Shown: one piece after another, positions 1 to 64,000 of the stretch | How positions within the stretch are numbered: the stretch's first letter is position 1 | How the letters are laid out: each line of letters starts with the position of its first letter | Assembly: GCA_030444405.1 (NCBI GenBank) | Contig: JARFPM010000002.1 | Span: 1-64,000 of the forward strand | Source: Nitrospira sp. | GTDB taxonomy: Bacteria; Nitrospirota; Nitrospiria; Nitrospirales; Nitrospiraceae | DNA: 64,000 nt | Direction: 5' to 3' | Translations under genes and position numbers: made by a program | Notes under the pieces: generated by a model | Seen by the model: only the letters and a program-made list of their open reading frames with translations | What the model was told of the DNA's origin: nothing | Databases searched by the model: none

Positions 1-209
1 GCGATCAGCGTCTCGACCAACTGGGCCGCCGTCAAGCCCCGCTGCCGCTGTTGGATCCGCACCTGCTCATTGACGAGCTGCGCCGCGCCCAGGCGGCGGA
101 ACAACGCAATCACCAGCGGGACCCCGGCATGCGCGGTGAGGCGGGGCGGATCAATCTGGTCATCGATGTCGAACGGCAGTCGGACGTTCGCAGACGGTGT
201 CTCAGGCAT
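1..209 (-). pseudogene. IS1380-like transposase, N-terminal fragment cut by window edge
   Basis: An open frame runs on the minus strand from an ATG at 209 off the left edge, giving 69 codons. It contains PRLTAHAGVPLVIALFRRLG followed by a basic QQRQRG stretch and LTAAQLVETL, which resembles the N terminus of IS1380-family DDE transposases. An in-frame stop lies just upstream of this ATG, which supports the start. Whether the rest of the transposase is intact cannot be seen. No terminal inverted repeat could be recognised between the gene and nadK. The family call is from recall of the N-terminal pattern, so it is moderately certain. Confidence 0.65.
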
Positions 210-435
210 CAGGCTCCGCCTTGGTTGCTCAGTCACCCATTGGGGGATTCATCAAGCAATGCGGAGGCCATCCGGAGGGCCGCGCCACAGGCGGTCAGGC
301 ACGATCGTGGGCGCTTCCGCTCCCATGCTTAGCCGGAGATTAGGGGATAACAAGACGCCATGACACTGCGATAAACATCGGTCGTTGCTTCTTTTGTTTC
401 TGCATGACATGCCCTTTGATGCGATTGGCCGTGCG

Positions 436-465
436 TTGACATAAAAAGAAGCATCCCGATACAAT
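436..465 (+). promoter_or_regulatory. Probable sigma-70 promoter of nadK
   Basis: TTGACA at 436-441 and TACAAT at 460-465 are separated by 18 bases and lie 36 bases upstream of the nadK ATG. Both hexamers are close to consensus. A GGGAA ribosome-binding sequence precedes the start codon. Confidence 0.6.
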
Positions 466-501
466 CGCCCTCTCTTTGCCCCATGCACACATACGGGAAC
501 C

Positions 502-1362
502 ATGAAAAGTAAAAGCATCGGGATTCTCACTAAGCCAAAGTTTCCTGAAGTCAAAGACACGTTGCTAGGGGTCGTTGCCTGGCTCCGAGCCCGCAGCATT
601 ACTGTCCTTCTCGATACTACGTCTGCCACGTTGCTGAACGAACCGGGCGGAATTCAGAAAACGCAACTCGCCGAAAAGGCCGATGTGCTGTTGGTGCTGG
701 GCGGTGACGGAACCATTCTGAATGCAGCACGGCTGGCAGCAGAACGGAGCATTCCTATCTTGGGGGTCAACATGGGCGGGCTCGGATTCTTAACCGAGGT
801 GAGGCTGGACAACCTTTATCCTTCGCTGGAACGAGTATTCGCCAACGACTTTACCCTTGATGAACGACTGATGTTAGCGACGCATGTTCATCGGCACGGA
901 GAAACAGTCGCGCGAGGAATCGTACTCAACGATGTCGTCATCAGTAAAGGCACCCTAGCTCGCATGATCGAACTGCAGATCGCCATAGGGGGCCAATTCG
1001 TGACAAATCTACGTGGCGACGGCCTGATCATCGGAACACCGACAGGCTCTACCGCCTACTCCCTCTCTGCTGGAGGCCCCATCATGACACCCGCCCTTCA
1101 GGCGCTCATCTTGACCCCCATCTGTCCGCATACATTGACGCATCGCCCGTTAATCGTACCGGGCGATGTCATCATTGAAGTGACGTTGACGAGCAAGGAT
1201 GACGGATCAATGGCTACACTCGATGGGCAAGTCGGCGTCGCCATGACACAGGGTGATACGGCAATAATCAAGGCATCAGGCTATCAGACGAGATTGATTA
1301 GGTTTCCAGAAAGCCACTACTTTGAAGTGTTAAGGGAAAAATTGAAATGGGGGCACGGATAA
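502..1362 (+). CDS. nadK: NAD kinase
   Basis: This 286-residue cytoplasmic enzyme phosphorylates NAD to NADP, and its length is normal for bacterial NAD kinases. The GGDGT signature is at residues 67-71, the NDVV segment at 143-146, and the glycine-rich TGSTAYSLSAGGP nucleotide loop at 181-193. The ATG has a near-consensus promoter upstream. The gene converges on a flavoprotein gene with only 19 bases between the two stops. Making NADP next to a presumed NADP(H)-using flavoprotein is suggestive, but the genes lie on opposite strands. Identity is very secure. Confidence 0.96.
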   Translation: MKSKSIGILTKPKFPEVKDTLLGVVAWLRARSITVLLDTTSATLLNEPGGIQKTQLAEKADVLLVLGGDGTILNAARLAAERSIPILGVNMGGLGFLTEVRLDNLYPSLERVFANDFTLDERLMLATHVHRHGETVARGIVLNDVVISKGTLARMIELQIAIGGQFVTNLRGDGLIIGTPTGSTAYSLSAGGPIMTPALQALILTPICPHTLTHRPLIVPGDVIIEVTLTSKDDGSMATLDGQVGVAMTQGDTAIIKASGYQTRLIRFPESHYFEVLREKLKWGHG

Positions 1363-1381
1363 GCGCTCAATACCAACTATG

Positions 1382-2734
1382 CTACATCCTACCTTGTTCA
1401 ATATATTTCAGCATGTCTTGGTTGGCCGCAAACTTGAACTCTCCGATGCAGTCGGCTTTCCCGGCGAATGAGCGTTCTGCTACATCGAGTGCCCGTAAGC
1501 CGTTCACGTCGACTGGACGACTTTGCCGATTTCTGAGAAGCGAGTGCAAGTGATCAAGCACAATCTTGGCATCTTTGCCGCCGCTCTTGGTCGTCAGATA
1601 GCGCTCAACGACTTCCGCACACCAATCTCCGTCACGCTTCGCGACACCGACGAGTCCCTCACTAGCTTTACGAGCCCAACCGGCTAAAAATACGCCGTCC
1701 ATCACCTGACCGGTCGAATCGTCGTAAGCCTGAAAGAGCGCATCATCGGGATCATTAGCGGTTTTGTTGGGGTTCGTGACAAACATGCCATTCTTATAAG
1801 GTAGACCGACGGTCTCATCTACCCTGTCGCCGACAGCAAAAACAACCGAATCACAGGGGAATTCATAATACTGCTTCAAGCCTACGGCGACAGTATCCTC
1901 GCCTTTGGGATCAAGTCTGTTGTCTTCCATTTCAAGTCCGCGAACCCGATTATTGCTGTCAACCAGAATGCGCTTCGGCGACGCAAGGAAACGGAATCCC
2001 ATCTTCGTCTCGGACACCTTCGGCTCGCATTTAGTAAACTCATCGGTGAATACCCGTAAGACGTCATCGGGATTCTGACCGACCTTGGAGAGACGGTCCT
2101 TGATGCGCTCAAACTCGGATTTGATCCCCTCGAGGTCCATATTGGCACAGATGCTGCGAATTTCTTTTGGATTGTACTTACGTTCCACGGGTCCCCGTCT
2201 TACAATGGCCGTGACCCTCTCAACTTTCTTGTAGCGGATCAACCAGTGGGCAATGTCCACCATCACATCTCCCGCCCCGATCACTGCGACGTGTTTTCCC
2301 ATCTCAAATGGGCGGTCGCCAAAGCCCGGTAAACGATTAAAGTGATAGACGACATCTTTTGCGTGGAATACGCCTTGCGCCGAGTCTCCTTCGACACCAA
2401 TGGCCTTGGTTCCCTGCGCACCGATCGTGAAAACCACCGAGCTTGCACCCAGCCCGCGCACATCTTCGACCGTGAGGTCCTTTCCGTTCCCGATGGAGAC
2501 ATTGCCAAAATAATGGACGTTCTTCTGTTGAAGAAGTTCCCAGTACTGTTTTTTGAGGCCACCGCGGAGTTTCAGCTTAGAGGGGAATATCCCGTATTCA
2601 GCCAACCCGCCGAATTTAATATCACGATTGAGAATAATGATTTCGTGGCCGGCTTTCGAAAGCGCGCTGGCAACGGCCATACCAGCCGGTCCCGCTCCCG
2701 CCACAATAATCACATGCGTCTGTGTCCCGCTCAT
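1382..2734 (-). CDS. FAD-dependent NAD(P) oxidoreductase, ferredoxin-NADP reductase/GltD-like
   Basis: The 450-residue protein has an N-terminal FAD Rossmann motif (GAGPAGMAVA, residues 13-22) and a second nucleotide motif (VIGAGDVMVDIA) in the middle. A C-terminal VFLAGWARKASEGLVG segment is typical of the adrenodoxin reductase and glutamate synthase small-subunit group. The likely role is electron transfer between NAD(P)H and ferredoxin or a similar carrier in the cytoplasm. I chose the ATG at 2734 over an earlier in-frame start at 2821 because AAGGA lies just before it and the FAD motif then starts at the usual distance. A tail of about 70 residues follows the last recognisable motif. The exact electron partner is unknown. 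Confidence 0.8.
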   Translation of the reverse strand: MSGTQTHVIIVAGAGPAGMAVASALSKAGHEIIILNRDIKFGGLAEYGIFPSKLKLRGGLKKQYWELLQQKNVHYFGNVSIGNGKDLTVEDVRGLGASSVVFTIGAQGTKAIGVEGDSAQGVFHAKDVVYHFNRLPGFGDRPFEMGKHVAVIGAGDVMVDIAHWLIRYKKVERVTAIVRRGPVERKYNPKEIRSICANMDLEGIKSEFERIKDRLSKVGQNPDDVLRVFTDEFTKCEPKVSETKMGFRFLASPKRILVDSNNRVRGLEMEDNRLDPKGEDTVAVGLKQYYEFPCDSVVFAVGDRVDETVGLPYKNGMFVTNPNKTANDPDDALFQAYDDSTGQVMDGVFLAGWARKASEGLVGVAKRDGDWCAEVVERYLTTKSGGKDAKIVLDHLHSLLRNRQSRPVDVNGLRALDVAERSFAGKADCIGEFKFAANQDMLKYIEQGRM

Positions 2735-3165
2735 ACAGTGTTCCTTGAGAATTTTAGTAATAGAAAAACCTTGAATATCAACGACTCGCGGACTGTAACA
2801 TAGCCGTTCCCGCACTGTCAAAAAGCGCGGCAGATGGCGGGGACGCCGAGTGGCTTCGACGTGTACGAGTATTTACTGTCGTTTACAATCCCGCTCGTCA
2901 CCGGATCAGGTCACATGAGAACTCTCTATGCCCACTGGCGAATCATTCTCTCTGCAACCAGAGAAGACTCTGGCCCCTCCCATACGTTACCGTCCCGTCC
3001 GCAAGAGAACTTTGTCCTTCCTCTCAAAGGGCTGAGCAGAGATGAAGCATACATCGTCCCGGACTTTGAGCTTGCTGAGGAATTGATCGCCCGAGGCGCC
3101 GACAGCGCACACATTGCCATTAGCTCACCTGATTCTACCGAAAACCAGTATCTGGGTATTCCCAG
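2735..3165. other. Stretch without a convincing gene
   Basis: This 431-base stretch lies between the flavoprotein start and the glycosyltransferase wreck. A plus-strand open frame of 158 codons (2834-3310) crosses it and runs into the first part of the glycosyltransferase in another frame. Part of that frame (FVLPLKGLSRDEAYIVPDFE) looks protein-like, so it may be the decayed end of an upstream gene, but I recognise no family. The first 100 bases should hold the promoter of the minus-strand flavoprotein gene. Confidence 0.4.
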
Positions 3166-3760
3166 GTGTCGGCTGGTAAACAGCTCGTCCCCGCCTCACC
3201 GTTCAATTTCAAACAATCGATTGTCATTATCCTCCCAACTAACAATGAACGTGCCAATCTTGAGGCGCTTGTCCGGGCGATCAGCCAATATCTTGTGGCC
3301 GATGTCTTGATCGTTGATAATAACTCGCAGGACGGGACCGGAGAATTAGCCGATCAGCTCAGTTGCAGGTATGGGCATGTACACGTCCTGCACGGGGTGA
3401 AAAAAGAAGGGCTTGGGCCAGCCTATCTTGCGGGGTTCCAGTGGGCGCTGCAGCGCAATTACGGCCTCATCATCGAAATGGACTGTGACGTTAGCCATGC
3501 TCCCTGGGATCTGCCCCGCTTGGTACGCCACAGCCGCTTTGCCGACCTGGTGATTGGGAGTTGCTACGTGCCGGGCGAAAGGGTACGTTTTTCAGGTAGA
3601 GCTGGCCTGGCGAGCCCTGCAGCTGGGTGCGAATGTGGATGAATTACCCATCCGCTTCTGCGACCGCATTGAAGGCCAAAGCAAGCTCGGCTGGCAGTCC
3701 ATCGCCGAAGCGCTGATGGAAGTACCCACAATGTATCTGCGCGGTCTGAGTGGTCGATGA
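3166..3760 (+). pseudogene. Polyprenol-phosphate mannosyltransferase-like GT2 with internal deletion and frameshift
   Basis: The first part, from GTG at 3166, reads like the N-terminal half of a dolichyl-phosphate mannosyltransferase: IVIILPTNNERANLEALV, VLIVDNNSQDGTGELAD, the acceptor-side EMDCDVSHAPWDLPRLV and ADLVIGSCYVPG. The frame is then lost. From about 3571 another frame continues with GYVFQVELAWRAL and ELPIRFCDRIEGQSKLGWQS, which is the normal C-terminal part of the same family. Roughly 60 codons of the centre, including the usual GGFR region, are missing at the join near 3575-3590. The product would be inactive. An assembly collapse would give the same picture as a real deletion. 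Confidence 0.8.
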
Positions 3761-3830
3761 AACTTTCCTCTTCCTCTTTCCCTTCTTCCAGCAACCTCCC
3801 CTGCATCAAGTAAAGTGCCGCCCTCGGCCG

Positions 3831-4592
3831 TTAATACAAAGGCTCATGGGTCACACAAGACCCTATGAGAGAGACCTCGGGCTGGGACGGATCGAACTTG
3901 GTCAAATCGATGATGAGTTCGTCCTTTGCATTGGCCAAAATTCCGTCCAGCAGGCTGCTCTTCGTCGGAATGACGGCATTGGATGGCTGAAAAATCAGGT
4001 CAAAACCTTTCGCCGCGGTCGGCCGCATAGGGTAACGCCGATCATAAATCATCCCATAGGCGGGGATTCCGTAAAGGATTCTCCAATTTCCCAGAAGCAT
4101 ATGAAGTTCTGTCCCATGAACGTACAGTCCGCCCGTCGTGATAATTCGCCTCGCCAATGTCTGCGGCTGACTCAAATAGAAGGTAACCCGCTCGTTGACT
4201 TTCGCTTCCGCCAACGCCTCCGAAATTCGTACAGACAAGAGGGCCAACTCCTCATCCGTGAAGGCCGGAACCAGAGGAGACTCCCCCCAAATCCACCGCT
4301 GGAGCGCAACCCAATGCTCCTGCACCTTCAATCCCGACAAAATCGCCCGCATTTTTTCCGGTTCGATCGTGAATGGATGGCTATGGTGGCTTGGCGGCCA
4401 TTCCGGGAGCACTTCCGAGTCCTCTTCCAATCGCACGAAATTGACTGGATCCTCGTAAATCACTCGCGATGGCACATGAGGCGCAGCACAACCGAGCGAC
4501 AAAATGGAGCAAATGGTGAGGAGTACGGTGACGATCCGGATTTTCCGATTATTGATTTCCTTGCAACTCACCTCTCTGCCCTTCCCGTTCAC
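3831..4592 (-). CDS. Lipoprotein of unknown function
   Basis: The 253-residue product begins with a charged stretch and a hydrophobic segment ending in the lipobox LSLGC (Cys35), so it should be exported and lipidated. The mature part has no domain I recognise. It contains an acidic, Trp-rich N-terminal portion and a central YLSQPQTLARRIITTGGLYV segment. Its ATG overlaps the TGA of the cyclophilin gene upstream (ATGA), which indicates translational coupling. It is the last gene of a minus-strand run that includes tatC and a beta-propeller gene, so an envelope role is likely. Confidence 0.75.
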   Translation of the reverse strand: MNGKGREVSCKEINNRKIRIVTVLLTICSILSLGCAAPHVPSRVIYEDPVNFVRLEEDSEVLPEWPPSHHSHPFTIEPEKMRAILSGLKVQEHWVALQRWIWGESPLVPAFTDEELALLSVRISEALAEAKVNERVTFYLSQPQTLARRIITTGGLYVHGTELHMLLGNWRILYGIPAYGMIYDRRYPMRPTAAKGFDLIFQPSNAVIPTKSSLLDGILANAKDELIIDLTKFDPSQPEVSLIGSCVTHEPLY

Positions 4593-5101
4593 CCTTCACC
4601 GATCGTGACGGTCATCTCAGCTCGCTCCAGCGGATTGTCTCGTCCATCACGCTTCATATTGACGATCTTATCCACCACCTCCATTCCGCTGACCACCTCT
4701 CCAAATACCGTGTATTGCCAATCGAGGAAATTGGCGTCTGCGACGCAAATAAAGAACTGTGACCCTGCGCTATCCGGATCGTTCGCGCGGGCCATCGAAA
4801 CAATGCCTCGCTTGTGGGGCGTGCTGTTGAACTCCGCCTTCACCTTATAACCCGGTCCGCCCATTCCGTGGGATGAACGGTCGGAATTCTTACTGTTGGG
4901 ATCGCCTCCCTGAATCATGAACCCAGGGATGACACGGTGAAACGTCGTTCCATTATAAAACCCCTCCCGGGAAAGCTTGACAAAATTGTTGACGTGGCCG
5001 GGCGCCACATCCGAAAAAAACCTGAGTATGATTTCTCCCACGGGTTGCCCTTTGCTTGTCACGGCTATCGTTGCTCGTATCTTTTCGCCTACATCAGCCA
5101 T
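4589..5101 (-). CDS. ppiB: Peptidyl-prolyl cis-trans isomerase, cyclophilin type
   Basis: This 170-residue single-domain cyclophilin catalyses proline cis-trans isomerisation. It shows the family core FHRVIPGFMIQGGDP, the GSQFFI segment and the conserved Trp region (FLDWQYTVFGEV). No signal peptide is visible, so a cytoplasmic location is expected. It is 20 bases downstream of the propeller gene and overlaps the lipoprotein gene by four bases, which fits one operon. The insert GSQFFICVADANFLDWQYTVFGEV is normal for bacterial PpiB-like enzymes. Confidence 0.93.
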   Translation of the reverse strand: MADVGEKIRATIAVTSKGQPVGEIILRFFSDVAPGHVNNFVKLSREGFYNGTTFHRVIPGFMIQGGDPNSKNSDRSSHGMGGPGYKVKAEFNSTPHKRGIVSMARANDPDSAGSQFFICVADANFLDWQYTVFGEVVSGMEVVDKIVNMKRDGRDNPLERAEMTVTIGEG

Positions 5102-5121
5102 TCCATTCGTCCTTTCTAGAC

Positions 5122-6219
5122 TTAGCGAAAGAGAAATGGCGGGGGCGCTATTTCCCCCTCCAACCCCTGATTGACGGCAATCCAGGAGACACCATCATCG
5201 CTGCGAAACACGCCCGAACTCGTCCCGGCATACAGACCTTTACCCCCGGATCCGATCACCACCTGGATCGCAAGGTTCGCCAGACCCTTATTGATGGGAA
5301 TCCATTGCTTGCCCTTATCCACGGTCTTAAAAATCCCGTTCCCGGTTGCCACAACCACTCCTTGGTCACTGAATACGATACCCCGGATAGAGTCGTTTGG
5401 CAGCGCCCGGCTAATTGGTCGCCACGTCAGTCCGCCGTCGGCGCTGCGAAAGACTCCGCCATCGAACGTGCCGGCAAAAATACTCTGGTCGTGGTCAATC
5501 ACCAAAACACGAATAAAATTTTCGATCATCCCCTCGTGATCCTTCAACCCATGCTGCATACGAACCCAGCCGGTGGAGCAAGGATTGAACCGAAAGATGC
5601 CTTTACCGGAAGTCCCAGCGAATAAGGTTCCATCGGCAGAGCGCGCGAGTGCGTGAACCAGAGTATCGTCTAACCCCGATGTCACGGGCGTCCAATGATC
5701 CTCGGAGCCATGCAGACGATACACGCCGTCTCCGGTACCGGCAAAAAGTTCCTGATCCACCGCCAGTAATGCCTTGACTTCAAGCCGTTTGAGCCCCGCA
5801 TTGACCGGTTGCCAGCTGTTCCCTTCATCGCGCGAACGAAACACTCCCCCACGAAACGTACCGGCATAGACTGCTCCGTCTTTCGTGGAGGCCAAACTCA
5901 AGATAAAAGGATCAGTGATACCACCTCCTACTCGAGCCCACGTCGCACCACGGTCGAGGGTGCGAAAAATTCCATGCCCGAAAGATCCGGCATAGACAAC
6001 CCCATTGTTACCTATCACAAGGGCCTGCACGCTTGTTGCGGATTGTTCAGATGGGTCCAATGCCGTCGAAGATTCCGAAACCCCCAACGGTGTGGGTAAC
6101 AACAGCGGATCGGAGGTCCGGAGGCTCTCTCCACCGGCCGAACAGAGAAGAATACCCCACATCGAGATCACAGAGGCGATCGTGGCTATGCACTGAGCCT
6201 TTACAACCCCAAGCCTCAT
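5122..6219 (-). CDS. Exported beta-propeller protein with YCF48/BNR-like repeats
   Basis: The 365-residue product has an N-terminal signal-like hydrophobic stretch, then about seven repeats of a pattern such as GVYAGTFRGGVFRSRDEGNSW. These Asp-box/BNR-type blades occur in YCF48/HCF136 assembly factors and sialidase-like propellers. No catalytic signature of a sialidase is present, so a scaffold or assembly role in the periplasm is more likely than hydrolysis. Its ATG overlaps the tatC stop by four bases, tying it to protein export genes. The substrate or partner is unknown. Confidence 0.8.
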   Translation of the reverse strand: MRLGVVKAQCIATIASVISMWGILLCSAGGESLRTSDPLLLPTPLGVSESSTALDPSEQSATSVQALVIGNNGVVYAGSFGHGIFRTLDRGATWARVGGGITDPFILSLASTKDGAVYAGTFRGGVFRSRDEGNSWQPVNAGLKRLEVKALLAVDQELFAGTGDGVYRLHGSEDHWTPVTSGLDDTLVHALARSADGTLFAGTSGKGIFRFNPCSTGWVRMQHGLKDHEGMIENFIRVLVIDHDQSIFAGTFDGGVFRSADGGLTWRPISRALPNDSIRGIVFSDQGVVVATGNGIFKTVDKGKQWIPINKGLANLAIQVVIGSGGKGLYAGTSSGVFRSDDGVSWIAVNQGLEGEIAPPPFLFR

Positions 6220-6992
6220 CGTAGCCTCGTTCCGGCGGTATTGATCGGCAGATCCGGATCGAGCGGCAAATCGATTCCCCCTGAATCCTGAGACCGCCCG
6301 AAAAGCCGGGCGCCGAGAATCCCAATCTCATACAGCCCCATCAAGGGAACCGCCATCAAGAGCATGGTAAAGAGCGTCGCGTCAGGAGTGACGATGGCAG
6401 AGATAATGAGACATAACAAAACGGCATGTTTGCGGTAACGAGCGAATGTGTCCGCCGATACCACCCCGGTTATAGTCGCTAAACTCATGGCCAAGGGAAG
6501 CTCGAAGGCGCAGCCGAAGATGAGCAGGAATTTCACGTTAAAATCAATGTAGGTACCGACGCTCAGCTGCGGGGTGATATCACGATCGAGCCCGAAACTC
6601 ACGAAAAGGTCGATCACCAGCGGCAGAATCACCACATTGCAGAAAACCAGCCCTAACGCGAACAGCGCCCCCGCCCCCATGAACAGCGGAATTGCCCATC
6701 GTTGTTCTTTCGGTAACAGGGCGGGCTCGATGAACTTCCAACACTGATAAAAAATGACCGGCAAGCTGAGAATGAGGGCTGCCAACAATGATACCTTGAT
6801 TGAAGCGAACAACGCCTCAGTGGGGCCATAAAACGCCAGTTGGTTCGAAAAGGGTCGGTTGAGCCAAGCCACCATTTCGGCGGAAAAGGAGAAGGTCAGC
6901 ACCAACGAGCCCAAGACCGTCGCACCAATGATGATCAGTCGTCGCTTGACGGCTTGGATGTGGGAGGCAAGCGGATGGATGGTCTGTTCCAT
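6216..6992 (-). CDS. tatC: Sec-independent protein translocase TatC
   Basis: TatC is the core polytopic receptor of the twin-arginine pathway in the inner membrane. The 258-residue length and six hydrophobic segments fit the family. The N-terminal cytoplasmic stretch ASHIQAVKRRL stands where the usual HLxELRxRL is found, and the conserved FELP motif occurs in FGCAFELPLAM. It is followed with a four-base overlap by an exported propeller gene. I recognise no tatA or tatB gene in the window. Confidence 0.94.
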   Translation of the reverse strand: MEQTIHPLASHIQAVKRRLIIIGATVLGSLVLTFSFSAEMVAWLNRPFSNQLAFYGPTEALFASIKVSLLAALILSLPVIFYQCWKFIEPALLPKEQRWAIPLFMGAGALFALGLVFCNVVILPLVIDLFVSFGLDRDITPQLSVGTYIDFNVKFLLIFGCAFELPLAMSLATITGVVSADTFARYRKHAVLLCLIISAIVTPDATLFTMLLMAVPLMGLYEIGILGARLFGRSQDSGGIDLPLDPDLPINTAGTRLR

Positions 6993-7038
6993 ATCTACTA
7001 GATACCGCCAGCTGCAAAGTCGGTGGCCGATCAGCCTT

Positions 7039-7278
7039 CTATCGCGCCGGCTCGAGCTTTTGCTCGCGGTAGAGGCGAATCAGTTCCGCAAGCTTGTCTT
7101 TCTTCGCCAATTTTTCCTTTTGCATCCGCTTTTTCTCGATTTCTTCTGACGGGGTCAGGACATGGCGCTTCTGCAGCTCGTTGAGTTCAAGGTCCAGGCG
7201 ATGGTGGGACGCTTCTAGTTCTCGGAATTCGTGGTTGGAGTGGCGAAGCTGTTCGACAATCGTATCTTCCGTCAACAT
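7039..7278 (-). CDS. DUF465 (YdcH-like) small coiled-coil protein
   Basis: The 79-residue protein is almost wholly helical and charged, with the DUF465 pattern HHRLDLELNELQKR followed by EEIEKKRMQKEKLAKKDKL. Family members are small coiled-coil proteins of unknown function. The gene sits between rimI and tatC in a same-strand run. An AGGAGG-like ribosome-binding sequence lies just before the ATG. Confidence 0.85.
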   Translation of the reverse strand: MLTEDTIVEQLRHSNHEFRELEASHHRLDLELNELQKRHVLTPSEEIEKKRMQKEKLAKKDKLAELIRLYREQKLEPAR

Positions 7279-7293
7279 AAAAACACCTCCTGG

Positions 7294-7857
7294 TTAAAGT
7301 AAGTCTGTTGAAGCTGATTCACCTCCTAAGGTAAAGCCCCTGTCCCGCTGCCGGCCACTTGATATCACGAGCGGATTCATTTCCATCAACACAGCGTCTT
7401 CGACGGGATTCGTGTAGTAATGCGCGCGACTACTGATCTGCACAAAACCTATACGGGTATAGAGGGAACGCGCCGGGTTGTTCGAGGCTCTGACTTCGAG
7501 GACCGCCCGAGTCGCTGCTTGCTCTAATCCCAGACGGAGGGCTTCGGTGACAAGGGCTCGTCCAACCCCCCTCCTCCGCATCGACTCTCGCACCGCCAAA
7601 TTCATCAATCGCAGCTCTTCAAAGACGATCCAGAAGCAATGGTACCCGATAATCGTCGGTTCTGCCTGTGTCGCCGACTCTTCTTGGTGCCTCGCGACGA
7701 GAAAGTGCGCGAATTGGTTACTCGTCAACTCAACCTCCAGCATTTTGCGCGTCCAAGGGGACGAGAAGCAAGCCTCTTCCAAAGTGAGGATGTCCGGTAA
7801 CATATCCGGTGTCGCTGGGACAATCTGAAACTCAGAAAGCACCATGTGGCTGCTCAC
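7294..7857 (-). CDS. rimI: Ribosomal protein alanine N-acetyltransferase-like GNAT
   Basis: The 187-residue protein has a single GNAT domain. The acetyl-CoA loop is RRRGVGRALV, preceded by the beta strand LMNLAVRE, and the C-terminal part contains ASNNPARSLYTRIGF, the RimI-type motif B. In many bacteria rimI is adjacent to tsaB, as here, which supports the name. It follows tsaB with a four-base overlap. About 30 residues at the C terminus (RQRDRGFTLGGES) extend beyond the usual RimI length. A related N-acetyltransferase substrate cannot be excluded. Confidence 0.88.
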   Translation of the reverse strand: MSSHMVLSEFQIVPATPDMLPDILTLEEACFSSPWTRKMLEVELTSNQFAHFLVARHQEESATQAEPTIIGYHCFWIVFEELRLMNLAVRESMRRRGVGRALVTEALRLGLEQAATRAVLEVRASNNPARSLYTRIGFVQISSRAHYYTNPVEDAVLMEMNPLVISSGRQRDRGFTLGGESASTDLL

Positions 7858-8642
7858 CTTTCCCGCAGATGCGACCGCCGACGACCCCGAGCCAATCGCT
7901 CGGCAACCTTGGTTTCAACCCGCTGCTGGCGTCTCGCAACGGGCGAAACGCCTCCCGACCGTTCGTATTGGATTTCCGCTTCGGCCCGCTGGACATAGAG
8001 CGGCGTAACCAGATCTCCGGCAATTTGACCTCGTCGAAGCCTTTCTATCCCGATGTGCGCCACTTGAATAGCCGAAGGTTTGAAGACGGGATGAGGTCCT
8101 ACCGTCACAGTGACCGACTCTGACAAGGCTGCTCGAATCTCCGATTCCATCGACGACCAGCCGGCCCCGAATACCAACGTGGGTTCCGTGAGACTCTGCG
8201 CAAAGGCTCGTGGGGTTCCAACCTGTTCACCTACAACGCGATCTAATCGCCCGCTTGTCCAACGGAAAATCGCCCAGTACGCTTCCCCACGACGACTGAC
8301 CAGCATCGGACAGACAGGAAGGGTTGCCGCTTCCAGACTCCTCGCCATGGCTTCCAGTGTCGGTACCAACGTGAGAGGAAGACCAGTGGCTCCCCGAAGT
8401 CCTAGGCACGTTGCGATGCCCACTCGGATACCGGTAAACGAACCGGGCCCGATCGAACAGGCAAGACCACTGAGATCGCTGAGCTGCAATCCGGATTGAG
8501 AGAGCAGTCGATCAATGGTGGGCAAGAGGAGAGAACCCTGAGCGCCACCGGCCTCTTGCTCATGCATCGCTAGGATGAGGTCGTCTTCGAGAATCGCGAC
8601 ACTCTGCCACGTCGTGGCCGTTTCAACCGCAAGGATCTTCAT
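7854..8642 (-). CDS. tsaB: tRNA threonylcarbamoyladenosine biosynthesis protein TsaB
   Basis: TsaB is the inactive paralogue of TsaD that scaffolds the TsaBDE complex making t6A37 in tRNAs. The signature SIGPGSFTGIRVGIA is intact, and the N terminus MKILAVETATTWQSVAI fits the ASKHA fold. At 262 residues it is some 30 longer than the usual protein, with an Arg-rich C-terminal tail (VARRQQRVETKVAERLARGR). The stop overlaps the rimI start by four bases. The lipoprotein gene upstream is 12 bases away, indicating one transcript. Confidence 0.93.
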   Translation of the reverse strand: MKILAVETATTWQSVAILEDDLILAMHEQEAGGAQGSLLLPTIDRLLSQSGLQLSDLSGLACSIGPGSFTGIRVGIATCLGLRGATGLPLTLVPTLEAMARSLEAATLPVCPMLVSRRGEAYWAIFRWTSGRLDRVVGEQVGTPRAFAQSLTEPTLVFGAGWSSMESEIRAALSESVTVTVGPHPVFKPSAIQVAHIGIERLRRGQIAGDLVTPLYVQRAEAEIQYERSGGVSPVARRQQRVETKVAERLARGRRRSHLRER

Positions 8643-8654
8643 CGACGATGACGA

Positions 8655-9491
8655 TTAAGAGATCTGACCTAAGTCTTCTGCCCTTATGGTTTGATTGTGA
8701 TGCATCTCGTGGAAGGTGACTTGCACTGAGCCTTGTCCACGACTATCTTCGAGAGAAATCTTGAAGGGGCGGAATAGCCGAACATCCTGCTCACCCATAG
8801 CCTTTGCTGGAAAACTTCCCACCTCTTCGAGCGGCCTAAAATCGTCATACTGAATCGTCGCCTCGACCTCCCCACTCGACCCAAACCAATCTTCTTGTAC
8901 CACTAGCAATCGGCGGTCAAACCATAGGCGGCGGATCAGGGGTCGCGATGGGCTCGTTTCCTCGGTTGCTGGTGCATAGACGTCGAGACGATATCGGCCT
9001 CTCTCTTCCACGACCTTCACCATCTCATCCCTAGTAATGGAGTTCGTTCCCAACACGCCACCGACCGCCCATACACTCAACTGAGAGAATCGAGCCAGCT
9101 TCCCTGCATCTTTCATGTCGGACTGGTGACCAGCATAGGTTTTTCCCTCGAGAGGCAAGCGGAGCTTGTATAGATCATCAGCTTGAACAAAGTCGAACAC
9201 CTCGTTCCCGAGAGGAGTAAACCCTCTGAGCCTTAAAGCATTCGGCCGACGGTAATAGACCGTACCCTCGACTCGTGAGGCGATTGGAATGAGCCCACCC
9301 CGCACCTTCGCGCTGAACAGCCCTTTCAAAGAATGGATCGCTGCATCTCGCTGGCGCAACAGCTCGGTCAGTTCTTCGGCGGTCACCTGCTTAAGAGGCG
9401 GCGCTTCATGCTTCGGCACAAATAGGACGCATGCGGTGAGAAGGAGCCAGAGCGGTGTTAAGAATGCAAGGGGATAAGCGCGTCTCATCAT
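8655..9491 (-). CDS. LolA/LolB-like outer-membrane lipoprotein (DUF4292-type)
   Basis: The 278-residue product has a lipoprotein signal peptide (LWLLLTAC, Cys21). The mature part has the alternating strands of a LolA/LolB half-barrel, for example GTVYYRRPNALRLRGFTPLG followed by VFDFVQADDLYKL. LolB receives lipoproteins at the outer membrane, and DUF4292-type proteins share this fold. A role in lipoprotein handling is inferred from fold only. It lies between radA and tsaB in the same direction. Two consecutive Met codons make the start uncertain by one residue. Confidence 0.7.
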   Translation of the reverse strand: MMRRAYPLAFLTPLWLLLTACVLFVPKHEAPPLKQVTAEELTELLRQRDAAIHSLKGLFSAKVRGGLIPIASRVEGTVYYRRPNALRLRGFTPLGNEVFDFVQADDLYKLRLPLEGKTYAGHQSDMKDAGKLARFSQLSVWAVGGVLGTNSITRDEMVKVVEERGRYRLDVYAPATEETSPSRPLIRRLWFDRRLLVVQEDWFGSSGEVEATIQYDDFRPLEEVGSFPAKAMGEQDVRLFRPFKISLEDSRGQGSVQVTFHEMHHNQTIRAEDLGQIS

Positions 9492-9619
9492 CTTATTCTC
9501 CTCTATCCCCTATGGCATGGTGAAGTGGAAGAGGCTCTTACTGCGCGCATCCAACGAGGGCTTCCTGAAGCCGCGCGTTGGGCAAGCACAGAGCCCCTTC
9601 CGCTTCGCCATGCCTCTCC

Positions 9620-11005
9620 TCACGCCAACACCACATCCAATGCCTCTCGCACTTCCTGAATTCCGATCAGCTCCATACCGTCGATGGGATCAAGCTTCGT
9701 CAGATTTCGTTCAGGCAAAATGCATCGCTTGAACCCCATCTTGGCAGACTCGCGAATGCGCAATTCAGCCTGACTAATGGCACGCACCTCTCCTCCCAAG
9801 CCTACTTCCCCCATCAGTAACGTCCCCGGCTCGACAGGCACCTCTCGTAAACTCGACGTGACAGCTGCGACGATTCCCAAGTCAATCGCTGGTTCGTCGA
9901 TATGCATGCCTCCAACGACATTTACATACACATCCTGTCCGGATAGATGCATCCCTAGCCGTTTCTCCATCACTGCAAGCAACAGCGAGACTCGATTGAC
10001 CTCCACTCCGTTCGCCATTCGTTTGGGCATGGCGTAGGTGGTTGAGGACACCAACGCTTGCAGTTCAACGAGTATCGGCCTGGTACCTTCGAGACTCGAC
10101 ACAACCACAGATCCGGTAGTCCGTTCAGGACGTTCCGCCAGAAACAACTCTGAAGGATTGCTCACCTCTTCGAGCCCTGCATCCTTCATTTCGAATACCC
10201 CAATTTCGTTCGTCGATCCAAAACGATTCTTCACGGCGCGGAGAATCCGGTAGCTATGTCCTTTATCTCCTTCAAAGTATAAGACCGTATCGACGATATG
10301 TTCCAGCAGCCGTGGGCCGGCAATTGCCCCTTCTTTGGTCACATGCCCGATGATAAAGACCGGGACACCGGCTCGCTTCGCAAACCACATCAGCTGCCCG
10401 GCCACTTCCTGAACTTGACTGATGCTACCAGGAGCGGAGGTAATTTGTTCCGTATACACTGTCTGAATCGAATCGACTACGACGGCAGCCGGCCCAATTT
10501 CCTGGACTGCTTTCAGAATCTGCTCAAGGGAAGTTTCGGCCAAAATTAACAGATGCGGATGCTCGATGCCTAGCCGCTGCCCACGCATCTTGATCTGCCG
10601 AGGAGACTCTTCCCCGGAGACGTAGAGAACCGGTGCCTCCTTTGTCGCCAACCGTGGCAAGGCCTGCAAGAGCAGCGTCGTCTTCCCAATTCCAGGATCG
10701 CCGCCGATTAGGATGACCGCGCCGGGAATCACCCCACCGCCCAAGACGCGATCGAATTCACCAATACGGGTGAGCCGACGATCCTCTCCGATTACTTCAA
10801 TTTCCCCGATGGGCGTGGCCTTGGCCTGAGCCGTCTTTATCGCAACAGGTCGACCCTTCCCGGTAGCAGCTTGGCGCTCCTCTTTCATCGTATTCCAACC
10901 GCCGCAGTCAGGACAGCGGCCGAGCCACCGTGGCGCCTGATGCCCACAGGCTTGGCAAGAAAAGACGATCTTGGATTTCAAAAAGGGCCTCGTGAAGTAG
11001 GACAA
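9620..11005 (-). CDS. radA: DNA repair protein RadA
   Basis: RadA is a RecA-like ATPase that promotes branch migration during recombination repair. The N-terminal zinc finger uses Cys17, Cys20, Cys31 and Cys34. The Walker A motif GGDPGIGKTT is at residues 101-110 and the RadA-specific KNRFG at 259-263. The C-terminal Lon-like domain is present, and the total of 461 residues is normal. It is the first gene of a long minus-strand run. The divergent Rrf2 gene starts 172 bases away. Confidence 0.96.
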   Translation of the reverse strand: MSYFTRPFLKSKIVFSCQACGHQAPRWLGRCPDCGGWNTMKEERQAATGKGRPVAIKTAQAKATPIGEIEVIGEDRRLTRIGEFDRVLGGGVIPGAVILIGGDPGIGKTTLLLQALPRLATKEAPVLYVSGEESPRQIKMRGQRLGIEHPHLLILAETSLEQILKAVQEIGPAAVVVDSIQTVYTEQITSAPGSISQVQEVAGQLMWFAKRAGVPVFIIGHVTKEGAIAGPRLLEHIVDTVLYFEGDKGHSYRILRAVKNRFGSTNEIGVFEMKDAGLEEVSNPSELFLAERPERTTGSVVVSSLEGTRPILVELQALVSSTTYAMPKRMANGVEVNRVSLLLAVMEKRLGMHLSGQDVYVNVVGGMHIDEPAIDLGIVAAVTSSLREVPVEPGTLLMGEVGLGGEVRAISQAELRIRESAKMGFKRCILPERNLTKLDPIDGMELIGIQEVREALDVVLA

Positions 11006-11138
11006 TACTAAGTGCCTATCTTAATGAATCCACTAAGGGAATAAAAGCTAGAGAGGTGGATACATGTAGTGAGGGGATAGCAACAGTCAGCTGCCGACTA
11101 GTGCTCGCCTAGAAACTTTGCCCTTGACGAACCATCAC

Positions 11139-11166
11139 AGTTTATCCTAACTTTTGTTGATAAACT
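11139..11166. promoter_or_regulatory. Inverted repeat, candidate Rrf2 operator
   Basis: AGTTTATC at 11139-11146 is mirrored exactly by GATAAACT at 11159-11166 with a 12-base spacer, ending 11 bases before the regulator ATG. A possible -35 (TTGACG, 11124-11129) sits just upstream, so a bound dimer would cover the -10 region. Autoregulation is inferred from position. Confidence 0.5.
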
Positions 11167-11177
11167 CACTTTACTTT

Positions 11178-11612
11178 ATGAAACTCTCGAAGAAAAGTGA
11201 ATATGGCCTCCGAGCGTTGCTGGAGCTCACGCTGGTTCATGGAAAAACGACGCTCCAGCGTCACGACATTGCCGCTCGCCAGCACATCCCCCTTGAATTC
11301 TTGGAGCAGATTCTTCTCACACTCAAACGAGCTGGGCTCGTCTCCAGCCGACGCGGAGTGAACGGAGGATATGTCCTTATCAAACAGCCGAACGAGATCA
11401 CACTCGGTCAAGTCATACGAATACTCGATGGTCCGCTGGCGCCGATCGGCTGCGTCAGCAAGACGGCGTACCAGAAATGCAGCGACTGTCCCTACGCGAA
11501 TAAGACGCGGTGTCCTGTGCAACAAGTCATGGGCACGGTCCGTGATGCGATTGCTGGAATCCTCGATCATTATTCGCTTGCAGACTTTGCAGCAGGCTCT
11601 CCCAAAGGCTAA
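11178..11612 (+). CDS. Rrf2-family transcriptional regulator with Fe-S ligands
   Basis: The 144-residue protein has the Rrf2 winged-helix N terminus MKLSKKSEYGLRALLEL and the wing GLVSSRRGVNGGYVL. Four cysteines at 92, 101, 104 and 112 (GCVSKTAYQKCSDCP) stand where IscR and NsrR carry their cluster ligands, so a redox-, sulfur- or NO-sensing role is plausible. I chose the ATG at 11178 over one at 11154 because the protein then begins exactly as family members do. It is followed six bases later by a TauE/SafE transporter gene, which suggests control of sulfur-compound export. A perfect inverted repeat precedes it. Confidence 0.88.
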   Translation: MKLSKKSEYGLRALLELTLVHGKTTLQRHDIAARQHIPLEFLEQILLTLKRAGLVSSRRGVNGGYVLIKQPNEITLGQVIRILDGPLAPIGCVSKTAYQKCSDCPYANKTRCPVQQVMGTVRDAIAGILDHYSLADFAAGSPKG

Positions 11613-11618
11613 GCACTC

Positions 11619-12467
11619 ATGGACTCAGTCGTTCTTGTCCTCATTACGTTTGTCGCCGCCACGGTGAACGGGGCTTTAGGGTACGGCTTTTCTTCAATTA
11701 CCGTACCTGTGGCCTTGCTGTTCTACACCAATCGCATCTTGAACCCTGCCCTCGTACTCATCGAACTGGTCATCAACAGTTATGTTCTCTTCATTAACCG
11801 GAAGAGCATCCCCAACGTCTTCTGGCGCGTTGCACCTATTCTTGGCGGTCTGGCGGTCGGAGTCGGCATCGGCAGCTATCTTCTCTTTTTGGTGCAACCA
11901 GCATGGATCAAATTCGTCACCTATTTCTTTCTGTTACCCTTGATTCTTCTCCAGGCTGCGGGCATTCGGAAACCCATTCGCGCTGAACAAGCCATAGGTG
12001 TACCGTTTGGAATTGGGCTTGGCACGCTCTACTCCGTCACGACGATTTCCGGCCCCCCCTTGGCTCTCCTCTTTAACAATCAAGGCTATCCGAAACAAGA
12101 CTTCCGTGCTGCATTGGGGATCATTCGCCTGGCGGAGTCTTCACTCACAGCGATCGCTTACGGGTTCATCGGTTTCTACAGCGCCGGCAGCATGGAAATT
12201 ATCCCCTATATTGTTCCCAGCGTCATTGTTGGTATTCCACTCGGAACCTACCTCATCCGATTGATGGATCCTGAGACATTCCGGCGCATTTGCATGGCAT
12301 TCGACGGCCTAATAGTGGGCTTCGGTCTGTCTCGAGTGCTGGTAGAACTCAATCTTGCCACGCCCATAACAACCTACAGCATCTTGTCGATCGTGGTTCT
12401 CATAAACGGCTATCTGCTGTTTCGATTTTTTAGAGATCGCGGAGCTCCAGGGCATGTCCCTTCTTAA
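11619..12467 (+). CDS. TauE/SafE-family sulfite or sulfonate exporter-like permease
   Basis: The 282-residue protein has about eight hydrophobic segments. The first, FVAATVNGALGYGFSSITVP, carries the Gly-rich N-terminal motif of the TauE/SafE family, and the second half repeats it (GIGLGTLYSVTTISGPPLALLF). These inner-membrane proteins move sulfite, sulfoacetate or related anions. It is six bases downstream of the Rrf2 gene and surely shares its transcript. The substrate cannot be told from sequence. An association with a cysteine-containing Rrf2 regulator favours a sulfur compound. Confidence 0.85.
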   Translation: MDSVVLVLITFVAATVNGALGYGFSSITVPVALLFYTNRILNPALVLIELVINSYVLFINRKSIPNVFWRVAPILGGLAVGVGIGSYLLFLVQPAWIKFVTYFFLLPLILLQAAGIRKPIRAEQAIGVPFGIGLGTLYSVTTISGPPLALLFNNQGYPKQDFRAALGIIRLAESSLTAIAYGFIGFYSAGSMEIIPYIVPSVIVGIPLGTYLIRLMDPETFRRICMAFDGLIVGFGLSRVLVELNLATPITTYSILSIVVLINGYLLFRFFRDRGAPGHVPS

Positions 12468-12741
12468 TACCCCCCGTTAATCTTTCATCACAGCAGTCGT
12501 TGGCTGGAAAAACTCACCGCGCAGCTTAAACACTCCTCGCGATGGCTGTTGCGGTACTTGAAGGTTGAACCCTTCACCCCTAGTATCTTCATCGTTCGAA
12601 AAAAAATATAACTTGTTGACTAATAATATATTTATAAAACTCATGCGCGGGCACCACATTTGCTTGGCTACTGATCGATTTTGCATTAGTGGACTTGGGT
12701 CAGCAAGGTTTCATGGCCATTTATCTGTGAGGAGTATTTCT

Positions 12742-13323
12742 ATGCTGAGATATGCACTTCCGACTATTCTAGTACCCCGGACTTTCACGATCGTGCTGGT
12801 CCACCTTATAGTCTTGAGCACCATCGTCCTCCCACTTGCAGGGTGTAGTGACGACGGACAAAGCGGACCGAGCCTTTCCTCCCTCGCCCCACCAACAGAT
12901 ACCCATCAAAGTAAGGACACGCAATCAGACCCCAATCCTACCGAGACCGTAGCAAATGAACAGGAAAATTCGGAGATGTCTCCGATATCACCAGAAGAAG
13001 AGTCTCTCCCAAATGAGTTTGCGGAGGCAGACCTTGAACCTCCTCCACCAACTGGGGCTACTGCACAGTTGAAGTGGGATGCCTCCTCTGATCCCAATGT
13101 GCAAGGTTACTTTATCCACTACGGGAAGCAATCATCCGGAGAATATGGTTCATGTTCCTACGAGGAAAGCCAACGGGTCGGCGCCCCCCCTGCCACTATT
13201 ACCGGACTCGAACCGAATACAGCCTATTTCTTCGCAATCAGCGCTTTCGGTGAATCAGAAAGTGAATCAGAAACCCCTTGTTCAAATGAGATAATCGTGG
13301 TCACATCCGCTGCTCAAAGCTGA
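12742..13323 (+). CDS. Lipoprotein with one fibronectin type III domain
   Basis: The 193-residue product starts with a long hydrophobic segment ending in the lipobox PLAGC (Cys35). A low-complexity, Ser/Glu/Pro-rich linker of about 70 residues follows. The C terminus is one fibronectin III domain with AQLKWDASSDPNVQGYFIHYG, ITGLEPNTAYFFAISAF and ETPCSNEI. It is probably anchored in the outer membrane with the domain displayed for binding. The ATG at 12742 has GAGGAG eight bases upstream; an earlier in-frame ATG at 12565 would put 59 unlikely residues before the signal peptide. A strong hairpin follows the stop. Confidence 0.8.
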   Translation: MLRYALPTILVPRTFTIVLVHLIVLSTIVLPLAGCSDDGQSGPSLSSLAPPTDTHQSKDTQSDPNPTETVANEQENSEMSPISPEEESLPNEFAEADLEPPPPTGATAQLKWDASSDPNVQGYFIHYGKQSSGEYGSCSYEESQRVGAPPATITGLEPNTAYFFAISAFGESESESETPCSNEIIVVTSAAQS

Positions 13324-13356
13324 GCAAATCGTTCGCCAAGCCATCACTGCTCCTCC

Positions 13357-13384
13357 AGCTCCCCTGGTTCTCTCCAGGGGAGCT
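13357..13384 (+). terminator. Hairpin downstream of the FnIII lipoprotein gene
   Basis: AGCTCCCCTGG (13357-13367) pairs perfectly with CCAGGGGAGCT (13374-13384) around a six-base loop. It lies 34 bases after the stop, with a mixed C/T tract downstream rather than a pure U run. Confidence 0.6.
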
Positions 13385-13503
13385 CATCTCTTCATTGACC
13401 TCTACCCAGCCGATTTGTTAGCCTCAAGCTCTGTCAGACCACTGCCGAGAGTATACAATCAAATAATGCTCATTCTCTGATCTCTATCCCGAAAGGATCT
13501 CCC

Positions 13504-15375
13504 ATGGCTGGCTCAGCTACTTCGCCTGAACTACTCAGCAGCTTGCACAATAAGGCAACCCAACTACGCATCAACAGTGTACGGGCCACCAGCGAGGCCG
13601 GGAGCGGCCATCCGTCGAGCTGCGCCTCTGCCGCCGACATCGTCGCCGCATTGTTTTTTTCCGTCATGCATTACGATCCCCATAATCCAAAAGCGCCCAA
13701 CAGCGACCGTTTCATCTTGTCAAAAGGACATGCTGCTCCACTCTTATATGCAGCATGGGCGGAAGCTGGCCTGTTCCCAACCAGCGATCTCTTGAAATTA
13801 CGTACTCTAACCTCTGATCTCGAAGGACACCCGACACCCCGCTTGCCGTTTGTCGATATGGCCACCGGATCACTAGGTCAAGGACTTCCGGTAGGGATCG
13901 GCATCGCGTTGAATGCGAAGTTCGTCGACAAACTCGATTACCGAACCTACGTATTGATGGGGGATGGAGAATCGGTCGAAGGATCGGTCTGGGAAGCTGC
14001 TGAGATCGGGCGCCAATATGGTTTGGATAATTTGTGCGCCATCGTTGATGTGAATCGACTGGGTCAGAGCGACCCCACCATGCTGCAGCACGACATGGAT
14101 GCTTACCGCTCCCGGTGGGCCGGATTCGGTTGGCATGCAATCGTCGTCGACGGTCATGATCTCACCGCCATCCTCAGGGCATTCAATGAGGCTGCCCTCA
14201 CAAAAGGACGTCCGACCGTCTTGCTGGCCAGAACGTATAAAGGCAAAGGCATTTCGTTCCTCGAGAACAAGGCAGACTGGCACGGCAAACCACTTAAAAA
14301 AGGCGAGGAGACCCAGAAGGCCCTCGACGAACTCACGAAGCAATTGAGCCCAAACGGTGCGGTGATTCAGATCCCAAGACCATCAGCTCCCAGCATCGCT
14401 CCCGCAGCCAGCGGCCCGATGCCGGCGGCGCCTTATAAAATCGGTGATTCCGTCGCGACGCGTGAAGCCTTCGGAGTGGCGTTGGAAGCCTTGGGGTCGG
14501 TGAACCCCTCGATCGTCGCGCTAGACGCCGACGTAAAAAATTCCACGTACACCGACAAATTCGGCAAGAAGTTCGCCAATCGGTTCTTTGAGAGTTTCAT
14601 CGCCGAACAAAACATGGTGGGGGCCGCTGCAGGTCTGGCAGCCTGCGGCAAAATCCCCTTTGCAGCGACCTTTGCCTGTTTCTTAAGTCGCGCGTACGAC
14701 TTCATCCGAATGGCTGCGATCAGTGGTTCGAACATTAAACTCGTCGGCACCCATGTCGGCGTGAGCATCGGCGAAGATGGGCCGTCTCAAATGGGCTTGG
14801 AAGATATCGCGATGATGGCGGCACAACCGAACATGACGGTCCTCTATCCGTCCGACGGCAATTCAACCTATCGACTCATCGAAGCTGCCGCAAACCATAA
14901 AGGGATGGTCTATGTGCGGGCTGGGCGGCCGAAGAGCCCGGTGATCTATGGACCGGAAGAGCGTTTCCACATTGGCGGAAGCAAAGTTGTCCGGCAGAGC
15001 ACATCAGATGTGCTCACAATCGTGGCTGCGGGAGTGACGCTGTTCGAAGCTTTGAAAGCGTATGACCAGCTGAAGTCGTCAGGCATGTCCGTTCGCGTGA
15101 TCGATCTCTACAGCATCGCCCCCATCGATCGAAATACCTTGCTGGAGAGTGGTCGGGCGACGCAGCGTCGCATTCTCACGGTTGAAGATCACTACGCTCA
15201 CGGAGGTCTCGGCGATGCCGTTCTCAGCGCTGTTGCAACGGAGGGCATTAAGGTCTATAAACGCGCCGTTCGTGAAATCCCGCACAGTGGGAAGCCCGAA
15301 GAACTCGTCGACCACTATGGGATTGGAGTGCGGTCCATTGTTGATACAGCCAAACAAATCGTGCGTGAACAATAA
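13504..15375 (+). CDS. tkt: Transketolase, short (animal-like) type
   Basis: Transketolase moves two-carbon ketol units in the pentose phosphate pathway using thiamine diphosphate. The ThDP motif GDGESVEGSVWEAAE, the downstream DVNRLGQSDPTMLQHDMD and the pyrimidine-domain segment GVSIGEDGPSQMGLEDIAM are intact. At 623 residues the protein is shorter than the roughly 660-residue enterobacterial type. From memory, motifs such as LGQSDP, SIGEDGPSQM and LTVEDHY match the mammalian TKT subgroup closely. A GAAAGGA sequence precedes the ATG. The gene appears to be transcribed alone. Confidence 0.93.
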   Translation: MAGSATSPELLSSLHNKATQLRINSVRATSEAGSGHPSSCASAADIVAALFFSVMHYDPHNPKAPNSDRFILSKGHAAPLLYAAWAEAGLFPTSDLLKLRTLTSDLEGHPTPRLPFVDMATGSLGQGLPVGIGIALNAKFVDKLDYRTYVLMGDGESVEGSVWEAAEIGRQYGLDNLCAIVDVNRLGQSDPTMLQHDMDAYRSRWAGFGWHAIVVDGHDLTAILRAFNEAALTKGRPTVLLARTYKGKGISFLENKADWHGKPLKKGEETQKALDELTKQLSPNGAVIQIPRPSAPSIAPAASGPMPAAPYKIGDSVATREAFGVALEALGSVNPSIVALDADVKNSTYTDKFGKKFANRFFESFIAEQNMVGAAAGLAACGKIPFAATFACFLSRAYDFIRMAAISGSNIKLVGTHVGVSIGEDGPSQMGLEDIAMMAAQPNMTVLYPSDGNSTYRLIEAAANHKGMVYVRAGRPKSPVIYGPEERFHIGGSKVVRQSTSDVLTIVAAGVTLFEALKAYDQLKSSGMSVRVIDLYSIAPIDRNTLLESGRATQRRILTVEDHYAHGGLGDAVLSAVATEGIKVYKRAVREIPHSGKPEELVDHYGIGVRSIVDTAKQIVREQ

Positions 15376-15659
15376 ATTTTGAATCATGAACGTGGCCGAA
15401 CGAACGCCGTTCGGATCAGAAATCGCCGATTGTCTGACGAGTGAAAACAGTGATGACCTTGCGAGACATCCCTTGTGGCCATGCGTTGAGGCCACGAAAT
15501 CAGGTCACATGCTGTATGATGCATCTCATGTTTTCATCTTTTCGGAGCGCCAATCAAATATGGTATAGTGCATGCCAATCGATGGTGCGCCACACACTGC
15601 GACCGAGTCACGCAAACAAGACGGGTAACTCATCCATTAACATTCAATAGGAGGTACGA

Positions 15660-16121
15660 ATGACGAGACGGAATGTGAGCCTCTCAGCGCTGATGGTGGG
15701 ATGTGCCCTTATGCTTTCAGGAGGCATGGCCTCCGCCGAAGATCTCCCTCCATTGGCTCCGGTTCCACCCGACTATGCCGACAAGAAAATGCCGGCTGGT
15801 GGTTGGACCGATGCGAAAGCCATTGAGGAAGGCGGGAAAATTTATAGGGGCGAGTTCAAGACCGAAGTCAACTGCAGCAGTTGCCACGGGAAAGATGGCG
15901 CACCAGTGAAAAAGGGTGCGAGGGATCTTCGCGATCCGAAAATCGTCTGCCGCTTCTCAGACGCGTACTGGTTTTGGCGCGTTGCGGAAGGTGTCCCCAA
16001 GACAAAGATGAAGGCCAATAAAGGCCTCCTGTCCGAGGAGCAGATCTGGCAAGTGATGGCGTATGAAAACCAGTTCTCGCACGGAGGCAAGCCAGCCGAC
16101 CGCTCCTGTTACAAACCCTAA
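15660..16121 (+). CDS. Periplasmic c-type cytochrome, monoheme
   Basis: The 153-residue precursor has a signal peptide ending near MASA (residue 26). A single CSSCH heme-binding site lies at residues 72-76. The domain looks like a class I cytochrome c, with a C-terminal helix EEQIWQVMAYENQF. The sixth ligand may be one of the Met residues around TKMKANKG. AGGAGG precedes the ATG closely. It resembles in layout the cytochrome at 43596 (signal peptide, one heme, WxVMAYE/WTIIAYE helix), so the two are likely paralogous electron carriers. The redox partner is not evident. Confidence 0.88.
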   Translation: MTRRNVSLSALMVGCALMLSGGMASAEDLPPLAPVPPDYADKKMPAGGWTDAKAIEEGGKIYRGEFKTEVNCSSCHGKDGAPVKKGARDLRDPKIVCRFSDAYWFWRVAEGVPKTKMKANKGLLSEEQIWQVMAYENQFSHGGKPADRSCYKP

Positions 16122-16195
16122 GGAAGGTTTAGAAAATGGCTGAGCCTAGTAACGACTGACCAGCCTCTATTCAATTAGGGTCAGTACACCACAAC

Positions 16196-16228
16196 AAGGG
16201 GGAGAGAGCATAACGCTCTCTCCCCCTT
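16196..16228. terminator. Strong hairpin between convergent cytochrome and cupin genes
   Basis: AAGGGGGAGAGAGC (16196-16209) pairs perfectly with GCTCTCTCCCCCTT (16215-16228) around ATAAC. The 14-bp stem between two converging genes suits a bidirectional terminator. Confidence 0.75.
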
Positions 16229-16259
16229 GCTCATTTGGCACTGCTCGTCTAGTGAAACT

Positions 16260-16583
16260 CTAGGCTGGATTGGGTGCGACGAACACCAATACTATTAGTC
16301 GGTGGTTCGTATGATTCTTCACACCATGTTCTTCTCCGGCTGGGGCCAGAGTCCCTTGCCCTGCCTCAAGCATTCGATGGTCGGTACCGACCTGGAATGT
16401 TCCTTGTCCCTCAAGAACGACATAGATCTTATCCTGGTTGCCATGGACATGGCCCTTTTGTTCCTGGCCCGGCTCAAAACAATAGATGTCACAGAAGAAA
16501 CGCTCCGTCTGGAACAGGTTGTTCTTCTTCATCTTCTCACTGTTGAACTGCTGGAAGTCAGCAAGTGTCACGACCTTCATCAT
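16260..16583 (-). CDS. Single-domain cupin protein
   Basis: The 107-residue protein is one cupin barrel. Motif 1 is seen in GQEQKGHVHGNQDKIYVVLEG with two His and a Glu as metal ligands, and motif 2 as LAPAGEEHGVKNH with a further His. A divalent metal site is therefore expected. Small cupins range from isomerases and dioxygenases to sugar-binding sensors, so no substrate can be named. The gene converges on the cytochrome gene and is separated from it by a strong hairpin. Confidence 0.82.
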   Translation of the reverse strand: MMKVVTLADFQQFNSEKMKKNNLFQTERFFCDIYCFEPGQEQKGHVHGNQDKIYVVLEGQGTFQVGTDHRMLEAGQGTLAPAGEEHGVKNHTNHRLIVLVFVAPNPA

Positions 16584-16646
16584 ACGATACTCCCTGCATC
16601 GATACGTAGGAACCGACGGTCACGGAACATGTGACAACAATTTCTG

Positions 16647-17054
16647 CTATGAATGTTTGAGTTCATTCAGAGCCTTGTTCATCCATTCCCGAACTTCGTG
16701 CCTTAGCGTCAGTGACTCGCTTCAACTCATCCAAACTCTTCCCTGGCACCATCTTCTTCTTCTCCAACTCGTTGAGTGACTTCTGAAGCTCGGCTCGTGT
16801 GGACTCAGAGACTTTTGCAATCTTGTCACGCGGCCCAATAATTTGCCGCTGACCAGCCAGCAATTTCTCTTGTGCCTTCCGTTGGAAAGCCTCCCTTTGG
16901 TGAGCGGTCTATTCCTTGGTGGCCTCGATCGCTTCCTGGCTCTCCTTCGCAACTTCTTCGTCACCAGCTGTGGATTCAGCCGCCCTACCTGACCATGAGA
17001 TCAGGCCCGCCAACGCCAGTGAACGCCACCTGCCGCGAACCAACCTCGATTCAT
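16647..17054 (-). pseudogene. Decayed exported coiled-coil protein gene
   Basis: Reading the minus strand across frames gives a signal-peptide-like RSLALAGLISWSGRAAEST, then EEVAKESQEAIEATKE, a TAG stop, and TAHQREAFQRKAQEKLLAG with QKSLNELEKKKM and LDELKRVTDAKA. The last part (REWMNKALNELKHS, stop at 16647) lies in another frame. The reconstructed product would be an exported helical protein of about 130 residues. Lesions visible are a shift after the ATG at 17054, the in-frame TAG, and a shift near the 3' end. The function of the original protein is not known. Confidence 0.7.
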
Positions 17055-17186
17055 GATTCCCACCTCAAAGCAGGCCAAAGTATAGTCTGTGACGATTTCA
17101 AAGTCACGATCGCTAAACTTTTTCGGGAAAGCAGCCGAAAAGGGAGGTCGTGACCCACAGACTCACATTCGGGGAGCACATCCATA

Positions 17187-18050
17187 ATGCCTTCTGAAAC
17201 AGGATCAGTAGCCACCCCCGTTGAACGGCTGGAACAAGCCTTGACTCAGAAGATTGAGGCGGGAGAGGTTGAGCTGCCCCTGCTTCCACAAGCAGCCAGC
17301 CAGGTGTTGGCGCTGGCAGCAGATCCAGCCTCCGATGCGGCAAAGCTCTCATCTTTGATTCACCGGGATCAAGCGCTTGCCGCGCATGTCATGCGGATCG
17401 CCAATTCACCGGCCTACATGCCTCGCAGCCCAGTGGTCTCTCTCCAGCACGCGGTGGCCATGCTGGGTATTACCCTCTTGTCCGAGATTGCCTTTACCGC
17501 TTCCTTGAAGTCCGGCGCGTTCAAAGTGCCTGGACATGAGGACGATGTGAAACGACTGTGGCGACACTCCCTGGCGAGTGGAGCCTTCGCGAAGGAAGTC
17601 GCCCGCATGAGACGTGTGAATGTCGAAAGCGCATACCTGTGTGGTCTGCTGCACGCAATCGGAAAACCCGTCGTATTGCAAACGGTGACGACCCTTGCAC
17701 ATGGGCAGCGAGTTACAGTTGAGAAGTCGGTCTTGCATGGGTGGGTCGATGGTTACCATTCCCGCGTAGGTGCCCTCATCGCAGAACAATGGAGTTTGCC
17801 TAAGCAGGTAGCAGCAGCCATCCAATATTTCGAAGATTACGACCATGCCGATTCGTTCCGTCAAGAGTGCCTGCTTACCTGTGCCGCCGATAGATTGGCG
17901 AGTCACCTCCTCGAACCCGATGATATGCCGGAAGAGACGCTTCGTGCGCATCCAGCCTTCGGGGAACTCAACCTCTATCCCAACGACATCGACCAGCTGC
18001 TGAACAGGAAGGATCACGTGCTGGCCATGGTGAACGCGTTAAATCTATGA
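17187..18050 (+). CDS. HDOD-domain protein
   Basis: The 287-residue protein is one HDOD domain: LPLLPQAASQVLALAADPA, LSSLIHRDQALAAHVMRIANS, VSLQHAVAMLGI and LCGLLHAIGKPV. HDOD domains resemble HD phosphohydrolases but usually lack the metal site and act in signalling or regulation of motility and stress. Here the expected HD pair is HA in LLHAIGKP, in line with loss of catalysis. The stop overlaps the sthA start by four bases, so the two are translated together. What links them is unknown. Confidence 0.88.
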   Translation: MPSETGSVATPVERLEQALTQKIEAGEVELPLLPQAASQVLALAADPASDAAKLSSLIHRDQALAAHVMRIANSPAYMPRSPVVSLQHAVAMLGITLLSEIAFTASLKSGAFKVPGHEDDVKRLWRHSLASGAFAKEVARMRRVNVESAYLCGLLHAIGKPVVLQTVTTLAHGQRVTVEKSVLHGWVDGYHSRVGALIAEQWSLPKQVAAAIQYFEDYDHADSFRQECLLTCAADRLASHLLEPDDMPEETLRAHPAFGELNLYPNDIDQLLNRKDHVLAMVNALNL

Positions 18051-19462
18051 GCACACCTGTTGCGTTCGATATCGTTGTGATCGGCGCCGGTCCAGCCGGC
18101 CAAAAAGCGGCGGTCCAGGGCGCGAAGGCCGGTAAGCGCGTTGCGCTGATTGAGCGAGAGCGCGGTATCGGAGGCAGCTGTGTCTATCGCGGCACGATCC
18201 CCAGCAAAACGTTGCGAGAAAGCGCGCTCCATCTGGATCGGCTCAAACGGGCAGGAGAAGCGTTCCAATTCAGCCTCAAGCCGGATACTCAAATTGCGAC
18301 CCTCTTGAACCGTCTTGAAGACGTGGTCCAGGCGCATGATTCCTTTATGAGCAGACAGTTGCGACGTAATGGCATTTCGCTGCTTCATGGTCGCGCGCGC
18401 TTCGCGAGCGAGCACATCGTCGAGATGCAAAGCGTTGATGGAGCCCACCAACAATTCACGGCTGGCACGATCGTTGTGGCGACAGGGTCCCGCCCCCGTA
18501 ACCCGAAGGAGATCCCCGTCGACCATGAGCATATCCTAGATAGCGATTCACTTCTTTCCATGATTTACTTACCACAGTCGCTGGCAGTGGTTGGCGGTGG
18601 TGTCATCGGCTGCGAGTACGCCTCCATCTTTGCGTTGCTGGGAGTAGAAGTCACCCTGATCGATCGCGCTCCCTATCCGCTTCAGTTTATGGATCGGGAA
18701 TTGGTCGAACAGTTCGTCAAAGGCTTTGAGCAGCAGGGCGGCCATTATCTCGGCGGACAACATATCGAGCAGGTGCAATGGAACGAGGTTGCGCACGTCG
18801 CCACGAAGCTGAGCGATGGAACGATAATCAATAGCGAGAAAATGCTGGTTGCCTTGGGACGGCAGGCCAACATCGAAGACCTGAATCTCTCCGCGGCGGG
18901 GATCATAGTTTCGGATAAAGGCGTGATCCCTGTGAATCAATACTGTCAGACGAACGTCCCCCACATCTATGCCGTTGGCGATATGGTCGGTGCGCCGGCA
19001 TTGGCATCCAAAGCCATGGAGCAGGGCCGACGCGCCGTCCGCCACGCCCTGAACCTCCCGATCGGTGATGCAGCCTCGACCATCCCATTAGGCATCTATA
19101 CGATCCCCGAAATGGCCAGTATCGGCCTCGATGAGATGGGCGCGCGAGAACGCTATCGAGACCCGTTGATCGGACGGGCGAAGTTTGAGGAAATCGCCCG
19201 CGCTCAGATATCGGGAGCTGGCTATGGCCTCCTCAAGATGGTGGCTGATCCAGCAGGTGAGCAGCTACTCGGGGTACAGGTTGTCGGGGATTCCGCCACG
19301 GAACTCGTACACCTGGGGCAATTAGCCATTCAGAGCGGCGCAACGATCGAATCCTTTATCGACAACGTCTTCAACTTCCCGACCTACACCGAAGCCTACC
19401 GTATCGCCGCACTCGATATCCTGGGCCAAGCGGCGCAACGTCGAACGGCCAAAGCCGCATAG
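18047..19462 (+). CDS. sthA: Soluble pyridine nucleotide transhydrogenase-like flavoprotein
   Basis: This 471-residue flavoprotein belongs to the dihydrolipoamide dehydrogenase superfamily. The FAD motif is VIGAGPAGQKAA, the NAD motif VVGGGVIGCEYASIFALLG, and the second FAD segment IYAVGDMVGAPALAS. The active-site region reads GGSCVYRGTIPSK with a single cysteine, as in SthA, not the CxxxxC disulfide of dihydrolipoamide dehydrogenase. It should exchange reducing equivalents between NADPH and NAD+ in the cytoplasm. The C-terminal dimer domain is complete. It is translationally coupled to the HDOD gene. Confidence 0.88.
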   Translation: MSTPVAFDIVVIGAGPAGQKAAVQGAKAGKRVALIERERGIGGSCVYRGTIPSKTLRESALHLDRLKRAGEAFQFSLKPDTQIATLLNRLEDVVQAHDSFMSRQLRRNGISLLHGRARFASEHIVEMQSVDGAHQQFTAGTIVVATGSRPRNPKEIPVDHEHILDSDSLLSMIYLPQSLAVVGGGVIGCEYASIFALLGVEVTLIDRAPYPLQFMDRELVEQFVKGFEQQGGHYLGGQHIEQVQWNEVAHVATKLSDGTIINSEKMLVALGRQANIEDLNLSAAGIIVSDKGVIPVNQYCQTNVPHIYAVGDMVGAPALASKAMEQGRRAVRHALNLPIGDAASTIPLGIYTIPEMASIGLDEMGARERYRDPLIGRAKFEEIARAQISGAGYGLLKMVADPAGEQLLGVQVVGDSATELVHLGQLAIQSGATIESFIDNVFNFPTYTEAYRIAALDILGQAAQRRTAKAA

Positions 19463-19512
19463 AGTTCGTCTTATCATGCTACTTCGCGGTCTTGTCTCTC
19501 ACGTTGAAACGG

Positions 19513-19829
19513 CTACATCTCCAAGTCTTTGACTACATGGTGGAGCCTAGCCCAATCTTCCGGGCTGAGAATCACAAACTCACATCCAAAACTGCCGGAC
19601 CTAAACCACCGAACTACCGCCTGGGAAACCTGGATAGGTGGTTCGTGATCTGAAGTGTGACCCTGTAATTGAAGAGCCGTGCCGGCTTGACCTCGATGAG
19701 GCTGAAAACGCAGCAGCCTCGAATCGACAGGTCGTTCAGAATCCCTTCACCGAAGACCACATTGGCGGAGCTGAATGAGCTCCAAAATTGAACAGCGAAC
19801 CGAGCATCCTTCCTGTGTTCCATGGCCAA
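19513..19829 (-). pseudogene. PilZ-domain protein, frameshifted
   Basis: From ATG 19829 the frame reads MEHRKDARFAVQFWSSF and GEGILNDLSIRGCCVFS, with the PilZ-like RxxxR (RKDAR) and DxSxxG (DLSIRG) motifs. Near 19682 the frame breaks after EVKP. One base further the expected continuation appears: TALQLQGHTSDHEPP, VSQAVVRWFRSGSFGCEFV and DWARLHHVVKDLE, ending at 19513. A single missing G in the GCC-GGC region would explain the break. The full protein would be about 105 residues, a stand-alone c-di-GMP receptor. An IS630 element begins 21 bases before its ATG, so its promoter is probably displaced. Confidence 0.78.
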
Positions 19830-19850
19830 ATCGCAGACCCTTCGTTGCTA

Positions 19851-20924
19851 GTATGGCGTCCCATTAATAACTTGCATAAGTCTAACTTCTCTGTGGGGTA
19901 TGCTTCTCTTCAAGGATGTGTCCCGATGCCAACCGGACGACCAAAACGAGTTGAGATTGTGTTGACACCTGCGGCACGCGTGCAACTGGAAGAACTAGGC
20001 CATGCTCGTTCGCTCCCGCAAGGCGTAGTTCGAGGCGCCCAGATCCTCTTGGCCTCGGCCGCGGGCAACTCAAATACCGCCATCACGCGGCGATTGAGTC
20101 TCGGCATGCCGACCATCGGCCTATGGCGGGATCGGCACCTCACTCACGGCCAGGCCAGCCGCGGCATGCCACGCGCTGGAGTGTGCGGCTCGTCGCCAAG
20201 GAGACGGGCATTCCCCAAAGCACCGTGCAGCGCTATCTGAACCTGTTCGGCATCCAGCCACGCCGGCAGCGCTCCTCTACGTTGTCCACCGATCCCTTCT
20301 TCATGGAGAAGCTGAGAGATGTCTTGGGCTGTATTTGAATCCGCCGGAGAACGCCTTGGTGCTGCGTGTGGATGAGACGAGCCCCATTCAGGCGCTGGAG
20401 CACACCCAGCCGGTACTGCCGATGGGCCTCGGGTATGTTGAAGGCGTCACGCATGATTATCGTCGGCATGGGACCGCCCCCTCTTTGCGGCCCTCAATAT
20501 TGCGAATGGCAAAGTCCTGACGCGGTGTCAGCCGCGGCATCGCGATCAGGAATTTCTGGCCTCACTTCGTCCTGTAGATCGGAGCGTGCCGGCTGCCTTG
20601 GATGTACATCTGATTGTGGACAACTATGCTACGCATAAACATCCGCAGGTCCGAGCCTGGCTTACCGCCCGCCCCCGCTATCATCTGCACTTTACGCCGA
20701 CGTATGCCTCATGGTTCAACCAAATCGAGCGCTGGTTCGGCCTCATTACTCAGTAAACCATCCGTCGAGGCTCTTTCCGAACCGTGCGCGAGCTGATTCG
20801 GCACATTGACAGTTCTGTACGGCATTATAACGCCCATTGTCGTCCCTTTGTCTGGACGGCCATGGCAGAGTCGATCTTGAGCAAACAGGAACAGCTTAGC
20901 CATGTTATTTCCGGGACGCAGCAC
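19851..20924 (+). mobile_element. IS630-family insertion sequence, decayed
   Basis: The element is about 1.07 kb. The 15-base ends at 19848-19862 and 20913-20927 are imperfect inverted copies with 12 matches (CTAGT, three mismatches, GCGTCCC). Both are bordered by TA (19849-19850 and 20925-20926), the target duplicated by this family. It carries one disrupted transposase gene. Its right TA is also part of the CTAG target of the adjoining IS5-type element. Confidence 0.75.
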
Positions 20925-20927
20925 TAG
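19926..20927 (+). pseudogene. IS630-family transposase, multiply frameshifted
   Basis: Pieces in different frames assemble into one IS630 transposase. MPTGRPKRVEIVLTPAARVQ and an N-terminal helix-turn-helix come first. [20 protein letters not shown] follows in a second frame, then [20 protein letters not shown] with the first catalytic Asp. Later frames hold DVHLIVDNYATHKHPQV and HFTPTYASWFNQIERWFG with the DDE Asp and Glu region. An in-frame TAA interrupts the part after ITQ. At least three frame changes rule out a functional product. Confidence 0.85.
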
Positions 20928-21759
20928 ATAGTGTCGTCACGAGATATCAGTCCAGAGAGCGATGCCCCGGATTGGGACAGCGGCGAGGAAGGACGCTGAG
21001 TTCTTGGCATATCACGTGGCGATGCCGCGCCACTGTTTGAGACGCAGGAAGGCGTTTTCGATCAGGTGGCCCAGCTTGTACAGGTCTTCGTCATAGGACC
21101 GTGGCGCGGTTCTGTTTTGTCTGGGCGGGATCACCACGTTCATGCCCTGACTGCCAGCCTGCTCGACGATCGCCGTGCTGTCATAGCCTTTATCAGCGAT
21201 CAGTTGGTCTGCCGTGAGGCCTTCGATCAGGCGACCAGCCTGTGCACAATCCGCCGCAGTATCTTGCGTAATAACGACTCTGAGCGCCAGACCATGCGTC
21301 TCCACGGCCAGATGTCTCTCGGTGTTGAGCCCCCTTTTGTCCGGCTCATGTCCCGGTTGCCGCCTTTGGCGCCCGCCGCATGCGGATGCACGTTGCAATG
21401 GCTGGCGTCAATCATCAGCCATTCATAGTCCGGCTCATCAACGAGGACGTTCCGCAATCCATCCCAGACGCCCTTGTCCCGCCAGCGGCAGAACCGACGC
21501 TGGACATTCTTCCAGTCGCTCAGGTCCGGCGGCAAATCACGCCAGGGGCTCCTGTTCGCAAAATCAAGAACATGGCATTGGATAAACAATCTATTATCTT
21601 TGGCAATCCCGCCTCAGACGCCTTCGCGCCCAGGTACATGCGCCTCCAGCAATTTCCACGTCCTGTCGGATATGTCGCGTCTTCTATGCGATGCGTTCAC
21701 GCTCACCCCCCTCGGTTCAGCATGAGTCTACATCTATTCTCATCTCGTGACGACACTCT
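20928..21759 (-). mobile_element. IS5-family (IS427-like) insertion sequence with CTAG duplication
   Basis: The 832-bp element has 16-bp perfect terminal repeats (AGTGTCGTCACGAGAT at 20930-20945 and its complement at 21742-21757), extended by two further bases with one mismatch. It is flanked by CTAG at 20924-20927 and 21760-21763. The left CTAG includes the right TA of the IS630 element, so this element inserted at that terminus. It contains a transposase gene on the minus strand that carries two nonsense codons. Confidence 0.88.
20937..21700 (-). pseudogene. IS5-family transposase with -1 frameshift site and two stops
   Basis: From GTG at 21700 the frame gives DISDRTWKLLEAHVPGREGV, a TGA at 21616-21614, then GGIAKDNRLFIQCHVLDFAN, SPWRDLPPDLSDWKNVQRRF and DYEWLMIDASHCNVHPHAAG. 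The second half (LNTERHLAVETHGLALR, LIADKGYDSTAIVEQ, SYDEDLYKLGHLIENAFLRL) lies in the -1 frame. The change point is an A4G5 run at 21330-21338, as expected for programmed frameshifting in this group. A further TGA follows WRGIAT, before the normal end YAKNSASFLAAV at 20937. The two stops suggest an inactive copy. Confidence 0.85.
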
Positions 21760-21766
21760 CTAGCCC

Positions 21767-22051
21767 TTAGCCCTTTATATTGTCGATAGGTTTGAGTTCC
21801 GCCACTGTTTTGGTGATTCCCGCGCGACCAACCACTTCGATCACATCTGAAATGTTCTTGCAGGCAAATCCCGCCTCTTCGGCCAGGCCGGGCATGGAGA
21901 CGGCCTTGGCGATGATACCCTGCTCCTTCATTTGATTGCGCACCTGCTCCCCACTGATGGTCTTCATCACCTGGACCAGCGACATCGTGCACCCTGACCC
22001 GTGCATCGTCGAAGCAAAGGTGTCACGCACCGCTTCTTTCGTCCGGTCCAA
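21767..22051 (-). pseudogene. rtcB: RtcB RNA ligase, C-terminal remnant
   Basis: The 94 codons match the end of RtcB (3'-phosphate RNA ligase): an STMHGSG segment with the conserved catalytic His region, ISGEQVRNQMKEQGI, DVIEVVGRAGITKTVAELKP and the terminal IKG. About 300 upstream residues, including the GMP-attachment part and other Mn ligands, are missing. The frame can be followed a little beyond 22051 (DTIRFPL) before similarity ends near the M24 peptidase gene. The stop lies three bases from the CTAG duplication of the IS5-type element. It cannot encode an active ligase. Confidence 0.78.
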
Positions 22052-22169
22052 TGGAAACCGGATCGTATCTGTTGGTGCGCTGCAAATCAGCGGTTGACCC
22101 GTTATACGATACCGGAGTGCTCACCCGATGGGAAAACGCAGAGATGAGGGGCCTGGTTGGGACTGCCGT

Positions 22170-23318
22170 CTATCCGAGCTCGAGGACTTTGGGAAAATTG
22201 GTGAGGTTGCGGCAGCCGTCCCTCGTGACTAGCACCATGTCCTCGATTCGGACTGCTCCCAGTCCTGGATAATACAGCCCTGGCTCGACCGTAACGACAT
22301 GGCCCTCTTGGAGGGGTGACCCGGTTCGACTGATACGTGGTGCTTCGTGAATATCCAGCCCTACACCATGTCCGGTTCCGTGAAAATATCCCTGCATACG
22401 CCCGTTCACCAGGCCGGTCTTGTATCCGGCCTTTTCAAAACGCGTGCAGATACCTTGATGAATCTTCATGCCATCAGCGCCGTCTTTGATCTTGTCGATG
22501 GCATCTTCCTGAGCATCCTTCACGACGCAATACAACCGTTTTAGTTCCGAGCTCGCCGTCCCGCGTATCACCGTACGGGACATGTCGGCAAAATAGCGGC
22601 TCGTTGCAGATCGAGGGAACACATCGAAGATAATACTACGATGAACCGGCAACGGTCCGCTTCCTTCATTGTGCGGATCACAGGCTTGCTCTCCCCCTGC
22701 CACGATCGTATGCTGGGCGATGCAGTCCCGCTCCATCAACTTCACGTTGATGAGCTTTTTGACCCGTTCCGAGGTAACCAGCGCGCCGTCGAGCCAGAGT
22801 TGCTCATCCTTGATCTCGGCCCCGCGTAGCATCGCGTGGGCTGCGGCCACGGCTTCTTCCGTCGCCCGCTGCGCGTCTTCGATATGACGCACTTCTTCCG
22901 CCGTCTTCACCACGCGCTGCTCATAGAAGGGGTCCCGCTTTGGTTTGAGACTGTATCCACGCTCTTGTAATCGAGCGGCATGGATGACCGGGAAATTGGC
23001 CGGCACCGAAAGACGGCGGATCTTGAACTCTTTCAAGACCACATGGACGATATCGACTGCCGTCGGGTCTTTCATTCCCTGTTTCTTTGCCTTCTGTTCG
23101 ATTTCAGAATAGGACAGCACCCGATCCACGGAGGCTTGGGTCCTGGCACGATCCATTTCCAGATCGCTCATGACCATCACCCGCTCACCTTTGATTTCGA
23201 GATAGATGAACGGGTCTGGCGCCATGAAACGTGTGGCATAGTACAGATTCGAGTCATGCTCGCTGGCGGCGATGAACAGTGTGGCCGCCTCTGGTTGTGA
23301 CATCGCGCTGCGTTTCAT
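22170..23318 (-). CDS. M24-family metallopeptidase, Xaa-Pro peptidase-like
   Basis: The 382-residue protein has a creatinase-like N-terminal domain and a C-terminal pita-bread peptidase domain. Metal ligands are visible in order: IIFDVFPRS and FADMSRTVI (two Asp), HGTGHGVGLDIHE (His), VVTVEPGLYY (Glu) and VRIEDMVLV (Glu). It should cleave peptides with a penultimate proline using two metal ions, probably in the cytoplasm as no signal is seen. The start may be the first Met or the one at residue 6. It stands alone downstream of a 234-base non-coding stretch. Confidence 0.9.
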   Translation of the reverse strand: MKRSAMSQPEAATLFIAASEHDSNLYYATRFMAPDPFIYLEIKGERVMVMSDLEMDRARTQASVDRVLSYSEIEQKAKKQGMKDPTAVDIVHVVLKEFKIRRLSVPANFPVIHAARLQERGYSLKPKRDPFYEQRVVKTAEEVRHIEDAQRATEEAVAAAHAMLRGAEIKDEQLWLDGALVTSERVKKLINVKLMERDCIAQHTIVAGGEQACDPHNEGSGPLPVHRSIIFDVFPRSATSRYFADMSRTVIRGTASSELKRLYCVVKDAQEDAIDKIKDGADGMKIHQGICTRFEKAGYKTGLVNGRMQGYFHGTGHGVGLDIHEAPRISRTGSPLQEGHVVTVEPGLYYPGLGAVRIEDMVLVTRDGCRNLTNFPKVLELG

Positions 23319-23552
23319 GGATGAACTAACAAGGCCCCTGCACCGAATGAGCTATCTGAGACGATCGGAGTAGAGTTTTCAGGATATTCAAAATGGTCAT
23401 TCAGCAAGGCCGCAGAGAATTTGAACAACGAAGCATACTCGGTTGGTACGTCGAGGCCTTCGAATGACCGAGAACGCAGCTGGGGAGCATTTTCAACATC
23501 CTGAGCAGATGCTAACATGGCTATGTGGGGGGCGGTCAAGAAACATGGCTCG

Positions 23553-26500
23553 TCAGGGCACTGCAGGAGCCGTGGAGTGAGTTATATCTTTTGGTCTTAC
23601 ACCAGATTCTTCATCCTGGGTAACCAAGTCTATCGGCAGCGTCAGGGTGTTCGTTAAAACATCGACCGCGAGTTGGGCCAACCCTGATAGGCCGGATGCA
23701 AAGGACTTCGCCGGCAGATAGGTCACCTCTGGGTCTTCGATCGAACCCTTCGCCGCAAACATCGCTGTTGCCCACCCCTTGCGGTCCCCTGCAACGATTC
23801 GCCCGAAGAGCGGAATGGTCTTGAGAAACTGGGAATAAGACCCGAACGGACTCACCGCGAAAACCAAATCCACCTGGTCCGTCGGTAAATCATAATTCCC
23901 CGCCGCGGTGATCTTGAGAATCGGACTATCGATGATCAAGTTTTCGGTCTGGAACAAGCCGTTCTGAATCACAATTGTCGCAGATATTCTGTTGTACGGT
24001 AGCCCTTCTTTTTCGAGATCGACTTTTCCCAGCAGCACGGCCGGGAGGTTCAGCATACTGATGATTTTCCACACTGCCCGTTCATTTGCTTTCAGAATAT
24101 GCCCGTTTTCTGACAGGACCTCAACCTTCCCATTCAAAGAAGGATAGACGCCGTGTGGATTTCGCCCATGGCCGCGAAGAGAACCGCTGAGGCGAATTTC
24201 TCCCGACGCGGGAGCAATTTTGGCATTGGACAATCTCGACAGATCGTCGACCTCCACCCCCGTCGCTCGGAATGAGAGATCAAAATCAGCGGGGGCCTTT
24301 GGGGGAAGTCGCACCACCAGCCTTCCGGCCACTTGCCCATGAGTTGACTCGCCGGAAAGCCGATCGAGATCAAGCACCCCGTCCTGAATATTGATTCGAG
24401 CGGCCAGCGAGCCGAATTTCAGATGTTTGTAGCGCCCGCGCGCAACCGCTGCTGACATGGTGACTTGGCTGGTCGCCGCCAACGTTTCGAGGAACTCTCG
24501 GATTGGTGTCCGTTCACCCTTCGGAATCACCAGGCTCAAATCCAATTGGTTTGACTCGATCTTGCCCGTGACGATCGGCTTCGCCATCCAGTTTCGAACT
24601 GTGGCCTCTATAGCAATGTCACTCCCTTGAACCATAAAGGACAGCCGCTTGAGTTCGACCTCGTTGCGGGCAAACTTCACTCTGGCATAGAGATCCTGTA
24701 TGTGCCCATCAATCCCTTTCGCCTGCATCAGCCCGTTCGTCAGTCCCATCCATCCGGTCATCCGCCAGGTCTTCCAATCCGGCTCTTTCCCTTTGACATC
24801 CAGCGAGACTTCGATATTGCCCGCTTCAAGCCCACCTATAGATATCCATTCCGGAAGACTGGATACCGACAACATACCGGTCGCCACTGCCATATCGATC
24901 ATAAAGCCATTACCGAACTGCATGGTTCCCTTGGCTGGAATGTTCAAAGATGGCAGGACCAGCTCCACTCGTTGCAGCTTTACGCTTGTAGACTGGGGCA
25001 TCACACCCTCAAACTCCACAGTGGCGTGAGAACCGACAGGCTTTGCAATCGCCCCAAGCGCTACCATTGCGTCATCCAACACAACGGACCCTCGGATATG
25101 AGGTCTCGCCGTCGAACCAGAGAACACAATCGTCGAGCTGAGCGTACCCTCGAACGCACTCTGTTCGATCGCCGAGGAACGAAACAGCCGAACCATCTGC
25201 GCCGCATCGCCGCGCCCACGAATGACAAAATCCTGATACTGACTTTGGGATCCTCCGGTGATGGTACCTTGAACCTGCACAACGGTTCTCCCAAGATGTC
25301 CGGCAACTTGATCAAACTGTGTGGACCCATCGGCCAAAACAAATCTTCCCTGCATCCCGGTCAAGCGCTCCGGTAAATTCACATGGGTCAGACTGACTTG
25401 GCGAGCCGTAATCTCCCCGCCGGCAAACATGATCCTGCCGGACTGGTTCAACGGACCCACAAGGCGAAACGTCGTCTGCGCCGTGCCCTCAGCGTCGCGG
25501 ATACCGGCCAGCAACTGCGTGACTCGCTCCGCTTTCACGGTCCTCGCCAGAAACTCAACGAGATGCGTTGCCGCCATCTCGCCCGTGATCTCCAGTTCCA
25601 ACCATGGACCTGCCTCGATAAACGATACCTCCCCTTTTCCACCCGTGACCTGCATTGCCCCATACATTCCGGTTACCTTGGTGATGCGTACACGGCCGGT
25701 CTCAACCACCACCACCGCAGCGATGTCCTTCGCAACTATACGATCACTGCCCATCAAGCCCCGACCTTCGCTGATATGAAACTCCCCGATCGTCGCAATT
25801 TGGGGACCGGTCGTCGCACTCCCGGTGAGCGTCGCATTCACCACTTGCACCTTGCCGTCGATCTGCCGATCCACCAGCAGGGCTGGAAGCTGCGAATGGA
25901 TCCAGTCAGGGGCAATGGTTTTCAGGAGGTGAGGGAGGGCAACCAGAGAACTGCTGAACGTGACGGCAAACGTCGGTTGAGGAGTCAGAAGGCCGGCCAG
26001 ATTGGCCTTTCCTTTCAGTGTGATGTTATTCATATGCGCGGTCATGTCTGACAGAACCATGTCATATCCGGCAACACCCGGCATCACGCGAACGGTACTC
26101 TTGAGGTTCAACGCCCCTTGAAGATGCTCAGAAACCGGCCTGGGACCGAGGAAATCGGCCGCGTCCCGTATCTTGAGATCAGCAGCGTCGATCTGTCCTT
26201 CAAACTGAAGTCCTGTGGCCGATTCGGCTGTCTCTTCACCCGACAACGACACCGATGGTTCTGCTCGTTTGACGACACCATCCAGCGATACAGCGGATAA
26301 GCCTGATTCTCCTTGATGAGCCACCGACAAATGCAAGTCAGCGAGGCCATGATCAGGCCGGACCAGCAGCCTAAACTCGACGCGCTCCAACTTGAGGGAC
26401 CTGATACCATCGGGTCTGGCGGCATCAATGACCGTGATTGCTCCATTGACGAGCGTCGCCTCTCTGACCATAAGCGTCCGCGCCATCATGTCCATCGTTT

Positions 26501-26912
26501 GCTGGTCGGAATCTGCCTTGCTGGTCAACCCGTCAAGGACATTCCAACGACCGCGTTCGTTCCGCCGAAGCGTCAGTGTTGGTTCCTCGATCAACAATCG
26601 CTTGCCGACAACTTGTTTTTTGAGGAGCGGCAGGAGACGTAAGACCAGATCGACCCGCTTAGCCGTAAGGAACACCTGTTCTGATTCAGGATCGTGAATT
26701 TTGACATCGGTGAGTTCCACGCGGATACGTGGAAAGATCACAAACTTGGCGCGATGCACGTCGATCTTTCTGCCCAAACTCTCTTCAAGCTGTTCCAGAA
26801 CAAAATCTTTGAGATAGTCTTGGCCGGTCAGCTCTCTCGAAAATGAGAGGAACACGACGGCCAACACCGTGAAGGCGAGTACGATCACGAGGGCAAGCCG
26901 GAGACGGGACAC
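23553..26912 (-). CDS. AsmA-family envelope protein
   Basis: The 1119-residue protein has an N-terminal transmembrane helix (LALVIVLAFTVLAVVFLSF) and a very long beta-rich periplasmic part. The N terminus LGRKIDVHRAKFVIFPRIRVELTDVKI is typical of AsmA proteins, and a C-terminal AsmA-like domain runs through LPYNRISATIVIQNGLF and DLPTDQVDLVFAVSPFGSYSQF. Such proteins are thought to bridge the two membranes and support phospholipid transport or outer-membrane assembly. It is preceded and followed by unrelated genes. Its length is at the upper end for AsmA relatives. Confidence 0.86.
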   Translation of the reverse strand: MSRLRLALVIVLAFTVLAVVFLSFSRELTGQDYLKDFVLEQLEESLGRKIDVHRAKFVIFPRIRVELTDVKIHDPESEQVFLTAKRVDLVLRLLPLLKKQVVGKRLLIEEPTLTLRRNERGRWNVLDGLTSKADSDQQTMDMMARTLMVREATLVNGAITVIDAARPDGIRSLKLERVEFRLLVRPDHGLADLHLSVAHQGESGLSAVSLDGVVKRAEPSVSLSGEETAESATGLQFEGQIDAADLKIRDAADFLGPRPVSEHLQGALNLKSTVRVMPGVAGYDMVLSDMTAHMNNITLKGKANLAGLLTPQPTFAVTFSSSLVALPHLLKTIAPDWIHSQLPALLVDRQIDGKVQVVNATLTGSATTGPQIATIGEFHISEGRGLMGSDRIVAKDIAAVVVVETGRVRITKVTGMYGAMQVTGGKGEVSFIEAGPWLELEITGEMAATHLVEFLARTVKAERVTQLLAGIRDAEGTAQTTFRLVGPLNQSGRIMFAGGEITARQVSLTHVNLPERLTGMQGRFVLADGSTQFDQVAGHLGRTVVQVQGTITGGSQSQYQDFVIRGRGDAAQMVRLFRSSAIEQSAFEGTLSSTIVFSGSTARPHIRGSVVLDDAMVALGAIAKPVGSHATVEFEGVMPQSTSVKLQRVELVLPSLNIPAKGTMQFGNGFMIDMAVATGMLSVSSLPEWISIGGLEAGNIEVSLDVKGKEPDWKTWRMTGWMGLTNGLMQAKGIDGHIQDLYARVKFARNEVELKRLSFMVQGSDIAIEATVRNWMAKPIVTGKIESNQLDLSLVIPKGERTPIREFLETLAATSQVTMSAAVARGRYKHLKFGSLAARINIQDGVLDLDRLSGESTHGQVAGRLVVRLPPKAPADFDLSFRATGVEVDDLSRLSNAKIAPASGEIRLSGSLRGHGRNPHGVYPSLNGKVEVLSENGHILKANERAVWKIISMLNLPAVLLGKVDLEKEGLPYNRISATIVIQNGLFQTENLIIDSPILKITAAGNYDLPTDQVDLVFAVSPFGSYSQFLKTIPLFGRIVAGDRKGWATAMFAAKGSIEDPEVTYLPAKSFASGLSGLAQLAVDVLTNTLTLPIDLVTQDEESGVRPKDITHSTAPAVP

Positions 26913-27189
26913 ACCACCCCCTTACAGATTACAGACAAGTCCTGACCGGCATCTTACCGGATCAATCACTCGAAATCCATGAACTCTGCGTTGTATATGG
27001 GGTTTCTCTCCTCCGGTTTGGTAGTTTGAAGGCACCATGCATCCGAACATCGCCACCTTCACTTAAGACGCAAAAGAGCCTCCGAGGTAACCACTTTTTT
27101 TGATACCGGACAGGAGTGAGAATTTCTTCCAACCTAACGTTGGCCCTCTGAGGTTGACAGCAGCCTGACAGGCGGACTACACGTCTACC

Positions 27190-27928
27190 ATGGCTATTCA
27201 TACTTTCGCCGGCAAACCAGCACATCCCTCAATCCTCGTGGATGTGGGAAAGCTCTTGTCCGCTTACTGGTCTGAGAAACCGGATGCCTCCATCCGAGAA
27301 CAGCGCGTGTCATTCGGTACATCAGGACATCGTGGCTCTTCCTTCAAACGAAGCTTCAATGAGAACCATATCGTGGCGATCACTCGGGCAGTTTGCGAAT
27401 GCAGGGCTGCAGAGTACACGACAGGGCCGCTTTATCTAGGAAGGGATACGCATGCTCTATCCGAGCCTGCCTTCGTGACAGCCCTGGAAGTCCTCGCAGC
27501 CAACGGCGTTGACATCATGATCGACCAGAATGGGGGATACACGCCGACACCGGTCATCTCGCACGCAATCCTTACCTATAACCATGGTCGGACTTCCGGT
27601 CTTGCCGACGGCATTGTCATCACGCCATCGCACAATCCACCAGAAGACGGAGGCATCAAATACAATCCGCCGCAAGGTGGGCCGGCGGACACAAAGATCA
27701 CCAAGTGGATTGAAGATCGAGCCAATGCCCTTCTGGCCGCCAACCTCCAAGAAGTGAAACGTCTTCCGATTGAACAGGCTCGACGGATATCGACCACACA
27801 TCAGCACGACTACATTGGGGCCTACGTGAGCGGTCTGGCCAACGTAGTCGACAGGGAAGGAGCATCTGGAGCGTATTCAGAAAGAAGCACAGGCACTCGT
27901 CGCCAGCGCATTGGCCTCGCCCACATGA
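27190..27928 (+). pseudogene. pgm: Phosphoglucomutase with the central half deleted
   Basis: Residues 1 to about 217 follow alpha-D-glucose phosphoglucomutase closely: RVSFGTSGHRGSSFKRSFNE, YLGRDTHALSEPAFVTALEV and the phosphoserine loop IVITPSHNPPEDGG. After GLANVVD the frame shows no further similarity. One base over, KEHLERIQKEAQALVASALA and a TGA at 27926 match the last 20 residues of the same enzyme. About 300 codons, holding the metal-binding DxDxD and sugar-binding loops, are absent. The open frame itself runs to 27945 with an unrelated tail, so a stable enzyme is not expected. Confidence 0.85.
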
Positions 27929-27941
27929 CGCTCGCCGCTCT

Positions 27942-28730
27942 ATGAACCAGCACGCGCGCTGGCCCTTGCCGAAGCACGACTATTGGTCTACGCCGTTCGC
28001 TGAATCGTTACTGCAGCACCTGGACCCTAGCCCAGGCCTGCGAATCCTCGATATCGCCTCAGGCCAAGGCATTCCAGCCTTCTATCTCGCCGAGCAGGTC
28101 GGTCCGACTGGTGAAGTGCTGGCAATCGATGCCAGTGTCGGTCAGGTCGTTCGTGCGAGAGCCATTCAAGGCTCGCAATTACCATGGCTCCGCTTCGAAT
28201 GTATGGACATGCGTTTCCTGCCTCCTGATCTACAGACCTTCGATCGCGTCACGGGCAATCTCTCCGTCATGTTCTTTCGCCCCAATCGGTTTGAGACCGT
28301 CCGCGGACTCGTCGAGCGACTCAACCCAGGAGGTCAGCTCGTCCTGACTTTTCCTTCCTATGGAACATTCGATTCACTGTGGCAGCGAGTGGATCGGGCG
28401 ATGATCCAGCTTGGTCTCACAACCGAGCGAGAGCGATTTCAGGCTTATCTGAACGAACGTCCGTCAGCGCAGGATGGACGAAGATGGTTTGAGGAACTCG
28501 ATCTTGAGCGGGTCGAGGCAACTGAGTATCCGCTCGAAGTCGCGACCGGCCCCGGCCATGAGTTTCTCCATCACCCGCTGCTTCGTGGCGGCTTTCTCGA
28601 TGACGTGTACGAATGTTTTGAGGATCAGCGCCCTGCGGAGGAGTTCATGACGAAGCTCTCGCAGGATACCCGTAGCTTCACGCCGCTCGTTGCACAGCGC
28701 TGTGTTTTGTCCGGGTGGAAAAAGGGTTGA
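27942..28730 (+). CDS. Class I SAM-dependent methyltransferase
   Basis: The 262-residue cytoplasmic protein carries the SAM-binding motif I ILDIASGQGIPAFYLAEQVG, the acidic residue after strand 2 (VLAIDASVGQV) and VERLNPGGQLVLTFPS as motif III. The substrate is not recognisable. Its ATG lies 13 bases after the last pgm-derived stop. It converges on lipA with three bases between the stops. Confidence 0.85.
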   Translation: MNQHARWPLPKHDYWSTPFAESLLQHLDPSPGLRILDIASGQGIPAFYLAEQVGPTGEVLAIDASVGQVVRARAIQGSQLPWLRFECMDMRFLPPDLQTFDRVTGNLSVMFFRPNRFETVRGLVERLNPGGQLVLTFPSYGTFDSLWQRVDRAMIQLGLTTERERFQAYLNERPSAQDGRRWFEELDLERVEATEYPLEVATGPGHEFLHHPLLRGGFLDDVYECFEDQRPAEEFMTKLSQDTRSFTPLVAQRCVLSGWKKG

Positions 28731-28733
28731 TGC

Positions 28734-29675
28734 TCAATCCTGAGAGACTTGTTGCTCCGCGTGGTAGGAGCTGCGAACAAGTGGACCAGATTCCACACGG
28801 GTGAAGCCCATAGCGAGGCCTTCTTCTTTGAGTGCAACAAATACGGAGGGGTCATAGAACCGGGCGACAGGCAGATGGTCTCTCGTCGGCTGGAGATATT
28901 GGCCGATGGTGATGATATCGCAATCCACCGCTCGGAGATCTCGCATAACCTCACGTGCTTCGTCCAGCGCCTCTCCCATGCCCAAGATCAAGCCGGACTT
29001 CGTCTTCATCCTGTGCTGCTTCGCCTTTGCAAGTAGATCGATCGATCGTTGATACTTCCCTTGGGGTCTGATTGATGGAAAAAGCCGCCTCACGGTTTCA
29101 ATATTGTGATTCAGAATTTCCGGCTTCTCCGCACAGACCGTTACGAGCGCTTGCTCATTTCCCTCAAAGTCCGGGATCAGGACTTCGATCGTGCAGGTTG
29201 GGTTCAGCCGTCTGGTCTTCCTGATCGTTTCGGCAAACATCCAGGCCCCGCCGTCCTGCAATTCGTCACGATTCACGGAGGTTATCACAGCATGACGCAA
29301 GCCAAGGGCTTGGACCGCTTCTGCAACACGACCCGGTTCTGACTCATCAACCACGAGCGGTCTTCCGGTCTCTACCGAACAGTAGTGGCAGCGCCTGGTG
29401 CAGATATCGCCTAAGATCAGGAAAGTCGCCGTGCGGGCATTCCAACATTCCCAACGGTTCGGACAGCGAGCCTCTTCGCAGATCGTGTGAAGCTTGAGCT
29501 GCTCCATGGTTTGCTTGATATCGAGATAATCCGGCCCAGTCTTCGCACTGACCTTAAACCAGGAAGGAAGGCGAGGTTGGCTGGTAGTTGATGGCTCGCC
29601 TCGTTGAGCGGACGAAGCGGGCCGATGGCCGGTGGCTGATGAAGACCGGAGATAGTCCAGCGGAACAAAACTCAT
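28734..29675 (-). CDS. lipA: Lipoyl synthase
   Basis: LipA inserts two sulfur atoms into protein-bound octanoyl groups by radical SAM chemistry. The auxiliary [4Fe-4S] cluster ligands are Cys66, Cys71 and Cys77 (CEEARCPNRWEC), the radical SAM cluster ligands Cys92, Cys96 and Cys99 (CTRRCHYC), and the C-terminal RSSYHA supplies the conserved serine ligand. The 313-residue protein has an N-terminal extension of about 35 residues rich in Ser and Pro. It is the last gene of a run with mrp and a Rieske protein, consistent with Fe-S handling. Confidence 0.95.
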   Translation of the reverse strand: MSFVPLDYLRSSSATGHRPASSAQRGEPSTTSQPRLPSWFKVSAKTGPDYLDIKQTMEQLKLHTICEEARCPNRWECWNARTATFLILGDICTRRCHYCSVETGRPLVVDESEPGRVAEAVQALGLRHAVITSVNRDELQDGGAWMFAETIRKTRRLNPTCTIEVLIPDFEGNEQALVTVCAEKPEILNHNIETVRRLFPSIRPQGKYQRSIDLLAKAKQHRMKTKSGLILGMGEALDEAREVMRDLRAVDCDIITIGQYLQPTRDHLPVARFYDPSVFVALKEEGLAMGFTRVESGPLVRSSYHAEQQVSQD

Positions 29676-30046
29676 GACTGCTCTCCATCCACAGAGCGTG
29701 GCCGGAACCAGTTGCTTATTTTGTCAAAGAAACTAGATTGCTCCGGCTCAGCCTGTGGGGGATCCGGATATTCCACCCAGAGTTCCTGTGAACCAAGGTA
29801 GACGCCGTTACGAAAACTCATTTGAGTTTTGAGCTGCCTGTATCCCTGAGCATGCAGGGCGTGGATCAAACTGGTGAGGGCTTCGTCCTGTGTGGGGCGG
29901 GTATCTGTCGTAACACGGACCGTTTCATACCGTAAGTTAGCTCGATACCCTTCTCCTACACACTCAAACTCGACCGGCCGGCTAAATCCCCGCTCCCGAT
30001 TGTCCAACCCGGCGAGTTGATGCTGGTCGAGTTCTCCTCCATCCAT
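29672..30046 (-). CDS. Conserved hypothetical protein upstream of lipA
   Basis: The 124-residue protein has no family I know. It begins with a polar segment and contains a compact alpha/beta part (EALTSLIHALHAQGYRQLKTQMSFRNGVYLG). The C terminus is Pro- and aromatic-rich (SSFFDKISNWFRPR). No signal peptide is evident. It overlaps lipA by four bases and follows the next upstream gene after three bases, so all three are co-translated. Confidence 0.6.
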   Translation of the reverse strand: MDGGELDQHQLAGLDNRERGFSRPVEFECVGEGYRANLRYETVRVTTDTRPTQDEALTSLIHALHAQGYRQLKTQMSFRNGVYLGSQELWVEYPDPPQAEPEQSSFFDKISNWFRPRSVDGEQS

Positions 30047-30049
30047 CGT

Positions 30050-30415
30050 TCATGCTAATGCTCGATAGACCGCAACCAAGTCGCTCAACGCAATAGTCTT
30101 GTTCTGAAGTATGGCCCGTTCGGCTTGAATTATCTCTCGAGTCTTGGAATCGACGCCACCGGATTTGAGGCAAGAGGCACCGAGCGTCAGAATTCGGTCA
30201 CACTCATCGCCGAGTTTCCTCTTCACGACAGGATTCACCGACAGAATCTCCATGAGCTGTCGGCGCGTTGCATCAAGGTGTTCTTTAAGTTCAGCATCTG
30301 GGTAGTTCTTCCGAGCTGCTTCATCGAAGCAACGATCCAGATACTGAGTTAAGAATACGTAGAGACGCACAAGGGCTGCCGCAATATCAGTCTGATCTTT
30401 GGGGGAAACAGCCAT
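30050..30415 (-). CDS. Small helical protein of unknown function
   Basis: The 121-residue protein appears all-helical: DIAAALVRLYVFLTQYLDRCF, ELKEHLDATRRQLMEILSV and ILQNKTIALSDLVAVYRALA. It loosely resembles a flagellar FliS-type or four-helix fold, but no motif confirms that. A good GAAGGAG ribosome-binding site lies upstream. It lies between the Rieske gene and the lipA pair on the same strand. Confidence 0.6.
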   Translation of the reverse strand: MAVSPKDQTDIAAALVRLYVFLTQYLDRCFDEAARKNYPDAELKEHLDATRRQLMEILSVNPVVKRKLGDECDRILTLGASCLKSGGVDSKTREIIQAERAILQNKTIALSDLVAVYRALA

Positions 30416-30481
30416 CGTTTCAGCTCCTTCATCCGCTCCGATTTCACGAATAGCACTCTATCTACAATCGCAATAACTCAT

Positions 30482-30501
30482 TTAAATAGAATGCTATTTA
30501 A
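30482..30501. promoter_or_regulatory. AT-rich palindrome after the Rieske gene
   Basis: TTAAATAG (30482-30489) and CTATTTAA (30494-30501) are perfect inverted copies around AATG, starting seven bases after the Rieske stop codon in transcriptional order. It could be an attenuating hairpin or an operator for the downstream small gene and lipA. Confidence 0.35.
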
Positions 30502-30508
30502 TCAACTC

Positions 30509-30814
30509 CTACAGTAATACCTTCACATCTTCACCTTCGATTTTCACTTGATAGGCTTCTACTTTTGCGGAGGGGTTATTCATGCAAGCCCCAGTAGTCA
30601 CATCGTATCGCCATCCATGCCAGGGGCAGGTAACAATGTTGCCTTCTAACTCTCCCTCCCCCAATGGACCATCTCGATGGCAACAGGTATTATCAATCGC
30701 GTGGATGGCGCCGTCCACGTTAAATACCGCCAGAGTCTTACCGTTTGCTTCGGCCACAATGCCATGCCCCGCCTTGATATCAGCGAGAGCCCCCACTCGT
30801 ACAAACTCCGCCAT
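30509..30814 (-). CDS. Rieske-type [2Fe-2S] ferredoxin
   Basis: The 101-residue protein is a free-standing Rieske domain. Cluster ligands are Cys44 and His46 (CCHRDGPL) and Cys63 and His66 (CPWHGW). Small Rieske ferredoxins carry electrons to oxygenases or other redox enzymes in the cytoplasm; NirD-type proteins share the fold. No signal peptide is present. It lies 23 bases downstream of the mrp gene, whose product may deliver its cluster. The partner enzyme is unknown. Confidence 0.9.
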   Translation of the reverse strand: MAEFVRVGALADIKAGHGIVAEANGKTLAVFNVDGAIHAIDNTCCHRDGPLGEGELEGNIVTCPWHGWRYDVTTGACMNNPSAKVEAYQVKIEGEDVKVLL

Positions 30815-30837
30815 TCCTTACCTCCGAGTAATGCCTG

Positions 30838-31713
30838 TTAATTACTGCTAAACGGTTGCTTGATTTTCTTGAGCAAACTATCGATGGACGGGCCGGCGTT
30901 GCCGGTCCCACCCAGCTCTTCCATGATTTTCTTTGCGATATCCCGAAACGCCTCGGCCTGAGGGGATGCCGGATTCGCGACGACGATAGGATGACCAGTA
31001 TCCCCACCGTCTCGAATCGCCGGATCAATCGGGATCCGACCAAGGAATGGCACACCGAGCTTGGCTGCTGCCCGCTCTCCCCCACCATAGGAGAAAATCT
31101 CCGTCCGCTCACCGCAGTGACCACAGACAAAATAACTCATGTTTTCGATGATGCCCAGGAGCGGAACGTTCACCTTCTGAAACATCGCCATGCCCTTACG
31201 AACGTCATAGAGTGCAACCTCTTGAGGCGTGGTCACGGTAATCGCCCCGGCCAACGGAACCATCTGTGACAAGGAAAGCTGCACATCGCCGGTGCCCGGC
31301 GGCAAGTCAATGAGTAAGTAGTCTAAGTCTCCCCAGAGCACATCGCGGAAAAATGCCTGCAAGTACTGGTGGACCATCGGACCACGCCAAACCAGCGGGG
31401 CTTCTTCAGGCACCAGAAAGGCCATGGAGATCAGCTTCACTCCATAATTCTCCACCGGAACAATCTTTCCATCTTTCTGTTCCGGTCCAGTCGTGCTCCC
31501 CATCATCATCGGAATATTGGGGCCGTAAAGATCAGCGTCCAGTAACCCAACCTTCGTCCCAATTAGCGCCAGCGCGCAGGCGAGATTTGCCGCAACGGTA
31601 GACTTGCCGACACCGCCCTTGCCACTGCTCACTGCAATAACATGTTTCACACCGGGGATCAGATTATCTTTTTCTTGGGACTGCTGCGCCCCATGACCAT
31701 GCTCGTCAGCCAT
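30838..31713 (-). CDS. mrp: Mrp/NBP35-family P-loop ATPase, Fe-S carrier
   Basis: Mrp (ApbC) proteins bind and transfer [4Fe-4S] clusters. The deviant Walker A motif GKGGVGKST is at residues 31-39. The bridging CxxC appears in SYFVCGHCGER, and IDLPPGTGDVQLSL is the switch region. The N-terminal domain DUF59 present in some Mrp proteins is absent. It is the first gene of the run with Rieske and lipA. The putA gene diverges from it with 232 bases between starts. Confidence 0.94.
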   Translation of the reverse strand: MADEHGHGAQQSQEKDNLIPGVKHVIAVSSGKGGVGKSTVAANLACALALIGTKVGLLDADLYGPNIPMMMGSTTGPEQKDGKIVPVENYGVKLISMAFLVPEEAPLVWRGPMVHQYLQAFFRDVLWGDLDYLLIDLPPGTGDVQLSLSQMVPLAGAITVTTPQEVALYDVRKGMAMFQKVNVPLLGIIENMSYFVCGHCGERTEIFSYGGGERAAAKLGVPFLGRIPIDPAIRDGGDTGHPIVVANPASPQAEAFRDIAKKIMEELGGTGNAGPSIDSLLKKIKQPFSSN

Positions 31714-31945
31714 ATCGATATCTCCTACTCTGATTTCGACCGACAGCGTCTTAGAGGACGAGTATCCACCGATCCCACCCTCTAGTTAGCCTGACCCCAG
31801 TATCATAAGCGATGCCATACACGAAATGATATGGGTCGCTCGGGCTATCGACCATGTGCCGACCGGGGAAGTCATAGGCGGTGACCATCGGCTGTCCGAG
31901 AGGTATACTGAATTCAAGCAGCGGTCGTCACCCTCAGGACTATCA

Positions 31946-34891
31946 ATGACATCATCTCCTTCATTGGAACCGTCCATCAGCCGGATCGGCGAACAACTTG
32001 CTCAGCTGTCCGCTGGCCTCTCACCTTCCATCTTCGACAACCGTTGGTGGGCCCATTCCGCCATCAATCTGGCGATGAAGGATGCCTCGTTTAAGACCAA
32101 GTTGTTCCACTTCATCGATGTCCTGCCGGTCATTCAGGACGATGAACGAGTCATCTCACTCGCCGAAGAATACTTTAGCCACGAGAGCAGAGAGTTGTTC
32201 GGGCTTCAGTGGGGATTGAAGGCACTGGCCTCTACGAGCATGGGTGCCCGTCTCGCCGGTAAGTCGATCAGGAAACAGATCGAACAGATGGCTAAAACGT
32301 TCATTGCCGGTGTCTCGATCGAAGAAGCGGTTCCGGCCTTATCGCAGTTATGGAAAGAGGGACGAGCTTGGTCTGTCGATCTCTTGGGCGAGGCCACCAT
32401 CAGCGAACAGGAGGCCGATCGCTATCGCGACCAGTGTCTGAACGCCTTGGATGAACTCAGCCAAGCCACTAAAACGTGGCCTTCCACTCCCCTGCTCCAA
32501 CAAGACCACTTAGGACCGGTCCCGCGCGTGCAGCTCTCGCTCAAGATTTCGGCTCTCTCATCCAGGCTGGACCCGATCGATCCCGAAGGAAGTTACGAGT
32601 CGGTCGCCGCTCGTCTCCGTCCGCTGGTGGATCTGGCACAGTCGCTGCCGGCCGGATTGATTTTCGATATGGAGCAGGCGGAGACCAAAGATCTGATCCT
32701 GCATATTTTCAAACAACTCTTCGCAGAGCCGGCCTATCGATCATATCCTTATGCCGGACTCGCGCTGCAAGCCTATCACCGAGAAACCAAACGGGATGTG
32801 CAGGACTTGGTGGCCTGGGTTCGCACACGTCATGCACCGATCATAATCCGACTGGTCAAGGGAGCCTACTGGGATTCAGACACCGTGCGATATCGGCAAG
32901 CAGGCTGGCCACCTCCACTTTTTGAACACAAGGAGGAGACCGACATCCATTACGAGCGATTGATTCCGATGCTGCTTGAACACTCCGATCTTGTCCGCCC
33001 CGCATTCGGCACCCACAATCTTCGCACGTTAGCTGCTATCGAGGCCCACGCCGAGTCGCTCGGCCTGCCTCCAGAAGCGCGCGAGTACCAAATGATTTTT
33101 GGTATGGCGGAGCCGTTCCAGCAAGCCATGGTCAAATTAGGTCGCCGCGTACGCTTATACAGCCCTGTGGGCCAGCTGCTTCCCGGCATGGCCTACCTCG
33201 TTCGTCGACTCTTGGAAAACACGTCGAACGAATCGTTCCTGCAAAAAGAATACGTCGAGTCTCAACCATTGTCCCGGCTCCTCGCTCCTCCAACAATGCC
33301 ATCCCAGATCCAACCCGTACCACCGAACGTCGCGAAGAGTCTTACCAACGAGCCGCACAGCGACTTTTCTCGGGACGATGTTCGCAATGCAATGCAGGCA
33401 GCCATTACATCGGTTAGGCTCCAACTGGGTCGTCGCTGGAAAGATAGCTCCTCTCGCCCCCTCACCGGCCCATGGTTGGAATCGCGCAATCCCTGCCGAC
33501 CGGATGAGATCGTGGCCCAGGTGCAGTGCGCAGCAGTATCTGACCTGGACCACATCATCAACCAGACGCTCGAACAATGGGATTGTTGGCGAGGGAAAGC
33601 TCCGGAAGCACGATCTAAAATCCTGCGGAAGGCCGCGTCGGAAATGTCTCGTCGCCGGTACGAGCTGGCAGCGTGGGAGATTTTTGAAGTCGGCAAGCCC
33701 TGGCGGGAGGCCGACGCTGATGTCGCTGAGGCGATCGACTTTCTCCGTTACTATGCCGATGAGATGGATCGCCTGGCTCAACCGGTGCGATTGGGCAACC
33801 GGCCGGGAGAACTCAACCAGCGCATCTATGAACCGCGCGGTGTGACCGTCGTCATCGCACCATGGAATTTTCCGCTCGCCATCCCCACCGGAATGGTGTC
33901 AGCGGCTCTCGTGTCCGGAAATCCAGTCCTGTTCAAGCCGTCGGAACGCTCGCCCTACCTAGGGACTCTGCTCAACGACATCCTAATTGCCTCAGGTGTA
34001 CCGGCCAGCTGTTTAACCTGCGTCCCAGGTGGGCCGGATGTCGGACAAGCGCTCGTCGCACATCCTCGCACTGTAACGATTGCGTTTACCGGATCGAAGA
34101 CCGTGGGGCTCAGCATTCTGGCCGAAGCATCGCGCGTGCGCCCCGGACAGCCTATGGTGAAGCGAGTAATTACCGAGATGGGTGGGAAGAATGCCATCAT
34201 CGTCGATGAGACGGCGGATCTCGACGAAGCGATCGCGGGCGTCGTCACATCATTTGCCGGTTACGCGGGACAGAAGTGCTCGGCTTGCTCCCGAGTCATC
34301 GTACATCGCACCATCTACGATTCCTTCGTTTCCCGCCTCCGTGAGGCAGTGCTGAGCTTGGAGGTCGGCGATCCCATGCACCCATCCACCAGGATGGGAC
34401 CGGTGATCGATGCCCGAGCCCAAGCGAGCATACAACGCTATGTTTCATTAGGACTCGAGGAAGGCCGCTTGCTGGTGCAACGGACCGTGGATCAGAATGG
34501 GTATTTCGTCGGACCGACGGTATTTGTCGATATCCAACCGCATCATCGATTAGCGCAGGAGGAAATCTTTGGGCCGGTATTAGCCGTCATGAAAGCGGAC
34601 AGTTTTGCTGATGCCATCCGCTTGGCGAACGGAACCGAGTATGCCTTGACTGGAGGGGTCTATGCCAGGAGCCCCGCTAATCTTGCAATGGCCCGTGAGC
34701 AGTTCGACGTAGGGAATCTCTACCTAAACCGACCGATCACCGGTGCCCTCGTCTCTCGTCAACCCTTCGGTGGGCACCGCTTCTCAGGGGTCGGTGCGAA
34801 AGCGGGCGGGGAAGATTACCTGGTCCAGTTCATGATCGCCAGAGTCATCAGCGAGAACACCCTTCGCCGGGGATTCGAATCGACTCAGTGA
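31946..34891 (+). CDS. putA: Bifunctional proline dehydrogenase / P5C dehydrogenase
   Basis: PutA oxidises proline to glutamate in two steps. The N-terminal FAD domain shows RLVKGAYWDSD and a YSPVGQLLPGMAYLVRRLLENTSN end. The C-terminal aldehyde dehydrogenase domain has VIAPWNFPLAIPTGM, the general-base Glu in VITEMGGKNAII and the catalytic Cys in GYAGQKCSACSRVI. At 981 residues it lacks the N-terminal ribbon-helix-helix DNA-binding domain and the long C-terminal tail of trifunctional PutA. I preferred ATG 31946 over 31826, because the earlier stretch does not look like family sequence. The last 108 bases overlap an opposing gene. Confidence 0.94.
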   Translation: MTSSPSLEPSISRIGEQLAQLSAGLSPSIFDNRWWAHSAINLAMKDASFKTKLFHFIDVLPVIQDDERVISLAEEYFSHESRELFGLQWGLKALASTSMGARLAGKSIRKQIEQMAKTFIAGVSIEEAVPALSQLWKEGRAWSVDLLGEATISEQEADRYRDQCLNALDELSQATKTWPSTPLLQQDHLGPVPRVQLSLKISALSSRLDPIDPEGSYESVAARLRPLVDLAQSLPAGLIFDMEQAETKDLILHIFKQLFAEPAYRSYPYAGLALQAYHRETKRDVQDLVAWVRTRHAPIIIRLVKGAYWDSDTVRYRQAGWPPPLFEHKEETDIHYERLIPMLLEHSDLVRPAFGTHNLRTLAAIEAHAESLGLPPEAREYQMIFGMAEPFQQAMVKLGRRVRLYSPVGQLLPGMAYLVRRLLENTSNESFLQKEYVESQPLSRLLAPPTMPSQIQPVPPNVAKSLTNEPHSDFSRDDVRNAMQAAITSVRLQLGRRWKDSSSRPLTGPWLESRNPCRPDEIVAQVQCAAVSDLDHIINQTLEQWDCWRGKAPEARSKILRKAASEMSRRRYELAAWEIFEVGKPWREADADVAEAIDFLRYYADEMDRLAQPVRLGNRPGELNQRIYEPRGVTVVIAPWNFPLAIPTGMVSAALVSGNPVLFKPSERSPYLGTLLNDILIASGVPASCLTCVPGGPDVGQALVAHPRTVTIAFTGSKTVGLSILAEASRVRPGQPMVKRVITEMGGKNAIIVDETADLDEAIAGVVTSFAGYAGQKCSACSRVIVHRTIYDSFVSRLREAVLSLEVGDPMHPSTRMGPVIDARAQASIQRYVSLGLEEGRLLVQRTVDQNGYFVGPTVFVDIQPHHRLAQEEIFGPVLAVMKADSFADAIRLANGTEYALTGGVYARSPANLAMAREQFDVGNLYLNRPITGALVSRQPFGGHRFSGVGAKAGGEDYLVQFMIARVISENTLRRGFESTQ

Positions 34892-35683
34892 GGCCTTTGC
34901 CGCTTTGATGTCGTATTCTTCAAGTTCTTCTGTGATCTCCGTGACCACGCCGCGGTCCTCCTTGATGGCGGATAGTTCCTGCCGCTCTGAGTACTTCACG
35001 AGCCCGACCCCCTTGACAAACCAGGCCGTCATCACGTCGATTCCGGAGACGGTTCGAAGGCTTCCTGACAAGTGGATCTTCATGTTCATCCGTGCTTCAA
35101 CTTTGATAGCATCCTGGAACGTACCGGCTGGGACGGTGATGATTTCTCGACCGATCACCTTACTCCACCCCTGGGCATCGACCGTCTCATCGGTTTGGTC
35201 ACGATCCATATCGCTGCCGAAATCAACCCCCATTCGGTCAAACTGCTGGAAGGAGGACGGGATTCTCAGTGGAAATCGGAAAATCTGGTAGGGCGTAATG
35301 TGTTTCTCCAACGGTGTTCCGGGCTCCGACCCATAATACACAATACCGACCGCGTCGCGTCGATAAAAACTATCCGACGGTCCGTGATTTCCCGGATTCG
35401 TATCATGGAACACCGTCACGGTGACACCGTTCATCATCTTGGTTCCTGAGACCGTCGACACATTCGTGAAAAACTTCAGTTCGACAGTTTGGAGCGGCCC
35501 CTCACTGATCTGGCCGCGATAGGTCCAGCGACTCCCAACCGTATCAGGAAAATACTCCTCGGACTTTGAAATCGTGACCGGCTCCTCAGCCCCGAGCACC
35601 ACAGACCATGGGTGTAGTCCCAGGAGTGCGCACACTCCTACCGTCAATACCAGTCGCACATCACATTTACGCTTCGTCATCAT
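34784..35683 (-). CDS. Exported protein of unknown function overlapping putA
   Basis: The product of 299 residues has a signal peptide (LVLTVGVCALLGLHPWSVVLGA). The mature part, beginning EYFPDTVGSRWTYRG and including KVIGREIITVPAGTFQDAIKVE with FVKGVGLVKYSE, has the repeated beta pattern often seen in uncharacterised secreted proteins of the DUF3108 kind. GGAG precedes two consecutive ATG codons. The final 36 codons run antisense to the end of putA; the natural end may have been near EELEEYDIKA. No motif indicates a reaction. Confidence 0.68.
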   Translation of the reverse strand: MMTKRKCDVRLVLTVGVCALLGLHPWSVVLGAEEPVTISKSEEYFPDTVGSRWTYRGQISEGPLQTVELKFFTNVSTVSGTKMMNGVTVTVFHDTNPGNHGPSDSFYRRDAVGIVYYGSEPGTPLEKHITPYQIFRFPLRIPSSFQQFDRMGVDFGSDMDRDQTDETVDAQGWSKVIGREIITVPAGTFQDAIKVEARMNMKIHLSGSLRTVSGIDVMTAWFVKGVGLVKYSERQELSAIKEDRGVVTEITEELEEYDIKAAKASLSRFESPAKGVLADDSGDHELDQVIFPARFRTDP

Positions 35684-35812
35684 TCCAACTCCAGATACGA
35701 TGTTTTTTGACGGTATCATAGGAGTCCCGAGAGCGGCAAGCCGATAGGTGCTGGGCTAAGTTTCGATCCGTGCTTGTCTTGGCCCGCTTCTCACCGCATA
35801 ATTCTCTCCGAT

Positions 35813-36589
35813 ATGGAACCTCGAATCTCATCAACACCTTCTGCGAAGGATCGACCGACAAAACCATCTGATCGTCCGGCAGTCCTCATTACCGGAGCCT
35901 CCGGAGGCATCGGTCGCGCCATCAGTCAAGCATTCGGAAAAATCGGATGGTACGTGGGGGTCCATTACTATCGGAATAAACCGGCGGCCGAAGCGACCTT
36001 GGATCGCGTCCTCGAGGGCGGCGGAATCGGCAACTCCTATCATGCAGATATTCGAGAAGCCGAATCCGTTCGACGCATGGTCGACAGATTCTCCAGCTGT
36101 ACCTCCGGCCCATTAGCATTGGTCTGCAACGCTGGAATCGGACAGAGCGAGTTGCTCGTGCGCCATGCAGATGAGATCTGGGATAATGTCATCGCCACGA
36201 ATCTCACAGGAACATTTCACTGTCTGCGAGCCATGGCACCTTCCCTGCTCGCTCGCGGCGGAGGCTCCATCATAGTGATTGGTTCCCACACGGGATTCCA
36301 CGGAGCGACCGGACAAAGTGCGTATGCGACATCGAAGGCCGGACTGATCGGACTCGTCAGAACAGCGGCGTTGGAATGGGGTCCGCACAATATTCGTGTC
36401 AACCTCGTACTTCCCGGCTGGCAGAAAACGGACTTGACGGAGGGGATATTTCCCGAGCAGAACGGATGGCTCGACCATGCACTGCGGAGGCCACCGGTGA
36501 TCGACGAAGTCGTCAGTACCATCGTGCACCTAGCCCAGCTCAACGATGTATCAGGCCAGGTGTGGAATTGTGACAGTAGGAATCTGTAG
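35813..36589 (+). CDS. Short-chain dehydrogenase/reductase, FabG-like
   Basis: The 258-residue protein is a classical SDR. The cofactor motif is VLITGASGGIGRA, the NAG motif VCNAGIG, and the active site combines the Ser in VIGSHTG with YATSK (YxxxK). FabG-like enzymes reduce 3-oxoacyl-ACP with NADPH. The gene precedes bioD by 58 bases on the same strand, so a role in pimeloyl/biotin precursor synthesis is possible but unproven. An earlier TTG start at 35774 would add 13 residues; neither start has a strong ribosome-binding site. Confidence 0.83.
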   Translation: MEPRISSTPSAKDRPTKPSDRPAVLITGASGGIGRAISQAFGKIGWYVGVHYYRNKPAAEATLDRVLEGGGIGNSYHADIREAESVRRMVDRFSSCTSGPLALVCNAGIGQSELLVRHADEIWDNVIATNLTGTFHCLRAMAPSLLARGGGSIIVIGSHTGFHGATGQSAYATSKAGLIGLVRTAALEWGPHNIRVNLVLPGWQKTDLTEGIFPEQNGWLDHALRRPPVIDEVVSTIVHLAQLNDVSGQVWNCDSRNL

Positions 36590-36600
36590 AAAAGAGCTTA

Positions 36601-36628
36601 CAGCTGAAGACTGATTGCTGATGGCTGA
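36601..36628 (+). repeat. Four heptamer units ending in CTGA
   Basis: The spacer between the SDR and bioD genes contains CAGCTGA, AGACTGA, TTGCTGA and TGGCTGA in tandem (4 x 7 bases), followed by CAGCTAA. It looks like a short heptad repeat. Confidence 0.5.
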
Positions 36629-36635
36629 CAGCTAA

Positions 36636-38010
<1,375 letters not shown>

Positions 38011-38015
38011 ATCAG

Positions 38016-38609
38016 TTACCGCTTGGACTGCTCCAACGCCTTCTGTTTGACGATACGGAAATGGGTTGCCAATTCTTGCCGCGTGACCATCGCAACCAAC
38101 CAATCCGGTGCTAGAGAATCCGGCTCCACGATCAGCTCGAAATCGGCACGCGTTTGATTCCCCTCCCCAGCCGGCTGCAGCTTCCATACTCGATGATAGC
38201 GCTTGAAATCACCGCCCTTCAGGTCGGTCACGAGGCCACCGTTCGGTAATACCCTAGATTCCGTGACTAACCGACGTTCTCCGGGCATGACCGGATGGTC
38301 AATGCGAAGGTCGATCGTCGCCACCCCATCACGGATGTTCAATTCAGCTACTCTCATCCGAACCTCAAAGAGGTCCGGCCAATGTGAGTAATCCGCCAAC
38401 AAGGCTTGTATCACTTCCGCCTTGGCCGGAAAGAGAGGATGTGCCGTCGCACGGATTCCACCACCAGGTTCCGTCTTCACCTCTAAACCATCTGCATCAG
38501 CCACCGCCAGCACACCCGCCTCCAATACGGGAGCGGACAGAAACACATGGACGGCCAACAACAGGACGAGGCCCTGTGATGATATGGCTCGGTTATCCGA
38601 CAATCGCAT
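38016..38609 (-). CDS. Exported SRPBCC/START-like protein
   Basis: The 197-residue product has a signal-like N terminus (SSQGLVLLLAVHVFLSAPVLEA). The mature part resembles a helix-grip (polyketide cyclase/START-like) domain with AKAEVIQALLADYSHWPDLFE, RLVTESRVLPNGG and RYHRVWKLQPAGEG. Such domains bind hydrophobic ligands in a deep cavity. The ATG at 38609 overlaps the DGQHR gene by 17 bases, indicating coupling. It is followed by thiE after five bases. The ligand is unknown. Confidence 0.72.
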   Translation of the reverse strand: MRLSDNRAISSQGLVLLLAVHVFLSAPVLEAGVLAVADADGLEVKTEPGGGIRATAHPLFPAKAEVIQALLADYSHWPDLFEVRMRVAELNIRDGVATIDLRIDHPVMPGERRLVTESRVLPNGGLVTDLKGGDFKRYHRVWKLQPAGEGNQTRADFELIVEPDSLAPDWLVAMVTRQELATHFRIVKQKALEQSKR

Positions 38610-39705
38610 CCAGTAGCCGCTGATGAATCTTTCGTACGCGCTCAAGTTGTCCTTTGGCGGGAAACCGCTCATAGAAGCCGTCGGCACGGAACTCCTTCGT
38701 CAGAGGAGCCCAGGGCTTGACGATCTCAGCAAACGGTTTGTGGGAACGCTGTTCGTCCCAATCATTGATGAGCTTGCGATCCACGATCAGATCGTCCAAC
38801 ACGCGAATCAACGCCTTGAGGGTCACATCGCGAGTAAACATATACCGCTCGTTCTGCCCCCAGACCTCGCCCATGACTTCCTTGACCCCCTTCAGGTAGT
38901 CGCGCACCAATGCGTAGCAGCGATCAGCCTTCATCCCCAAGTGGGACTCCATCCAGCGCTTATGGACTGTCACGACTTTCAGCAGCTCGTTGAACACCTC
39001 GGACTGCAGAATCCATTTTTCCTGTTTGCTCCGCCCGCCAAGGCGATTGATCTTGTACTGAAGCGGCGAGTCCGGTTCGCCATATAGGAGGTTCACGACC
39101 TTGGCAGCGAATTTCTTTTCAGGACTTTCCCAAGAGACTTTCTCATAGAGATCGACCAAATGGGACCGGTTGATCCGCGTGTGGGTGGAGTTGATGATCA
39201 CGAACATCTCCGTGGCAAAATCACCGCTCCTGCCGTCAAACAGGAGGCAGGGCACCTCGACCTGTGCACTTTGATCCGGATGTTTTTCGTGGAAAAAGTG
39301 AAGCCCGGCGAGTCGATGTTGTCCGTCGATCACCAGATACTTTCCCGTCGGCTCGCTCAGGTGGCCGATTGAATCCGAGCCATCTGTCTTCTGGAAGCGA
39401 AGGGTTTCGTCGGTAAAGAGCAGCACTGTGCCTGGAATCATTGGTTGAGCCACAACGGTCTCATAAAAATTGACGATCTGCTTGATCTTCTGCCGATTCA
39501 AGACCCGTTGGAATCCCTTCTCGCTCCGCTCGATTTCCGCAATAAACTGCGCCACGTCGTCATGCTCGGCAATCTTGGCCTGTGCGATCTCTTCACCCTC
39601 GAAATAATAACGGCTGGTGAAGCGGACCTTTTTCAACAGCTCACTGGCCTTATAGGCGATGAAATAGAAGACGCCCTCTTTTTGCGTGATCCGCGTCGCG
39701 AGCAT
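38593..39705 (-). CDS. DGQHR-domain protein (DndB-like)
   Basis: The 370-residue protein has the diagnostic VIDGQHRLAGLHFFHE (DGQHR motif) followed by FVIINSTHTRINRSHLVDLYE. DGQHR proteins include DndB, the regulator of DNA phosphorothioation, and other proteins of phage-defence or transfer islands. No dndA, dndC, dndD or dndE gene, nor a restriction gene, was seen nearby. GGAGG lies seven bases before the ATG at 39705, which favours it over the start at 39798. It heads a short operon with the SRPBCC-like and thiE genes, an unexpected context. Confidence 0.82.
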   Translation of the reverse strand: MLATRITQKEGVFYFIAYKASELLKKVRFTSRYYFEGEEIAQAKIAEHDDVAQFIAEIERSEKGFQRVLNRQKIKQIVNFYETVVAQPMIPGTVLLFTDETLRFQKTDGSDSIGHLSEPTGKYLVIDGQHRLAGLHFFHEKHPDQSAQVEVPCLLFDGRSGDFATEMFVIINSTHTRINRSHLVDLYEKVSWESPEKKFAAKVVNLLYGEPDSPLQYKINRLGGRSKQEKWILQSEVFNELLKVVTVHKRWMESHLGMKADRCYALVRDYLKGVKEVMGEVWGQNERYMFTRDVTLKALIRVLDDLIVDRKLINDWDEQRSHKPFAEIVKPWAPLTKEFRADGFYERFPAKGQLERVRKIHQRLLDAIVG

Positions 39706-39800
39706 AGAGCCTCCATTGGTTTGAATAGAAGCTGGTGGGAAGATTCTACGCGGCCCTCTCCATGGCCGCAAGACAAAGGACTGTGCTACCATCGACAACT

Positions 39801-40175
39801 ATGGCGATTCAACGCATCGCGTGTAGTCTTTTCGTTTTGTTGCTCGTGATCCTTCTCGTTCCTTCCCTCTCCACGAAGGCACAGGAAGTAGAGGATTCCG
39901 GAGCCACAACGGAACTGTCGTGCAGCTTTTCAGTGGAGAAAGGTGAAACCGGGCGCCCCTGTCACGTTCCGTTCCCCCAAGGATGTCGGGTCGCCTCCAT
40001 TCCCGGAACCAAGCAACCTTGGACCACGATCTCCAAAGGCGGTCGCCTGCAATGTCGGTTTGATGAAACGGAGACCGATTGGAAGTCGAACATTGTCGGC
40101 ACCTGCGGCCAATGTCAGTCGGTCCATTGTTCGGCCCAATTCAGTGTCCGTTTCAATTGTTCTTCGCAGCATTAA
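39801..40175 (+). CDS. Small secreted cysteine-rich protein
   Basis: The 124-residue product begins with a clear signal peptide (ACSLFVLLLVILLVPSLSTKAQ). The mature chain has eight cysteines (ELSCSFSVEKG, GRPCHVPFPQGCRVA, LQCRFDE, GTCGQCQSVHCSAQ and FNCSS), suggesting disulfides or metal binding in the periplasm. No family was recognised. It lies between the divergent DGQHR gene and queG, 15 bases before the latter. Confidence 0.7.
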   Translation: MAIQRIACSLFVLLLVILLVPSLSTKAQEVEDSGATTELSCSFSVEKGETGRPCHVPFPQGCRVASIPGTKQPWTTISKGGRLQCRFDETETDWKSNIVGTCGQCQSVHCSAQFSVRFNCSSQH

Positions 40176-40190
40176 CCTTACTTGTATCCT

Positions 40191-41198
40191 ATGTCCCTCT
40201 CCGGGGCAATCAAACAAGAAGCTCGTGCGCTAGGATTCGATGCAGTCGGGATCGCGCGTGTCGCCGAGCACGGCACGCTATCAGCCACCTGTAATCAGCC
40301 GAACAACGCTCTTCACGATTCCGTGTCAGCGTTACCTCGGCGCCTCTTCGACCGTCTTAGTGAATGGCTCCGGCGAGGTTATCACGGCACCATGGCCTGG
40401 ATGGAACGGGCCCCCAACAAACGTGCCGATCCTGGCCTGGTGCTTCCAGGCTGCCGCTCAATCATCTCGCTGGGGATCAACTATCTCACCGAGCAGCGTG
40501 CCAACGAACACCCGGGCTACGGCCGCATTGCGCGATATGCTTGGGGAAGGGACTATCACAAGCTTTTTGATTCCAGGCTCAAGCAACTGGAACGGTTGAT
40601 TCACGGGATGGCACCCGAGGCCAAGACGCGTGCATACTGCGATACCGGCCCAATTATGGAGAAAGCCTGGGCGGAACAGGCTGGCCTGGGCTGGATCGGC
40701 AAACATTCCAATCTCGTCTCAGCCGAGTACGGTTCTTGGCTGTTGCTGGGAGAGATTCTAACTACGTTGGATCTGGAGCCCGATGAGCCAGCCACCGATC
40801 TCTGTGGCAGCTGCACACTTTGTATTCAAGCTTGCCCCACGGGAGCCATTACGGAGCCCTACGTTGTCGATGCCACCCGTTGCATTTCATACCTCACGAT
40901 AGAATTACGTGGCGACGACACAGCCATCCCTCACGAGCTACAAGTAGGCATGGGAAACAAAATCTTCGGGTGCGATGATTGCCTCGACGTATGTCCGTTC
41001 AATCTGCGATCCGAACCGACCCAGGAAGGCACCTTTCAACCTTTAGGCTGGAGTCTCGCCCCTGATCTCAACGAGCTTTCTAAACTGGACGAACTGACCT
41101 TCATGACTGTGTTTCAACAAAGCCCGATTCGGCGTGCGAAGCTCCATGGACTTCACCGGAACATCGCCATCGCCCAACGCAACTTCAAACCTTCGTAA
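40191..41198 (+). CDS. queG: Epoxyqueuosine reductase
   Basis: QueG reduces epoxyqueuosine to queuosine in tRNA using cobalamin and two [4Fe-4S] clusters. Cysteines in CGSCTLCIQACP and CDDCLDVCP supply the clusters. The catalytic Asp occurs in AYCDTGPIMEKAWAEQAGLG and GWIGKHSNL follows as usual. The 335-residue length fits the soluble, non-HEAT-repeat form. ATG 40191 is preferred to a TTG at 40182. No other queuosine gene was found nearby. Confidence 0.94.
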   Translation: MSLSGAIKQEARALGFDAVGIARVAEHGTLSATCNQPNNALHDSVSALPRRLFDRLSEWLRRGYHGTMAWMERAPNKRADPGLVLPGCRSIISLGINYLTEQRANEHPGYGRIARYAWGRDYHKLFDSRLKQLERLIHGMAPEAKTRAYCDTGPIMEKAWAEQAGLGWIGKHSNLVSAEYGSWLLLGEILTTLDLEPDEPATDLCGSCTLCIQACPTGAITEPYVVDATRCISYLTIELRGDDTAIPHELQVGMGNKIFGCDDCLDVCPFNLRSEPTQEGTFQPLGWSLAPDLNELSKLDELTFMTVFQQSPIRRAKLHGLHRNIAIAQRNFKPS

Positions 41199-41825
41199 CC
41201 CCTTTGGACCCTCACTTTCGGTACTATTGCTCCCACGCCATGACTGGATATCTCCTTTCTCTCCGAAACAGGTTCTAAAACCTTTCCAGAAAGTTCCCCT
41301 ACCAATTATGACGTAGATAAAGACAATGCGTATACTGATGGGCAGAAATACTTACACCTCAAACTTCCCTCCAGCTCGTCTACATCGCGATCCTTCTCAA
41401 CCAACTTGGAGGTCGTTTTCGTGTGAATCGAATTAGATACAGAGTCTGTATCTTTTTAGATTCATCACTTGATCCCGACCACTTGAACTACGAAATCAAT
41501 AATCTTCCCAACAGAAGCTCAGAACCTTCACCAACAGCCTGATAAATCATTACTTTTTCGCAGAACTTGTAGACATCTACTTAGTAACAACTCTGGTATT
41601 ACGTATTCTGCTATACCAACGACCTCACCTCCGTCATCAGAAAGGGTTAGGGTTATATGCGCTCGGCTGAATACGTTGCAAAAAAATTTCTTTGTATTTT
41701 CTCTTCAGAATTTGGTAGATAGTTGACCCGGCGTCTGGTTGGTGAGTGAGGGGGAGGGACCTGATTTGCGGCACTCGCCAGTGCAGCGTCTCTTTGTTAT
41801 TTAAAATCTTTCAAGGGAGGCAACC
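41199..41825. other. 627-base non-coding region upstream of nirK
   Basis: No convincing reading frame was found. The DNA is visibly richer in A and T than its surroundings. It holds a perfect palindrome at 41435-41453, an A-tract around 41681, and AAGGGAGG before the nirK start. A possible -10 (TTTAAAAT) lies near 41801, but no good -35 partner was seen. Confidence 0.5.
41435..41453. promoter_or_regulatory. Palindrome upstream of nirK
   Basis: AGATACAGA (41435-41443) and TCTGTATCT (41445-41453) form a perfect inverted repeat about one central G, followed by TTTTAG. It may be an operator or, as a seven-base stem with a U tract, a weak terminator after queG. Confidence 0.4.
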
Positions 41826-42833
41826 ATGCAGAGGTTTCGTGTGCTCACATTATCCCTGGGACTCAGCGTCCTGTTGGGAACTGGCGGCTGTGCGACCGCG
41901 TCGGAGAAGAAGCCTGAATCGTCAGGCCCAGTGATGGCAGGTGCGAAGGCCCTAGGATTGGTAAGCTCTCCGAAGACCCATGAGGTCACGTTCACCGCGC
42001 TCGAATCGGAAATCGTCATCGATGGCAACGGGACGAAGTACAAGGCCTGGACCTTTAATGGTCAGATGCCCGGCCCCGTCGTCCGAGTCACCGAAGGTGA
42101 TACGGTGAACTTCACCCTGATCGGCCATAAGGACAATTCCTTCCCACATTCGATGGACTTTCATGCGGCCGAGCTCGACTTCTTAGCTAACTACCACCGT
42201 ACGGTTGGACCGGGAGAGACACACAAATACTCCTTCGTGGCGAAGAAGCCCGGCGTGTTTTTCTATCACTGCGGCGCGAGCCCCATGATCCAGCACGTCG
42301 CCCGTGGCATGTTCGGTGCCATCATCGTAGATCCGAAGGATGCCAATGCTTGGCCAAAGGCTGATCGTGAATTCGTCCTAGTACAATCTGAGTTCTGGAA
42401 GAACCCCGACAACGTGCAGGCGATGTTTGATCGGAAGTGGGACAATACGATTTTCAACGGCGGTATCTTCAAGTACCATCCGTTCTTCCCAGGGGGAGAG
42501 CCGTTGGAAGTCAAGGTCGGTGAACGGGTGCGAATCTATTTCGTGAATGCCGGCCCGAACGAGTTCTCTGCGCTCCATCCGATCGCAGAAATCTGGGACA
42601 ATGTCTACGAAAGCGGCAATCCGGCCAACAAATTCACGGGGGTCCAGACCTATGTGGTCGGCCCAGGCAGCGGCGCCACCTTCGATATGATCGTGGATAA
42701 CCCGGGAGCCTATCCGGTCGTGACCCACTCCTTAACGGGGGCCCTACGAGGTGCGATTGCGGTGGTGATCGCCAACCAGAACCCCAAGGACTATAAGGGT
42801 CAGTTGATGCCAAACACCCCCTGGAACCCGTGA
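41826..42833 (+). CDS. nirK: Copper-containing nitrite reductase, lipoprotein type
   Basis: NirK reduces nitrite to nitric oxide. The two-cupredoxin, 335-residue protein has all ligands by pattern: type 1 copper at His108, Cys149, His157 and Met162; type 2 copper at His113, His148 and His301; catalytic Asp111 and His251. A lipobox (LLGTGGC, Cys22) shows that it is exported and probably membrane-anchored. AAGGGAGG precedes the ATG. A secreted globin and a c-type cytochrome follow, a possible NO-handling partner and electron donor. Some laccase-like two-domain oxidases look similar, but the His/Asp set favours nitrite reductase. Confidence 0.9.
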   Translation: MQRFRVLTLSLGLSVLLGTGGCATASEKKPESSGPVMAGAKALGLVSSPKTHEVTFTALESEIVIDGNGTKYKAWTFNGQMPGPVVRVTEGDTVNFTLIGHKDNSFPHSMDFHAAELDFLANYHRTVGPGETHKYSFVAKKPGVFFYHCGASPMIQHVARGMFGAIIVDPKDANAWPKADREFVLVQSEFWKNPDNVQAMFDRKWDNTIFNGGIFKYHPFFPGGEPLEVKVGERVRIYFVNAGPNEFSALHPIAEIWDNVYESGNPANKFTGVQTYVVGPGSGATFDMIVDNPGAYPVVTHSLTGALRGAIAVVIANQNPKDYKGQLMPNTPWNP

Positions 42834-42894
42834 TCAATAATCGGCGTCGGGAGGTTTTGCAGTTAGTTCATTCTCACACAAAGGAGTAGATGAC

Positions 42895-43338
42895 ATGACA
42901 CTTGGTAAGAAGATTGTTTGTACGGCGGTCGCGGTAGCGGCAGCATGGGCCTTCACCAGTGCACCATCCTTTGCTGCAGAGCGGTCGCTCTATGAGCGGT
43001 TGGGTGGGCAAGGCGCCATTCAAGCCGTCGTCACAAAGTTCATCGGTAACGTGGGCGCAGACAAGCGCATTAATAACTGGTTCGCGACCACCGATCTCAA
43101 AAAGCTCAACAAGCTTTTGGTCGAACAGGTCTGTATGGCCACCGGCGGCCCCTGCACCTACTCAGGCCGTGATATGAAAACGACGCACAAGGGCCTGAAG
43201 ATTACCTCCGCCGCCTTTGGCGCCCTCGTTGAGGACCTGGTGGCTGCACTGGACACCTTCAACGTCCCGAAGAAGGAAAAGGACGAATTGATAGGCATCC
43301 TCGCACCAATGAAGGGCGACATCGTCGAAGTTCAGTGA
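42895..43338 (+). CDS. Secreted group I truncated hemoglobin-like protein
   Basis: The 147-residue precursor has a signal peptide ending at SFAA (residue 28), unusual for this mostly cytoplasmic family. The mature globin starts SLYERLGGQGAIQAVVTKFI, the family N-terminal signature. His98 in MKTTHKGL is the expected proximal heme ligand. Truncated globins bind O2 and NO. Lying 61 bases after nirK, it may bind or dispose of NO in the periplasm. GGAG lies upstream of the ATG. A 13-bp hairpin follows the gene. Confidence 0.85.
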   Translation: MTLGKKIVCTAVAVAAAWAFTSAPSFAAERSLYERLGGQGAIQAVVTKFIGNVGADKRINNWFATTDLKKLNKLLVEQVCMATGGPCTYSGRDMKTTHKGLKITSAAFGALVEDLVAALDTFNVPKKEKDELIGILAPMKGDIVEVQ

Positions 43339-43383
43339 CAATTTGCAGTAGTGAACACTGCAATGGTCGTGCGTTAGTTTCCC

Positions 43384-43412
43384 GTCAGCCAGGACTACCA
43401 GTCCTGGCTGAC
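43384..43412 (+). terminator. Hairpin downstream of the globin gene
   Basis: GTCAGCCAGGACT (43384-43396) pairs perfectly with AGTCCTGGCTGAC (43400-43412) around ACC. No U tract follows, so its termination strength is uncertain. Confidence 0.6.
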
Positions 43413-43595
43413 GCGGTCCTGATTCTGGTAGTCCCGCCTTTACTCCTACTTCAAATCTGATCATTTTCTGCGAGACATGGGCACTGCAACTTAGGGTAAT
43501 ATCGTGTTAACATGAGCACGGGATTTGTGCCTCCGGACGCGCGGCGCGAGCAGCCATCTGGTAGGAACATCAGTGGTAATCACCAAGGAGGAACC

Positions 43596-44054
43596 ATGAG
43601 AGGGAAGCGTTTGATTGTGACCTTGTGTAGTTTCATCGCCGTTGCCTTGTGGACTACGGCAGGTTGGTCTGGCCCCGAGTCCGACCCAGTAAAGCCGCGT
43701 GTTCCAGATGCTGAACGTGGGGAGGCACGAAAGCTGAAGAGCCCGATCACCGTGACCCCTGACGTCCTCGCCAAGGGCAAGGAGCTCTATGAAGGCAAGG
43801 GCACTTGTGCAAACTGTCACGGTCAGAGTGGCGAGGGCGATGGTGCGGGTGGACTGCTGCTCACACCAGGCCCACGAAACTTTACGAATTGTAAGTTTCA
43901 TAAGAAGCGGAATGATGGGGAACTCTTCTGGGTCGTCAAGAATGGAAGTCCCGGTACCGGTATGCCGGCCCTTGTGAAGGGAAATGTGCTCACCGAGGAA
44001 GAAGCCTGGACGATCATCGCCTACGAACGAAGCTTCTGCAAGGACAAGGAATAG
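43596..44054 (+). CDS. Periplasmic class I cytochrome c, monoheme
   Basis: The 152-residue precursor has a signal peptide (TLCSFIAVALWTTAGWS). The heme site is Cys71-Cys74-His75 (CANCH), and Met123 in GSPGTGMPAL is the probable sixth ligand. The helix EEEAWTIIAYERSF closes the fold. AAGGAGG is placed eight bases before ATG 43596, which rules out the earlier start at 43512. It could donate electrons to NirK two genes upstream. It resembles the cytochrome at 15660. Confidence 0.9.
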   Translation: MRGKRLIVTLCSFIAVALWTTAGWSGPESDPVKPRVPDAERGEARKLKSPITVTPDVLAKGKELYEGKGTCANCHGQSGEGDGAGGLLLTPGPRNFTNCKFHKKRNDGELFWVVKNGSPGTGMPALVKGNVLTEEEAWTIIAYERSFCKDKE

Positions 44055-44091
44055 CTCACGAAATAGACCAGGATTCGCCCATTCATGGCGA

Positions 44092-44120
44092 GCTGTCAGT
44101 CGATGCTCTCGGCTGACAGC
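44092..44120 (+). terminator. Hairpin downstream of the cytochrome c gene
   Basis: GCTGTCAG (44092-44099) pairs with CTGACAGC near 44113-44120, with three further inner pairs (CGA/TCG). It lies 38 bases after the stop codon. Confidence 0.5.
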
Positions 44121-44218
44121 CCGCAAAGTCCTCTCCATTTCACCCTTCCCTTCCTCGTGGTAAGAGGTGTAGGCTATCAGTAGTTTCGACGGTTCTATAG
44201 GAGGCTAGGAGCACTCCG

Positions 44219-45556
44219 ATGAACCTTCAGACATTTCTCTTAGTCTCGAAAGACCCCGACCTCAGACAGCTTGTCCGGGCTGCATCCCCTCAGGCAAGTA
44301 TTCATTCGACGGACACCGTTTCCGAGGGACTCGCCCTGTGGTCTGAGATTTCCCCGGCGCTGGTCGTCAGCGAAGGAAGTCCTCATACTCTGGCTCCTCT
44401 ACTGGAATATGCCCGCGAGACACCCGAATCCCCACCCGTGATTGCAATCGGGGACCGCCATTCTGTCAAAGATGCGGTCGATATCATGCGCGCCGGCGCG
44501 GCCGATTACCTGACGAAGCCGATTCTACTGGAAGATCTTCAGACTGCCATTGCTCGAGCATTCCGCCAACTTTGTCCTGTTCTGTCTTCCTCGCCACATG
44601 ATCCGTTCGCATCCATCGTCAGCGTCTCGCCCCAAATGAACCTCATGAAGCAACTGGCCAAAGAAGTGGCATTGACCGACGCAACTGTTCTGATTACCGG
44701 TGAAAGCGGAACCGGCAAGGAACTGTTTGCAGAGGCTATTCACCACTACAGTCCCAGAGCCAATGGTCCGCTAATCGCGCTCAATTGCGCCGGCATCCCG
44801 GAAAATCTCTTGGAGGCAGAGTTATTCGGTTACGAATCAGGTGCGTTTACCGACGCCAAACGGGCAAAGCCAGGCCGTTTTCAAATAGCCGAGGGCGGGA
44901 CACTCTTTCTCGACGAGATCGGGGAAATGAGCCCCACCGCCCAAGCCAAACTCCTGCGCGTGTTGGAAACCCACACCATCGATCCGTTGGGCGGTACCCG
45001 TAGCCACAAGGTAAACATCCGCATCATCGCTGCCACGAATGAGGATCTGCTCGCCCACATCAAAGCAGGTCGGTTCCGCCTCGATCTCTACTATCGGCTC
45101 AACGTGTACCAATTACGCATTCCCCCGCTGCGTGAGCGACTCGAAGACATTGAACCGATTCTTCTGATTTTCCTGGAGCGAGCCAGAAAGGAACGAGGAT
45201 GCCGCCTTAAGACCATCGCGCCGGCAGCCCTAGCTGTCCTTCGAAGCCACGACTGGCCTGGTAACGTCCGGGAACTGCACAATGTCGTCGAATGGCTGAC
45301 GATCACGTGCAAAGAAGACGTGATCCAAGCACACCACTTGCCGGCATCCGTGAAAACTCTCCCGTCAACGGACCGCCTGAGTCTTGAACCCAGGCCTTCA
45401 TTGCTGGCCTTCGGACTATCTTTTCACGAGATGGAGAAAAAGATGCTAGAAGAAGCGCTCCGCAAAGCATCGGGCAACGTGTCGGAAGCGAGCCGCCTCC
45501 TCAAGATGACCCGCAATACCTTGCGCTACCGGATGGCAAAGTATCATCTCCAGTAG
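44219..45556 (+). CDS. Sigma-54 activator with a receiver lacking its phospho-Asp
   Basis: The 445-residue protein has a receiver-like domain (1-118), an AAA+ domain and a Fis-type helix-turn-helix at the C terminus (NVSEASRLLKMTRNTLRYRM). Walker A is GESGTGKE (161-168). The sigma-54 contact loop reads GAFTDA (208-213) in place of GAFTGA. In the receiver, Ser51 (ALVVSEGS) occupies the position of the phosphorylatable Asp, though Lys100 is kept. Control by phosphorylation is therefore unlikely, and another signal may act on this domain. It is close to the nirK block on the same strand, so regulation of those genes is a fair guess. Confidence 0.9.
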   Translation: MNLQTFLLVSKDPDLRQLVRAASPQASIHSTDTVSEGLALWSEISPALVVSEGSPHTLAPLLEYARETPESPPVIAIGDRHSVKDAVDIMRAGAADYLTKPILLEDLQTAIARAFRQLCPVLSSSPHDPFASIVSVSPQMNLMKQLAKEVALTDATVLITGESGTGKELFAEAIHHYSPRANGPLIALNCAGIPENLLEAELFGYESGAFTDAKRAKPGRFQIAEGGTLFLDEIGEMSPTAQAKLLRVLETHTIDPLGGTRSHKVNIRIIAATNEDLLAHIKAGRFRLDLYYRLNVYQLRIPPLRERLEDIEPILLIFLERARKERGCRLKTIAPAALAVLRSHDWPGNVRELHNVVEWLTITCKEDVIQAHHLPASVKTLPSTDRLSLEPRPSLLAFGLSFHEMEKKMLEEALRKASGNVSEASRLLKMTRNTLRYRMAKYHLQ

Positions 45557-45690
45557 GAAGCTGAATCATGGAGATCATTCTTCTGTGGAGGCTTTGAACG
45601 GTAGGCACCTTCTTTTCATTATGCTCACGATCTGACTACACAGGTCTTCTCGACCTTAGCAAGCTTTACCTCTTGGCCGGGAGGTGAACC

Positions 45691-46095
45691 ACGAATCTCG
45701 TTCGATTTGCCATCGCCAGTAGCCTTGCAATCCTTCAATATGCTTGTGCAGCCACGAACCCGCCGTTGTCTGTGCCGCCGAGCAGCAATGCCACCGCCGC
45801 CCGGCACAATTCAGACGGCATTGCCCACTATGAGATGGGCCATTGGTCGATTGCCAAAGATCATTTTGCGTCCGCTATCCAGGCCGATCCGAATCTCGCG
45901 GAGGCGCACTTCAATCTTGGTCTTGCACTCAATAAACTGAATCTTCAATCAGAAGCCACAGCCCATTTCAAAAAAGCAGCCGAACTCGCACCCGCCAACA
46001 GCGCAATCGTCCAGTCAAGCGCCTATCGAAGCCGCACGGCTCCTCCTTCACCATCCAGCAACGGCACGAGCAGCTATGGAGGAATGGGATATTAG
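45691..46095 (+). CDS. TPR lipoprotein with a probable ACG initiation codon
   Basis: The frame from 45691 reads NLVRFAIASSLAILQYACAA, an evident lipoprotein signal with Cys at a lipobox-like LQYAC. A TPR pair follows (GHWSIAKDHFASAIQADPNL and AEAHFNLGLALNKLNLQSEA). The codon at the proper place is ACG, seven bases after GGGAGG, and a TGA lies two codons upstream. The first ordinary start in frame is TTG at 45766, which would delete the signal. Either a rare ACG start or a mutated ATG is possible. The layout resembles the TPR lipoprotein at 48731. Confidence 0.6.
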   Translation, partial: TNLVRFAIASSLAILQYACAATNPPLSVPPSSNATAARHNSDGIAHYEMGHWSIAKDHFASAIQADPNLAEAHFNLGLALNKLNLQSEATAHFKKAAELAPANSAIVQSSAYRSRTAPPSPSSNGTSSYGGMGY

Positions 46096-46097
46096 TC

Positions 46098-46229
46098 ATG
46101 CTTACGAGCTCGATAAGAATCTTGGGTAACCGCGTGATCCACAAAGGCGACTATCGCGTCATCTACACGATTCGCGACAAAGAGCTGATGGTCCTCGTCG
46201 TCAAGATTGGCGATCGGAAAGAGACCTAG
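46098..46229 (+). pseudogene. RelE/ParE toxin C-terminal remnant
   Basis: A 43-codon frame starts at ATG 46098 and reads VIHKGDYRVIYTIRDKEL followed by MVLVVKIGDRKET, the C-terminal strands of RelE-type mRNA-cleaving toxins. The first ten residues look unrelated, and the N-terminal half of the toxin is missing. No antitoxin gene was recognised next to it. Confidence 0.65.
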
Positions 46230-46314
46230 CGCTGAATCTCTGAGTCTTCCAATCTCTCCTCCCAAATAAACGATTGACGGGACCAACCAGCAGGCGCGTG
46301 ATAGGCTCGCACGT

Positions 46315-47292
46315 ATGAGAACGCCTCTCTCTGCCCTCATTCATCCAACATGCTCTTTCCTTACGCTTGCGCTGGCCTTGTTGCCAACTACCAGCACTGC
46401 CGCAACAACGGCATACCTGAGCAGCACAGAGCAGCTGGATCTCCGCCAGGTACAACTCATCGTTATTGCGCCGGACAAACTGAAAGCAGCTCTACACAAT
46501 CGGGCGATGACGCTTTTTGCAGAAGCTGGACTTCCAATCCCCGGTTCACAGTCATCACGGACGCCTCCGTCAGCCGTTCTGACACTCACGCTTGACTCAC
46601 GTCCGATCGATGATCTCTGCCCAGGCAAGGTTCTCTATGCGCCGTCTTTGGCGCTCACCGAACCGGTTACCCTCCCAAGAACCGGTTCCACCATCAGAAA
46701 CACAACGTGGCTGATAGAAACTGACAAGGAGGTGCGTGGGCCAGTCGACGATGAGCGGATCACGACGGACTTGGATGCCTTCATCCGTCAGTTCATCACG
46801 GACTATCAGACGGCCAATCGCCAAACCCGAGAAGGGCCCACCACACCGGACGTGAGTGTCGACCCGCACTTCCCACTGAGACCCAGCATCCCCCAGCAGG
46901 AGGCAGACCGAGATCTCCGGAAGATCCGAGTGTTGAGCCTATCGATCTTGGCTGGACAGTGGTCTTCGGCCCTACGGGCCGACGCCGTACGCCAACTGAC
47001 CGCGGCGGGAGTTCGACTCGCACCAAATGCTGGGGAAGACGGTGCGATTTCGATGAGCCTCGAGTTAACCCAACGAGCCCTCGACGATCGCTGTCCGGGG
47101 AAAGTCCTCTATGAGCAGGGGTTGTACCTTGTCGAACAAGTTCGAGTCACACGACGGCCACTGGTTACACTCTGGAGCGACACATGGCTTCAGGAATCGG
47201 TACGGATTGTTCCTCCCCGTTCACTCCTGGAATTGGAGGCAGATCAACGCCTGTTGCTGGATGAATTTCTCCAGTCACATGAGACGAAGTGA
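46315..47292 (+). CDS. Secreted protein with an internal duplication
   Basis: The 325-residue product starts with a signal peptide (FLTLALALLPTTSTAA). The mature chain holds two copies of one module. Each has a beta-rich segment ending in CPGKVLY (residues 102-108 and 260-266), followed by a basic strand and TTWL or DTWL about 25 residues later. Each copy ends in an acidic DLDAFIRQFI or ELEADQRLLLDEFL helix. One conserved Cys per module may form an intramolecular disulfide. I do not recognise the family or function. Confidence 0.7.
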   Translation: MRTPLSALIHPTCSFLTLALALLPTTSTAATTAYLSSTEQLDLRQVQLIVIAPDKLKAALHNRAMTLFAEAGLPIPGSQSSRTPPSAVLTLTLDSRPIDDLCPGKVLYAPSLALTEPVTLPRTGSTIRNTTWLIETDKEVRGPVDDERITTDLDAFIRQFITDYQTANRQTREGPTTPDVSVDPHFPLRPSIPQQEADRDLRKIRVLSLSILAGQWSSALRADAVRQLTAAGVRLAPNAGEDGAISMSLELTQRALDDRCPGKVLYEQGLYLVEQVRVTRRPLVTLWSDTWLQESVRIVPPRSLLELEADQRLLLDEFLQSHETK

Positions 47293-47326
47293 CACGACAC
47301 CTGCGCCGAAACAATCGGGACACTCG

Positions 47327-48184
47327 CTACAATTTCCTCCTCACATCTTTCCAATCTTTCGCTACCTTGGCCTTACGCGGCACGTCGCCCTTCGTGGGTT
47401 CAGGTACGATGATCGCTTCGAGGCGTCGCTGGAGGAATGCCTCAACGAAGGCTTTCGATCGGCCAATGCCGATCTTCACGGTCTTCCAACCTGCTGCATG
47501 AAGCTCGTCAATCTTAGCCCCAAGGGCGTTTGTATCTGCCGGTAGCGTCAATACGTAGCCCGTCGGAAACTTGTGTCTCTTTAGCCAATCCCGTACCTCC
47601 GCACTCTTTTGAAACCCGTCCACCCCTACCGGCGAGGACACCACATAGATGACACGATAGTAAAACTGCGTGAGCTTCTCAAGCTCATCTAGTGCTTCAG
47701 CCATAGGCTTCCGTTCCGATTCAAGTGCGATTCCAATGGGAGAGACTCGACTCGGTATTGGTTCCTCGATCAGTGACGACAGCTCGATCACGAGGATAGG
47801 CTGACGTCTCTCCCACACGGCCAGGTTTGCTTGGCCTTCTGCCTGATCGACTCGTGGGCTGTTGCCAACGCGGACTTTGACTGGTGCGAGACCTTGGGCC
47901 TTTGGAGTGTAGGTGAAGAACGCCCTGCCATCCCCACCGGTCATAGCCGTGGCAACAACCTTCTCATCCACCAGGAGTTCAAGTAGTTCCCCGCCAAGTG
48001 CAGCAATGAGCATCAGACGTTTCGAGATAAGTTTGGCCTCTACTTTGGCTGGCTGGCCAGGAGCCGTCAGCGTGTCCCTGACGAGGATCGCGGCGGAACT
48101 TTTTTCCGCAGCGAACAGCAGACTCGGTGAGGCAATGATGAGGAGGAAGAGGGAGAGACAGGCTTTGCGGGGTTTGCTCATCAT
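47327..48184 (-). CDS. Exported protein with a degenerate HAD/App1-like domain
   Basis: The product of about 285 residues has a signal peptide (ACLSLFLLIIASPSLLFA). An Ig-like N-terminal part (APVKVRVG) is followed by a domain resembling App1/LNS2-type HAD proteins: ILVIELSS at the nucleophile strand, YVVSSPVGVDG, RDWLKRHKFPTGYVLTLP and VKIGIGRSKAFVEAF. The HAD nucleophile DxDxT is absent (VIELSSLIE), so a non-catalytic binding role is likely. The start is uncertain; Met at 48184 has AAGG eight bases upstream. It follows bcp by 57 bases on the same strand. Confidence 0.65.
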   Translation of the reverse strand: MMSKPRKACLSLFLLIIASPSLLFAAEKSSAAILVRDTLTAPGQPAKVEAKLISKRLMLIAALGGELLELLVDEKVVATAMTGGDGRAFFTYTPKAQGLAPVKVRVGNSPRVDQAEGQANLAVWERRQPILVIELSSLIEEPIPSRVSPIGIALESERKPMAEALDELEKLTQFYYRVIYVVSSPVGVDGFQKSAEVRDWLKRHKFPTGYVLTLPADTNALGAKIDELHAAGWKTVKIGIGRSKAFVEAFLQRRLEAIIVPEPTKGDVPRKAKVAKDWKDVRRKL

Positions 48185-48241
48185 CTGCCGCATAGCCTTA
48201 CTGGACAAGAAAAGGACGGATCACGAACTCGCTGGTGGGCG

Positions 48242-48709
48242 TCAGGCCTTCAGGGCTTTGAGTACTTCGTCCGCGTGACCGTCGACTGTCACCTTCCGAA
48301 AGATCGCCTTCAGCTTGCCATCGGGATCAATGACGAACGTGCTGCGCTCGATCCCCCAGTACTTTTTTCCGTACATATTCTTCTCTTTGTACACACCATA
48401 GGCCTTGGAGATCGCCGCATCTTCATCACTGAGCAGCGGGAACGGCAGTCCGAATTTCTTGATGAACTTCTGGTGCGATTCTTTCCCATCCAGGCTCACG
48501 CCAACAATTGTGCCTCCCGCCCGGAGGATCTGCGACTCGACGTCGCGAAAGTCACAGGACTCTTTGGTGCAACCCGGGGTATCGTCTTTCGGATAGAAGT
48601 ACAGCACAATTTGTTTGCCCTTAAAGCTCTTCAGGGTCACCGTCTTTCCGTGCTGATCCGGGATTGAGAGTTCCGGTGCCTGATCCCCGACTGCCAGTTC
48701 CTTATTCAT
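48242..48709 (-). CDS. bcp: Thiol peroxidase, Bcp/PrxQ type
   Basis: The 155-residue peroxiredoxin removes peroxides with electrons from thioredoxin. The peroxidatic and resolving cysteines lie in the atypical 2-Cys pattern DDTPGCTKESCDF. YFYPKDDT and STFVIDPDGK are family marks. No signal peptide is present, so it acts in the cytoplasm. A TPR lipoprotein gene ends 21 bases upstream on the same strand. The gene belongs to a compact six-gene minus-strand run. Confidence 0.94.
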   Translation of the reverse strand: MNKELAVGDQAPELSIPDQHGKTVTLKSFKGKQIVLYFYPKDDTPGCTKESCDFRDVESQILRAGGTIVGVSLDGKESHQKFIKKFGLPFPLLSDEDAAISKAYGVYKEKNMYGKKYWGIERSTFVIDPDGKLKAIFRKVTVDGHADEVLKALKA

Positions 48710-48730
48710 AGATCCATCCTTTTCAAGTTA

Positions 48731-49180
48731 TCAATATCGCGGCATCGCACCGAAGTTCGGCCGGCGAGTCCCATAGGGACGCTCTTTGGTGCGGTTCTTG
48801 CTCTCAGGATTTCCATACGGCGAGAGCGCCGGTGAATCCCAGATGATCTTGTCTCCAGGAGACAAGTCGGCAGCTTGCAAAAAATGTTGCCGGGCGACTT
48901 CTGAATCGCCGAGTGCGTTCAATGCCAACGCGTAGTTGTAATGGGCTGGTCCGGATTGCGGGGCCTCGGCGACGGCCTGTTCGAAATACCGTTTAGCCTC
49001 GTCGTACTGTTGAGCCTGATACGCTTGCGTTCCCTGTTCGGTAAGCGTCGTGGCCTGAGGCTGCACCCCGCCGTCAAGAGCAAGCGGCACGAGCGGTTTA
49101 CGTTTCTGCGAGCAAGCCGTCATACCGACAAGCACCAGCGCGATACCCAAGATGACCACTTGCTGTATGGTCTTTTTCAT
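48731..49180 (-). CDS. TPR lipoprotein
   Basis: The 149-residue product has a lipoprotein signal (QVVILGIALVLVGMTAC). Two TPR-like repeats follow: LTEQGTQAYQAQQYDEAKRY and AHYNYALALNALGDSEVARQ. Its tail (SPALSPYGNPESKNRTKER) is polar and may be unstructured. I chose Met 49180 because the upstream part of the frame overlaps the DUF507 gene and is not protein-like. The arrangement resembles the ACG-start TPR gene at 45691. Such proteins usually act as docking subunits in the periplasm. Confidence 0.75.
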   Translation of the reverse strand: MKKTIQQVVILGIALVLVGMTACSQKRKPLVPLALDGGVQPQATTLTEQGTQAYQAQQYDEAKRYFEQAVAEAPQSGPAHYNYALALNALGDSEVARQHFLQAADLSPGDKIIWDSPALSPYGNPESKNRTKERPYGTRRPNFGAMPRY

Positions 49181-49199
49181 GGCAACACGACCACAGCCT

Positions 49200-49475
49200 T
49201 CAGACCTTCGTCTGTTTGCGCGTCTCTTCCTCGAAAGTCTTTCGATACAGCACGTCCCACTCGTTACTCCCTTCAATAATGCCGCGGGAATAGGACGCGA
49301 GTTTGGCTTTGACTTTTCGATCAATCTCCTGCTCCTGGGCCAACTCGGCGGCCAACACACGCTTGATCTCTTTTAACAACGGTGGATCGTCCCTCCTGAC
49401 TCTCACTCCAGCATGTTGCTTGACGACCGTAAGAATCACATGGGACAGATGACTGACTTTGTCCTCACTCAACAT
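49200..49475 (-). CDS. DUF507-family protein, first copy
   Basis: The 91-residue helical protein fits DUF507: MLSEDKVSHLSHVILTVVKQ, LLKEIKRVLAAELAQEQEID and KVKAKLASYSRGIIEG. The function of this family is not known. Met 49475 gives the normal family N terminus; earlier in-frame starts add unrelated residues. A second DUF507 gene lies 88 bases upstream on the same strand. Confidence 0.85.
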   Translation of the reverse strand: MLSEDKVSHLSHVILTVVKQHAGVRVRRDDPPLLKEIKRVLAAELAQEQEIDRKVKAKLASYSRGIIEGSNEWDVLYRKTFEEETRKQTKV

Positions 49476-49563
49476 ACAACAACCGTGAAACGTAAAACGT
49501 GGGATGTGAAAGGAACCGGCTCTGTCGCTGCAATCCTCAATCGTTTCACTCACGTCTCAGGCA

Positions 49564-49854
49564 TTATAAAATGATGCCTCGTTCACGGACCAGCTTTTGT
49601 TTCACCATCTGGAACATCTTTTGATAGTCGACTTGCCCTTGCTCAATCTGATGTTCATAGGCCTTCAGCAGCTGGCGCACTTCAGCATTCACACGATCCT
49701 CAGCGGATAACTCATGGGTGATGGCCTGATCCAATACCTCGACGAATCCCTTGCGCTCTCCGACTAGTTCGATGTGTCCTGCCTCTTGGAGCCGCCCGGT
49801 GAGGCTTTCGGCCATATGCCGCACACGCTCTTTCGACAGCCGCATCGCGTTCAC
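49564..49854 (-). CDS. DUF507-family protein, second copy
   Basis: The 96-residue protein begins MRLSKERVRHMAESLTGRLQ and contains DQAITHELSAEDRVNAEVR and LLKAYEHQIEQGQ, the same plan as its neighbour at 49200. The two copies are clearly diverged. Its start overlaps the stop of the cyclophilin-like gene by four bases. Tandem DUF507 copies suggest a heteromeric pair. Confidence 0.85.
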   Translation of the reverse strand: MNAMRLSKERVRHMAESLTGRLQEAGHIELVGERKGFVEVLDQAITHELSAEDRVNAEVRQLLKAYEHQIEQGQVDYQKMFQMVKQKLVRERGIIL

Positions 49855-50249
49855 ACCGGTTCGAGATAAATCGTCGGGACTTCCATCACCTGCCGAAATC
49901 GAGTCGCATCGCCTACGATTCTCCCGATGATATTCACCCGATCAGCAGGGACCGGATCGGCCCCCAAACTCATGGGGGTTCTCCCAAAAAAGATCGCCAG
50001 GACCTTCCCTGCTCCCCACAAGGCAATGTCTCCAACCTTCACCTGAGTCGTCGCGGTTTCCCGATGGTCGCGGACTCCGGGAATCGGGAAGTAGAACTCT
50101 TCTCCCCATGTGCTAATCGCAGCCATGACCGGAAGCGCCGCGTAGACTTCGTCAGCCGTCTTCGTCTTTCTGAGTTCTGCCTCCAGCTGAACTCCGCCCA
50201 CGGTAATACGGATTCGCTTCGCCGCGTCAGTTATGTGATCGATGGACAA
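49851..50249 (-). CDS. Cyclophilin-like fold protein (TM1367/DUF369 type)
   Basis: The 132-residue protein matches the minimal cyclophilin-like family: IRITVGGVQLEAELRKTKTA, ALPVMAAISTWGEEFYFPIP, VGDIALWGAGKVLAIFFGRTP and ADRVNIIGRIVGD. These proteins keep the barrel but usually lack the isomerase active-site residues. Its function is unknown. It heads a minus-strand run of six genes ending with the App1-like protein. The divergent YprB-like gene starts 80 bases away. Confidence 0.85.
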   Translation of the reverse strand: MSIDHITDAAKRIRITVGGVQLEAELRKTKTADEVYAALPVMAAISTWGEEFYFPIPGVRDHRETATTQVKVGDIALWGAGKVLAIFFGRTPMSLGADPVPADRVNIIGRIVGDATRFRQVMEVPTIYLEPV

Positions 50250-50329
50250 ACCGTTCCTTCACTGCTTTCTTGGTGATGGTGCGAACTCTAGCTTGTCTCC
50301 TAGGCGAAATCAAGGCTACAATCCACCAG

Positions 50330-51121
50330 ATGCTCACCTCCAGCTTCATCTTTCTCCCGGGCGTTGGACCAGTCACGGAACGCCGCTGGTGGCAAGAAGG
50401 CTTGTTCGATTGGCGAAGCTTCCTCGATCGACCCTCGGTCGCCGGTCTCTCCGAGCACCGCAAGATCTGGTACGATGAAGAACTTCGAGAGGCGCAATCG
50501 CTGACGGAGAAGGGACACGTTCATATGTTTGGCTCCCGCCTTCCGCGCCGAGAACATTGGCGACTGTATGAAACCTGTCGATCTCGGGCAGGTTATCTCG
50601 ACATCGAAACGACCGGCACATCGGCCGAATCAGGAGAGGTGACTGTCGTTGGACTTCATCGCGAGGGGAAGACGACGAGCCTGGTTCGTGGCGAAAATCT
50701 GACGACGGAGCGGTTGCAGGCAGAGCTCGATCACTGCACCCTACTCGTGACGTTTTTCGGATCCGTCTTCGATGTGCCTTACCTCTGTGCCAAGTTTCCC
50801 GGCCTTCAGTTTCCGACATTGCACTTCGACCTCTGTTTCGCCGCCCGTCGGCTTGCGTTACGTGGCGGGCTGAAGCACATCGAACAAGAAATGGGAATCG
50901 ACCGCAACACGACAATCAGCGGCCTAGACGGATTTGATGCGGTCCGTTTGTGGTTCCAGTGGCGCCGAGGCGACACAATCGCCCGTGATACCCTCTTAAC
51001 CTACAACCGAGCGGATACCGAAAACCTCGTACTCCTTGCCGACCGCTTCTATGAGGACATGGCGTCACGGTTCGGGCCTTCCTCATCATCGACCACCCTT
51101 CAACCGGGTTATTCCCAATGA
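50330..51121 (+). CDS. RNase H-fold exonuclease-like protein (YprB type)
   Basis: The 263-residue protein has a YprB-type RNase H-like domain. The first acidic pair is YLDIETTG, followed by TLLVTFFGSVFDVPYL, LHFDLCFAARRLALRGGLKHIEQ and YNRADTENLVLLADR, which supply further acidic residues of the DEDD type. It probably degrades or trims nucleic acid in the cytoplasm. I chose ATG 50330, where MLTSSFIFLPGVGP begins; an ATG/GTG at 50270 is possible. The stop overlaps the PP2C gene by four bases. Confidence 0.82.
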   Translation: MLTSSFIFLPGVGPVTERRWWQEGLFDWRSFLDRPSVAGLSEHRKIWYDEELREAQSLTEKGHVHMFGSRLPRREHWRLYETCRSRAGYLDIETTGTSAESGEVTVVGLHREGKTTSLVRGENLTTERLQAELDHCTLLVTFFGSVFDVPYLCAKFPGLQFPTLHFDLCFAARRLALRGGLKHIEQEMGIDRNTTISGLDGFDAVRLWFQWRRGDTIARDTLLTYNRADTENLVLLADRFYEDMASRFGPSSSSTTLQPGYSQ

Positions 51122-51873
51122 GCACCTGGATCGGCATCGGTCGGAGCGAGATCGGACTCGTGCGGACCATCAACCAGGATGCGTTTACTGTCATTGATGA
51201 GGTGGGTGTCTGGGCCGTCGCGGATGGAATGGGCGGTCATGTCGGTGGCGAAGTCGCGGCTCAGACGGCTATCGCAACCGTACAAGCCGAAGCCGGAACA
51301 TCGAGCAACCTGCTTAATAACGGTCACGCGTCCCCTGCGGACGTATTGACAGATCTGATTAGCCGAGCACATGAAGCGATCCTCAGTCGAGCTAGATCAA
51401 AATCCAAGCTGAAAGGGATGGGCACGACCCTCGTGCTGCTGGCAATCGTCTCCGCTCCTGTTCCGATCGCCTACCTCGCCCATGTCGGCGACAGTCGTGC
51501 CTATCGATTTCGATCCGGCACGCTGACCCCTCTGACCAAAGACCATACGTTGATCGAAAAATACCTGGAACGCGGCATCCTCACGGCAGAATCGGCGAAA
51601 ACTCATCCGGAACGGCATGTGTTGACGCGTGCCTTGGGGGTAGGCTCGACAGTGAAACCCACCATCACGGCCTTTCCCATACTGCCAGAGGACCTAGTCC
51701 TGCTCTGCTCGGATGGGCTGACCAAGATGTTGGAGGACGAGGATATCCGAACCGAGTTCGCCGCCGGCGAGCTCGACCCAACTCAGGTTTGCAACCGCCT
51801 CGTCACCGCGGCAATCGATCGCGGAGGCGAAGATAACGTTACTGTGGTGGTGGTCGCTTCTCGTTCCTCCTGA
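51118..51873 (+). CDS. PP2C-family serine/threonine phosphatase (Stp1-like)
   Basis: The 251-residue protein is a bacterial PP2C (PPM) phosphatase. Metal ligands lie in VADGMGGHVGGE, HVGDSRAYRF, LCSDGLTKML and GGEDNVTVVVV. The N terminus RSEIGLVRTINQDAF is the conserved start of the family. It would reverse Ser/Thr kinase phosphorylation in the cytoplasm. No partner kinase is seen here. It is coupled to the upstream YprB-like gene by an ATGA overlap. Confidence 0.93.
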   Translation: MSTWIGIGRSEIGLVRTINQDAFTVIDEVGVWAVADGMGGHVGGEVAAQTAIATVQAEAGTSSNLLNNGHASPADVLTDLISRAHEAILSRARSKSKLKGMGTTLVLLAIVSAPVPIAYLAHVGDSRAYRFRSGTLTPLTKDHTLIEKYLERGILTAESAKTHPERHVLTRALGVGSTVKPTITAFPILPEDLVLLCSDGLTKMLEDEDIRTEFAAGELDPTQVCNRLVTAAIDRGGEDNVTVVVVASRSS

Positions 51874-51956
51874 TGCTACTTCGTTGTTGACATGGCCCGT
51901 CATGCCGTGTAGTTTTCCTGAATCGTTTGAGCCTTGTCGCGTACATGGAGACACTT

Positions 51957-52832
51957 ATGCCCCGTCGGGGATCGTTCGTCTATGGAAGTCTGTTCCTTCT
52001 TATCGGCTTTACTGCCGTTGCGATCGCCGGTGACCCTCCCGACCCAGAAACGGCCATTCGTCAAATGGTCCGGGCCAATGCGGAAAAAGACCTTCCAACG
52101 CTTTCTCGCCTCATGGCCCACGACGCCGATATCGTCAGTTACTCGGTGGGTGGTCGCAAATACGTCGGCTGGCCAGAGTTTGAACGAGAAATGCGTGAAG
52201 AATTTGTCAATACTCAGAAGATTGAGATCCCGATTACTGAGCTCAAAGTCTGGACGAAGGGTGATTTGGCCTGGTTTACGATGGAGCTCGACTATACTCG
52301 CTACGTCGGCGAAGGATCCGGAGTGAAGCGGACGGTACTTCCCTTAAGAGAAACCGGTGTTCTCGAACGCCGTGCTGGGCGTTGGCAACTGTTGTCGTGG
52401 CACGAATCGTTCCGATCGGCTCAGCTTGGAGGGCCGCTTGCTTCGCCGTCAGCGGCAGCAGGATCGCAAAAGCTCGTCAGCAATGCTGCCGCCGCAATGC
52501 CAGATGTCAGCGGGGAATGGGATATTCTCGAAGTCGAGGACGAAAAACGCTACAAGGCGACGTTCGACAAGAATGGGAACGGCCCCTACACGCAACAGGG
52601 CGGACGGTTTATCACAACAAGAATTGAGAACCGACTATGGCAAGGCACCTGGCACCAGCCAGGCAACGATCGCGAGGGCGGGTTTGAGGTTCTCCTCTCG
52701 GAAGACGGTACGCAGGCAAAGGGAATCTGGTGGTACACACGAGTCGATACGAGAAAAAATATTCCGCCGAAGGAACACGGCGGCACCTACCACTGGAAGA
52801 AAGTGACACCATCACCGGCCAGCGCCCAATGA
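51957..52832 (+). CDS. Exported protein with an NTF2-like N-terminal domain
   Basis: The 291-residue product has a signal peptide (YGSLFLLIGFTAVAIAG). The N-terminal half is SnoaL/NTF2-like: AIRQMVRANAEKDLPTLSRL, GWPEFEREMREEF and GVLERRAGRWQLLSWHES. The C-terminal half is a different beta-rich domain (QGTWHQPGNDREGGFEVLLS). ATG 51957 has GGAGA at a good distance. It lies 80 bases before the PHM-like gene, and both are secreted. No reaction can be named. Confidence 0.72.
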   Translation: MPRRGSFVYGSLFLLIGFTAVAIAGDPPDPETAIRQMVRANAEKDLPTLSRLMAHDADIVSYSVGGRKYVGWPEFEREMREEFVNTQKIEIPITELKVWTKGDLAWFTMELDYTRYVGEGSGVKRTVLPLRETGVLERRAGRWQLLSWHESFRSAQLGGPLASPSAAAGSQKLVSNAAAAMPDVSGEWDILEVEDEKRYKATFDKNGNGPYTQQGGRFITTRIENRLWQGTWHQPGNDREGGFEVLLSEDGTQAKGIWWYTRVDTRKNIPPKEHGGTYHWKKVTPSPASAQ

Positions 52833-52912
52833 ACCAGCTTGTTTCTTCTCAGCCATACCAACAAATCGGAGTCCGGTCTCACATCACCGCTTCACTTCCT
52901 CTGGGAGGTCTT

Positions 52913-53917
52913 ATGCGCAGATCCCTCATTCTTTTCATCTCTCTCTTCTTCATGATCTCATCAGCCTACGCTGATGGAGGCCATGATCATCATGCCATCC
53001 CCACACTGAAAAAGCAGGTGGGCTCTAAGATCACCTACGGAGAGAACACGGCGACCCTGACATTCGGTCCTATCGACCTTCCGACCGGCCACGGTGAGGG
53101 CGATATGGGCGATTCCATGCCGCGGTTCTACTTCCAGTTGCCGGAAGACAAGTATTTGGTCGGTTTCAAGTCGGCCCTTTCTACGGTTGACGGGAAGGAA
53201 TTGCCGAGAAACTACTTGCACCATATTTTAATGATCAATAACAGCCAGCCCAGCATATCCTGCCCTGGAGAGCCGCTCTTCTTTGGAGGGGCCGGACTGG
53301 AAATGGCTGAGACCCAATTTCCCGATGGGTACGGTGTTAAACTCGCCAAAGATGATAAGCTCATGACGGTCGTCGCCTTCTATCATGGTGCCCCTCCCAC
53401 GAAAAATGTCATCGCAACCTTCACGATGTATTTCGCGCCGAAGGCTAAGCCGATCAAAGCAATGAACATCTATCAGGTAGGGGTCAACATCGTCTGTTTC
53501 ACTAAGTTCGGAGATCGTCCTGCAGATCAGACTGACGAAGGAATTGAAATCCGACATGGGGTCCAAGTTCACACAGCACCGCTCAAGTTCGGAGCAGACG
53601 GTTGCGTCAAATTTGCCTATCCTCATGGTCATGATGAATTACTGATGATCGCGTTGGAAAACAAGACCAAGAAACAGACCCTCCTCAGAACTGTGCCGGA
53701 TGTTGAGCGAGATGGAACCCTTCGTGAATTCTTACCCCACCAAGTCTATAGAGACGGCCAAGGATTCCCCATCTCCAAGGAGGATGACTATGAAATGGTG
53801 ATGGTGCACCATCACCCTCTCCAAAAAACCGAACTCCAGCATGGCATGGGCAATTACTTGCTGTACATGACTCCGGGGGCCTGCCCAGAGCAAGGCAAGA
53901 CCGCCGCGGCTTATTGA
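52913..53917 (+). CDS. Secreted PHM-like copper type II monooxygenase candidate
   Basis: The 334-residue product has a signal peptide (LILFISLFFMISSAYA) and then the His-rich start DGGHDHH. Candidate copper ligands come in the order known from peptidylglycine alpha-hydroxylating monooxygenase: His103-His104 (YLHHILMINN), His158 (VVAFYHGAP), His238-x-His240 (YPHGHDE) and Met312 (LQHGMGNYLL). The PHM order is HH, H, HxH, M with similar spacing. It may hydroxylate a small molecule or peptide outside the cytoplasm. GGGAGG before ATG 52913 decides the start. Overall similarity to PHM is otherwise weak by eye, so this is an inference. Confidence 0.6.
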   Translation: MRRSLILFISLFFMISSAYADGGHDHHAIPTLKKQVGSKITYGENTATLTFGPIDLPTGHGEGDMGDSMPRFYFQLPEDKYLVGFKSALSTVDGKELPRNYLHHILMINNSQPSISCPGEPLFFGGAGLEMAETQFPDGYGVKLAKDDKLMTVVAFYHGAPPTKNVIATFTMYFAPKAKPIKAMNIYQVGVNIVCFTKFGDRPADQTDEGIEIRHGVQVHTAPLKFGADGCVKFAYPHGHDELLMIALENKTKKQTLLRTVPDVERDGTLREFLPHQVYRDGQGFPISKEDDYEMVMVHHHPLQKTELQHGMGNYLLYMTPGACPEQGKTAAAY

Positions 53918-53923
53918 TTTCTC

Positions 53924-53963
53924 TCGCAGGCCTGCCGGCAGGAACCATCCGGCAGGCCTGCGA
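53924..53963 (+). terminator. Long hairpin after the PHM-like gene
   Basis: TCGCAGGCCTGCCGG (53924-53938) is the exact complement of CCGGCAGGCCTGCGA (53949-53963) with a ten-base loop, seven bases after the stop codon. The 15-bp GC-rich stem is the strongest in the window but lacks a U tract. Confidence 0.6.
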
Positions 53964-54214
53964 GCGATCCGCAGTTTTCCCACCGTCCAAAATTGTTCAT
54001 TCAAACAGCTTCTTAGCCATCGCTCCCCTACAAAAGAATCGGCCCCCAGTCTGGGTTTCTCGCCGCCACTTGTGGTATCAAGTCACACAGTCTGCGCTGA
54101 AGCAATAGGCAGTGGTTACGGCAGAGTTGGTTGATGGACAGGCGGCGGCGATGCGCAGCAGCCCCGCTGAACCTCCCTGAGAGCAGGCTTGCCCAGTAAC
54201 GCGGAAATCATGCC

Positions 54215-57200
54215 ATGCCGCAGAGTGAGCCAGTCACCATCCTCCTCGTCAATGCAATCGCCGAAGAAATCAAACTGGTTACGCTCAACTTCCGACGATT
54301 CTTTCCAAACTGCCGAGTCGAAGCCGTCTACACCGTAGAGGAAGCGCTTCAGTGGGGGCATCGGGCATCGTGGCACCTCATTTTAGTCGATGAGGAGTTG
54401 CTCCCGCAGCTCGCCGCGCCTGTCTTCTCAGAACTGAAGCAGCTTGCACCCCATGCCACGCTCGTGCTGCAGACGGGTCATAGCGAGTCCACCGCCGCCT
54501 TGGATGCTCTTCAGGCCGGGGCGGATTTTGTCCTCTACAAGAAGTCGCCCAGTTTTCTCACCGAACTGGTGTTGTACACAAAAGGCGCGCTCGAAACAGG
54601 CGCCATCCGCATGACACTCAAACAGACGCAGGATCGCCACGCCCGTCTCATTGATATGCTCAGCGATGGATTATACGAACTCGATGCGGAAGGACGATTC
54701 ATGCATCTGAGCCCGCTCGCCGCTGAAATGCTGGGCTACACGCAGGACGAGTTAATCGGCACCCCCTACTCTGCCCTCGTGCCTCTGGATCAACAGGATC
54801 GCGCTCGTCATCGTTTCAACGACCGCAGAACAGGGACGCGAGCGGCTCAACGGACAGAAATCGATCTCATCCGCAAACCATCCACCGACAAACGAGTCCA
54901 CGCCCGAGTGAGGGTCGAGCTCAGCGCGAGAGGGCTGTACGATTTTAATCGCCGGTATGTCGGAACGCTGGGTTTGTTGCGCGATCTATCCCGACACCGC
55001 CAGCAAACGAAGACAATTGCTCAGCTGGAACATCAACTTCGTGAATCCGATCGACTTCTCGCCATGGCACAACGCTTTTCAACCTTATCGAAAAGTCTGC
55101 ATGCCCCCCATAACGCGATGTACGCCCAATCCCAACTCCTGCTCAAAACCATCCACGACGCCCACCTGATCGAACAAGTAGATTCATTGGCAACGTACGC
55201 CGCTCAAGCCGCCCATCTGGGGAAAGAACTCGTCCAGACCACGACGGAAATCGTCCTCCGCCGAGACACCATCAACGACATCATCGAGTCCGTCCTGGCC
55301 GCCGCTCAACCTCCCCTTGCGAACACCGATTGGATTGAACGGGCGTATGGACGGGATCTTCCGCCTTTCACCGGAAACCTCGACTCCATGATGAACCTCC
55401 TGCGCATTCTCCTCTCACATGCCCGACGCTATGTGGCCGCTGTAGGCCCCCTCCATCGCTTACGAGTCAGTACTAGGGCAATCACCCAAGACGGAGCCTC
55501 CCTAGACCAAGAGACATCCTTGCTTCCACAAACAACGGCCGCCGAATTCGAGATTCACATCCAAGAGACAAACCTCCTCTCCCCGGCTCAGGAACCGCCC
55601 TTGCAGACAACCGACGATCTCTTTGTGGCCTACGCGTTGATCAAGCGACTCGGAGGCCGTTGGGATTTTCTGGCCCCCGTCGGCGGCTTTCTGTCGATCA
55701 AGGTGTGGATTCCGGTGGAACAACCTGCTGTGCTGGACAGTCGCGCTGTGCCGGTGACCCCACTCGTTTCTTCGACAGGCGGCGCGGTCGAACAGACTAC
55801 CGAGTCGATTCTTCAGACTACGGCGCATCCCTTACCGACCGGACCCCTTCCCTCCGTCCAATCAACGGAGCCTTTGCCTGACCGCCGCAGACATATTCGG
55901 GCGACCGTCGACCTACCAGCGCGCGTTACAATCGGCGATGCGCCGCAGGAAGGTGTCATGATTGATCTGAGTCTCAGCGGAGCCACTTTGGAGGTCGAAG
56001 GTGTGCTCCCGTCATTTGAACAACAGCCCGTCTACCTGCTCCTTAAGACAGCCCTCAGCATCTTGGAACTGGATGCCACCGCGCATGACCGAGGAGAAAC
56101 TCCCCGACGGGCCGGCATCGAACGGCGAACCTCCCGTCTTGCACTCGAGTTCACCGCACTCAACGAGAGCCAGCAGAAGATCCTCGCGTCGTTTATTGAG
56201 GCCGCACGAGTACATGCATCTGCCATAACAGTCGAAGCTCAGTTTCCGCCGCTCGATAAGACAGGTGAATTTGTAGTGCGAGGCACAGACTACCGCGAGA
56301 CCGTGAGATTTCGAGTTGCGCTGCCGGTCCGCATTGAAACTTCTAAAGCAGCGGGCGGAAGTCTGTTGGGCATTGCCGTCAACTTCAGCCGAGGCGGTGT
56401 ATGCGTGCAAACAGAGCCGTTCCTGCCAATGATCGATGAGGTAGTCGTGCTTCATTTCTCCTCGATCGACGTCCATGATCAGTCCAGGGCACAGAAGCCG
56501 GAAGCGCCCGAAGTGATTCTGACCGGCCGCGTTGTGCATCTTGCTCCCGATCCCACCGTTCCATCCAGGCTAACACCGGGTCTATCACAGCCTGGACAGC
56601 GCATCGGCATCCGTTTTTCCCACCTGACGCCGTTCGCGGAACGGCAAGTCAACCGCCTGCTTGGGCAACACATCGGCTCCTCCAAAGACTTTGCGGATCC
56701 AGACGGCCGGCCCTTAATCATGAGCGACAGATGGGAATGCCGGAATATGCACGGCCAGGCTATTGCGGTGACGGCCGATCATGCTCGCCATCTAATCTCA
56801 TCCGACACGCCGATCATCATCGTCATTCCCGGATTCGGATCGACTCAAACCGACTACGTATCGCTCTCATTTTACCTGGCTGCCAACCATTTGCGCGTGC
56901 TTCGCTATGACCACTCGAACCATGTCGGCCAAAGCGATGGCAGTATGCTGCAGGTCACGTTGCGCAACATGCAGGCTGATCTCCAGAGCATCCTGGACTT
57001 TGTTCACACTACATGGACCACCGCTCCCGTAGCTCTCCTCGCCGAAGACATTGCGGCGCGAGTGGCGGTGAAAGTCATGGCTCGGAGCACATCGGCCGAT
57101 AAGCTTTTCTTGTTGAATCCTGTTCTCGACATAGAAACCGCTCTTTCTACCATCGATCGCCCCAACGTCATTGAAGCCTACCGGCAAGGTCATCGGCGGG

Positions 57201-58408
57201 GCATTGCTAATCTCTGGGGACTCAATGTCAACTTCGACCAGTTTGTCGGCGATGCGATCACGGGAGACTATGTCGACTTGGCCTCGTCAAGAGCTGACTT
57301 CGCTCAAGTGGCCACTCCGCCTGTCATCCTGGTCTCTGCCAGAAGAATCCGTCCCCTTGAACCCATGTTCGGCCCTCAATATCAGTCCCTCAACACCATG
57401 AGACTCGCTCCAACTGTTGTATCGCTGCCGGCCGACGTGTCCGGAGAATCCGGCGCCTACGACGAGCGCCGTACCGCCGCCTTCAAGACGATCTTGAAAC
57501 TGATCTCAACTTCCCTGATCGGCAATTCTTCCTCGGCTCAGGTCCGCGAACCGAAACTACGTGATGTTTCTCAGCAACGGCAGTTGGAGCATGAGCGTAT
57601 CCGCATTCGCTGCCATGTCTCACAGGCCACACGCATCGCCTTGTGGGGAGCTCACTTGGCCCATCTACCTCAACTCGAAACCTTGCCGGACTATTCTGCT
57701 TTGACGAGTGAACTGTATCGCCGGCTCCTTCCGCTTGAACCAGGCATGACCGTCCTCGATATCGGCTGCGGCCAAAGAAACTTCGTCCGTCTCATGCTGA
57801 CCAATCAAGCCTATCGGTCGGCGCATCAAAGAGGACGGATGGCCGTTCCTCTCCGCTATGTGGGGTTGGACCAGTCGCTTGAATCGCTTAGACTTGCAAA
57901 ACTGCAGACCCTTACATTCGCTAAAGAACTGCCCGGCACACTCACGGCTGCCGTCCCAACCGCCCAGTCCGTAGCGACAAGCTGGGTGCACACGGACTGG
58001 AATGTACCTCTTCCTTTTATCGATGGATCGATGGAGCGCATTCTCTGCCATCTTTCGCTCTCCTTTACTTCTTCTCCCCTTCATTGTCTAAGGCAATTGC
58101 TCAGAATCTTGCATCCGGATGGGACGGCCGTCTTGACCTGTTTTCAACCGCACACCGATCTCTCAACGCTGTTTCGCCGTTACGTGCGCGCAGCAGACCA
58201 TGATGAATTCGGCACTCCGGCCCAAATCGTCCTTCACTATCTCGGCCGCCTGCGCGAAGCCATTCGGCATGGTTTATTGCATAACTATGAACGCGATGAG
58301 TTCGCCGGTCTGCTGGCTCGTGCCGGTGCGGGCCCAATCCAGTTTTTCTCCGTTCTCGACAACCAACTTCTACTCGCCCTTGTTCGGAAGACCAAATCCG
58401 CTGGATGA
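54215..58408 (+). CDS. Giant signalling fusion: REC-PAS-kinase remnant-PilZ-PilZ-LuxD-like-methyltransferase
   Basis: The 1397-residue protein has seven parts. A receiver-like domain (1-125) keeps Asp59 and Lys109/110 but lacks the acidic pair. A PAS domain follows (138-260), then a remnant of dimerisation and ATPase regions (265-500, ending AYALIKRLGGRWDFL) without N, G1 or His motifs. PilZ 1 has R558xxxR562 and D584xSxxG589; PilZ 2 has R694xxxR698 and N723xSxxG728, so both can bind c-di-GMP. Residues 862-1100 resemble LuxD-type acyl thioesterase (VIPGFGSTQTDY, RYDHSNHVGQSDGS), but AEDIAARV replaces the serine elbow. A methyltransferase (1165-1395, VLDIGCGQ) ends the chain. It may couple c-di-GMP to methylation. 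No signal peptide is seen. Confidence 0.85.
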   Translation: MPQSEPVTILLVNAIAEEIKLVTLNFRRFFPNCRVEAVYTVEEALQWGHRASWHLILVDEELLPQLAAPVFSELKQLAPHATLVLQTGHSESTAALDALQAGADFVLYKKSPSFLTELVLYTKGALETGAIRMTLKQTQDRHARLIDMLSDGLYELDAEGRFMHLSPLAAEMLGYTQDELIGTPYSALVPLDQQDRARHRFNDRRTGTRAAQRTEIDLIRKPSTDKRVHARVRVELSARGLYDFNRRYVGTLGLLRDLSRHRQQTKTIAQLEHQLRESDRLLAMAQRFSTLSKSLHAPHNAMYAQSQLLLKTIHDAHLIEQVDSLATYAAQAAHLGKELVQTTTEIVLRRDTINDIIESVLAAAQPPLANTDWIERAYGRDLPPFTGNLDSMMNLLRILLSHARRYVAAVGPLHRLRVSTRAITQDGASLDQETSLLPQTTAAEFEIHIQETNLLSPAQEPPLQTTDDLFVAYALIKRLGGRWDFLAPVGGFLSIKVWIPVEQPAVLDSRAVPVTPLVSSTGGAVEQTTESILQTTAHPLPTGPLPSVQSTEPLPDRRRHIRATVDLPARVTIGDAPQEGVMIDLSLSGATLEVEGVLPSFEQQPVYLLLKTALSILELDATAHDRGETPRRAGIERRTSRLALEFTALNESQQKILASFIEAARVHASAITVEAQFPPLDKTGEFVVRGTDYRETVRFRVALPVRIETSKAAGGSLLGIAVNFSRGGVCVQTEPFLPMIDEVVVLHFSSIDVHDQSRAQKPEAPEVILTGRVVHLAPDPTVPSRLTPGLSQPGQRIGIRFSHLTPFAERQVNRLLGQHIGSSKDFADPDGRPLIMSDRWECRNMHGQAIAVTADHARHLISSDTPIIIVIPGFGSTQTDYVSLSFYLAANHLRVLRYDHSNHVGQSDGSMLQVTLRNMQADLQSILDFVHTTWTTAPVALLAEDIAARVAVKVMARSTSADKLFLLNPVLDIETALSTIDRPNVIEAYRQGHRRGIANLWGLNVNFDQFVGDAITGDYVDLASSRADFAQVATPPVILVSARRIRPLEPMFGPQYQSLNTMRLAPTVVSLPADVSGESGAYDERRTAAFKTILKLISTSLIGNSSSAQVREPKLRDVSQQRQLEHERIRIRCHVSQATRIALWGAHLAHLPQLETLPDYSALTSELYRRLLPLEPGMTVLDIGCGQRNFVRLMLTNQAYRSAHQRGRMAVPLRYVGLDQSLESLRLAKLQTLTFAKELPGTLTAAVPTAQSVATSWVHTDWNVPLPFIDGSMERILCHLSLSFTSSPLHCLRQLLRILHPDGTAVLTCFQPHTDLSTLFRRYVRAADHDEFGTPAQIVLHYLGRLREAIRHGLLHNYERDEFAGLLARAGAGPIQFFSVLDNQLLLALVRKTKSAG

Positions 58409-58508
58409 AACAGCTCCTCAGGTGTATACTTTCTACCTAGGTATGATACGTAGCTCCATTTCCACCACGACGAACGACGCTGGCGAATAAATCTCGCACA
58501 CCACGCTC

Positions 58509-59780
58509 ATGACGGATCGCACGGCGCCGCCATCGGACCCTTGTCAATCAGGCACGGCATCACTGCAACGACTCACGCAGTTTGCACGAGATATGGGGCA
58601 CCCGACAAGCCTCCCAGTCATCGCGGAGCGCATTCTTTCCGGCCTCTCTGATGTATCCCGGCACTCTCAAGGGGTTCTTTATCTGCTTGAACGCGAACGT
58701 TTCTGCCCGGTGGTTTCACAAGCGGAGGGGTCTTCGATAGCAGCGTTTCCCGTCCTTCCCCTTGATCACCCCCTTGTTCAACAACTGGCTCACCACCAAG
58801 ACATCCTCGACTCGCCTGCGTTGACCGATTCCCTATGCAGGGGGTCCTTGGACAATGCCACGGAGGCCCAACTCGCCACTCATCCCGTCAACTTGGCCAT
58901 CCCGCTGCTGAATCGAGGAAGGCTGATCGCCTTCGTATTGCTGCAATCCCGGATAGAAACCACCGTCATTTCCTCCCATACCCTGGAACTCCTGGCTGCT
59001 ATGGCCCAGAATGCCGCCAACGCGCTTGACTCTTTCCTGCTTTATGAGGACCTCCGGCAGTCCCAAGCTCTCATGCGGCGAACTGATCGATTGCGTTCTC
59101 TGGAAACCATTGCCGGAGGTTTTGCTCATGAAATCAGAAATCCCTTGACGTCGATCAAAACCTTCATCCAGCTGGCTCCGGAACGTAAGAATGACAGTCA
59201 ATTTATCGGTGAATTCAGCCGAATTGTGCTCGATGACGTCAATCGGATTGAACGGTTGATTCAGGAGATTCTCGACTACGCTCGATACATGGAACCTCAA
59301 CTGACCGATGAGGATCCGAATGAAATCGTCTCGTCGTGCCTGTACTTCATCCAAGTAAAAGCCGACAGCCGAGGGATCAAGATTGAAAAAGATTTGGCGG
59401 TTGAGCTTCCTCGTGGCATGTTAGATCGGCAACAAATGAAACAGGTCCTTTTAAACCTGCTCCTGAATGCGATGGATGCCATCGGCGAAAAAACCGGAAC
59501 TATCCGAGTACGGACCACGAGGCTTCAAAAAGCGGACGGTGAGATAGGCACTCAGATAGAGATCGAAGATACGGGGCACGGCATCTCACCCGAAAACCTT
59601 GAACACATCTTTGACCCGTTTTTTACCACCAAACATGCGAGCGCCGTTAACGAAGGAACGGGGTTGGGACTGACCATCGCTCATCAGATCATTCAGGAGC
59701 ATCGAGGAGAGATTCAAGTTCAGAGTACGGAAGGGATCGGAACCACCTTCCGCATCAATCTTCCCTCCCACCGCTGTTAG
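58509..59780 (+). CDS. GAF-domain sensor histidine kinase (NtrB-like)
   Basis: The 423-residue kinase has an N-terminal GAF-like sensory region (about 20-175), a HisKA domain with His207 (FAHEIRNPLTSIK) and a complete HATPase domain: NLLLNAMDAIG (N box), EIEDTGHGIS (G1), FDPFFTTK (F box) and GTGLGLTIAHQI (G2). No transmembrane segment is present, so it senses in the cytoplasm. It starts 100 bases after the fusion gene and ends 16 bases before the NtrC-type regulator, its likely target. Confidence 0.93.
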   Translation: MTDRTAPPSDPCQSGTASLQRLTQFARDMGHPTSLPVIAERILSGLSDVSRHSQGVLYLLERERFCPVVSQAEGSSIAAFPVLPLDHPLVQQLAHHQDILDSPALTDSLCRGSLDNATEAQLATHPVNLAIPLLNRGRLIAFVLLQSRIETTVISSHTLELLAAMAQNAANALDSFLLYEDLRQSQALMRRTDRLRSLETIAGGFAHEIRNPLTSIKTFIQLAPERKNDSQFIGEFSRIVLDDVNRIERLIQEILDYARYMEPQLTDEDPNEIVSSCLYFIQVKADSRGIKIEKDLAVELPRGMLDRQQMKQVLLNLLLNAMDAIGEKTGTIRVRTTRLQKADGEIGTQIEIEDTGHGISPENLEHIFDPFFTTKHASAVNEGTGLGLTIAHQIIQEHRGEIQVQSTEGIGTTFRINLPSHRC

Positions 59781-59796
59781 AACGCAAGGAGCTCTT

Positions 59797-61227
59797 GTGG
59801 AAAGCTCGGTTGTTAGAAAACGAGTTCTGTTGATCGATGATGATCCCCGAGTCCGTGCCTCTCTCAAGATGGTTCTCGAACCCATCTATGACATTCTCCA
59901 AGCTAGTGATGGACATGAGGGACTCGCTGTGTTTCGGAAGGATGAGCCCGACCTTATCCTCCTCGACGTCATTCTCCCGGGAACCGACGGCCTCGCAGTG
60001 CTCCAAATGCTCCGTATGGAGAGCAAGACCCCCCCTGTCATCATGCTCACAGGCACCAAATCCGTAAAAACAGCCGTCGACGCCATGAAGCTCGGCGCCG
60101 CTGACTATCTCTCAAAACCGTTCGATGTCGATGAGCTGCGTATCGTCATTGATCGAGTCCTGAACTCCTCCGAATTGGAGCGAGAGGTCAAGCAACTGCG
60201 GGCTCAGGTCGTTCAGCGCTATGCCTTCCATAATCTAATCGGGAAAAGCCAGGGCATGCAGGAGATCTACTCAAAAATCGAGCAGGTCGCCGACAGTCGT
60301 ACCACCGTGCTCATTACGGGAGAAAGTGGCACGGGAAAGGAATTGGTAGCGAGGGCCTTGCACTATAACAGTGCCCGGCGCGAACGCCCCTTCATCGCAC
60401 TGAACTGCGCAGCTTTGCCTGAAACGCTGATTGAAAGTGAACTCTTCGGCCACGAAAAGGGTTCGTTCACGGATGCGACAGCCCGACGCGTCGGACAGTT
60501 CGAGTTGGCGAACACCGGGACGCTGTTCCTGGATGAAATCGGCGACTTAAGTCCGGTTACACAAGCTAAGCTCCTGCGTGTCATCCAAGAGCGCGAATTT
60601 ACGAGAATCGGTGGAGTTCAGCCGATCAAGGTCGATGTCCGCATTGTGGCGGCGACGAACAAGAATCTTGACGACCTTGTTCGAAAGGGGCAGTTCCGAG
60701 AAGACCTCTACTACCGCATCAACGTCATTGCGCTCTTTCTCCCTCCACTCCGTGAACGGGGTGAGGACATTCCTCTCCTGGCCAAACATTTCCTCGAGAA
60801 ACGGCTGGAAGAGGAGCGACGCCCACGGATCGAATTCGAAAAAGACGCACTGGAGCTTCTAACTCGTTATTCTTGGCCGGGCAATGTGCGCGAGCTGGAA
60901 AACTTCGTCGAGCAAGCGTTCATCTGGTCCCAACATGCTGCGCAAATCACTTCGGAGCATTTGCCGACCCTGATCAAGAGCGATTCCCGCTCAACGTCGC
61001 TTCGAGACGATACCCTTGCCGGTCGTATGTCGCTTGAAAAAGCAGTGATGGAGTTTGAACGGGATATCATCCTTGATGCGTTGAAACGAACCAATTACGT
61101 ACAAACCCATGCTGCGAACCTACTCGGAATCAGCCGCAGGATGCTAAAATACCGAATGGACACCCTCCGCATCGGTCGTCCTGACAATTCTACTATCCAA
61201 GAGCCCGACTCACCCATGCAAGAATGA
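59797..61227 (+). CDS. NtrC-type sigma-54 response regulator
   Basis: The 476-residue protein has a complete receiver (Asp14-16, phospho-Asp57, Lys107), a AAA+ domain (Walker A GESGTGKE near residue 175) and a C-terminal Fis-type HTH ([16 protein letters not shown]). The sigma-54 contact loop is GSFTDA (222-227), differing from GAFTGA at two places. A GTG start with AAGGAG at proper distance was used. It should be phosphorylated by the kinase 16 bases upstream. Its targets are unknown. Confidence 0.93.
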
Positions 61228-61427
61228 CACACCTATGCACAAGAATGTCACACTTATTCACATATTATCCTCTTCACCCTGTCGATAAGATAGGTACCCT
61301 ATTATTATTGTAAACTACGTATAGTTGCCAATATTTTCACCACCACTCTATATTGAAATGCCCTGTAAGTTCATGAAAAGGAATGAGAATTGCTTAATTT
61401 TGGCACAGCTTGGAGTAAGCAACGAGC

Positions 61428-62555
61428 ATGGACATGGCTTCTTGTCAGGCCGGAACACAACCGACAGTCCTCGTGATTGATGATGAAGCGGGGCCCCGCG
61501 ATGCCCTTAAAACGATACTTCGCACCTTCTGCAACGTTCGATCTGCAGAAAACGCCAAGACAGCTCTTGATGTCCTCAATCAGGACCCTATTGACCTGAT
61601 CACTCTCGATCAAAAGCTCCCAGATCGTCACGGACTTGATCTTCTCAGAGACATAAAGCACCGTCACCCCGACGTGGAGGTGATTATCGTCACGGGATAC
61701 GGGAGCCTGAAGTCCGCCATGGAGGGTATTCGCCACGGAGCCGCTGGCTATCTGCTTAAGCCTTTCAACGTGAATGAGCTGACCACCCTCATCCAGCAGA
61801 CCATGGACAAGAAGCGCCGACTCGACTTTCTCCGCCACTCTCTCCGAACACTACCGGACCTTTGGGGCTCAGAAGAAGAGAGCGCACGAGCGTGGAACAA
61901 GGTTAAGACTGGATATGCTTCCCTCTCCATCAATGCACAAGGCGCTGTCGCTTCGCAGCAAGACGATATGAGCCTGCTTCCACTCTTGTCCGATATTCTG
62001 GAGGCCACGGACCGTCAATTACTCAATCATTCGAGCCGAGTGAGTTTCTATGCCACGTTGATGGCCAGCCGACTCAACCTTACCGCCTCCGAGCAAAAAT
62101 CATTGGCCCTTGGAGCCTTCTTGCATGATTTAGGGAAAACGAGCCTCCCATCGTATAGGTTTTCAGAAGACCAGGTTCTTCCGTCTGGGGAAGCATCCCT
62201 CTGTAGGGAACACTCCGACAGAGGCGCACGGATGATTGCGCCGCTGGGTTTACCGATTGAGGTGGGGCAAATCGTCGCATCCCACCACGAGCGATGGGAT
62301 GGGCAAGGCTACCCTCGCGGACTCCGAGGCACGGATATTCCGTTTCTGGCTCGCATTGTCGGCATCGCCCAAACGTTTGATCATTTGACCGCCGACGTAC
62401 CTGGGCGCGTTGCCCTGCCGCTGGATGCCGCAACCCGCCAAATTTCGCTTCAATCTGAGACGCATTTCGACCCGCTGTTGCTGGAATTCTTCATTCAGGT
62501 CGTGAAAGACTCGCCCGTCTCGACTCCCGCCATGGACATCGCTCCCGCCGCTTGA
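61428..62555 (+). CDS. Response regulator with HD-GYP phosphodiesterase domain
   Basis: The 375-residue protein joins a receiver (phospho-Asp61, Lys111) to an HD-GYP domain. The HD pair is His233-Asp234 (FLHDLGKT), and HHERWDGQGYP (286-296) carries two further metal His and the GYP signature. It should hydrolyse c-di-GMP, controlled by phosphorylation. The linker from 128 to 180 is helical. With the double-PilZ protein encoded three genes earlier, it forms a local c-di-GMP circuit. A 200-base AT-rich spacer separates it from the NtrC-type gene, so it may have its own promoter. Confidence 0.93.
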   Translation: MDMASCQAGTQPTVLVIDDEAGPRDALKTILRTFCNVRSAENAKTALDVLNQDPIDLITLDQKLPDRHGLDLLRDIKHRHPDVEVIIVTGYGSLKSAMEGIRHGAAGYLLKPFNVNELTTLIQQTMDKKRRLDFLRHSLRTLPDLWGSEEESARAWNKVKTGYASLSINAQGAVASQQDDMSLLPLLSDILEATDRQLLNHSSRVSFYATLMASRLNLTASEQKSLALGAFLHDLGKTSLPSYRFSEDQVLPSGEASLCREHSDRGARMIAPLGLPIEVGQIVASHHERWDGQGYPRGLRGTDIPFLARIVGIAQTFDHLTADVPGRVALPLDAATRQISLQSETHFDPLLLEFFIQVVKDSPVSTPAMDIAPAA

Positions 62556-62556
62556 T

Positions 62557-64000
62557 CTACTCATGCGCTCCGGCGATCAACTCTGCCGCCGCAGATCGTG
62601 TCTTTTGAGTGATTCGCTCCCCACCGAGCATGCGCGCAATTTCACCCTCGCGACTCATCCCGGTTAATGAGCGCACCGTCGCCACAGTCCGCCCCTTCAC
62701 TTCCGACTTTTCGATGGAGAAATGATGTTGGGCTTGAGAGGCGACCTGCGCGAGATGCGTGATGCATAGCACTTGATGGTATCGGCCCAACTCCCTTAGT
62801 CGTTTCCCAATCGTGGCCGCGACCGCGCCTCCAACCCCCGTATCGATCTCATCGAAGATCAAGACCGGCACTTGATCGACATCAGCAAGGACGGATTTCA
62901 ATGCCAGCATGACCCGCGATAGTTCGCCGCCGGATGCCACGCGAGACATCGGTTTCAACGGCTCGCCGGCATTAGCCGACAACAGAAACTCAACACGATC
63001 GGCCCCATCAGGACCGTGGATTTCGTCAGGCTCGTTCGGCATGACTTGGACCAGAAACCGTACGGATCCCATTTTCAGCGCGTTGAGTTCTTTGTCCACC
63101 AGTTTCGTCAACCGCTTGGCTGCTTCCGCTCGCTTTTCTGAGAGCGCTCGGGCCTGCACCGAGACGTTCCGTTGTTGCTCGTCAATGAGACGATCATACC
63201 GATCGAGATCGCTGTCCGATCCCCCCAGCTGCTCCAGCTCCTGTTTCACTCGATCATGAGTCTCCAGGACGGCTTCTATCGTCCCGCCGTATTTCTTTTT
63301 CATCCTCTGGATGACGGCCAAACGATCTTCGATCACACTGAGTCGCATAGGGTCGGCGTCCAAGCCTTCGGCGTAACCGCGAAGGGAATCGGCGACTTCT
63401 TTCAGAAGCACTTTGGCCTCTGATGCAAATCGAACGGTGCTTTTCATCTCAGGGTCAATCTGAGAGAGTTCCCCTAACACGCGCTCCATCGACACCAGAT
63501 TCGCCAAGATCCCGTGAGCATCGTCCTGAATTCGCTCCTGAGCCTCCGATGCCAACTCGGCCAGACGCCGCGACGACCCCAACCGATGGTGTTCGGTTTG
63601 CAGCAACTCTTCCTCTCCGATACGGCAGGCGGCCTCATCCAATTCCTGCTGCTGAAAACGCAACAGGTCTTCCTGCTGGGCCCGCTGCTCTCGCGTAGCC
63701 GCAAGCTCAGCGCGTTCTTCTCGGAAACGTACCCAATCACGATAGGTCGATCGATATTGAGATCGCAGTTCCAGCAGACGGCCAAAGGCATCCAGAACGT
63801 CGAGCTGAGCGGAGTTTGACAAGAGCGATTGCTGGTCGTGCTGGCCATGGATATCGATGAGCGTACCTGCGAACTCATCCAACACATGGACCGGACTCAA
63901 GACTCCATTCAGGTAAACCCGGTTTCTTCCTGAACGAGCAATGATGCGTCGGATGATGAGTTGAGAACCGTGCGGTCCAAGGATCTCTCGGGCCCGTAGC
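62557..64000 (-). CDS. recN: DNA repair protein RecN, 5' end beyond the window
   Basis: RecN is an SMC-like ATPase acting at double-strand breaks. The visible 481 codons run through IIRRIIARSGRNRVYLNG, ALLVDIHGQHDQQ-like TLIDIHGQHDQQSLL, a coiled-coil middle and the C-terminal RVASGGELSRVMLALKSVL (ABC signature) with LIFDEIDTGVGGAVA (Walker B) and ITHLAQVASQAQHHF. The frame stays open to base 64000, so the ATG at 63900 is internal. The N-terminal Walker A lies outside. It converges on the HD-GYP gene with one base between the stops. Confidence 0.94.
   Translation of the reverse strand, partial: LRAREILGPHGSQLIIRRIIARSGRNRVYLNGVLSPVHVLDEFAGTLIDIHGQHDQQSLLSNSAQLDVLDAFGRLLELRSQYRSTYRDWVRFREERAELAATREQRAQQEDLLRFQQQELDEAACRIGEEELLQTEHHRLGSSRRLAELASEAQERIQDDAHGILANLVSMERVLGELSQIDPEMKSTVRFASEAKVLLKEVADSLRGYAEGLDADPMRLSVIEDRLAVIQRMKKKYGGTIEAVLETHDRVKQELEQLGGSDSDLDRYDRLIDEQQRNVSVQARALSEKRAEAAKRLTKLVDKELNALKMGSVRFLVQVMPNEPDEIHGPDGADRVEFLLSANAGEPLKPMSRVASGGELSRVMLALKSVLADVDQVPVLIFDEIDTGVGGAVAATIGKRLRELGRYHQVLCITHLAQVASQAQHHFSIEKSEVKGRTVATVRSLTGMSREGEIARMLGGERITQKTRSAAAELIAGAHE

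Follow-up and report, generated by a model that had tools for sequence, protein, structure and literature searches.

We identified, in a Nitrospira genome, a gene for an exported protein of 334 residues that is probably a copper oxygenase, judging from its conserved metal-ligand pattern and predicted fold. The gene lies at 52,913–53,917 on the forward strand of the window, the 64,000-nucleotide stretch of DNA analysed; all window features given below are on this strand. Peptidylglycine alpha-hydroxylating monooxygenase (PHM) and dopamine beta-hydroxylase (DBH) are copper enzymes with which animals produce amidated hormones and noradrenaline. They have been studied in eukaryotes, and the electron route between their two distant coppers is debated. 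We favour, with somewhat more confidence than doubt, the reading that the Nitrospira protein is a dicopper monooxygenase of the PHM/DBH fold, which would act on a small substrate, draw electrons from a donor other than ascorbate and work with a SnoaL-domain partner. The computed support comprises an export signal, a fold match, ligand conservation, phylogenetic range and linkage to the SnoaL gene. An earlier note on this DNA had proposed a PHM-type copper monooxygenase. Conserved ligands and predicted fold support that proposal, whereas membership of PF01082/PF03712 by sequence is not supported.

The start of the gene was assigned to the ATG at 52,913. A GTG at 52,730 would give a longer frame but is probably not the true start: the ATG is favoured because a likely ribosome-binding site, GGGAGG (52,903–52,908), precedes it and because orthologues begin and align from the same position. 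Residues 1–20 (MRRSLILFISLFFMISSAYA, 52,913–52,972) form a predicted signal peptide with probable cleavage between AYA and DGG, and the protein is probably exported to the periplasm. The mature protein would begin with the His-rich stretch DGGHDHH (52,973–52,993), which is conserved among orthologues; H24 is retained in all but a few aligned members and H26 in most. The earlier description of a secreted protein with a His-rich mature N terminus is thereby upheld.

Translation of the gene places the six candidate ligands where they had been claimed (H103, H104, H158, H238, H240 and M312), with the claimed spacings of 54 (H104–H158), 80 (H158–H238) and 72 residues (H240–M312). H103–H104 (53,219–53,224) would correspond to PHM H107–H108 and H158 (53,384–53,386) to PHM H172, the third ligand of the CuH site. 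The putative CuM ligands are H238-x-H240 (53,624–53,632; PHM H242 and H244), at the end of strand 230–240, and the methionine M312 (53,846–53,848; PHM M314). Taken alone the order is suggestive at best, since the PHM pattern, with gaps loosened by 10–15 residues, also turned up in 96 of 20,000 shuffles (0.5%) that kept the composition of the protein. Conservation was more telling. Orthologues are encoded at 67 loci in the genome collection, and all six residues are identical in every one of these loci that covers them. Five of the six sites are invariant across 24 diverse members, down to 38% identity. H158 is present in 23 of the 24, the exception being genome G250 (locus L087), whose tandem pair has Asp in the second copy. 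All six are also present at the additional intact loci checked in other genera and families, so the possibility that orthologues lack these residues, raised earlier as grounds for refutation, was not borne out. Mean column identity in the 24-member alignment is 65%, with 57 of 334 columns invariant, and the chance that at least five of six given sites are invariant is about 7e-4. The family thus holds an ordered, conserved set of H,H,H for CuH and HxH,M for CuM, save for Asp158 in one tandem copy. Conservation and the predicted fold together therefore make the ligand pattern far more than chance.

Other positions are fixed as well. Cysteines C117, C195, C231 and C324 are equally invariant, as is Q277 (53,741–53,743), whose proposed equivalence to PHM Q272 comes from a motif. 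H300 (53,810–53,812) is invariant in intact members and has no assigned PHM counterpart; it could serve as an additional metal ligand or in catalysis.

An all-beta AlphaFold2 model of moderate confidence (mean pLDDT 72.9, pTM 0.75) was built from a shallow alignment of 19 sequences. Its top Foldseek matches were 24 PHM chains (E 1.8e-9 to 1.6e-7), the only strong family, followed by human DBH (E 2.5e-6). VIA-align likewise ranked PHM first (6ala_C, Z 16.4, 231 residues, 3.0 Å), with DBH 4zel_A at Z 15.5 (239 residues, 3.2 Å) and open PHM forms at about 14. By both comparisons the predicted structure has the PHM catalytic-core fold of two beta-sandwich domains. The BFVD viral structure library returned generic beta matches, none comparable to PHM. 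Alignment end pairs (residue 322 with PHM 324, residue 321 with DBH 496) put M312 on PHM M314 and on M487, the CuM methionine of DBH, provided that no gap intervenes. A fragment of residues 36–160, modelled alone to place H158, did not fold (pLDDT 38). The closest structural matches, 6ala_C (H108A-PHM with citrate) and 4zel_A (chain A of DBH), are closed conformers, and closed conformers bring the CuH and CuM sites near each other (PMC6123673). Because the best matches are closed, the model gives no sign of distant copper sites, and the structure comparison that had been called for thus points to a PHM/DBH fold with no hint of ligands far apart.

The next fold in VIA-align was PNGase F, at Z 8.6 or less. 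This glycosidase has the same two-sandwich fold, and 0.5% of shuffles reproduce the His/Met order, so we considered a metal-free beta-sandwich, such as a binding protein or a glycosidase resembling PNGase F, in which that order is coincidental. We regard this as very improbable: the scores of PHM and DBH are roughly double that of PNGase F, and the six residues are invariant barring H158 in one tandem copy. Membership of the PNGase F-fold glycosidases was rejected on the structural scores (Z ≤8.6 against 16.4 for PHM).

Sequence comparison by itself made no secure link to PHM. The protein, 18 aligned orthologues and four diverged members had no Pfam match at E up to 10, although rat PHM, as a positive control, matched both PF01082 and PF03712; the suggested membership of these families by sequence accordingly failed for all 19 orthologues and the four diverged members. 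NCBIfam, PHROGs and PDB sequence searches returned nothing for the 334-residue protein, and a PDB profile match to 9bwf (E 0.45) was discarded as chance. Nor did PF03712 turn up in Nitrospirota genomes, an absence that carries no weight because the control genomes gave no match either. Alignment by hhalign to PHM and DBH was weak (single-pair E 0.058, probability 0.9%), as was our own profile alignment (z 1.9 against column shuffles), and no significant sequence-level homology to PHM emerged from Pfam, NCBIfam, PDB, hhalign or our profile alignment. Both weak alignments pair H103–H104 with PHM H107–H108; support for the register thus differs by method, with M312 placed by the VIA-align end pairs and H103–H104 by weak profile alignment only. 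Likenesses are discernible by eye: LHHIL here against VHHML in PHM, FAY-x-HxH against FAY-xx-HxH, and GMGNYLLYM against EMCNLYIMYYM. P-x-G-x-G-x16-H is common to the two without a gap and supports pairing H158 with PHM H172. We do not file the protein in the PF01082/PF03712 family, because the defining sequence models fail; in view of its predicted fold and candidate ligands, its relationship to PHM and DBH is best called that of a divergent sister group.

The gene starts 80 bases downstream of a same-strand gene (51,927–52,832) for an exported SnoaL_3-domain protein (PF13474, E 8e-17). Surrounding gene order is conserved within Nitrospira, and in more distant loci the SnoaL gene alone stays. 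It neighbours the homologue both in Nitrospiraceae and at loci from families f2 and f7, lying directly upstream in L084, L085 and L108 and separated by one further reading frame in L061, L090 and L099 (in L061, a TPR protein). This retained linkage points to a shared task. No redox partner gene was linked to the PHM-fold gene in the loci examined. Downstream, 54,215–58,408 encodes a 1397-residue protein with, by eye, response-regulator/PAS, PilZ, alpha/beta-hydrolase-like and methyltransferase-like parts.

Some Nitrospira also carry a paralogue clade (support 100/99), which adjoins genes for chlorite dismutase, a Rieske oxygenase, a HalD-like oxygenase or a small metal-binding protein. Paralogue loci in some genomes of genus g1 are L088 (6608–7603), L089 (6796–7803), L096 (6170–7201) and L114 (4212–5195), and their neighbours in this genus include Rieske/VanA and HalD-like 2OG-Fe(II) genes. 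Second copies in G050, G091, G167 and G236 have an in-frame stop within the match. The two diverged tandem copies of G250 (L087, 6853–8954) follow a TonB-dependent receptor gene, and a DyP-type peroxidase is encoded nearby. A cupredoxin-domain gene (L086, 5420–5848) adjoins the homologue in family f3.

These surroundings bear on two further alternatives. A PHM-fold protein might store, deliver or sense one or two periplasmic coppers without oxygen chemistry, helped in binding them by its conserved His-rich N terminus. Cupredoxin (L086), TonB receptor (L087) and small metal-binding protein (L088) genes near single homologues agree with such copper handling, as does the resemblance of the model to the closed single-copper form that PHM lacking one copper can adopt (PMC6123673). 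We nevertheless judge this reading unlikely. Both full sites are invariant, including the Met typical of an O2-binding CuM, and a chaperone role is disfavoured because a chaperone would not need both complete sites; the conserved neighbour, moreover, is the SnoaL gene and not a copper-transport gene. Less probable still, in our estimation, is a copper enzyme of this fold that catalyses something other than O2-driven hydroxylation, say a peroxide-driven oxidation or a step that oxidises or reduces a nitrogen compound. In its favour are the ability of PHM to use H2O2 (PMC6123673), the core status of the gene among both nitrite and ammonia oxidisers, and the oxygenase and chlorite dismutase genes beside the paralogue clade; against it, the main copy has no linked nitrogen-cycle gene.

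In a profile search, 105 of the 110 genomes sampled from Nitrospiraceae, the family to which the window belongs, carried the gene, as did 6 of about 285 Nitrospirota genomes from outside it; the gene is core in this family and rare elsewhere in the phylum. The window's genome encodes AmoA. The nitrite oxidisers Nitrospira moscoviensis and N. defluvii also carry the gene; a link to ammonia oxidation was rejected on this ground, and the gene is core regardless of that trait. Relatives beyond Nitrospirota may exist, since the peptides with which the genome collection was scanned, once, were specific to Nitrospira. Plasmids and viral contigs yielded no relative. A decayed copy, split by stops, was seen in G326 of family f2 (L113, 1051–1828). 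Our literature search, which left preprints and most subscription journals outside its scope, found no work assigning the PHM/DBH enzyme class to Nitrospira. Databases contain uncharacterised bacterial members of this class, so the class counts as already known and the Nitrospira form as new.

For the favoured dicopper monooxygenase we propose the following mechanism. The electron-transfer copper (CuH) would sit in the N-terminal domain, bound by H103, H104 and H158, and the O2-activating copper (CuM) in the C-terminal domain, bound by H238, H240 and M312. CuH would pass an electron to CuM, each copper contributing one, and O2 bound at CuM would hydroxylate a C–H bond of a small substrate between the domains. 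Nothing found points to ascorbate as the donor; a periplasmic reductant or redox protein would supply the electrons instead, and the exported SnoaL-domain protein would act alongside, perhaps binding or processing the substrate or product. In PHM, R240 and Y318 serve the carboxylate of the peptide substrate. Motif alignment puts Y236 and L316 at these positions, so that the carboxylate residues are not kept, and F156 at that of Q170; N314 and Q277 are probable counterparts of PHM N316 and Q272. A peptidylglycine substrate is unlikely because R240, Y318 and Q170 are all replaced, and PHM proper, the peptidylglycine hydroxylase, was rejected as an identity for lack of R240 and Y318.

Whether these proteins make up a bacterial family of dicopper PHM-type monooxygenases that sequence libraries miss, exported as a core trait of Nitrospiraceae and hydroxylating a non-peptide metabolite with a non-ascorbate donor and a SnoaL partner, we consider evenly balanced. 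If true, comammox and nitrite-oxidising Nitrospira would have a core copper enzyme that has gone unrecognised; competition between comammox Nitrospira and other ammonia oxidisers is decided by copper availability (PMC13374858). The same six ligands without the peptide-binding residues would also offer an independent, simpler bacterial test system.

Among known systems, rat PHM (1PHM/1SDW/6ALA) shares with the Nitrospira protein the predicted fold, the two-domain layout and the six-ligand order, together with the HH-x-L strand start, P-x-G-x-G-x16-H and the M-x-N motif. C231–C324 may also match the PHM disulfide C227–C334. In contrast, identity over the structural alignment is about 12%, Pfam models miss the Nitrospira protein, R240, Y318, Q170 and most PHM disulfides are absent, and the bacterial protein has no PAL domain. 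Human DBH (4ZEL) has the same catalytic-core fold and ligands and, like the Nitrospira protein, lacks the PHM R240; the model resembles its closed chain A. It differs in its DOMON domain and dimerisation region, neither of which occurs here, and identity is 9%. PNGase F has two jelly-roll domains as well, but it is not a copper enzyme, is without copper sites and reaches half the Z-score of PHM.

Follow-up and report, generated by a model that had tools for sequence, protein, structure and literature searches.

A single open frame of 1,397 codons occupies positions 54215 to 58408 on the forward strand of a 64,000-nucleotide stretch of Nitrospira sp. DNA, which was analysed as a whole and is called the window here. 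The earlier note had read this frame as one gene encoding, in this order, a receiver, a PAS domain, a degenerate histidine kinase, two PilZ domains, a LuxD-like hydrolase and a class I methyltransferase, and the frame as well as the identities and order of the domains were borne out. All of the domains are from known families. Downstream follow the genes for a GAF kinase, an NtrC-type regulator, a receiver-HD-GYP protein and recN, an order common to the genus and to other genera. The features are as follows.

54215..58408 (+), fusion gene, receiver-PAS-pseudokinase-PilZ-PilZ-pseudo-LuxD-methyltransferase; 1,397 codons, orthologues known
54215..54598 (+), receiver-like domain, residues 1-128; Pfam PF00072, 24.9 bits, below cut-off
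54599..55012 (+), PAS domain, residues 129-266; Pfam PF00989, 35.4 bits, above cut-off; TIGR00229
55013..55729 (+), degenerate histidine kinase, residues 267-505; hhalign with the neighbouring kinase, site counts and predicted fold
55880..56200 (+), PilZ 1, residues 556-662; RRHIR at 558-562 and DLSLSG at 584-589; Pfam
56294..56662 (+), PilZ 2, residues 694-816; RETVR at 694-698 and NFSRGG at 723-728; Pfam
56726..57514 (+), LuxD-like alpha/beta hydrolase domain, residues 838-1100; Pfam, 1THT alignment and fold match
57572..58405 (+), class I SAM methyltransferase domain, residues 1120-1397; Pfam and site counts
58509..59780 (+), soluble kinase of the GAF-HisKA-HATPase type, boxes intact; partner gene by synteny
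59797..61227 (+), NtrC-type sigma-54 response regulator (REC-AAA+-Fis HTH)
61428..62555 (+), response regulator with an HD-GYP phosphodiesterase domain; Pfam HD_5, 122 bits; HDLGK ... HHERWDGQGYP

Domains of the fusion protein and its relatives

Pfam scores were judged against the curated cut-offs and NCBIfam scores against the equivalog cut-offs. Both PilZ and methyltransferase domains were found above the Pfam cut-offs, PilZ in two stretches with 62.1 bits (cut-off 22.5) and the methyltransferase with 32.9 bits for PF13489 (Methyltransf_23, cut-off 27) and 26.0 bits for PF08241 (cut-off 21.2). The hydrolase matches the Acyl_transf_2/LuxD-type profile PF02273 with 42.1 bits against a cut-off of 20.3, and its scores are far under the equivalog cut-offs of NCBIfam LuxD (39.7 against 420 bits) and the PRK13604 acyl transferase (34 against 529 bits). 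The top match in a fold search with the hydrolase was the myristoyl-ACP thioesterase LuxD of V. harveyi, 1THT, with a TM of 0.76 by target. The receiver scores below its cut-off (24.9 against 30.2 bits, E 2.4e-5); it keeps the phospho-accepting D59 as well as T87 and K109, and its acidic pair is replaced by N13/A14.

The kinase segment matched no HisKA or HATPase model in Pfam. A profile-profile comparison with the intact neighbouring GAF kinase in hhalign aligned it across both HisKA and HATPase with 96.1% probability (E 3.3e-9), and the predicted structure shows two parts, a helical hairpin and after it an alpha/beta domain. Judged by profile and model, this segment is a genuine histidine-kinase homologue. 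The AF2 model of the whole fusion has a mean pLDDT of 76 and a pTM of 0.58; the two PilZ regions coincide with strand-rich stretches in it, and the predicted arrangement of the domains relative to each other is not reliable. The earlier note knew of no described protein with this order of domains, and no description of the seven-domain architecture was found in the open-access full-text literature.

Relatives were collected from one genome per species with two short peptide patterns, a scan that can overlook remoter relatives elsewhere. The 77 loci with a hydrolase-methyltransferase region are titled Nitrospira, Nitrospirales or Nitrospirota, apart from a MAG (L049) labelled Nitrospinota. They fall into three classes. 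Class I proteins of 750-800 amino acids have a barrel without the PilZ motifs followed by hydrolase and methyltransferase; the barrel is PilZ-like by hhalign (95.4%), and the predicted fold agrees. Class II proteins have one to three PilZ domains, some with receiver and PAS, before the hydrolase and methyltransferase. Class III is the seven-part form, of which 40 proteins, all from Nitrospirota, were aligned.

Full-length orthologues with the same domain order and 45-78% identity are present in 13 other genomes of the genus, which rules out a chimera of two genes joined in assembly. In a tree of the hydrolase-methyltransferase region, constructed with a quick method and with long branches flagged, class III together with two contig-truncated members forms one clade nested among classes I and II. 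By these sequence comparisons the fusion is a conserved Nitrospira protein rather than a one-off, derived from a smaller and apparently active hydrolase-methyltransferase.

Conserved and lost residues

The fates of the functional residues differ between the domains, as counted in an alignment of the 40 class III proteins. The nucleophilic serine of 1THT aligns to a serine in class I and to Asp945 in the window protein (codon 57047-57049), and the aspartate and histidine of 1THT align to the acid and histidine positions of class I. At these positions the class I sequences of the residue table carry the full Ser-Asp-His set, and they also have the methyltransferase motif D-x-GCG-x-G. Class II is mixed: the triad is kept in some proteins, and in others Asn or Asp replaces the serine. 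In class III the serine is an aspartate in 40 of 40 proteins, without a matching acid or histidine. By its residues, then, the hydrolase domain of the window protein is predicted to be catalytically dead, although its elbow A-x-D-x-x-A-R-V-A-x-K is frozen throughout the class III alignment. The kinase remnant has K293 (codon 55091-55093) in place of the H-box histidine, and the N-box asparagine and the G-boxes are gone. It is counted as dead because the ATP-binding boxes are absent and the phospho-histidine, a lysine here, is present in just 4 of the 40 aligned proteins.

The methyltransferase is less clear-cut. Motif I of the window protein reads DIGCGQR, with arginine for the third glycine. 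That glycine is kept in 24 and lost in 16 of the 40 proteins, the beta2 site is Asp in 19, Glu in 11 and Gly in 10, and the cysteine of GCG is absent in one clade. With this much variation at motif I and the beta2 acid across class III, methylation has likely been lost in the window protein. An alternative is that c-di-GMP switches a methyltransferase that is still active, the hydrolase part being a dead substrate-binding domain. This would agree with the conservation of G1184 and G1186 in 39-40 of 40 proteins, with the beta2 acid D1219 kept in the window protein, with the strongest constraint of all domains on the methyltransferase (median omega 0.20) and with a relative (L142) from which the hydrolase has been deleted and which retains Rec-PAS-PilZ-MT. 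However, the variation at motif I and beta2 counts against a conserved active enzyme, and we regard this alternative as unlikely.

Both PilZ domains contain the full RxxxR and (D/N)xSxxG motifs, as the earlier note had stated and as reading of the residues confirms; this pair is the accepted signature for c-di-GMP binding (PMC11800159). In PilZ 2, R694, E695, R698, N723, R726 and G728 are present in 40/40 proteins and S725 in 39/40. In PilZ 1, R557, R558, R562 and G589 are likewise invariant (40/40), with D or N at position 584 in 33/40 and S586 in 32/40. The source genome has 33 PilZ matches against four GGDEF domains, and 33 PilZ-like genes have been reported in N. moscoviensis (PMC11800159).

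The proposal that c-di-GMP controls the C-terminal part therefore stands in one half. The link to c-di-GMP is supported by the PilZ 2 residues and by the HD-GYP regulator encoded three genes downstream, but catalysis is a poor candidate for the controlled activity, with the triad gone in all 40 proteins and the SAM motif damaged both here and in numerous relatives. It is more likely that the regulated output is binding or interaction rather than hydrolysis.

Neighbouring genes, selection and gene loss

The order of fusion, GAF kinase, NtrC and HD-GYP genes is kept at nearly all class III loci that were read. In classes I and II the next gene usually encodes a kinase too, and most of these kinases have a HisKA_7TM sensor region where this was tested. 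One genome (G319, locus L136) has the intact relative and the kinase joined in one frame of 1,666 amino acids. No description of the pairing of hydrolase-methyltransferase and 7TM kinase was found in open-access full texts, and the intact gene pair across Nitrospirota is apparently undescribed. No sigma-54 site was found near the fusion gene, and across the window such sites were no more numerous than expected by chance, so autoregulation through sigma-54 was set aside; promoter and terminator scans also gave counts near chance.

The distribution of intact and dead forms bears on a further explanation, in which the pseudo-hydrolase/methyltransferase senses an acyl or methyl-ester molecule from an intact paralogue or from other cells, with c-di-GMP acting only as a modulator. 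Genomes of genus g12 hold two versions at separate loci: a dead class III copy at the syntenic position, and an intact class II copy that has a large kinase of its own. This fits such a receptor, but g1 genomes have one match each, the dead form, and no intact copy. A gene for a PilZ-ketoacyl synthase III lies between the methyltransferase and kinase genes at two loci from two lineages and could fit a signal of this kind; it is however rare, found in 2 of 20 genomes tested. The frozen though non-catalytic elbow and the LuxD thioesterase as best solved-structure match are also in line with ligand binding. On balance a ligand sensor in place of a c-di-GMP effector has a low probability.

Median omega is 0.28 for the receiver, 0.22 for PAS, 0.29 for the kinase remnant, 0.32 for PilZ 1, 0.36 for PilZ 2, 0.28 for the hydrolase and 0.20 for the methyltransferase, calculated from 40 close pairs that share lineages. 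Purifying selection acts on all domains (0.20-0.36 throughout), and since this includes the dead ones, these are maintained. The fusion still evolves faster than every neighbour, with a mean identity of 57% against 69-88% for the three partner genes.

The gene is often lost. At least 18 of 39 genomes of the genus in the phylum sample have no match to it. Most of the fusion-less genomes that were checked keep the NtrC orthologue with 84-96% identity; it is absent from G159 and G312. Twelve fusion-less regions were read, and in 11 of them the upstream neighbour, GAF kinase, NtrC, HD-GYP and recN genes are all in place; in the twelfth (L145) the upstream neighbour was not found. Four empty sites have the 3' end of the fusion left beside the upstream flank, a deletion scar. 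Because kinase, NtrC and HD-GYP persist without the fusion in these 12 regions, the fusion is not essential to their circuit. Spread by plasmids was rejected: the C-terminus of the window protein gave no significant match, and the intact relative gave single-domain matches only.

These losses are what would be expected if the fusion were a decaying remnant without function, as are the frames broken in G001 and G002 and the low identity relative to the partners. In N. moscoviensis (NZ_CP011801) the fusion runs in frame into a truncated NtrC, giving a frame of 1,714 codons, and the kinase gene is gone. This is not taken for a functional NtrC fusion, as the join removes the start of AAA+ and the first Walker A glycine, and it is read as decay. 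For the gene as a whole, decay without function is very unlikely: an open frame of about 1,400 codons is conserved over several genera, omega is low in every domain and PilZ residues are invariant.

A possible regulatory platform and comparable systems

The explanation preferred here, with a confidence somewhat short of even, is that the fusion is a cytoplasmic c-di-GMP-sensing regulatory platform that arose from a former lipid-signal-type enzyme and serves the adjoining kinase/NtrC circuit. It is suggested by the replacement of Ser by Asp and loss of the acid and His throughout class III, against an intact triad in the aligned class I Nitrospirales proteins, and by the loss of the phospho-histidine (kept in 4/40) and N-box while the c-di-GMP residues of PilZ are invariant or nearly so. 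Purifying selection on all domains, strongest on the methyltransferase, points in the same direction, as does the gene order kept at nearly all class III loci. The intact relative adjoins a HisKA_7TM kinase and shares a frame with it in G319, g12 holds intact and dead forms at separate loci, and the fusion alone is lost while its partners stay, in some cases with a scar. Against the platform, the circuit genes persist without the fusion, and SAM binding or even methylation is conceivable from the residues (GxG in 39-40/40, Asp or Glu at beta2 in 30/40).

In Nitrospirota, a hydrolase-methyltransferase of ancestral type, whose front domain is degenerate and PilZ-like and whose Ser-Asp-His and SAM motifs are intact, is found with a 7TM-GAF histidine kinase as partner. 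The protein of the Nitrospira-type clade combines receiver and PAS domains with a dead kinase core and a canonical PilZ pair; its hydrolase triad is lost, and it adjoins a soluble GAF kinase, an NtrC regulator and an HD-GYP response regulator. On the platform reading, binding of c-di-GMP to the PilZ pair would bring about a conformational change in the pseudo-hydrolase/methyltransferase and in the pseudo-kinase. The pseudo-kinase may form a heterodimer with the GAF kinase, or dock on it, through its DHp-like helical hairpin, and the extent to which NtrC and the HD-GYP regulator are phosphorylated would be tuned, closing a c-di-GMP feedback loop. The pockets of the pseudo-hydrolase and methyltransferase probably bind an acyl- or SAM/SAH-like ligand and do not turn it over.

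A wider and more speculative scenario, which we think improbable, concerns cell-cell or envelope signalling in Nitrospirota: the LuxD-type hydrolase-methyltransferase would make an acyl (methyl-ester-like) signal that is read by the adjacent 7TM-GAF kinase, and in Nitrospira a duplicate of the synthase would have lost its activity and become a receptor platform gated by c-di-GMP, merging the signal with second-messenger status before the sigma-54 regulator. On the platform reading itself, without this wider scenario, the fusion is a well-documented conversion of enzymes to regulators, in which catalytic residues are lost and c-di-GMP-binding PilZ residues are fixed. The hosts oxidise nitrite and have a great many PilZ proteins, and little literature was found on their c-di-GMP signalling; the intact relatives are a gene pair in which signal production can be tested directly.

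Several known systems share parts of this arrangement. Receptors for c-di-GMP with two PilZ domains (PF07238; YcgR-like and tandem-PilZ; PMC11800159) have the same pair of motifs, whereas here the PilZ pair is found in the middle of a chain of 1,397 residues together with a receiver, PAS, a pseudokinase and two degenerate enzyme domains. LuxD (1THT, PF02273) is the best match of the hydrolase in both fold and sequence, and the short Nitrospirota relatives agree with LuxD at its Ser, Asp and His; the window protein, in contrast, has Asp945 for the serine and has lost the other two.

The partner kinases and NtrC match PrsK and PrsR of the XrtA/PEP-CTERM system, with up to 164.7 bits for TIGR02916 and up to 443 bits for TIGR02915. 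These scores are under the curated cut-offs of 300 and 502.6, so membership of the PrsK/PrsR exosortase system was rejected, and AtoS/AtoC models score higher. In PhcB/PhcS of Ralstonia, a quorum sensing system based on fatty-acid methyl esters (PMC6637872), a methyltransferase is paired with a histidine kinase and a response regulator. The intact Nitrospirota module has a similar logic, with an acyl hydrolase and methyltransferase beside a membrane (7TM) kinase, a likeness drawn from the description of the system and not from the PhcB sequence. The Nitrospira form differs from PhcB/PhcS in that its catalytic residues are gone and the kinase beside it is a soluble GAF kinase.

Neighbours of the fusion gene

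The gene directly 5' of the fusion (window 52940-53917, +) encodes a predicted secreted protein, which is highly conserved with a mean identity of 81% and for which Pfam gave no match; it holds this position in almost every genome that was read. GAFTGA is the usual sigma-54 contact loop of the NtrC AAA+ domain; GSFTDA replaces it in the NtrC-type regulator of the window (59797-61227, +) and likewise in N. moscoviensis NtrC.

In-frame joins and variant architectures

In N. moscoviensis NSP M-1, whose genome is complete, the fusion frame runs on into NtrC residues 177-476 (L105, 5313-10457), and the GAF kinase and NtrC receiver are absent from this locus; decay or an assembly join is possible. 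Genome G319 has a single 1,666-codon frame (L136, 7308-12308) uniting PilZ-PilZ-hydrolase-methyltransferase with a 7TM-GAF-histidine kinase, in which the hydrolase Ser is intact and after which NtrC and HD-GYP come.

Two further loci carry other combinations:

L036, 7158-8756 (-): PilZ and ketoacyl synthase III (FabH-like) in one protein
L142, 7933-9519 (-): the same combination
L142, 9697-11928 (-): Rec-PAS-PilZ-methyltransferase, without hydrolase

The PilZ-ketoacyl synthase III gene is flanked at both loci by a methyltransferase gene and a 7TM kinase gene. The last protein listed is a natural hydrolase-deletion form of the family.

PilZ content of the genome

The genome of the window is very PilZ-rich, with 33 PilZ domain matches in a whole-genome profile search (32 above the cut-off) versus 4 GGDEF domains. 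N. moscoviensis is reported to have 33 PilZ-like genes (PMC11800159), with which this count agrees.

Follow-up and report, generated by a model that had tools for sequence, protein, structure and literature searches.

A LuxD-like domain without a catalytic triad

The window analysed here, a stretch of 64,000 nucleotides from Nitrospira sp., contains a large open reading frame in which a domain resembling the acyl-ACP thioesterase LuxD lies between a pair of PilZ domains and a methyltransferase (Table 1). This domain has no serine at its nucleophile elbow.

The initial annotation had placed the resemblance to LuxD at residues 862-1100 (56798-57514), a numbering that is correct within the reading frame, and the resemblance exceeds chance. 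The domain passes the Pfam cut-off for Acyl_transf_2 (PF02273, 42.1 bits versus 20.3) and matches the NCBIfam LuxD model (NF052253) with an E-value of 3.4e-10, though at 39.7 bits it falls far under the equivalog cut-off of 420. When the PDB was searched with a profile of the family, the LuxD thioesterase 1THT was the top match (E 4.8e-29), with the triad in register. Of the motif matches originally proposed, that of RYDHSNHVGQSDG with LuxD RYDSLHHVGLSSG is borne out by the 1THT profile alignment, while VIPGFGSTQTDY corresponds to LuxD only loosely.

At the elbow, where LuxD reads AASLSARVA, the window protein reads AEDIAARVA. The segment EDIAARV, reported earlier as lacking a serine, indeed has none. 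The initial annotation did not mention that a fixed aspartate (Asp945) occupies the nucleophile position, or that the triad aspartate and histidine are absent as well. The register of elbow and triad rests on sequence profiles because the AlphaFold models, built from 12 close sequences each, had mean pLDDT values too low for a fold search (32.4 for hydrolase plus methyltransferase, 36.3 for the hydrolase alone).

Table 1. Features of the reading frame and the genes that follow it.
Feature	Position	Strand	Remarks
Open reading frame, 1397 aa: REC - PAS - HK-like - PilZ - PilZ - LuxD-like - methyltransferase	54215..58408	+	
Receiver (REC) domain, atypical	54236..54574	+	PF00072, 24.9 bits, below 30.2 cut-off
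PAS domain	54614..55000	+	PF00989, 35.4 bits
Histidine-kinase-like remnant	55001..55729	+	limits set by eye
PilZ 1	55871..56209	+	Pfam and alignment
PilZ 2	56282..56713	+	Pfam and alignment
LuxD-like alpha/beta-hydrolase domain without catalytic triad, residues 846-1105	56750..57529	+	
Asp945, nucleophile-elbow position	57047..57049	+	alignment
Pro1047, triad-acid position	57353..57355	+	Asp in 30/30 Ser-form relatives
Gly1077, triad-His position	57443..57445	+	His in 29/30 Ser-form relatives; L133 gapped
Class I SAM-dependent methyltransferase domain	57695..58399	+	motif I LDIGCGQRN
Soluble histidine kinase (HisKA-HATPase), no transmembrane part	58509..59780	+	next gene after the reading frame
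Sigma-54-dependent (NtrC-type) response regulator	59797..61227	+	
REC - HD-GYP type c-di-GMP phosphodiesterase-like regulator	61428..62555	+	

The elbow aspartate is fixed in one clade

Over 95 distinct domains, the elbow residue is aspartate in 60, serine in 30, asparagine in three and glycine in two. In the comparison with kinase type described below, the state of nine loci (L035-L039, L043, L089, L090 and L132) was taken from alignments, as the pattern search was misplaced there; two loci with no visible elbow (L144, L145) were counted in neither the serine nor the aspartate group. The broken copy L017/L042 was left out of the alignments, L152 was dropped as a duplicate, and L133 was excluded from the trees and from counts of column conservation.

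All 60 aspartate rows fall within a single clade (SH-aLRT 97 in a first tree, 100/98 in a second), and the non-serine rows as a whole also group together (96 in the first tree; 93/94 in the second, where the group is not starred). Serine and the triad acid are retained in the 30 other relatives within the phylum, 29 of which keep the histidine too. These Ser-Asp-His relatives belong to other genera, families and classes, and one of them, L078, occupies the same gene neighbourhood as the window protein. Orthologues with an intact triad, which the initial annotation had named as grounds for rejecting a pseudo-enzyme, thus exist outside the aspartate clade only and are absent within it; because of this placement, and because L078 shares the window's neighbourhood, we read them as the ancestor-like form rather than as a refutation.

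Within the aspartate clade, which has a length of 14.2 changes per column, Asp945 is among 17 fully invariant columns of 550. Among columns fixed to 97% or more in this clade, it alone holds a residue that is not the commonest in the 29 intact rows; at one further such column, the residue ties for the commonest of the intact rows. The LuxD domain is under purifying selection, with dN/dS between 0.05 and 0.51 in 18/18 pairs (all < 1). Since the whole triad is gone, its loss is fixed across the clade and selection is purifying, the view that this domain is a pseudo-enzyme, retained by selection, is well supported.

Such a domain could nevertheless be a structural spacer that binds nothing, its fold being needed just for folding and for the spacing of PilZ domains and methyltransferase. 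Loss of the triad fits this explanation, as does the loss in the aspartate clade of 19 of the 67 columns that are invariant in intact rows; the invariant RYDxxHxGxS stretch that remains resembles stretches found widely among alpha/beta hydrolases. Moreover, the LuxD domain is dispensable, since the REC-PAS-PilZ-methyltransferase protein of L144 does without it. A charged aspartate fixed in 60/60 rows at the former nucleophile site, with no other switch as strong, however, exceeds what a spacer needs, and D1008 and G996 (60/60 each in the aspartate rows) are held more tightly than in serine rows (19/30 and 22/30, respectively). We consider a mere spacer possible but doubtful.

Far less probable is a change of chemistry in which Asp945 has become a new nucleophile. 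Haloalkane dehalogenases and epoxide hydrolases, which share the fold, do use an aspartate at the elbow in this way, and its fixation across the clade would be in keeping with such a role, but these enzymes also need a catalytic histidine and an acid. The C-terminal half of the domain has no invariant or near-invariant histidine, even among 12 close orthologues, and the acid is not retained at position 1047. We set this reading aside because there is no conserved histidine.

PilZ domains and other parts of the protein

Both PilZ domains carry the motifs of c-di-GMP receptors, which would be consistent with binding of this nucleotide. In the 52 aspartate-clade proteins, RxxxR and the final glycine are present throughout in both domains; within the D/NxSxxG motif, D/N is found in 45/52 for PilZ 1 and 52/52 for PilZ 2, and the serine in 43/52 and 49/52. 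The REC domain of the window protein has asparagine for the first aspartate of the acidic pair (asparagine or serine in 52/52), and the phospho-acceptor aspartate is present in 51/52. In the kinase-like remnant, the H-box histidine is substituted (LSKSL) and the ATP-lid motifs are degenerate, as judged from 18 of the 52 alignment rows.

The lipid signal that the initial annotation proposed to reach the methyltransferase through a bound acyl group or acyl carrier is hypothetical. The methyltransferase may be weakened as well, its motif I missing the third glycine in 37/60 aspartate-clade rows, the window among them. A tblastn search of plasmids gave no record reaching 80% query coverage, the places listed being methyltransferase stretches, and viral contigs gave a single weak match, also in the methyltransferase part.

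Kinase type follows the state of the LuxD domain

Besides the fused methyltransferase, gene neighbourhood ties the protein to a histidine kinase. We find here that the type of this kinase tracks the state of the LuxD domain, a new observation: it is soluble in 49/49 loci of the aspartate form and a membrane protein in 28/31 loci of the serine form (one fused within the same reading frame), counts that do not amount to 77 independent cases because the kinase changed from a membrane to a soluble form once on the tree. No kinase was found in the remaining 3/31 serine loci, two of which stop at contig ends; the third, L080, is without one despite 2.4 kb of room. The soluble kinases form one clade (support 99) in a tree that left out L097, which is cut, and the kinase paired with L133. 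Eleven genomes of one genus hold both pairs, the serine form with a membrane kinase and the aspartate form with a soluble one.

HisKA_7TM (PF16927) was detected in 9/10 Pfam-tested kinases adjoining or fused to intact LuxD (the exception is that of L133). L135, of the asparagine form, has kept a 7TM kinase despite loss of the serine; a PilZ-KAS III gene lies between this kinase and the LuxD gene. Across six loci with PilZ-KAS III, a multi-TM kinase follows directly in 6/6, so that here too, as in the 28 serine loci, an acyl-processing enzyme adjoins a membrane kinase. Ketosynthases occur in few of the LuxD-methyltransferase or methyltransferase loci examined (L129 and L131, both with an upstream FabF-like enzyme, L135 and L144), and none was found near the intact genes of f3 or g12. 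The window locus itself, given Asp945, probably has no active acyl enzyme, and its kinase is without a membrane part.

The pairing also bears on another explanation, in which the operon is a two-component system of the PrsK/PrsR family controlling exopolysaccharide and PEP-CTERM genes. The LuxD-methyltransferase protein would then play an accessory part, with no lipid signal involved. The window kinase matches the PrsK model at 121.8 bits and its regulator the PEP-CTERM response regulator model at 431.8 bits, though both miss the NCBIfam equivalog cut-offs (300 and 502.6). Models of AtoS/AtoC score higher, and such control would leave the pairing of intact LuxD or KAS III with a membrane kinase unexplained. 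We regard it as unlikely.

A proposed change from synthase to regulator

The relatives suggest that the LuxD-like domain originated from an enzyme once active in bacterial lipid signalling, and that the partner sensor lost its membrane part too. Our preferred account, to which we give a probability of about one half, is that the window protein is a retained pseudo-enzyme of a former lipid-signal synthase, now a cytosolic c-di-GMP-linked regulator. The observations establish that the triad is lost, that aspartate is fixed and that the PilZ motifs are conserved; they also establish the order of the genes and the correspondence of kinase type to LuxD state.

The ancestor would have been a LuxD-type acyl thioesterase/transferase that was active and carried a fused methyltransferase. 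In lineages related to that of the window, the intact enzyme precedes a membrane histidine kinase, in most cases of the 7TM type, and the two would represent synthase and receptor; the putative signal may be fatty-acyl-derived, perhaps a methyl ester. Such pairs, putatively linked to c-di-GMP, would be comparable to Phc or Rpf. In the window lineage, the nucleophile serine would have given way to aspartate with loss of the triad acid and histidine, and the kinase would have dropped its membrane sensor. The remaining protein, with its REC-PAS-kinase-like front end, would most likely act inside the cell. There, c-di-GMP would bind both PilZ domains. The LuxD-derived domain would serve for binding or docking without catalysis and could relay the c-di-GMP state to the methyltransferase, to the soluble kinase encoded next to it, or to both; this kinase would in turn drive the NtrC-type regulator. 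We infer the binding of c-di-GMP, the lipid signal, the flow of signal and any role of Asp945. The open-access literature searched, a scope outside which most subscription journals lie, yielded no PilZ/LuxD protein and no product, ligand or binding for such proteins.

More tentatively, lipid-signal operons of a class not yet described may occur in Nitrospirota. Their PilZ-linked acyl enzyme, LuxD-methyltransferase or in its place PilZ-KAS III, would make an acyl signal for the 7TM histidine kinase next to it; in the lineage of Nitrospira, this synthase would have become an intracellular c-di-GMP-linked receptor or co-regulator as the serine-to-aspartate change was fixed, beside a kinase without a membrane receptor. 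If so, a phylum with key nitrifiers would own a family of fatty-acyl signalling tied to c-di-GMP. The window would then be such a system after the change from synthase to regulator, a direct case of an enzyme turning sensor, and living relatives would display the stages from intact through half-decayed to fully decayed.

Comparison with known systems

LuxD itself, the acyl-ACP thioesterase/transferase of luminous bacteria (1THT), shares with the window domain its profile family, the RYD..HHVG..SG motif and the elbow position. The window domain differs in lacking the Ser-Asp-His triad and in its fusion to PilZ domains and a methyltransferase, and no luciferase or luxC/luxE genes are among the annotated neighbours of its reading frame. 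The gibberellin receptor GID1, a non-catalytic alpha/beta-hydrolase receptor that kept the serine and lost the histidine, likewise re-uses a hydrolase fold for binding after triad loss; binding is putative for the window domain, which lacks all three triad residues and has aspartate in place of serine.

The Phc system of Ralstonia, in which we know of no LuxD or PilZ parts, shares with the window an operon in which a methyltransferase gene accompanies genes for a histidine kinase and for receiver proteins, PhcB being likened by description. One published account gives PhcB as the methyltransferase and PhcS as the kinase of the phcBSRQ operon, and the signal as a fatty-acid methyl ester (PMC8578825). 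The Rpf/DSF system likewise clusters a thioesterase-type enzyme with a kinase and a protein of the REC-HD-GYP type, here RpfG. RpfF is a crotonase homologue, not an alpha/beta hydrolase. Acyl-ACP thioesterase activity is ascribed to RpfF, alongside RpfC and RpfG, in a further account (PMC4542539). Relative to Rpf/DSF, the NtrC-type regulator and the PilZ domains are additional in the window system.

A LuxD-derived domain that has lost its catalytic triad

The protein under study carries, by Pfam, a weak receiver, a PAS domain, two PilZ domains, an Acyl_transf_2 domain (the LuxD family) and a class I methyltransferase. The proposed likeness of the Acyl_transf_2 domain to LuxD holds: the NCBIfam LuxD model matches with an E-value of 3.4e-10. 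With a profile made from ten related domains, 1THT, the LuxD thioesterase, is the top PDB match (E 4.8e-29), the next hydrolase being far behind. In this alignment the three triad columns correspond to LuxD residues 114, 211 and 241, which we take to be the published triad numbering. The window's domain and that of an intact relative (L020) align residue for residue from R897 to beyond the nucleophile elbow, which leaves no doubt about the register. The elbow reads AASLSARVA in LuxD, ATSLSARVA in L020 and AEDIAARVA in the window, confirming the initial annotation that the nucleophilic serine is absent. Classification as a true LuxD is rejected, as the defining triad is missing and the NCBIfam equivalog score is far too low. 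A hydrolase using Asp945 as its nucleophile is not likely either, the C-terminal half having no conserved histidine even among 12 close sequences.

Coordinates of features in the window and in related loci
Feature	Sequence	Coordinates	Strand	Remarks
ORF containing the domain	window	54215-58408	+	1397 aa
LuxD-like domain	window	56750-57529		
Asp945 codon	window	57047-57049		
Conserved upstream ORF	window	52730-53917		395 aa
Separate REC-PAS-PilZ gene	L078	3008-4357		
LuxD-methyltransferase-kinase ORF	L084	4906-9903		1666 aa
7TM kinase	L139	7266-9443		
Multi-kinase protein	L133	5998-8994		
PilZ + 3-oxoacyl-ACP synthase III fusion	L135	7161-8756		PilZ Pfam-tested
PilZ + 3-oxoacyl-ACP synthase III fusion	L144	5936-7519		PilZ Pfam-tested
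PilZ-KAS III	L176-L179			

A DNA-level search finds the domain once in its own genome. The named relatives, 65-83% identical across the domain (a broken copy, 56%), are all Nitrospira metagenome bins, which makes a Nitrospira origin of the window probable. Since only 15 of 34 same-genus genomes gave a strong match in the first relatives search, the gene is patchy. In one Nitrospira bin (L042 and L017) it is interrupted by frame changes and stops, which may be real decay or assembly error. The stretch from PAS to PilZ aligns with a histidine kinase but no longer has the kinase motifs (18 of 52 rows inspected), and RxxxR is present in both PilZ domains of all 52 Asp-clade proteins. The front end looks as if it came from fusion of a gene like the one upstream of intact LuxD in L078. 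The ORF directly upstream in the window belongs to a family found in 35 of 61 loci compared, and neither Pfam nor NCBIfam models matched it under the thresholds applied.

Loss of the triad is old and the domain is maintained

Of 95 distinct LuxD-methyltransferase domains drawn from the phylum, 60 have Asp at the nucleophile position, 30 have Ser, 3 Asn and 2 Gly. The 30 Ser rows, which lie outside the Asp clade and resemble the ancestral form, all retain the acid Asp, with the triad His in 29 (the distant L133 has a gap). Asn rows keep both Asp and His (3/3), and both Gly rows have Glu at the acid position. Asp rows show mixtures at the acid position (Pro, Ser and Ile foremost) and at the His position (Gly foremost). 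In two mutually agreeing trees, of 94 and 52 rows, the Asp rows form one clade (support 97 and 100/98), with the Gly rows as its sister (96 and 99/94) and the Asn rows joining next (96 and 93/94, the latter not starred). Triad loss is complete and old; the serine was likely lost first, the acid and histidine afterwards.

Asp945 is in one of the 17 columns, out of 550, that never vary over 14.2 changes per column. Among columns at least 97% fixed in the Asp clade, it alone (one tie aside) has a residue other than the commonest in 29 intact rows. For the LuxD-like domain, dN/dS is 0.05-0.51 in all 18 close pairs, similar to that of neighbouring domains in the chain. Judged from sequence, the domain is kept and is not rotting. 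The third Gly of methyltransferase motif I is present in 30/30 Ser rows versus 23/60 Asp rows, and is Arg in the window, which argues against full function of the methyltransferase tail.

The neighbouring kinase follows the state of LuxD

Downstream in the window lie genes for a histidine kinase, an NtrC-type regulator and a REC-HD-GYP protein; across the loci compared, the next same-strand gene usually encodes a related kinase. Defining soluble kinases as those with a core starting by residue 234 and at most one hydrophobic segment, we found one at all 49 Asp loci. At 28 of 31 Ser loci, counting the fused L084, the kinase has a membrane part. At the other three no kinase was found: two lie at contig ends, and L080 truly lacks one within 2.4 kb. 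Ten kinases adjoining intact LuxD, or fused to it, were tested with Pfam, and HisKA_7TM was detected in nine (L074, L084, L081, L078, L129, L115, L139, L143 and L131; the exception is L133). The L139 kinase has a poor HATPase match (23.9 bits, below cut-off). L133, a distant relative from another family of the class, has a multi-kinase protein downstream, with no 7TM match, and an acyl-CoA dehydrogenase gene upstream. L084 is a natural example of the two neighbouring genes fused: its single ORF links PilZ-PilZ-LuxD(intact)-methyltransferase with a 7TM-GAF-HisKA-HATPase kinase.

Both kinds of locus occur in eleven genomes of one genus (g12), each paired with its own kinase type, and 50 soluble kinases form one clade in the kinase tree (support 99). 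Because the Asp clade arose once, the match between kinase and LuxD reflects a single evolutionary event, observed repeatedly.

Ketosynthases in related operons supply a second line of evidence. L129 and L131, from a different class, encode a FabF-like ketosynthase, LuxD-methyltransferase and a 7TM kinase in that order, followed in L129 by another kinase and a REC-HD-GYP protein. L135, an Asn form retaining acid and His, begins with REC-PAS-PilZ-LuxD(Asn)-methyltransferase and continues with PilZ-KAS III, a 7TM kinase, an NtrC-type regulator and REC-HD-GYP; by eye, its PilZ-KAS III seems to have intact Cys, His and Asn motifs. The first protein of L144 has no LuxD match, and is followed by PilZ-KAS III, a kinase with two 7TM stretches, an NtrC-type regulator and REC-HD-GYP. 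Two overlapping draws of genomes yielded PilZ-KAS III in 3/395 and 4/195. A membrane kinase comes after it at all six loci examined; five of these kinases have at least five hydrophobic segments, and the one in L144 has two 7TM matches. At the two Gly loci, the flanking stretches examined contained neither kinase nor ketosynthase. A membrane kinase thus accompanies a possibly active acyl enzyme, LuxD or KAS III, and a soluble kinase its absence. This co-occurrence is not proof, and is the pattern expected of a synthase-receptor pair.

Comparison with known lipid-signal systems

LuxD forms an acyl-ester on its serine (PMC8301110); without that residue, the window domain is unable to do so. In the window, the synthase step would be dead and the membrane receptor gone, and the soluble kinase and NtrC-type regulator would probably receive a c-di-GMP input through the PilZ pair, LuxD-derived domain and methyltransferase. 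In intact relatives, LuxD would release an acyl chain, perhaps to be capped by the fused methyltransferase, and the product would be read by the 7TM kinase, by analogy with Phc and Rpf. As models for these relatives, the Phc system of Ralstonia has a methyltransferase signal synthase in the same operon as its kinase (PMC8578825), and Rpf uses an acyl-ACP thioesterase as its signal synthase (PMC4542539).
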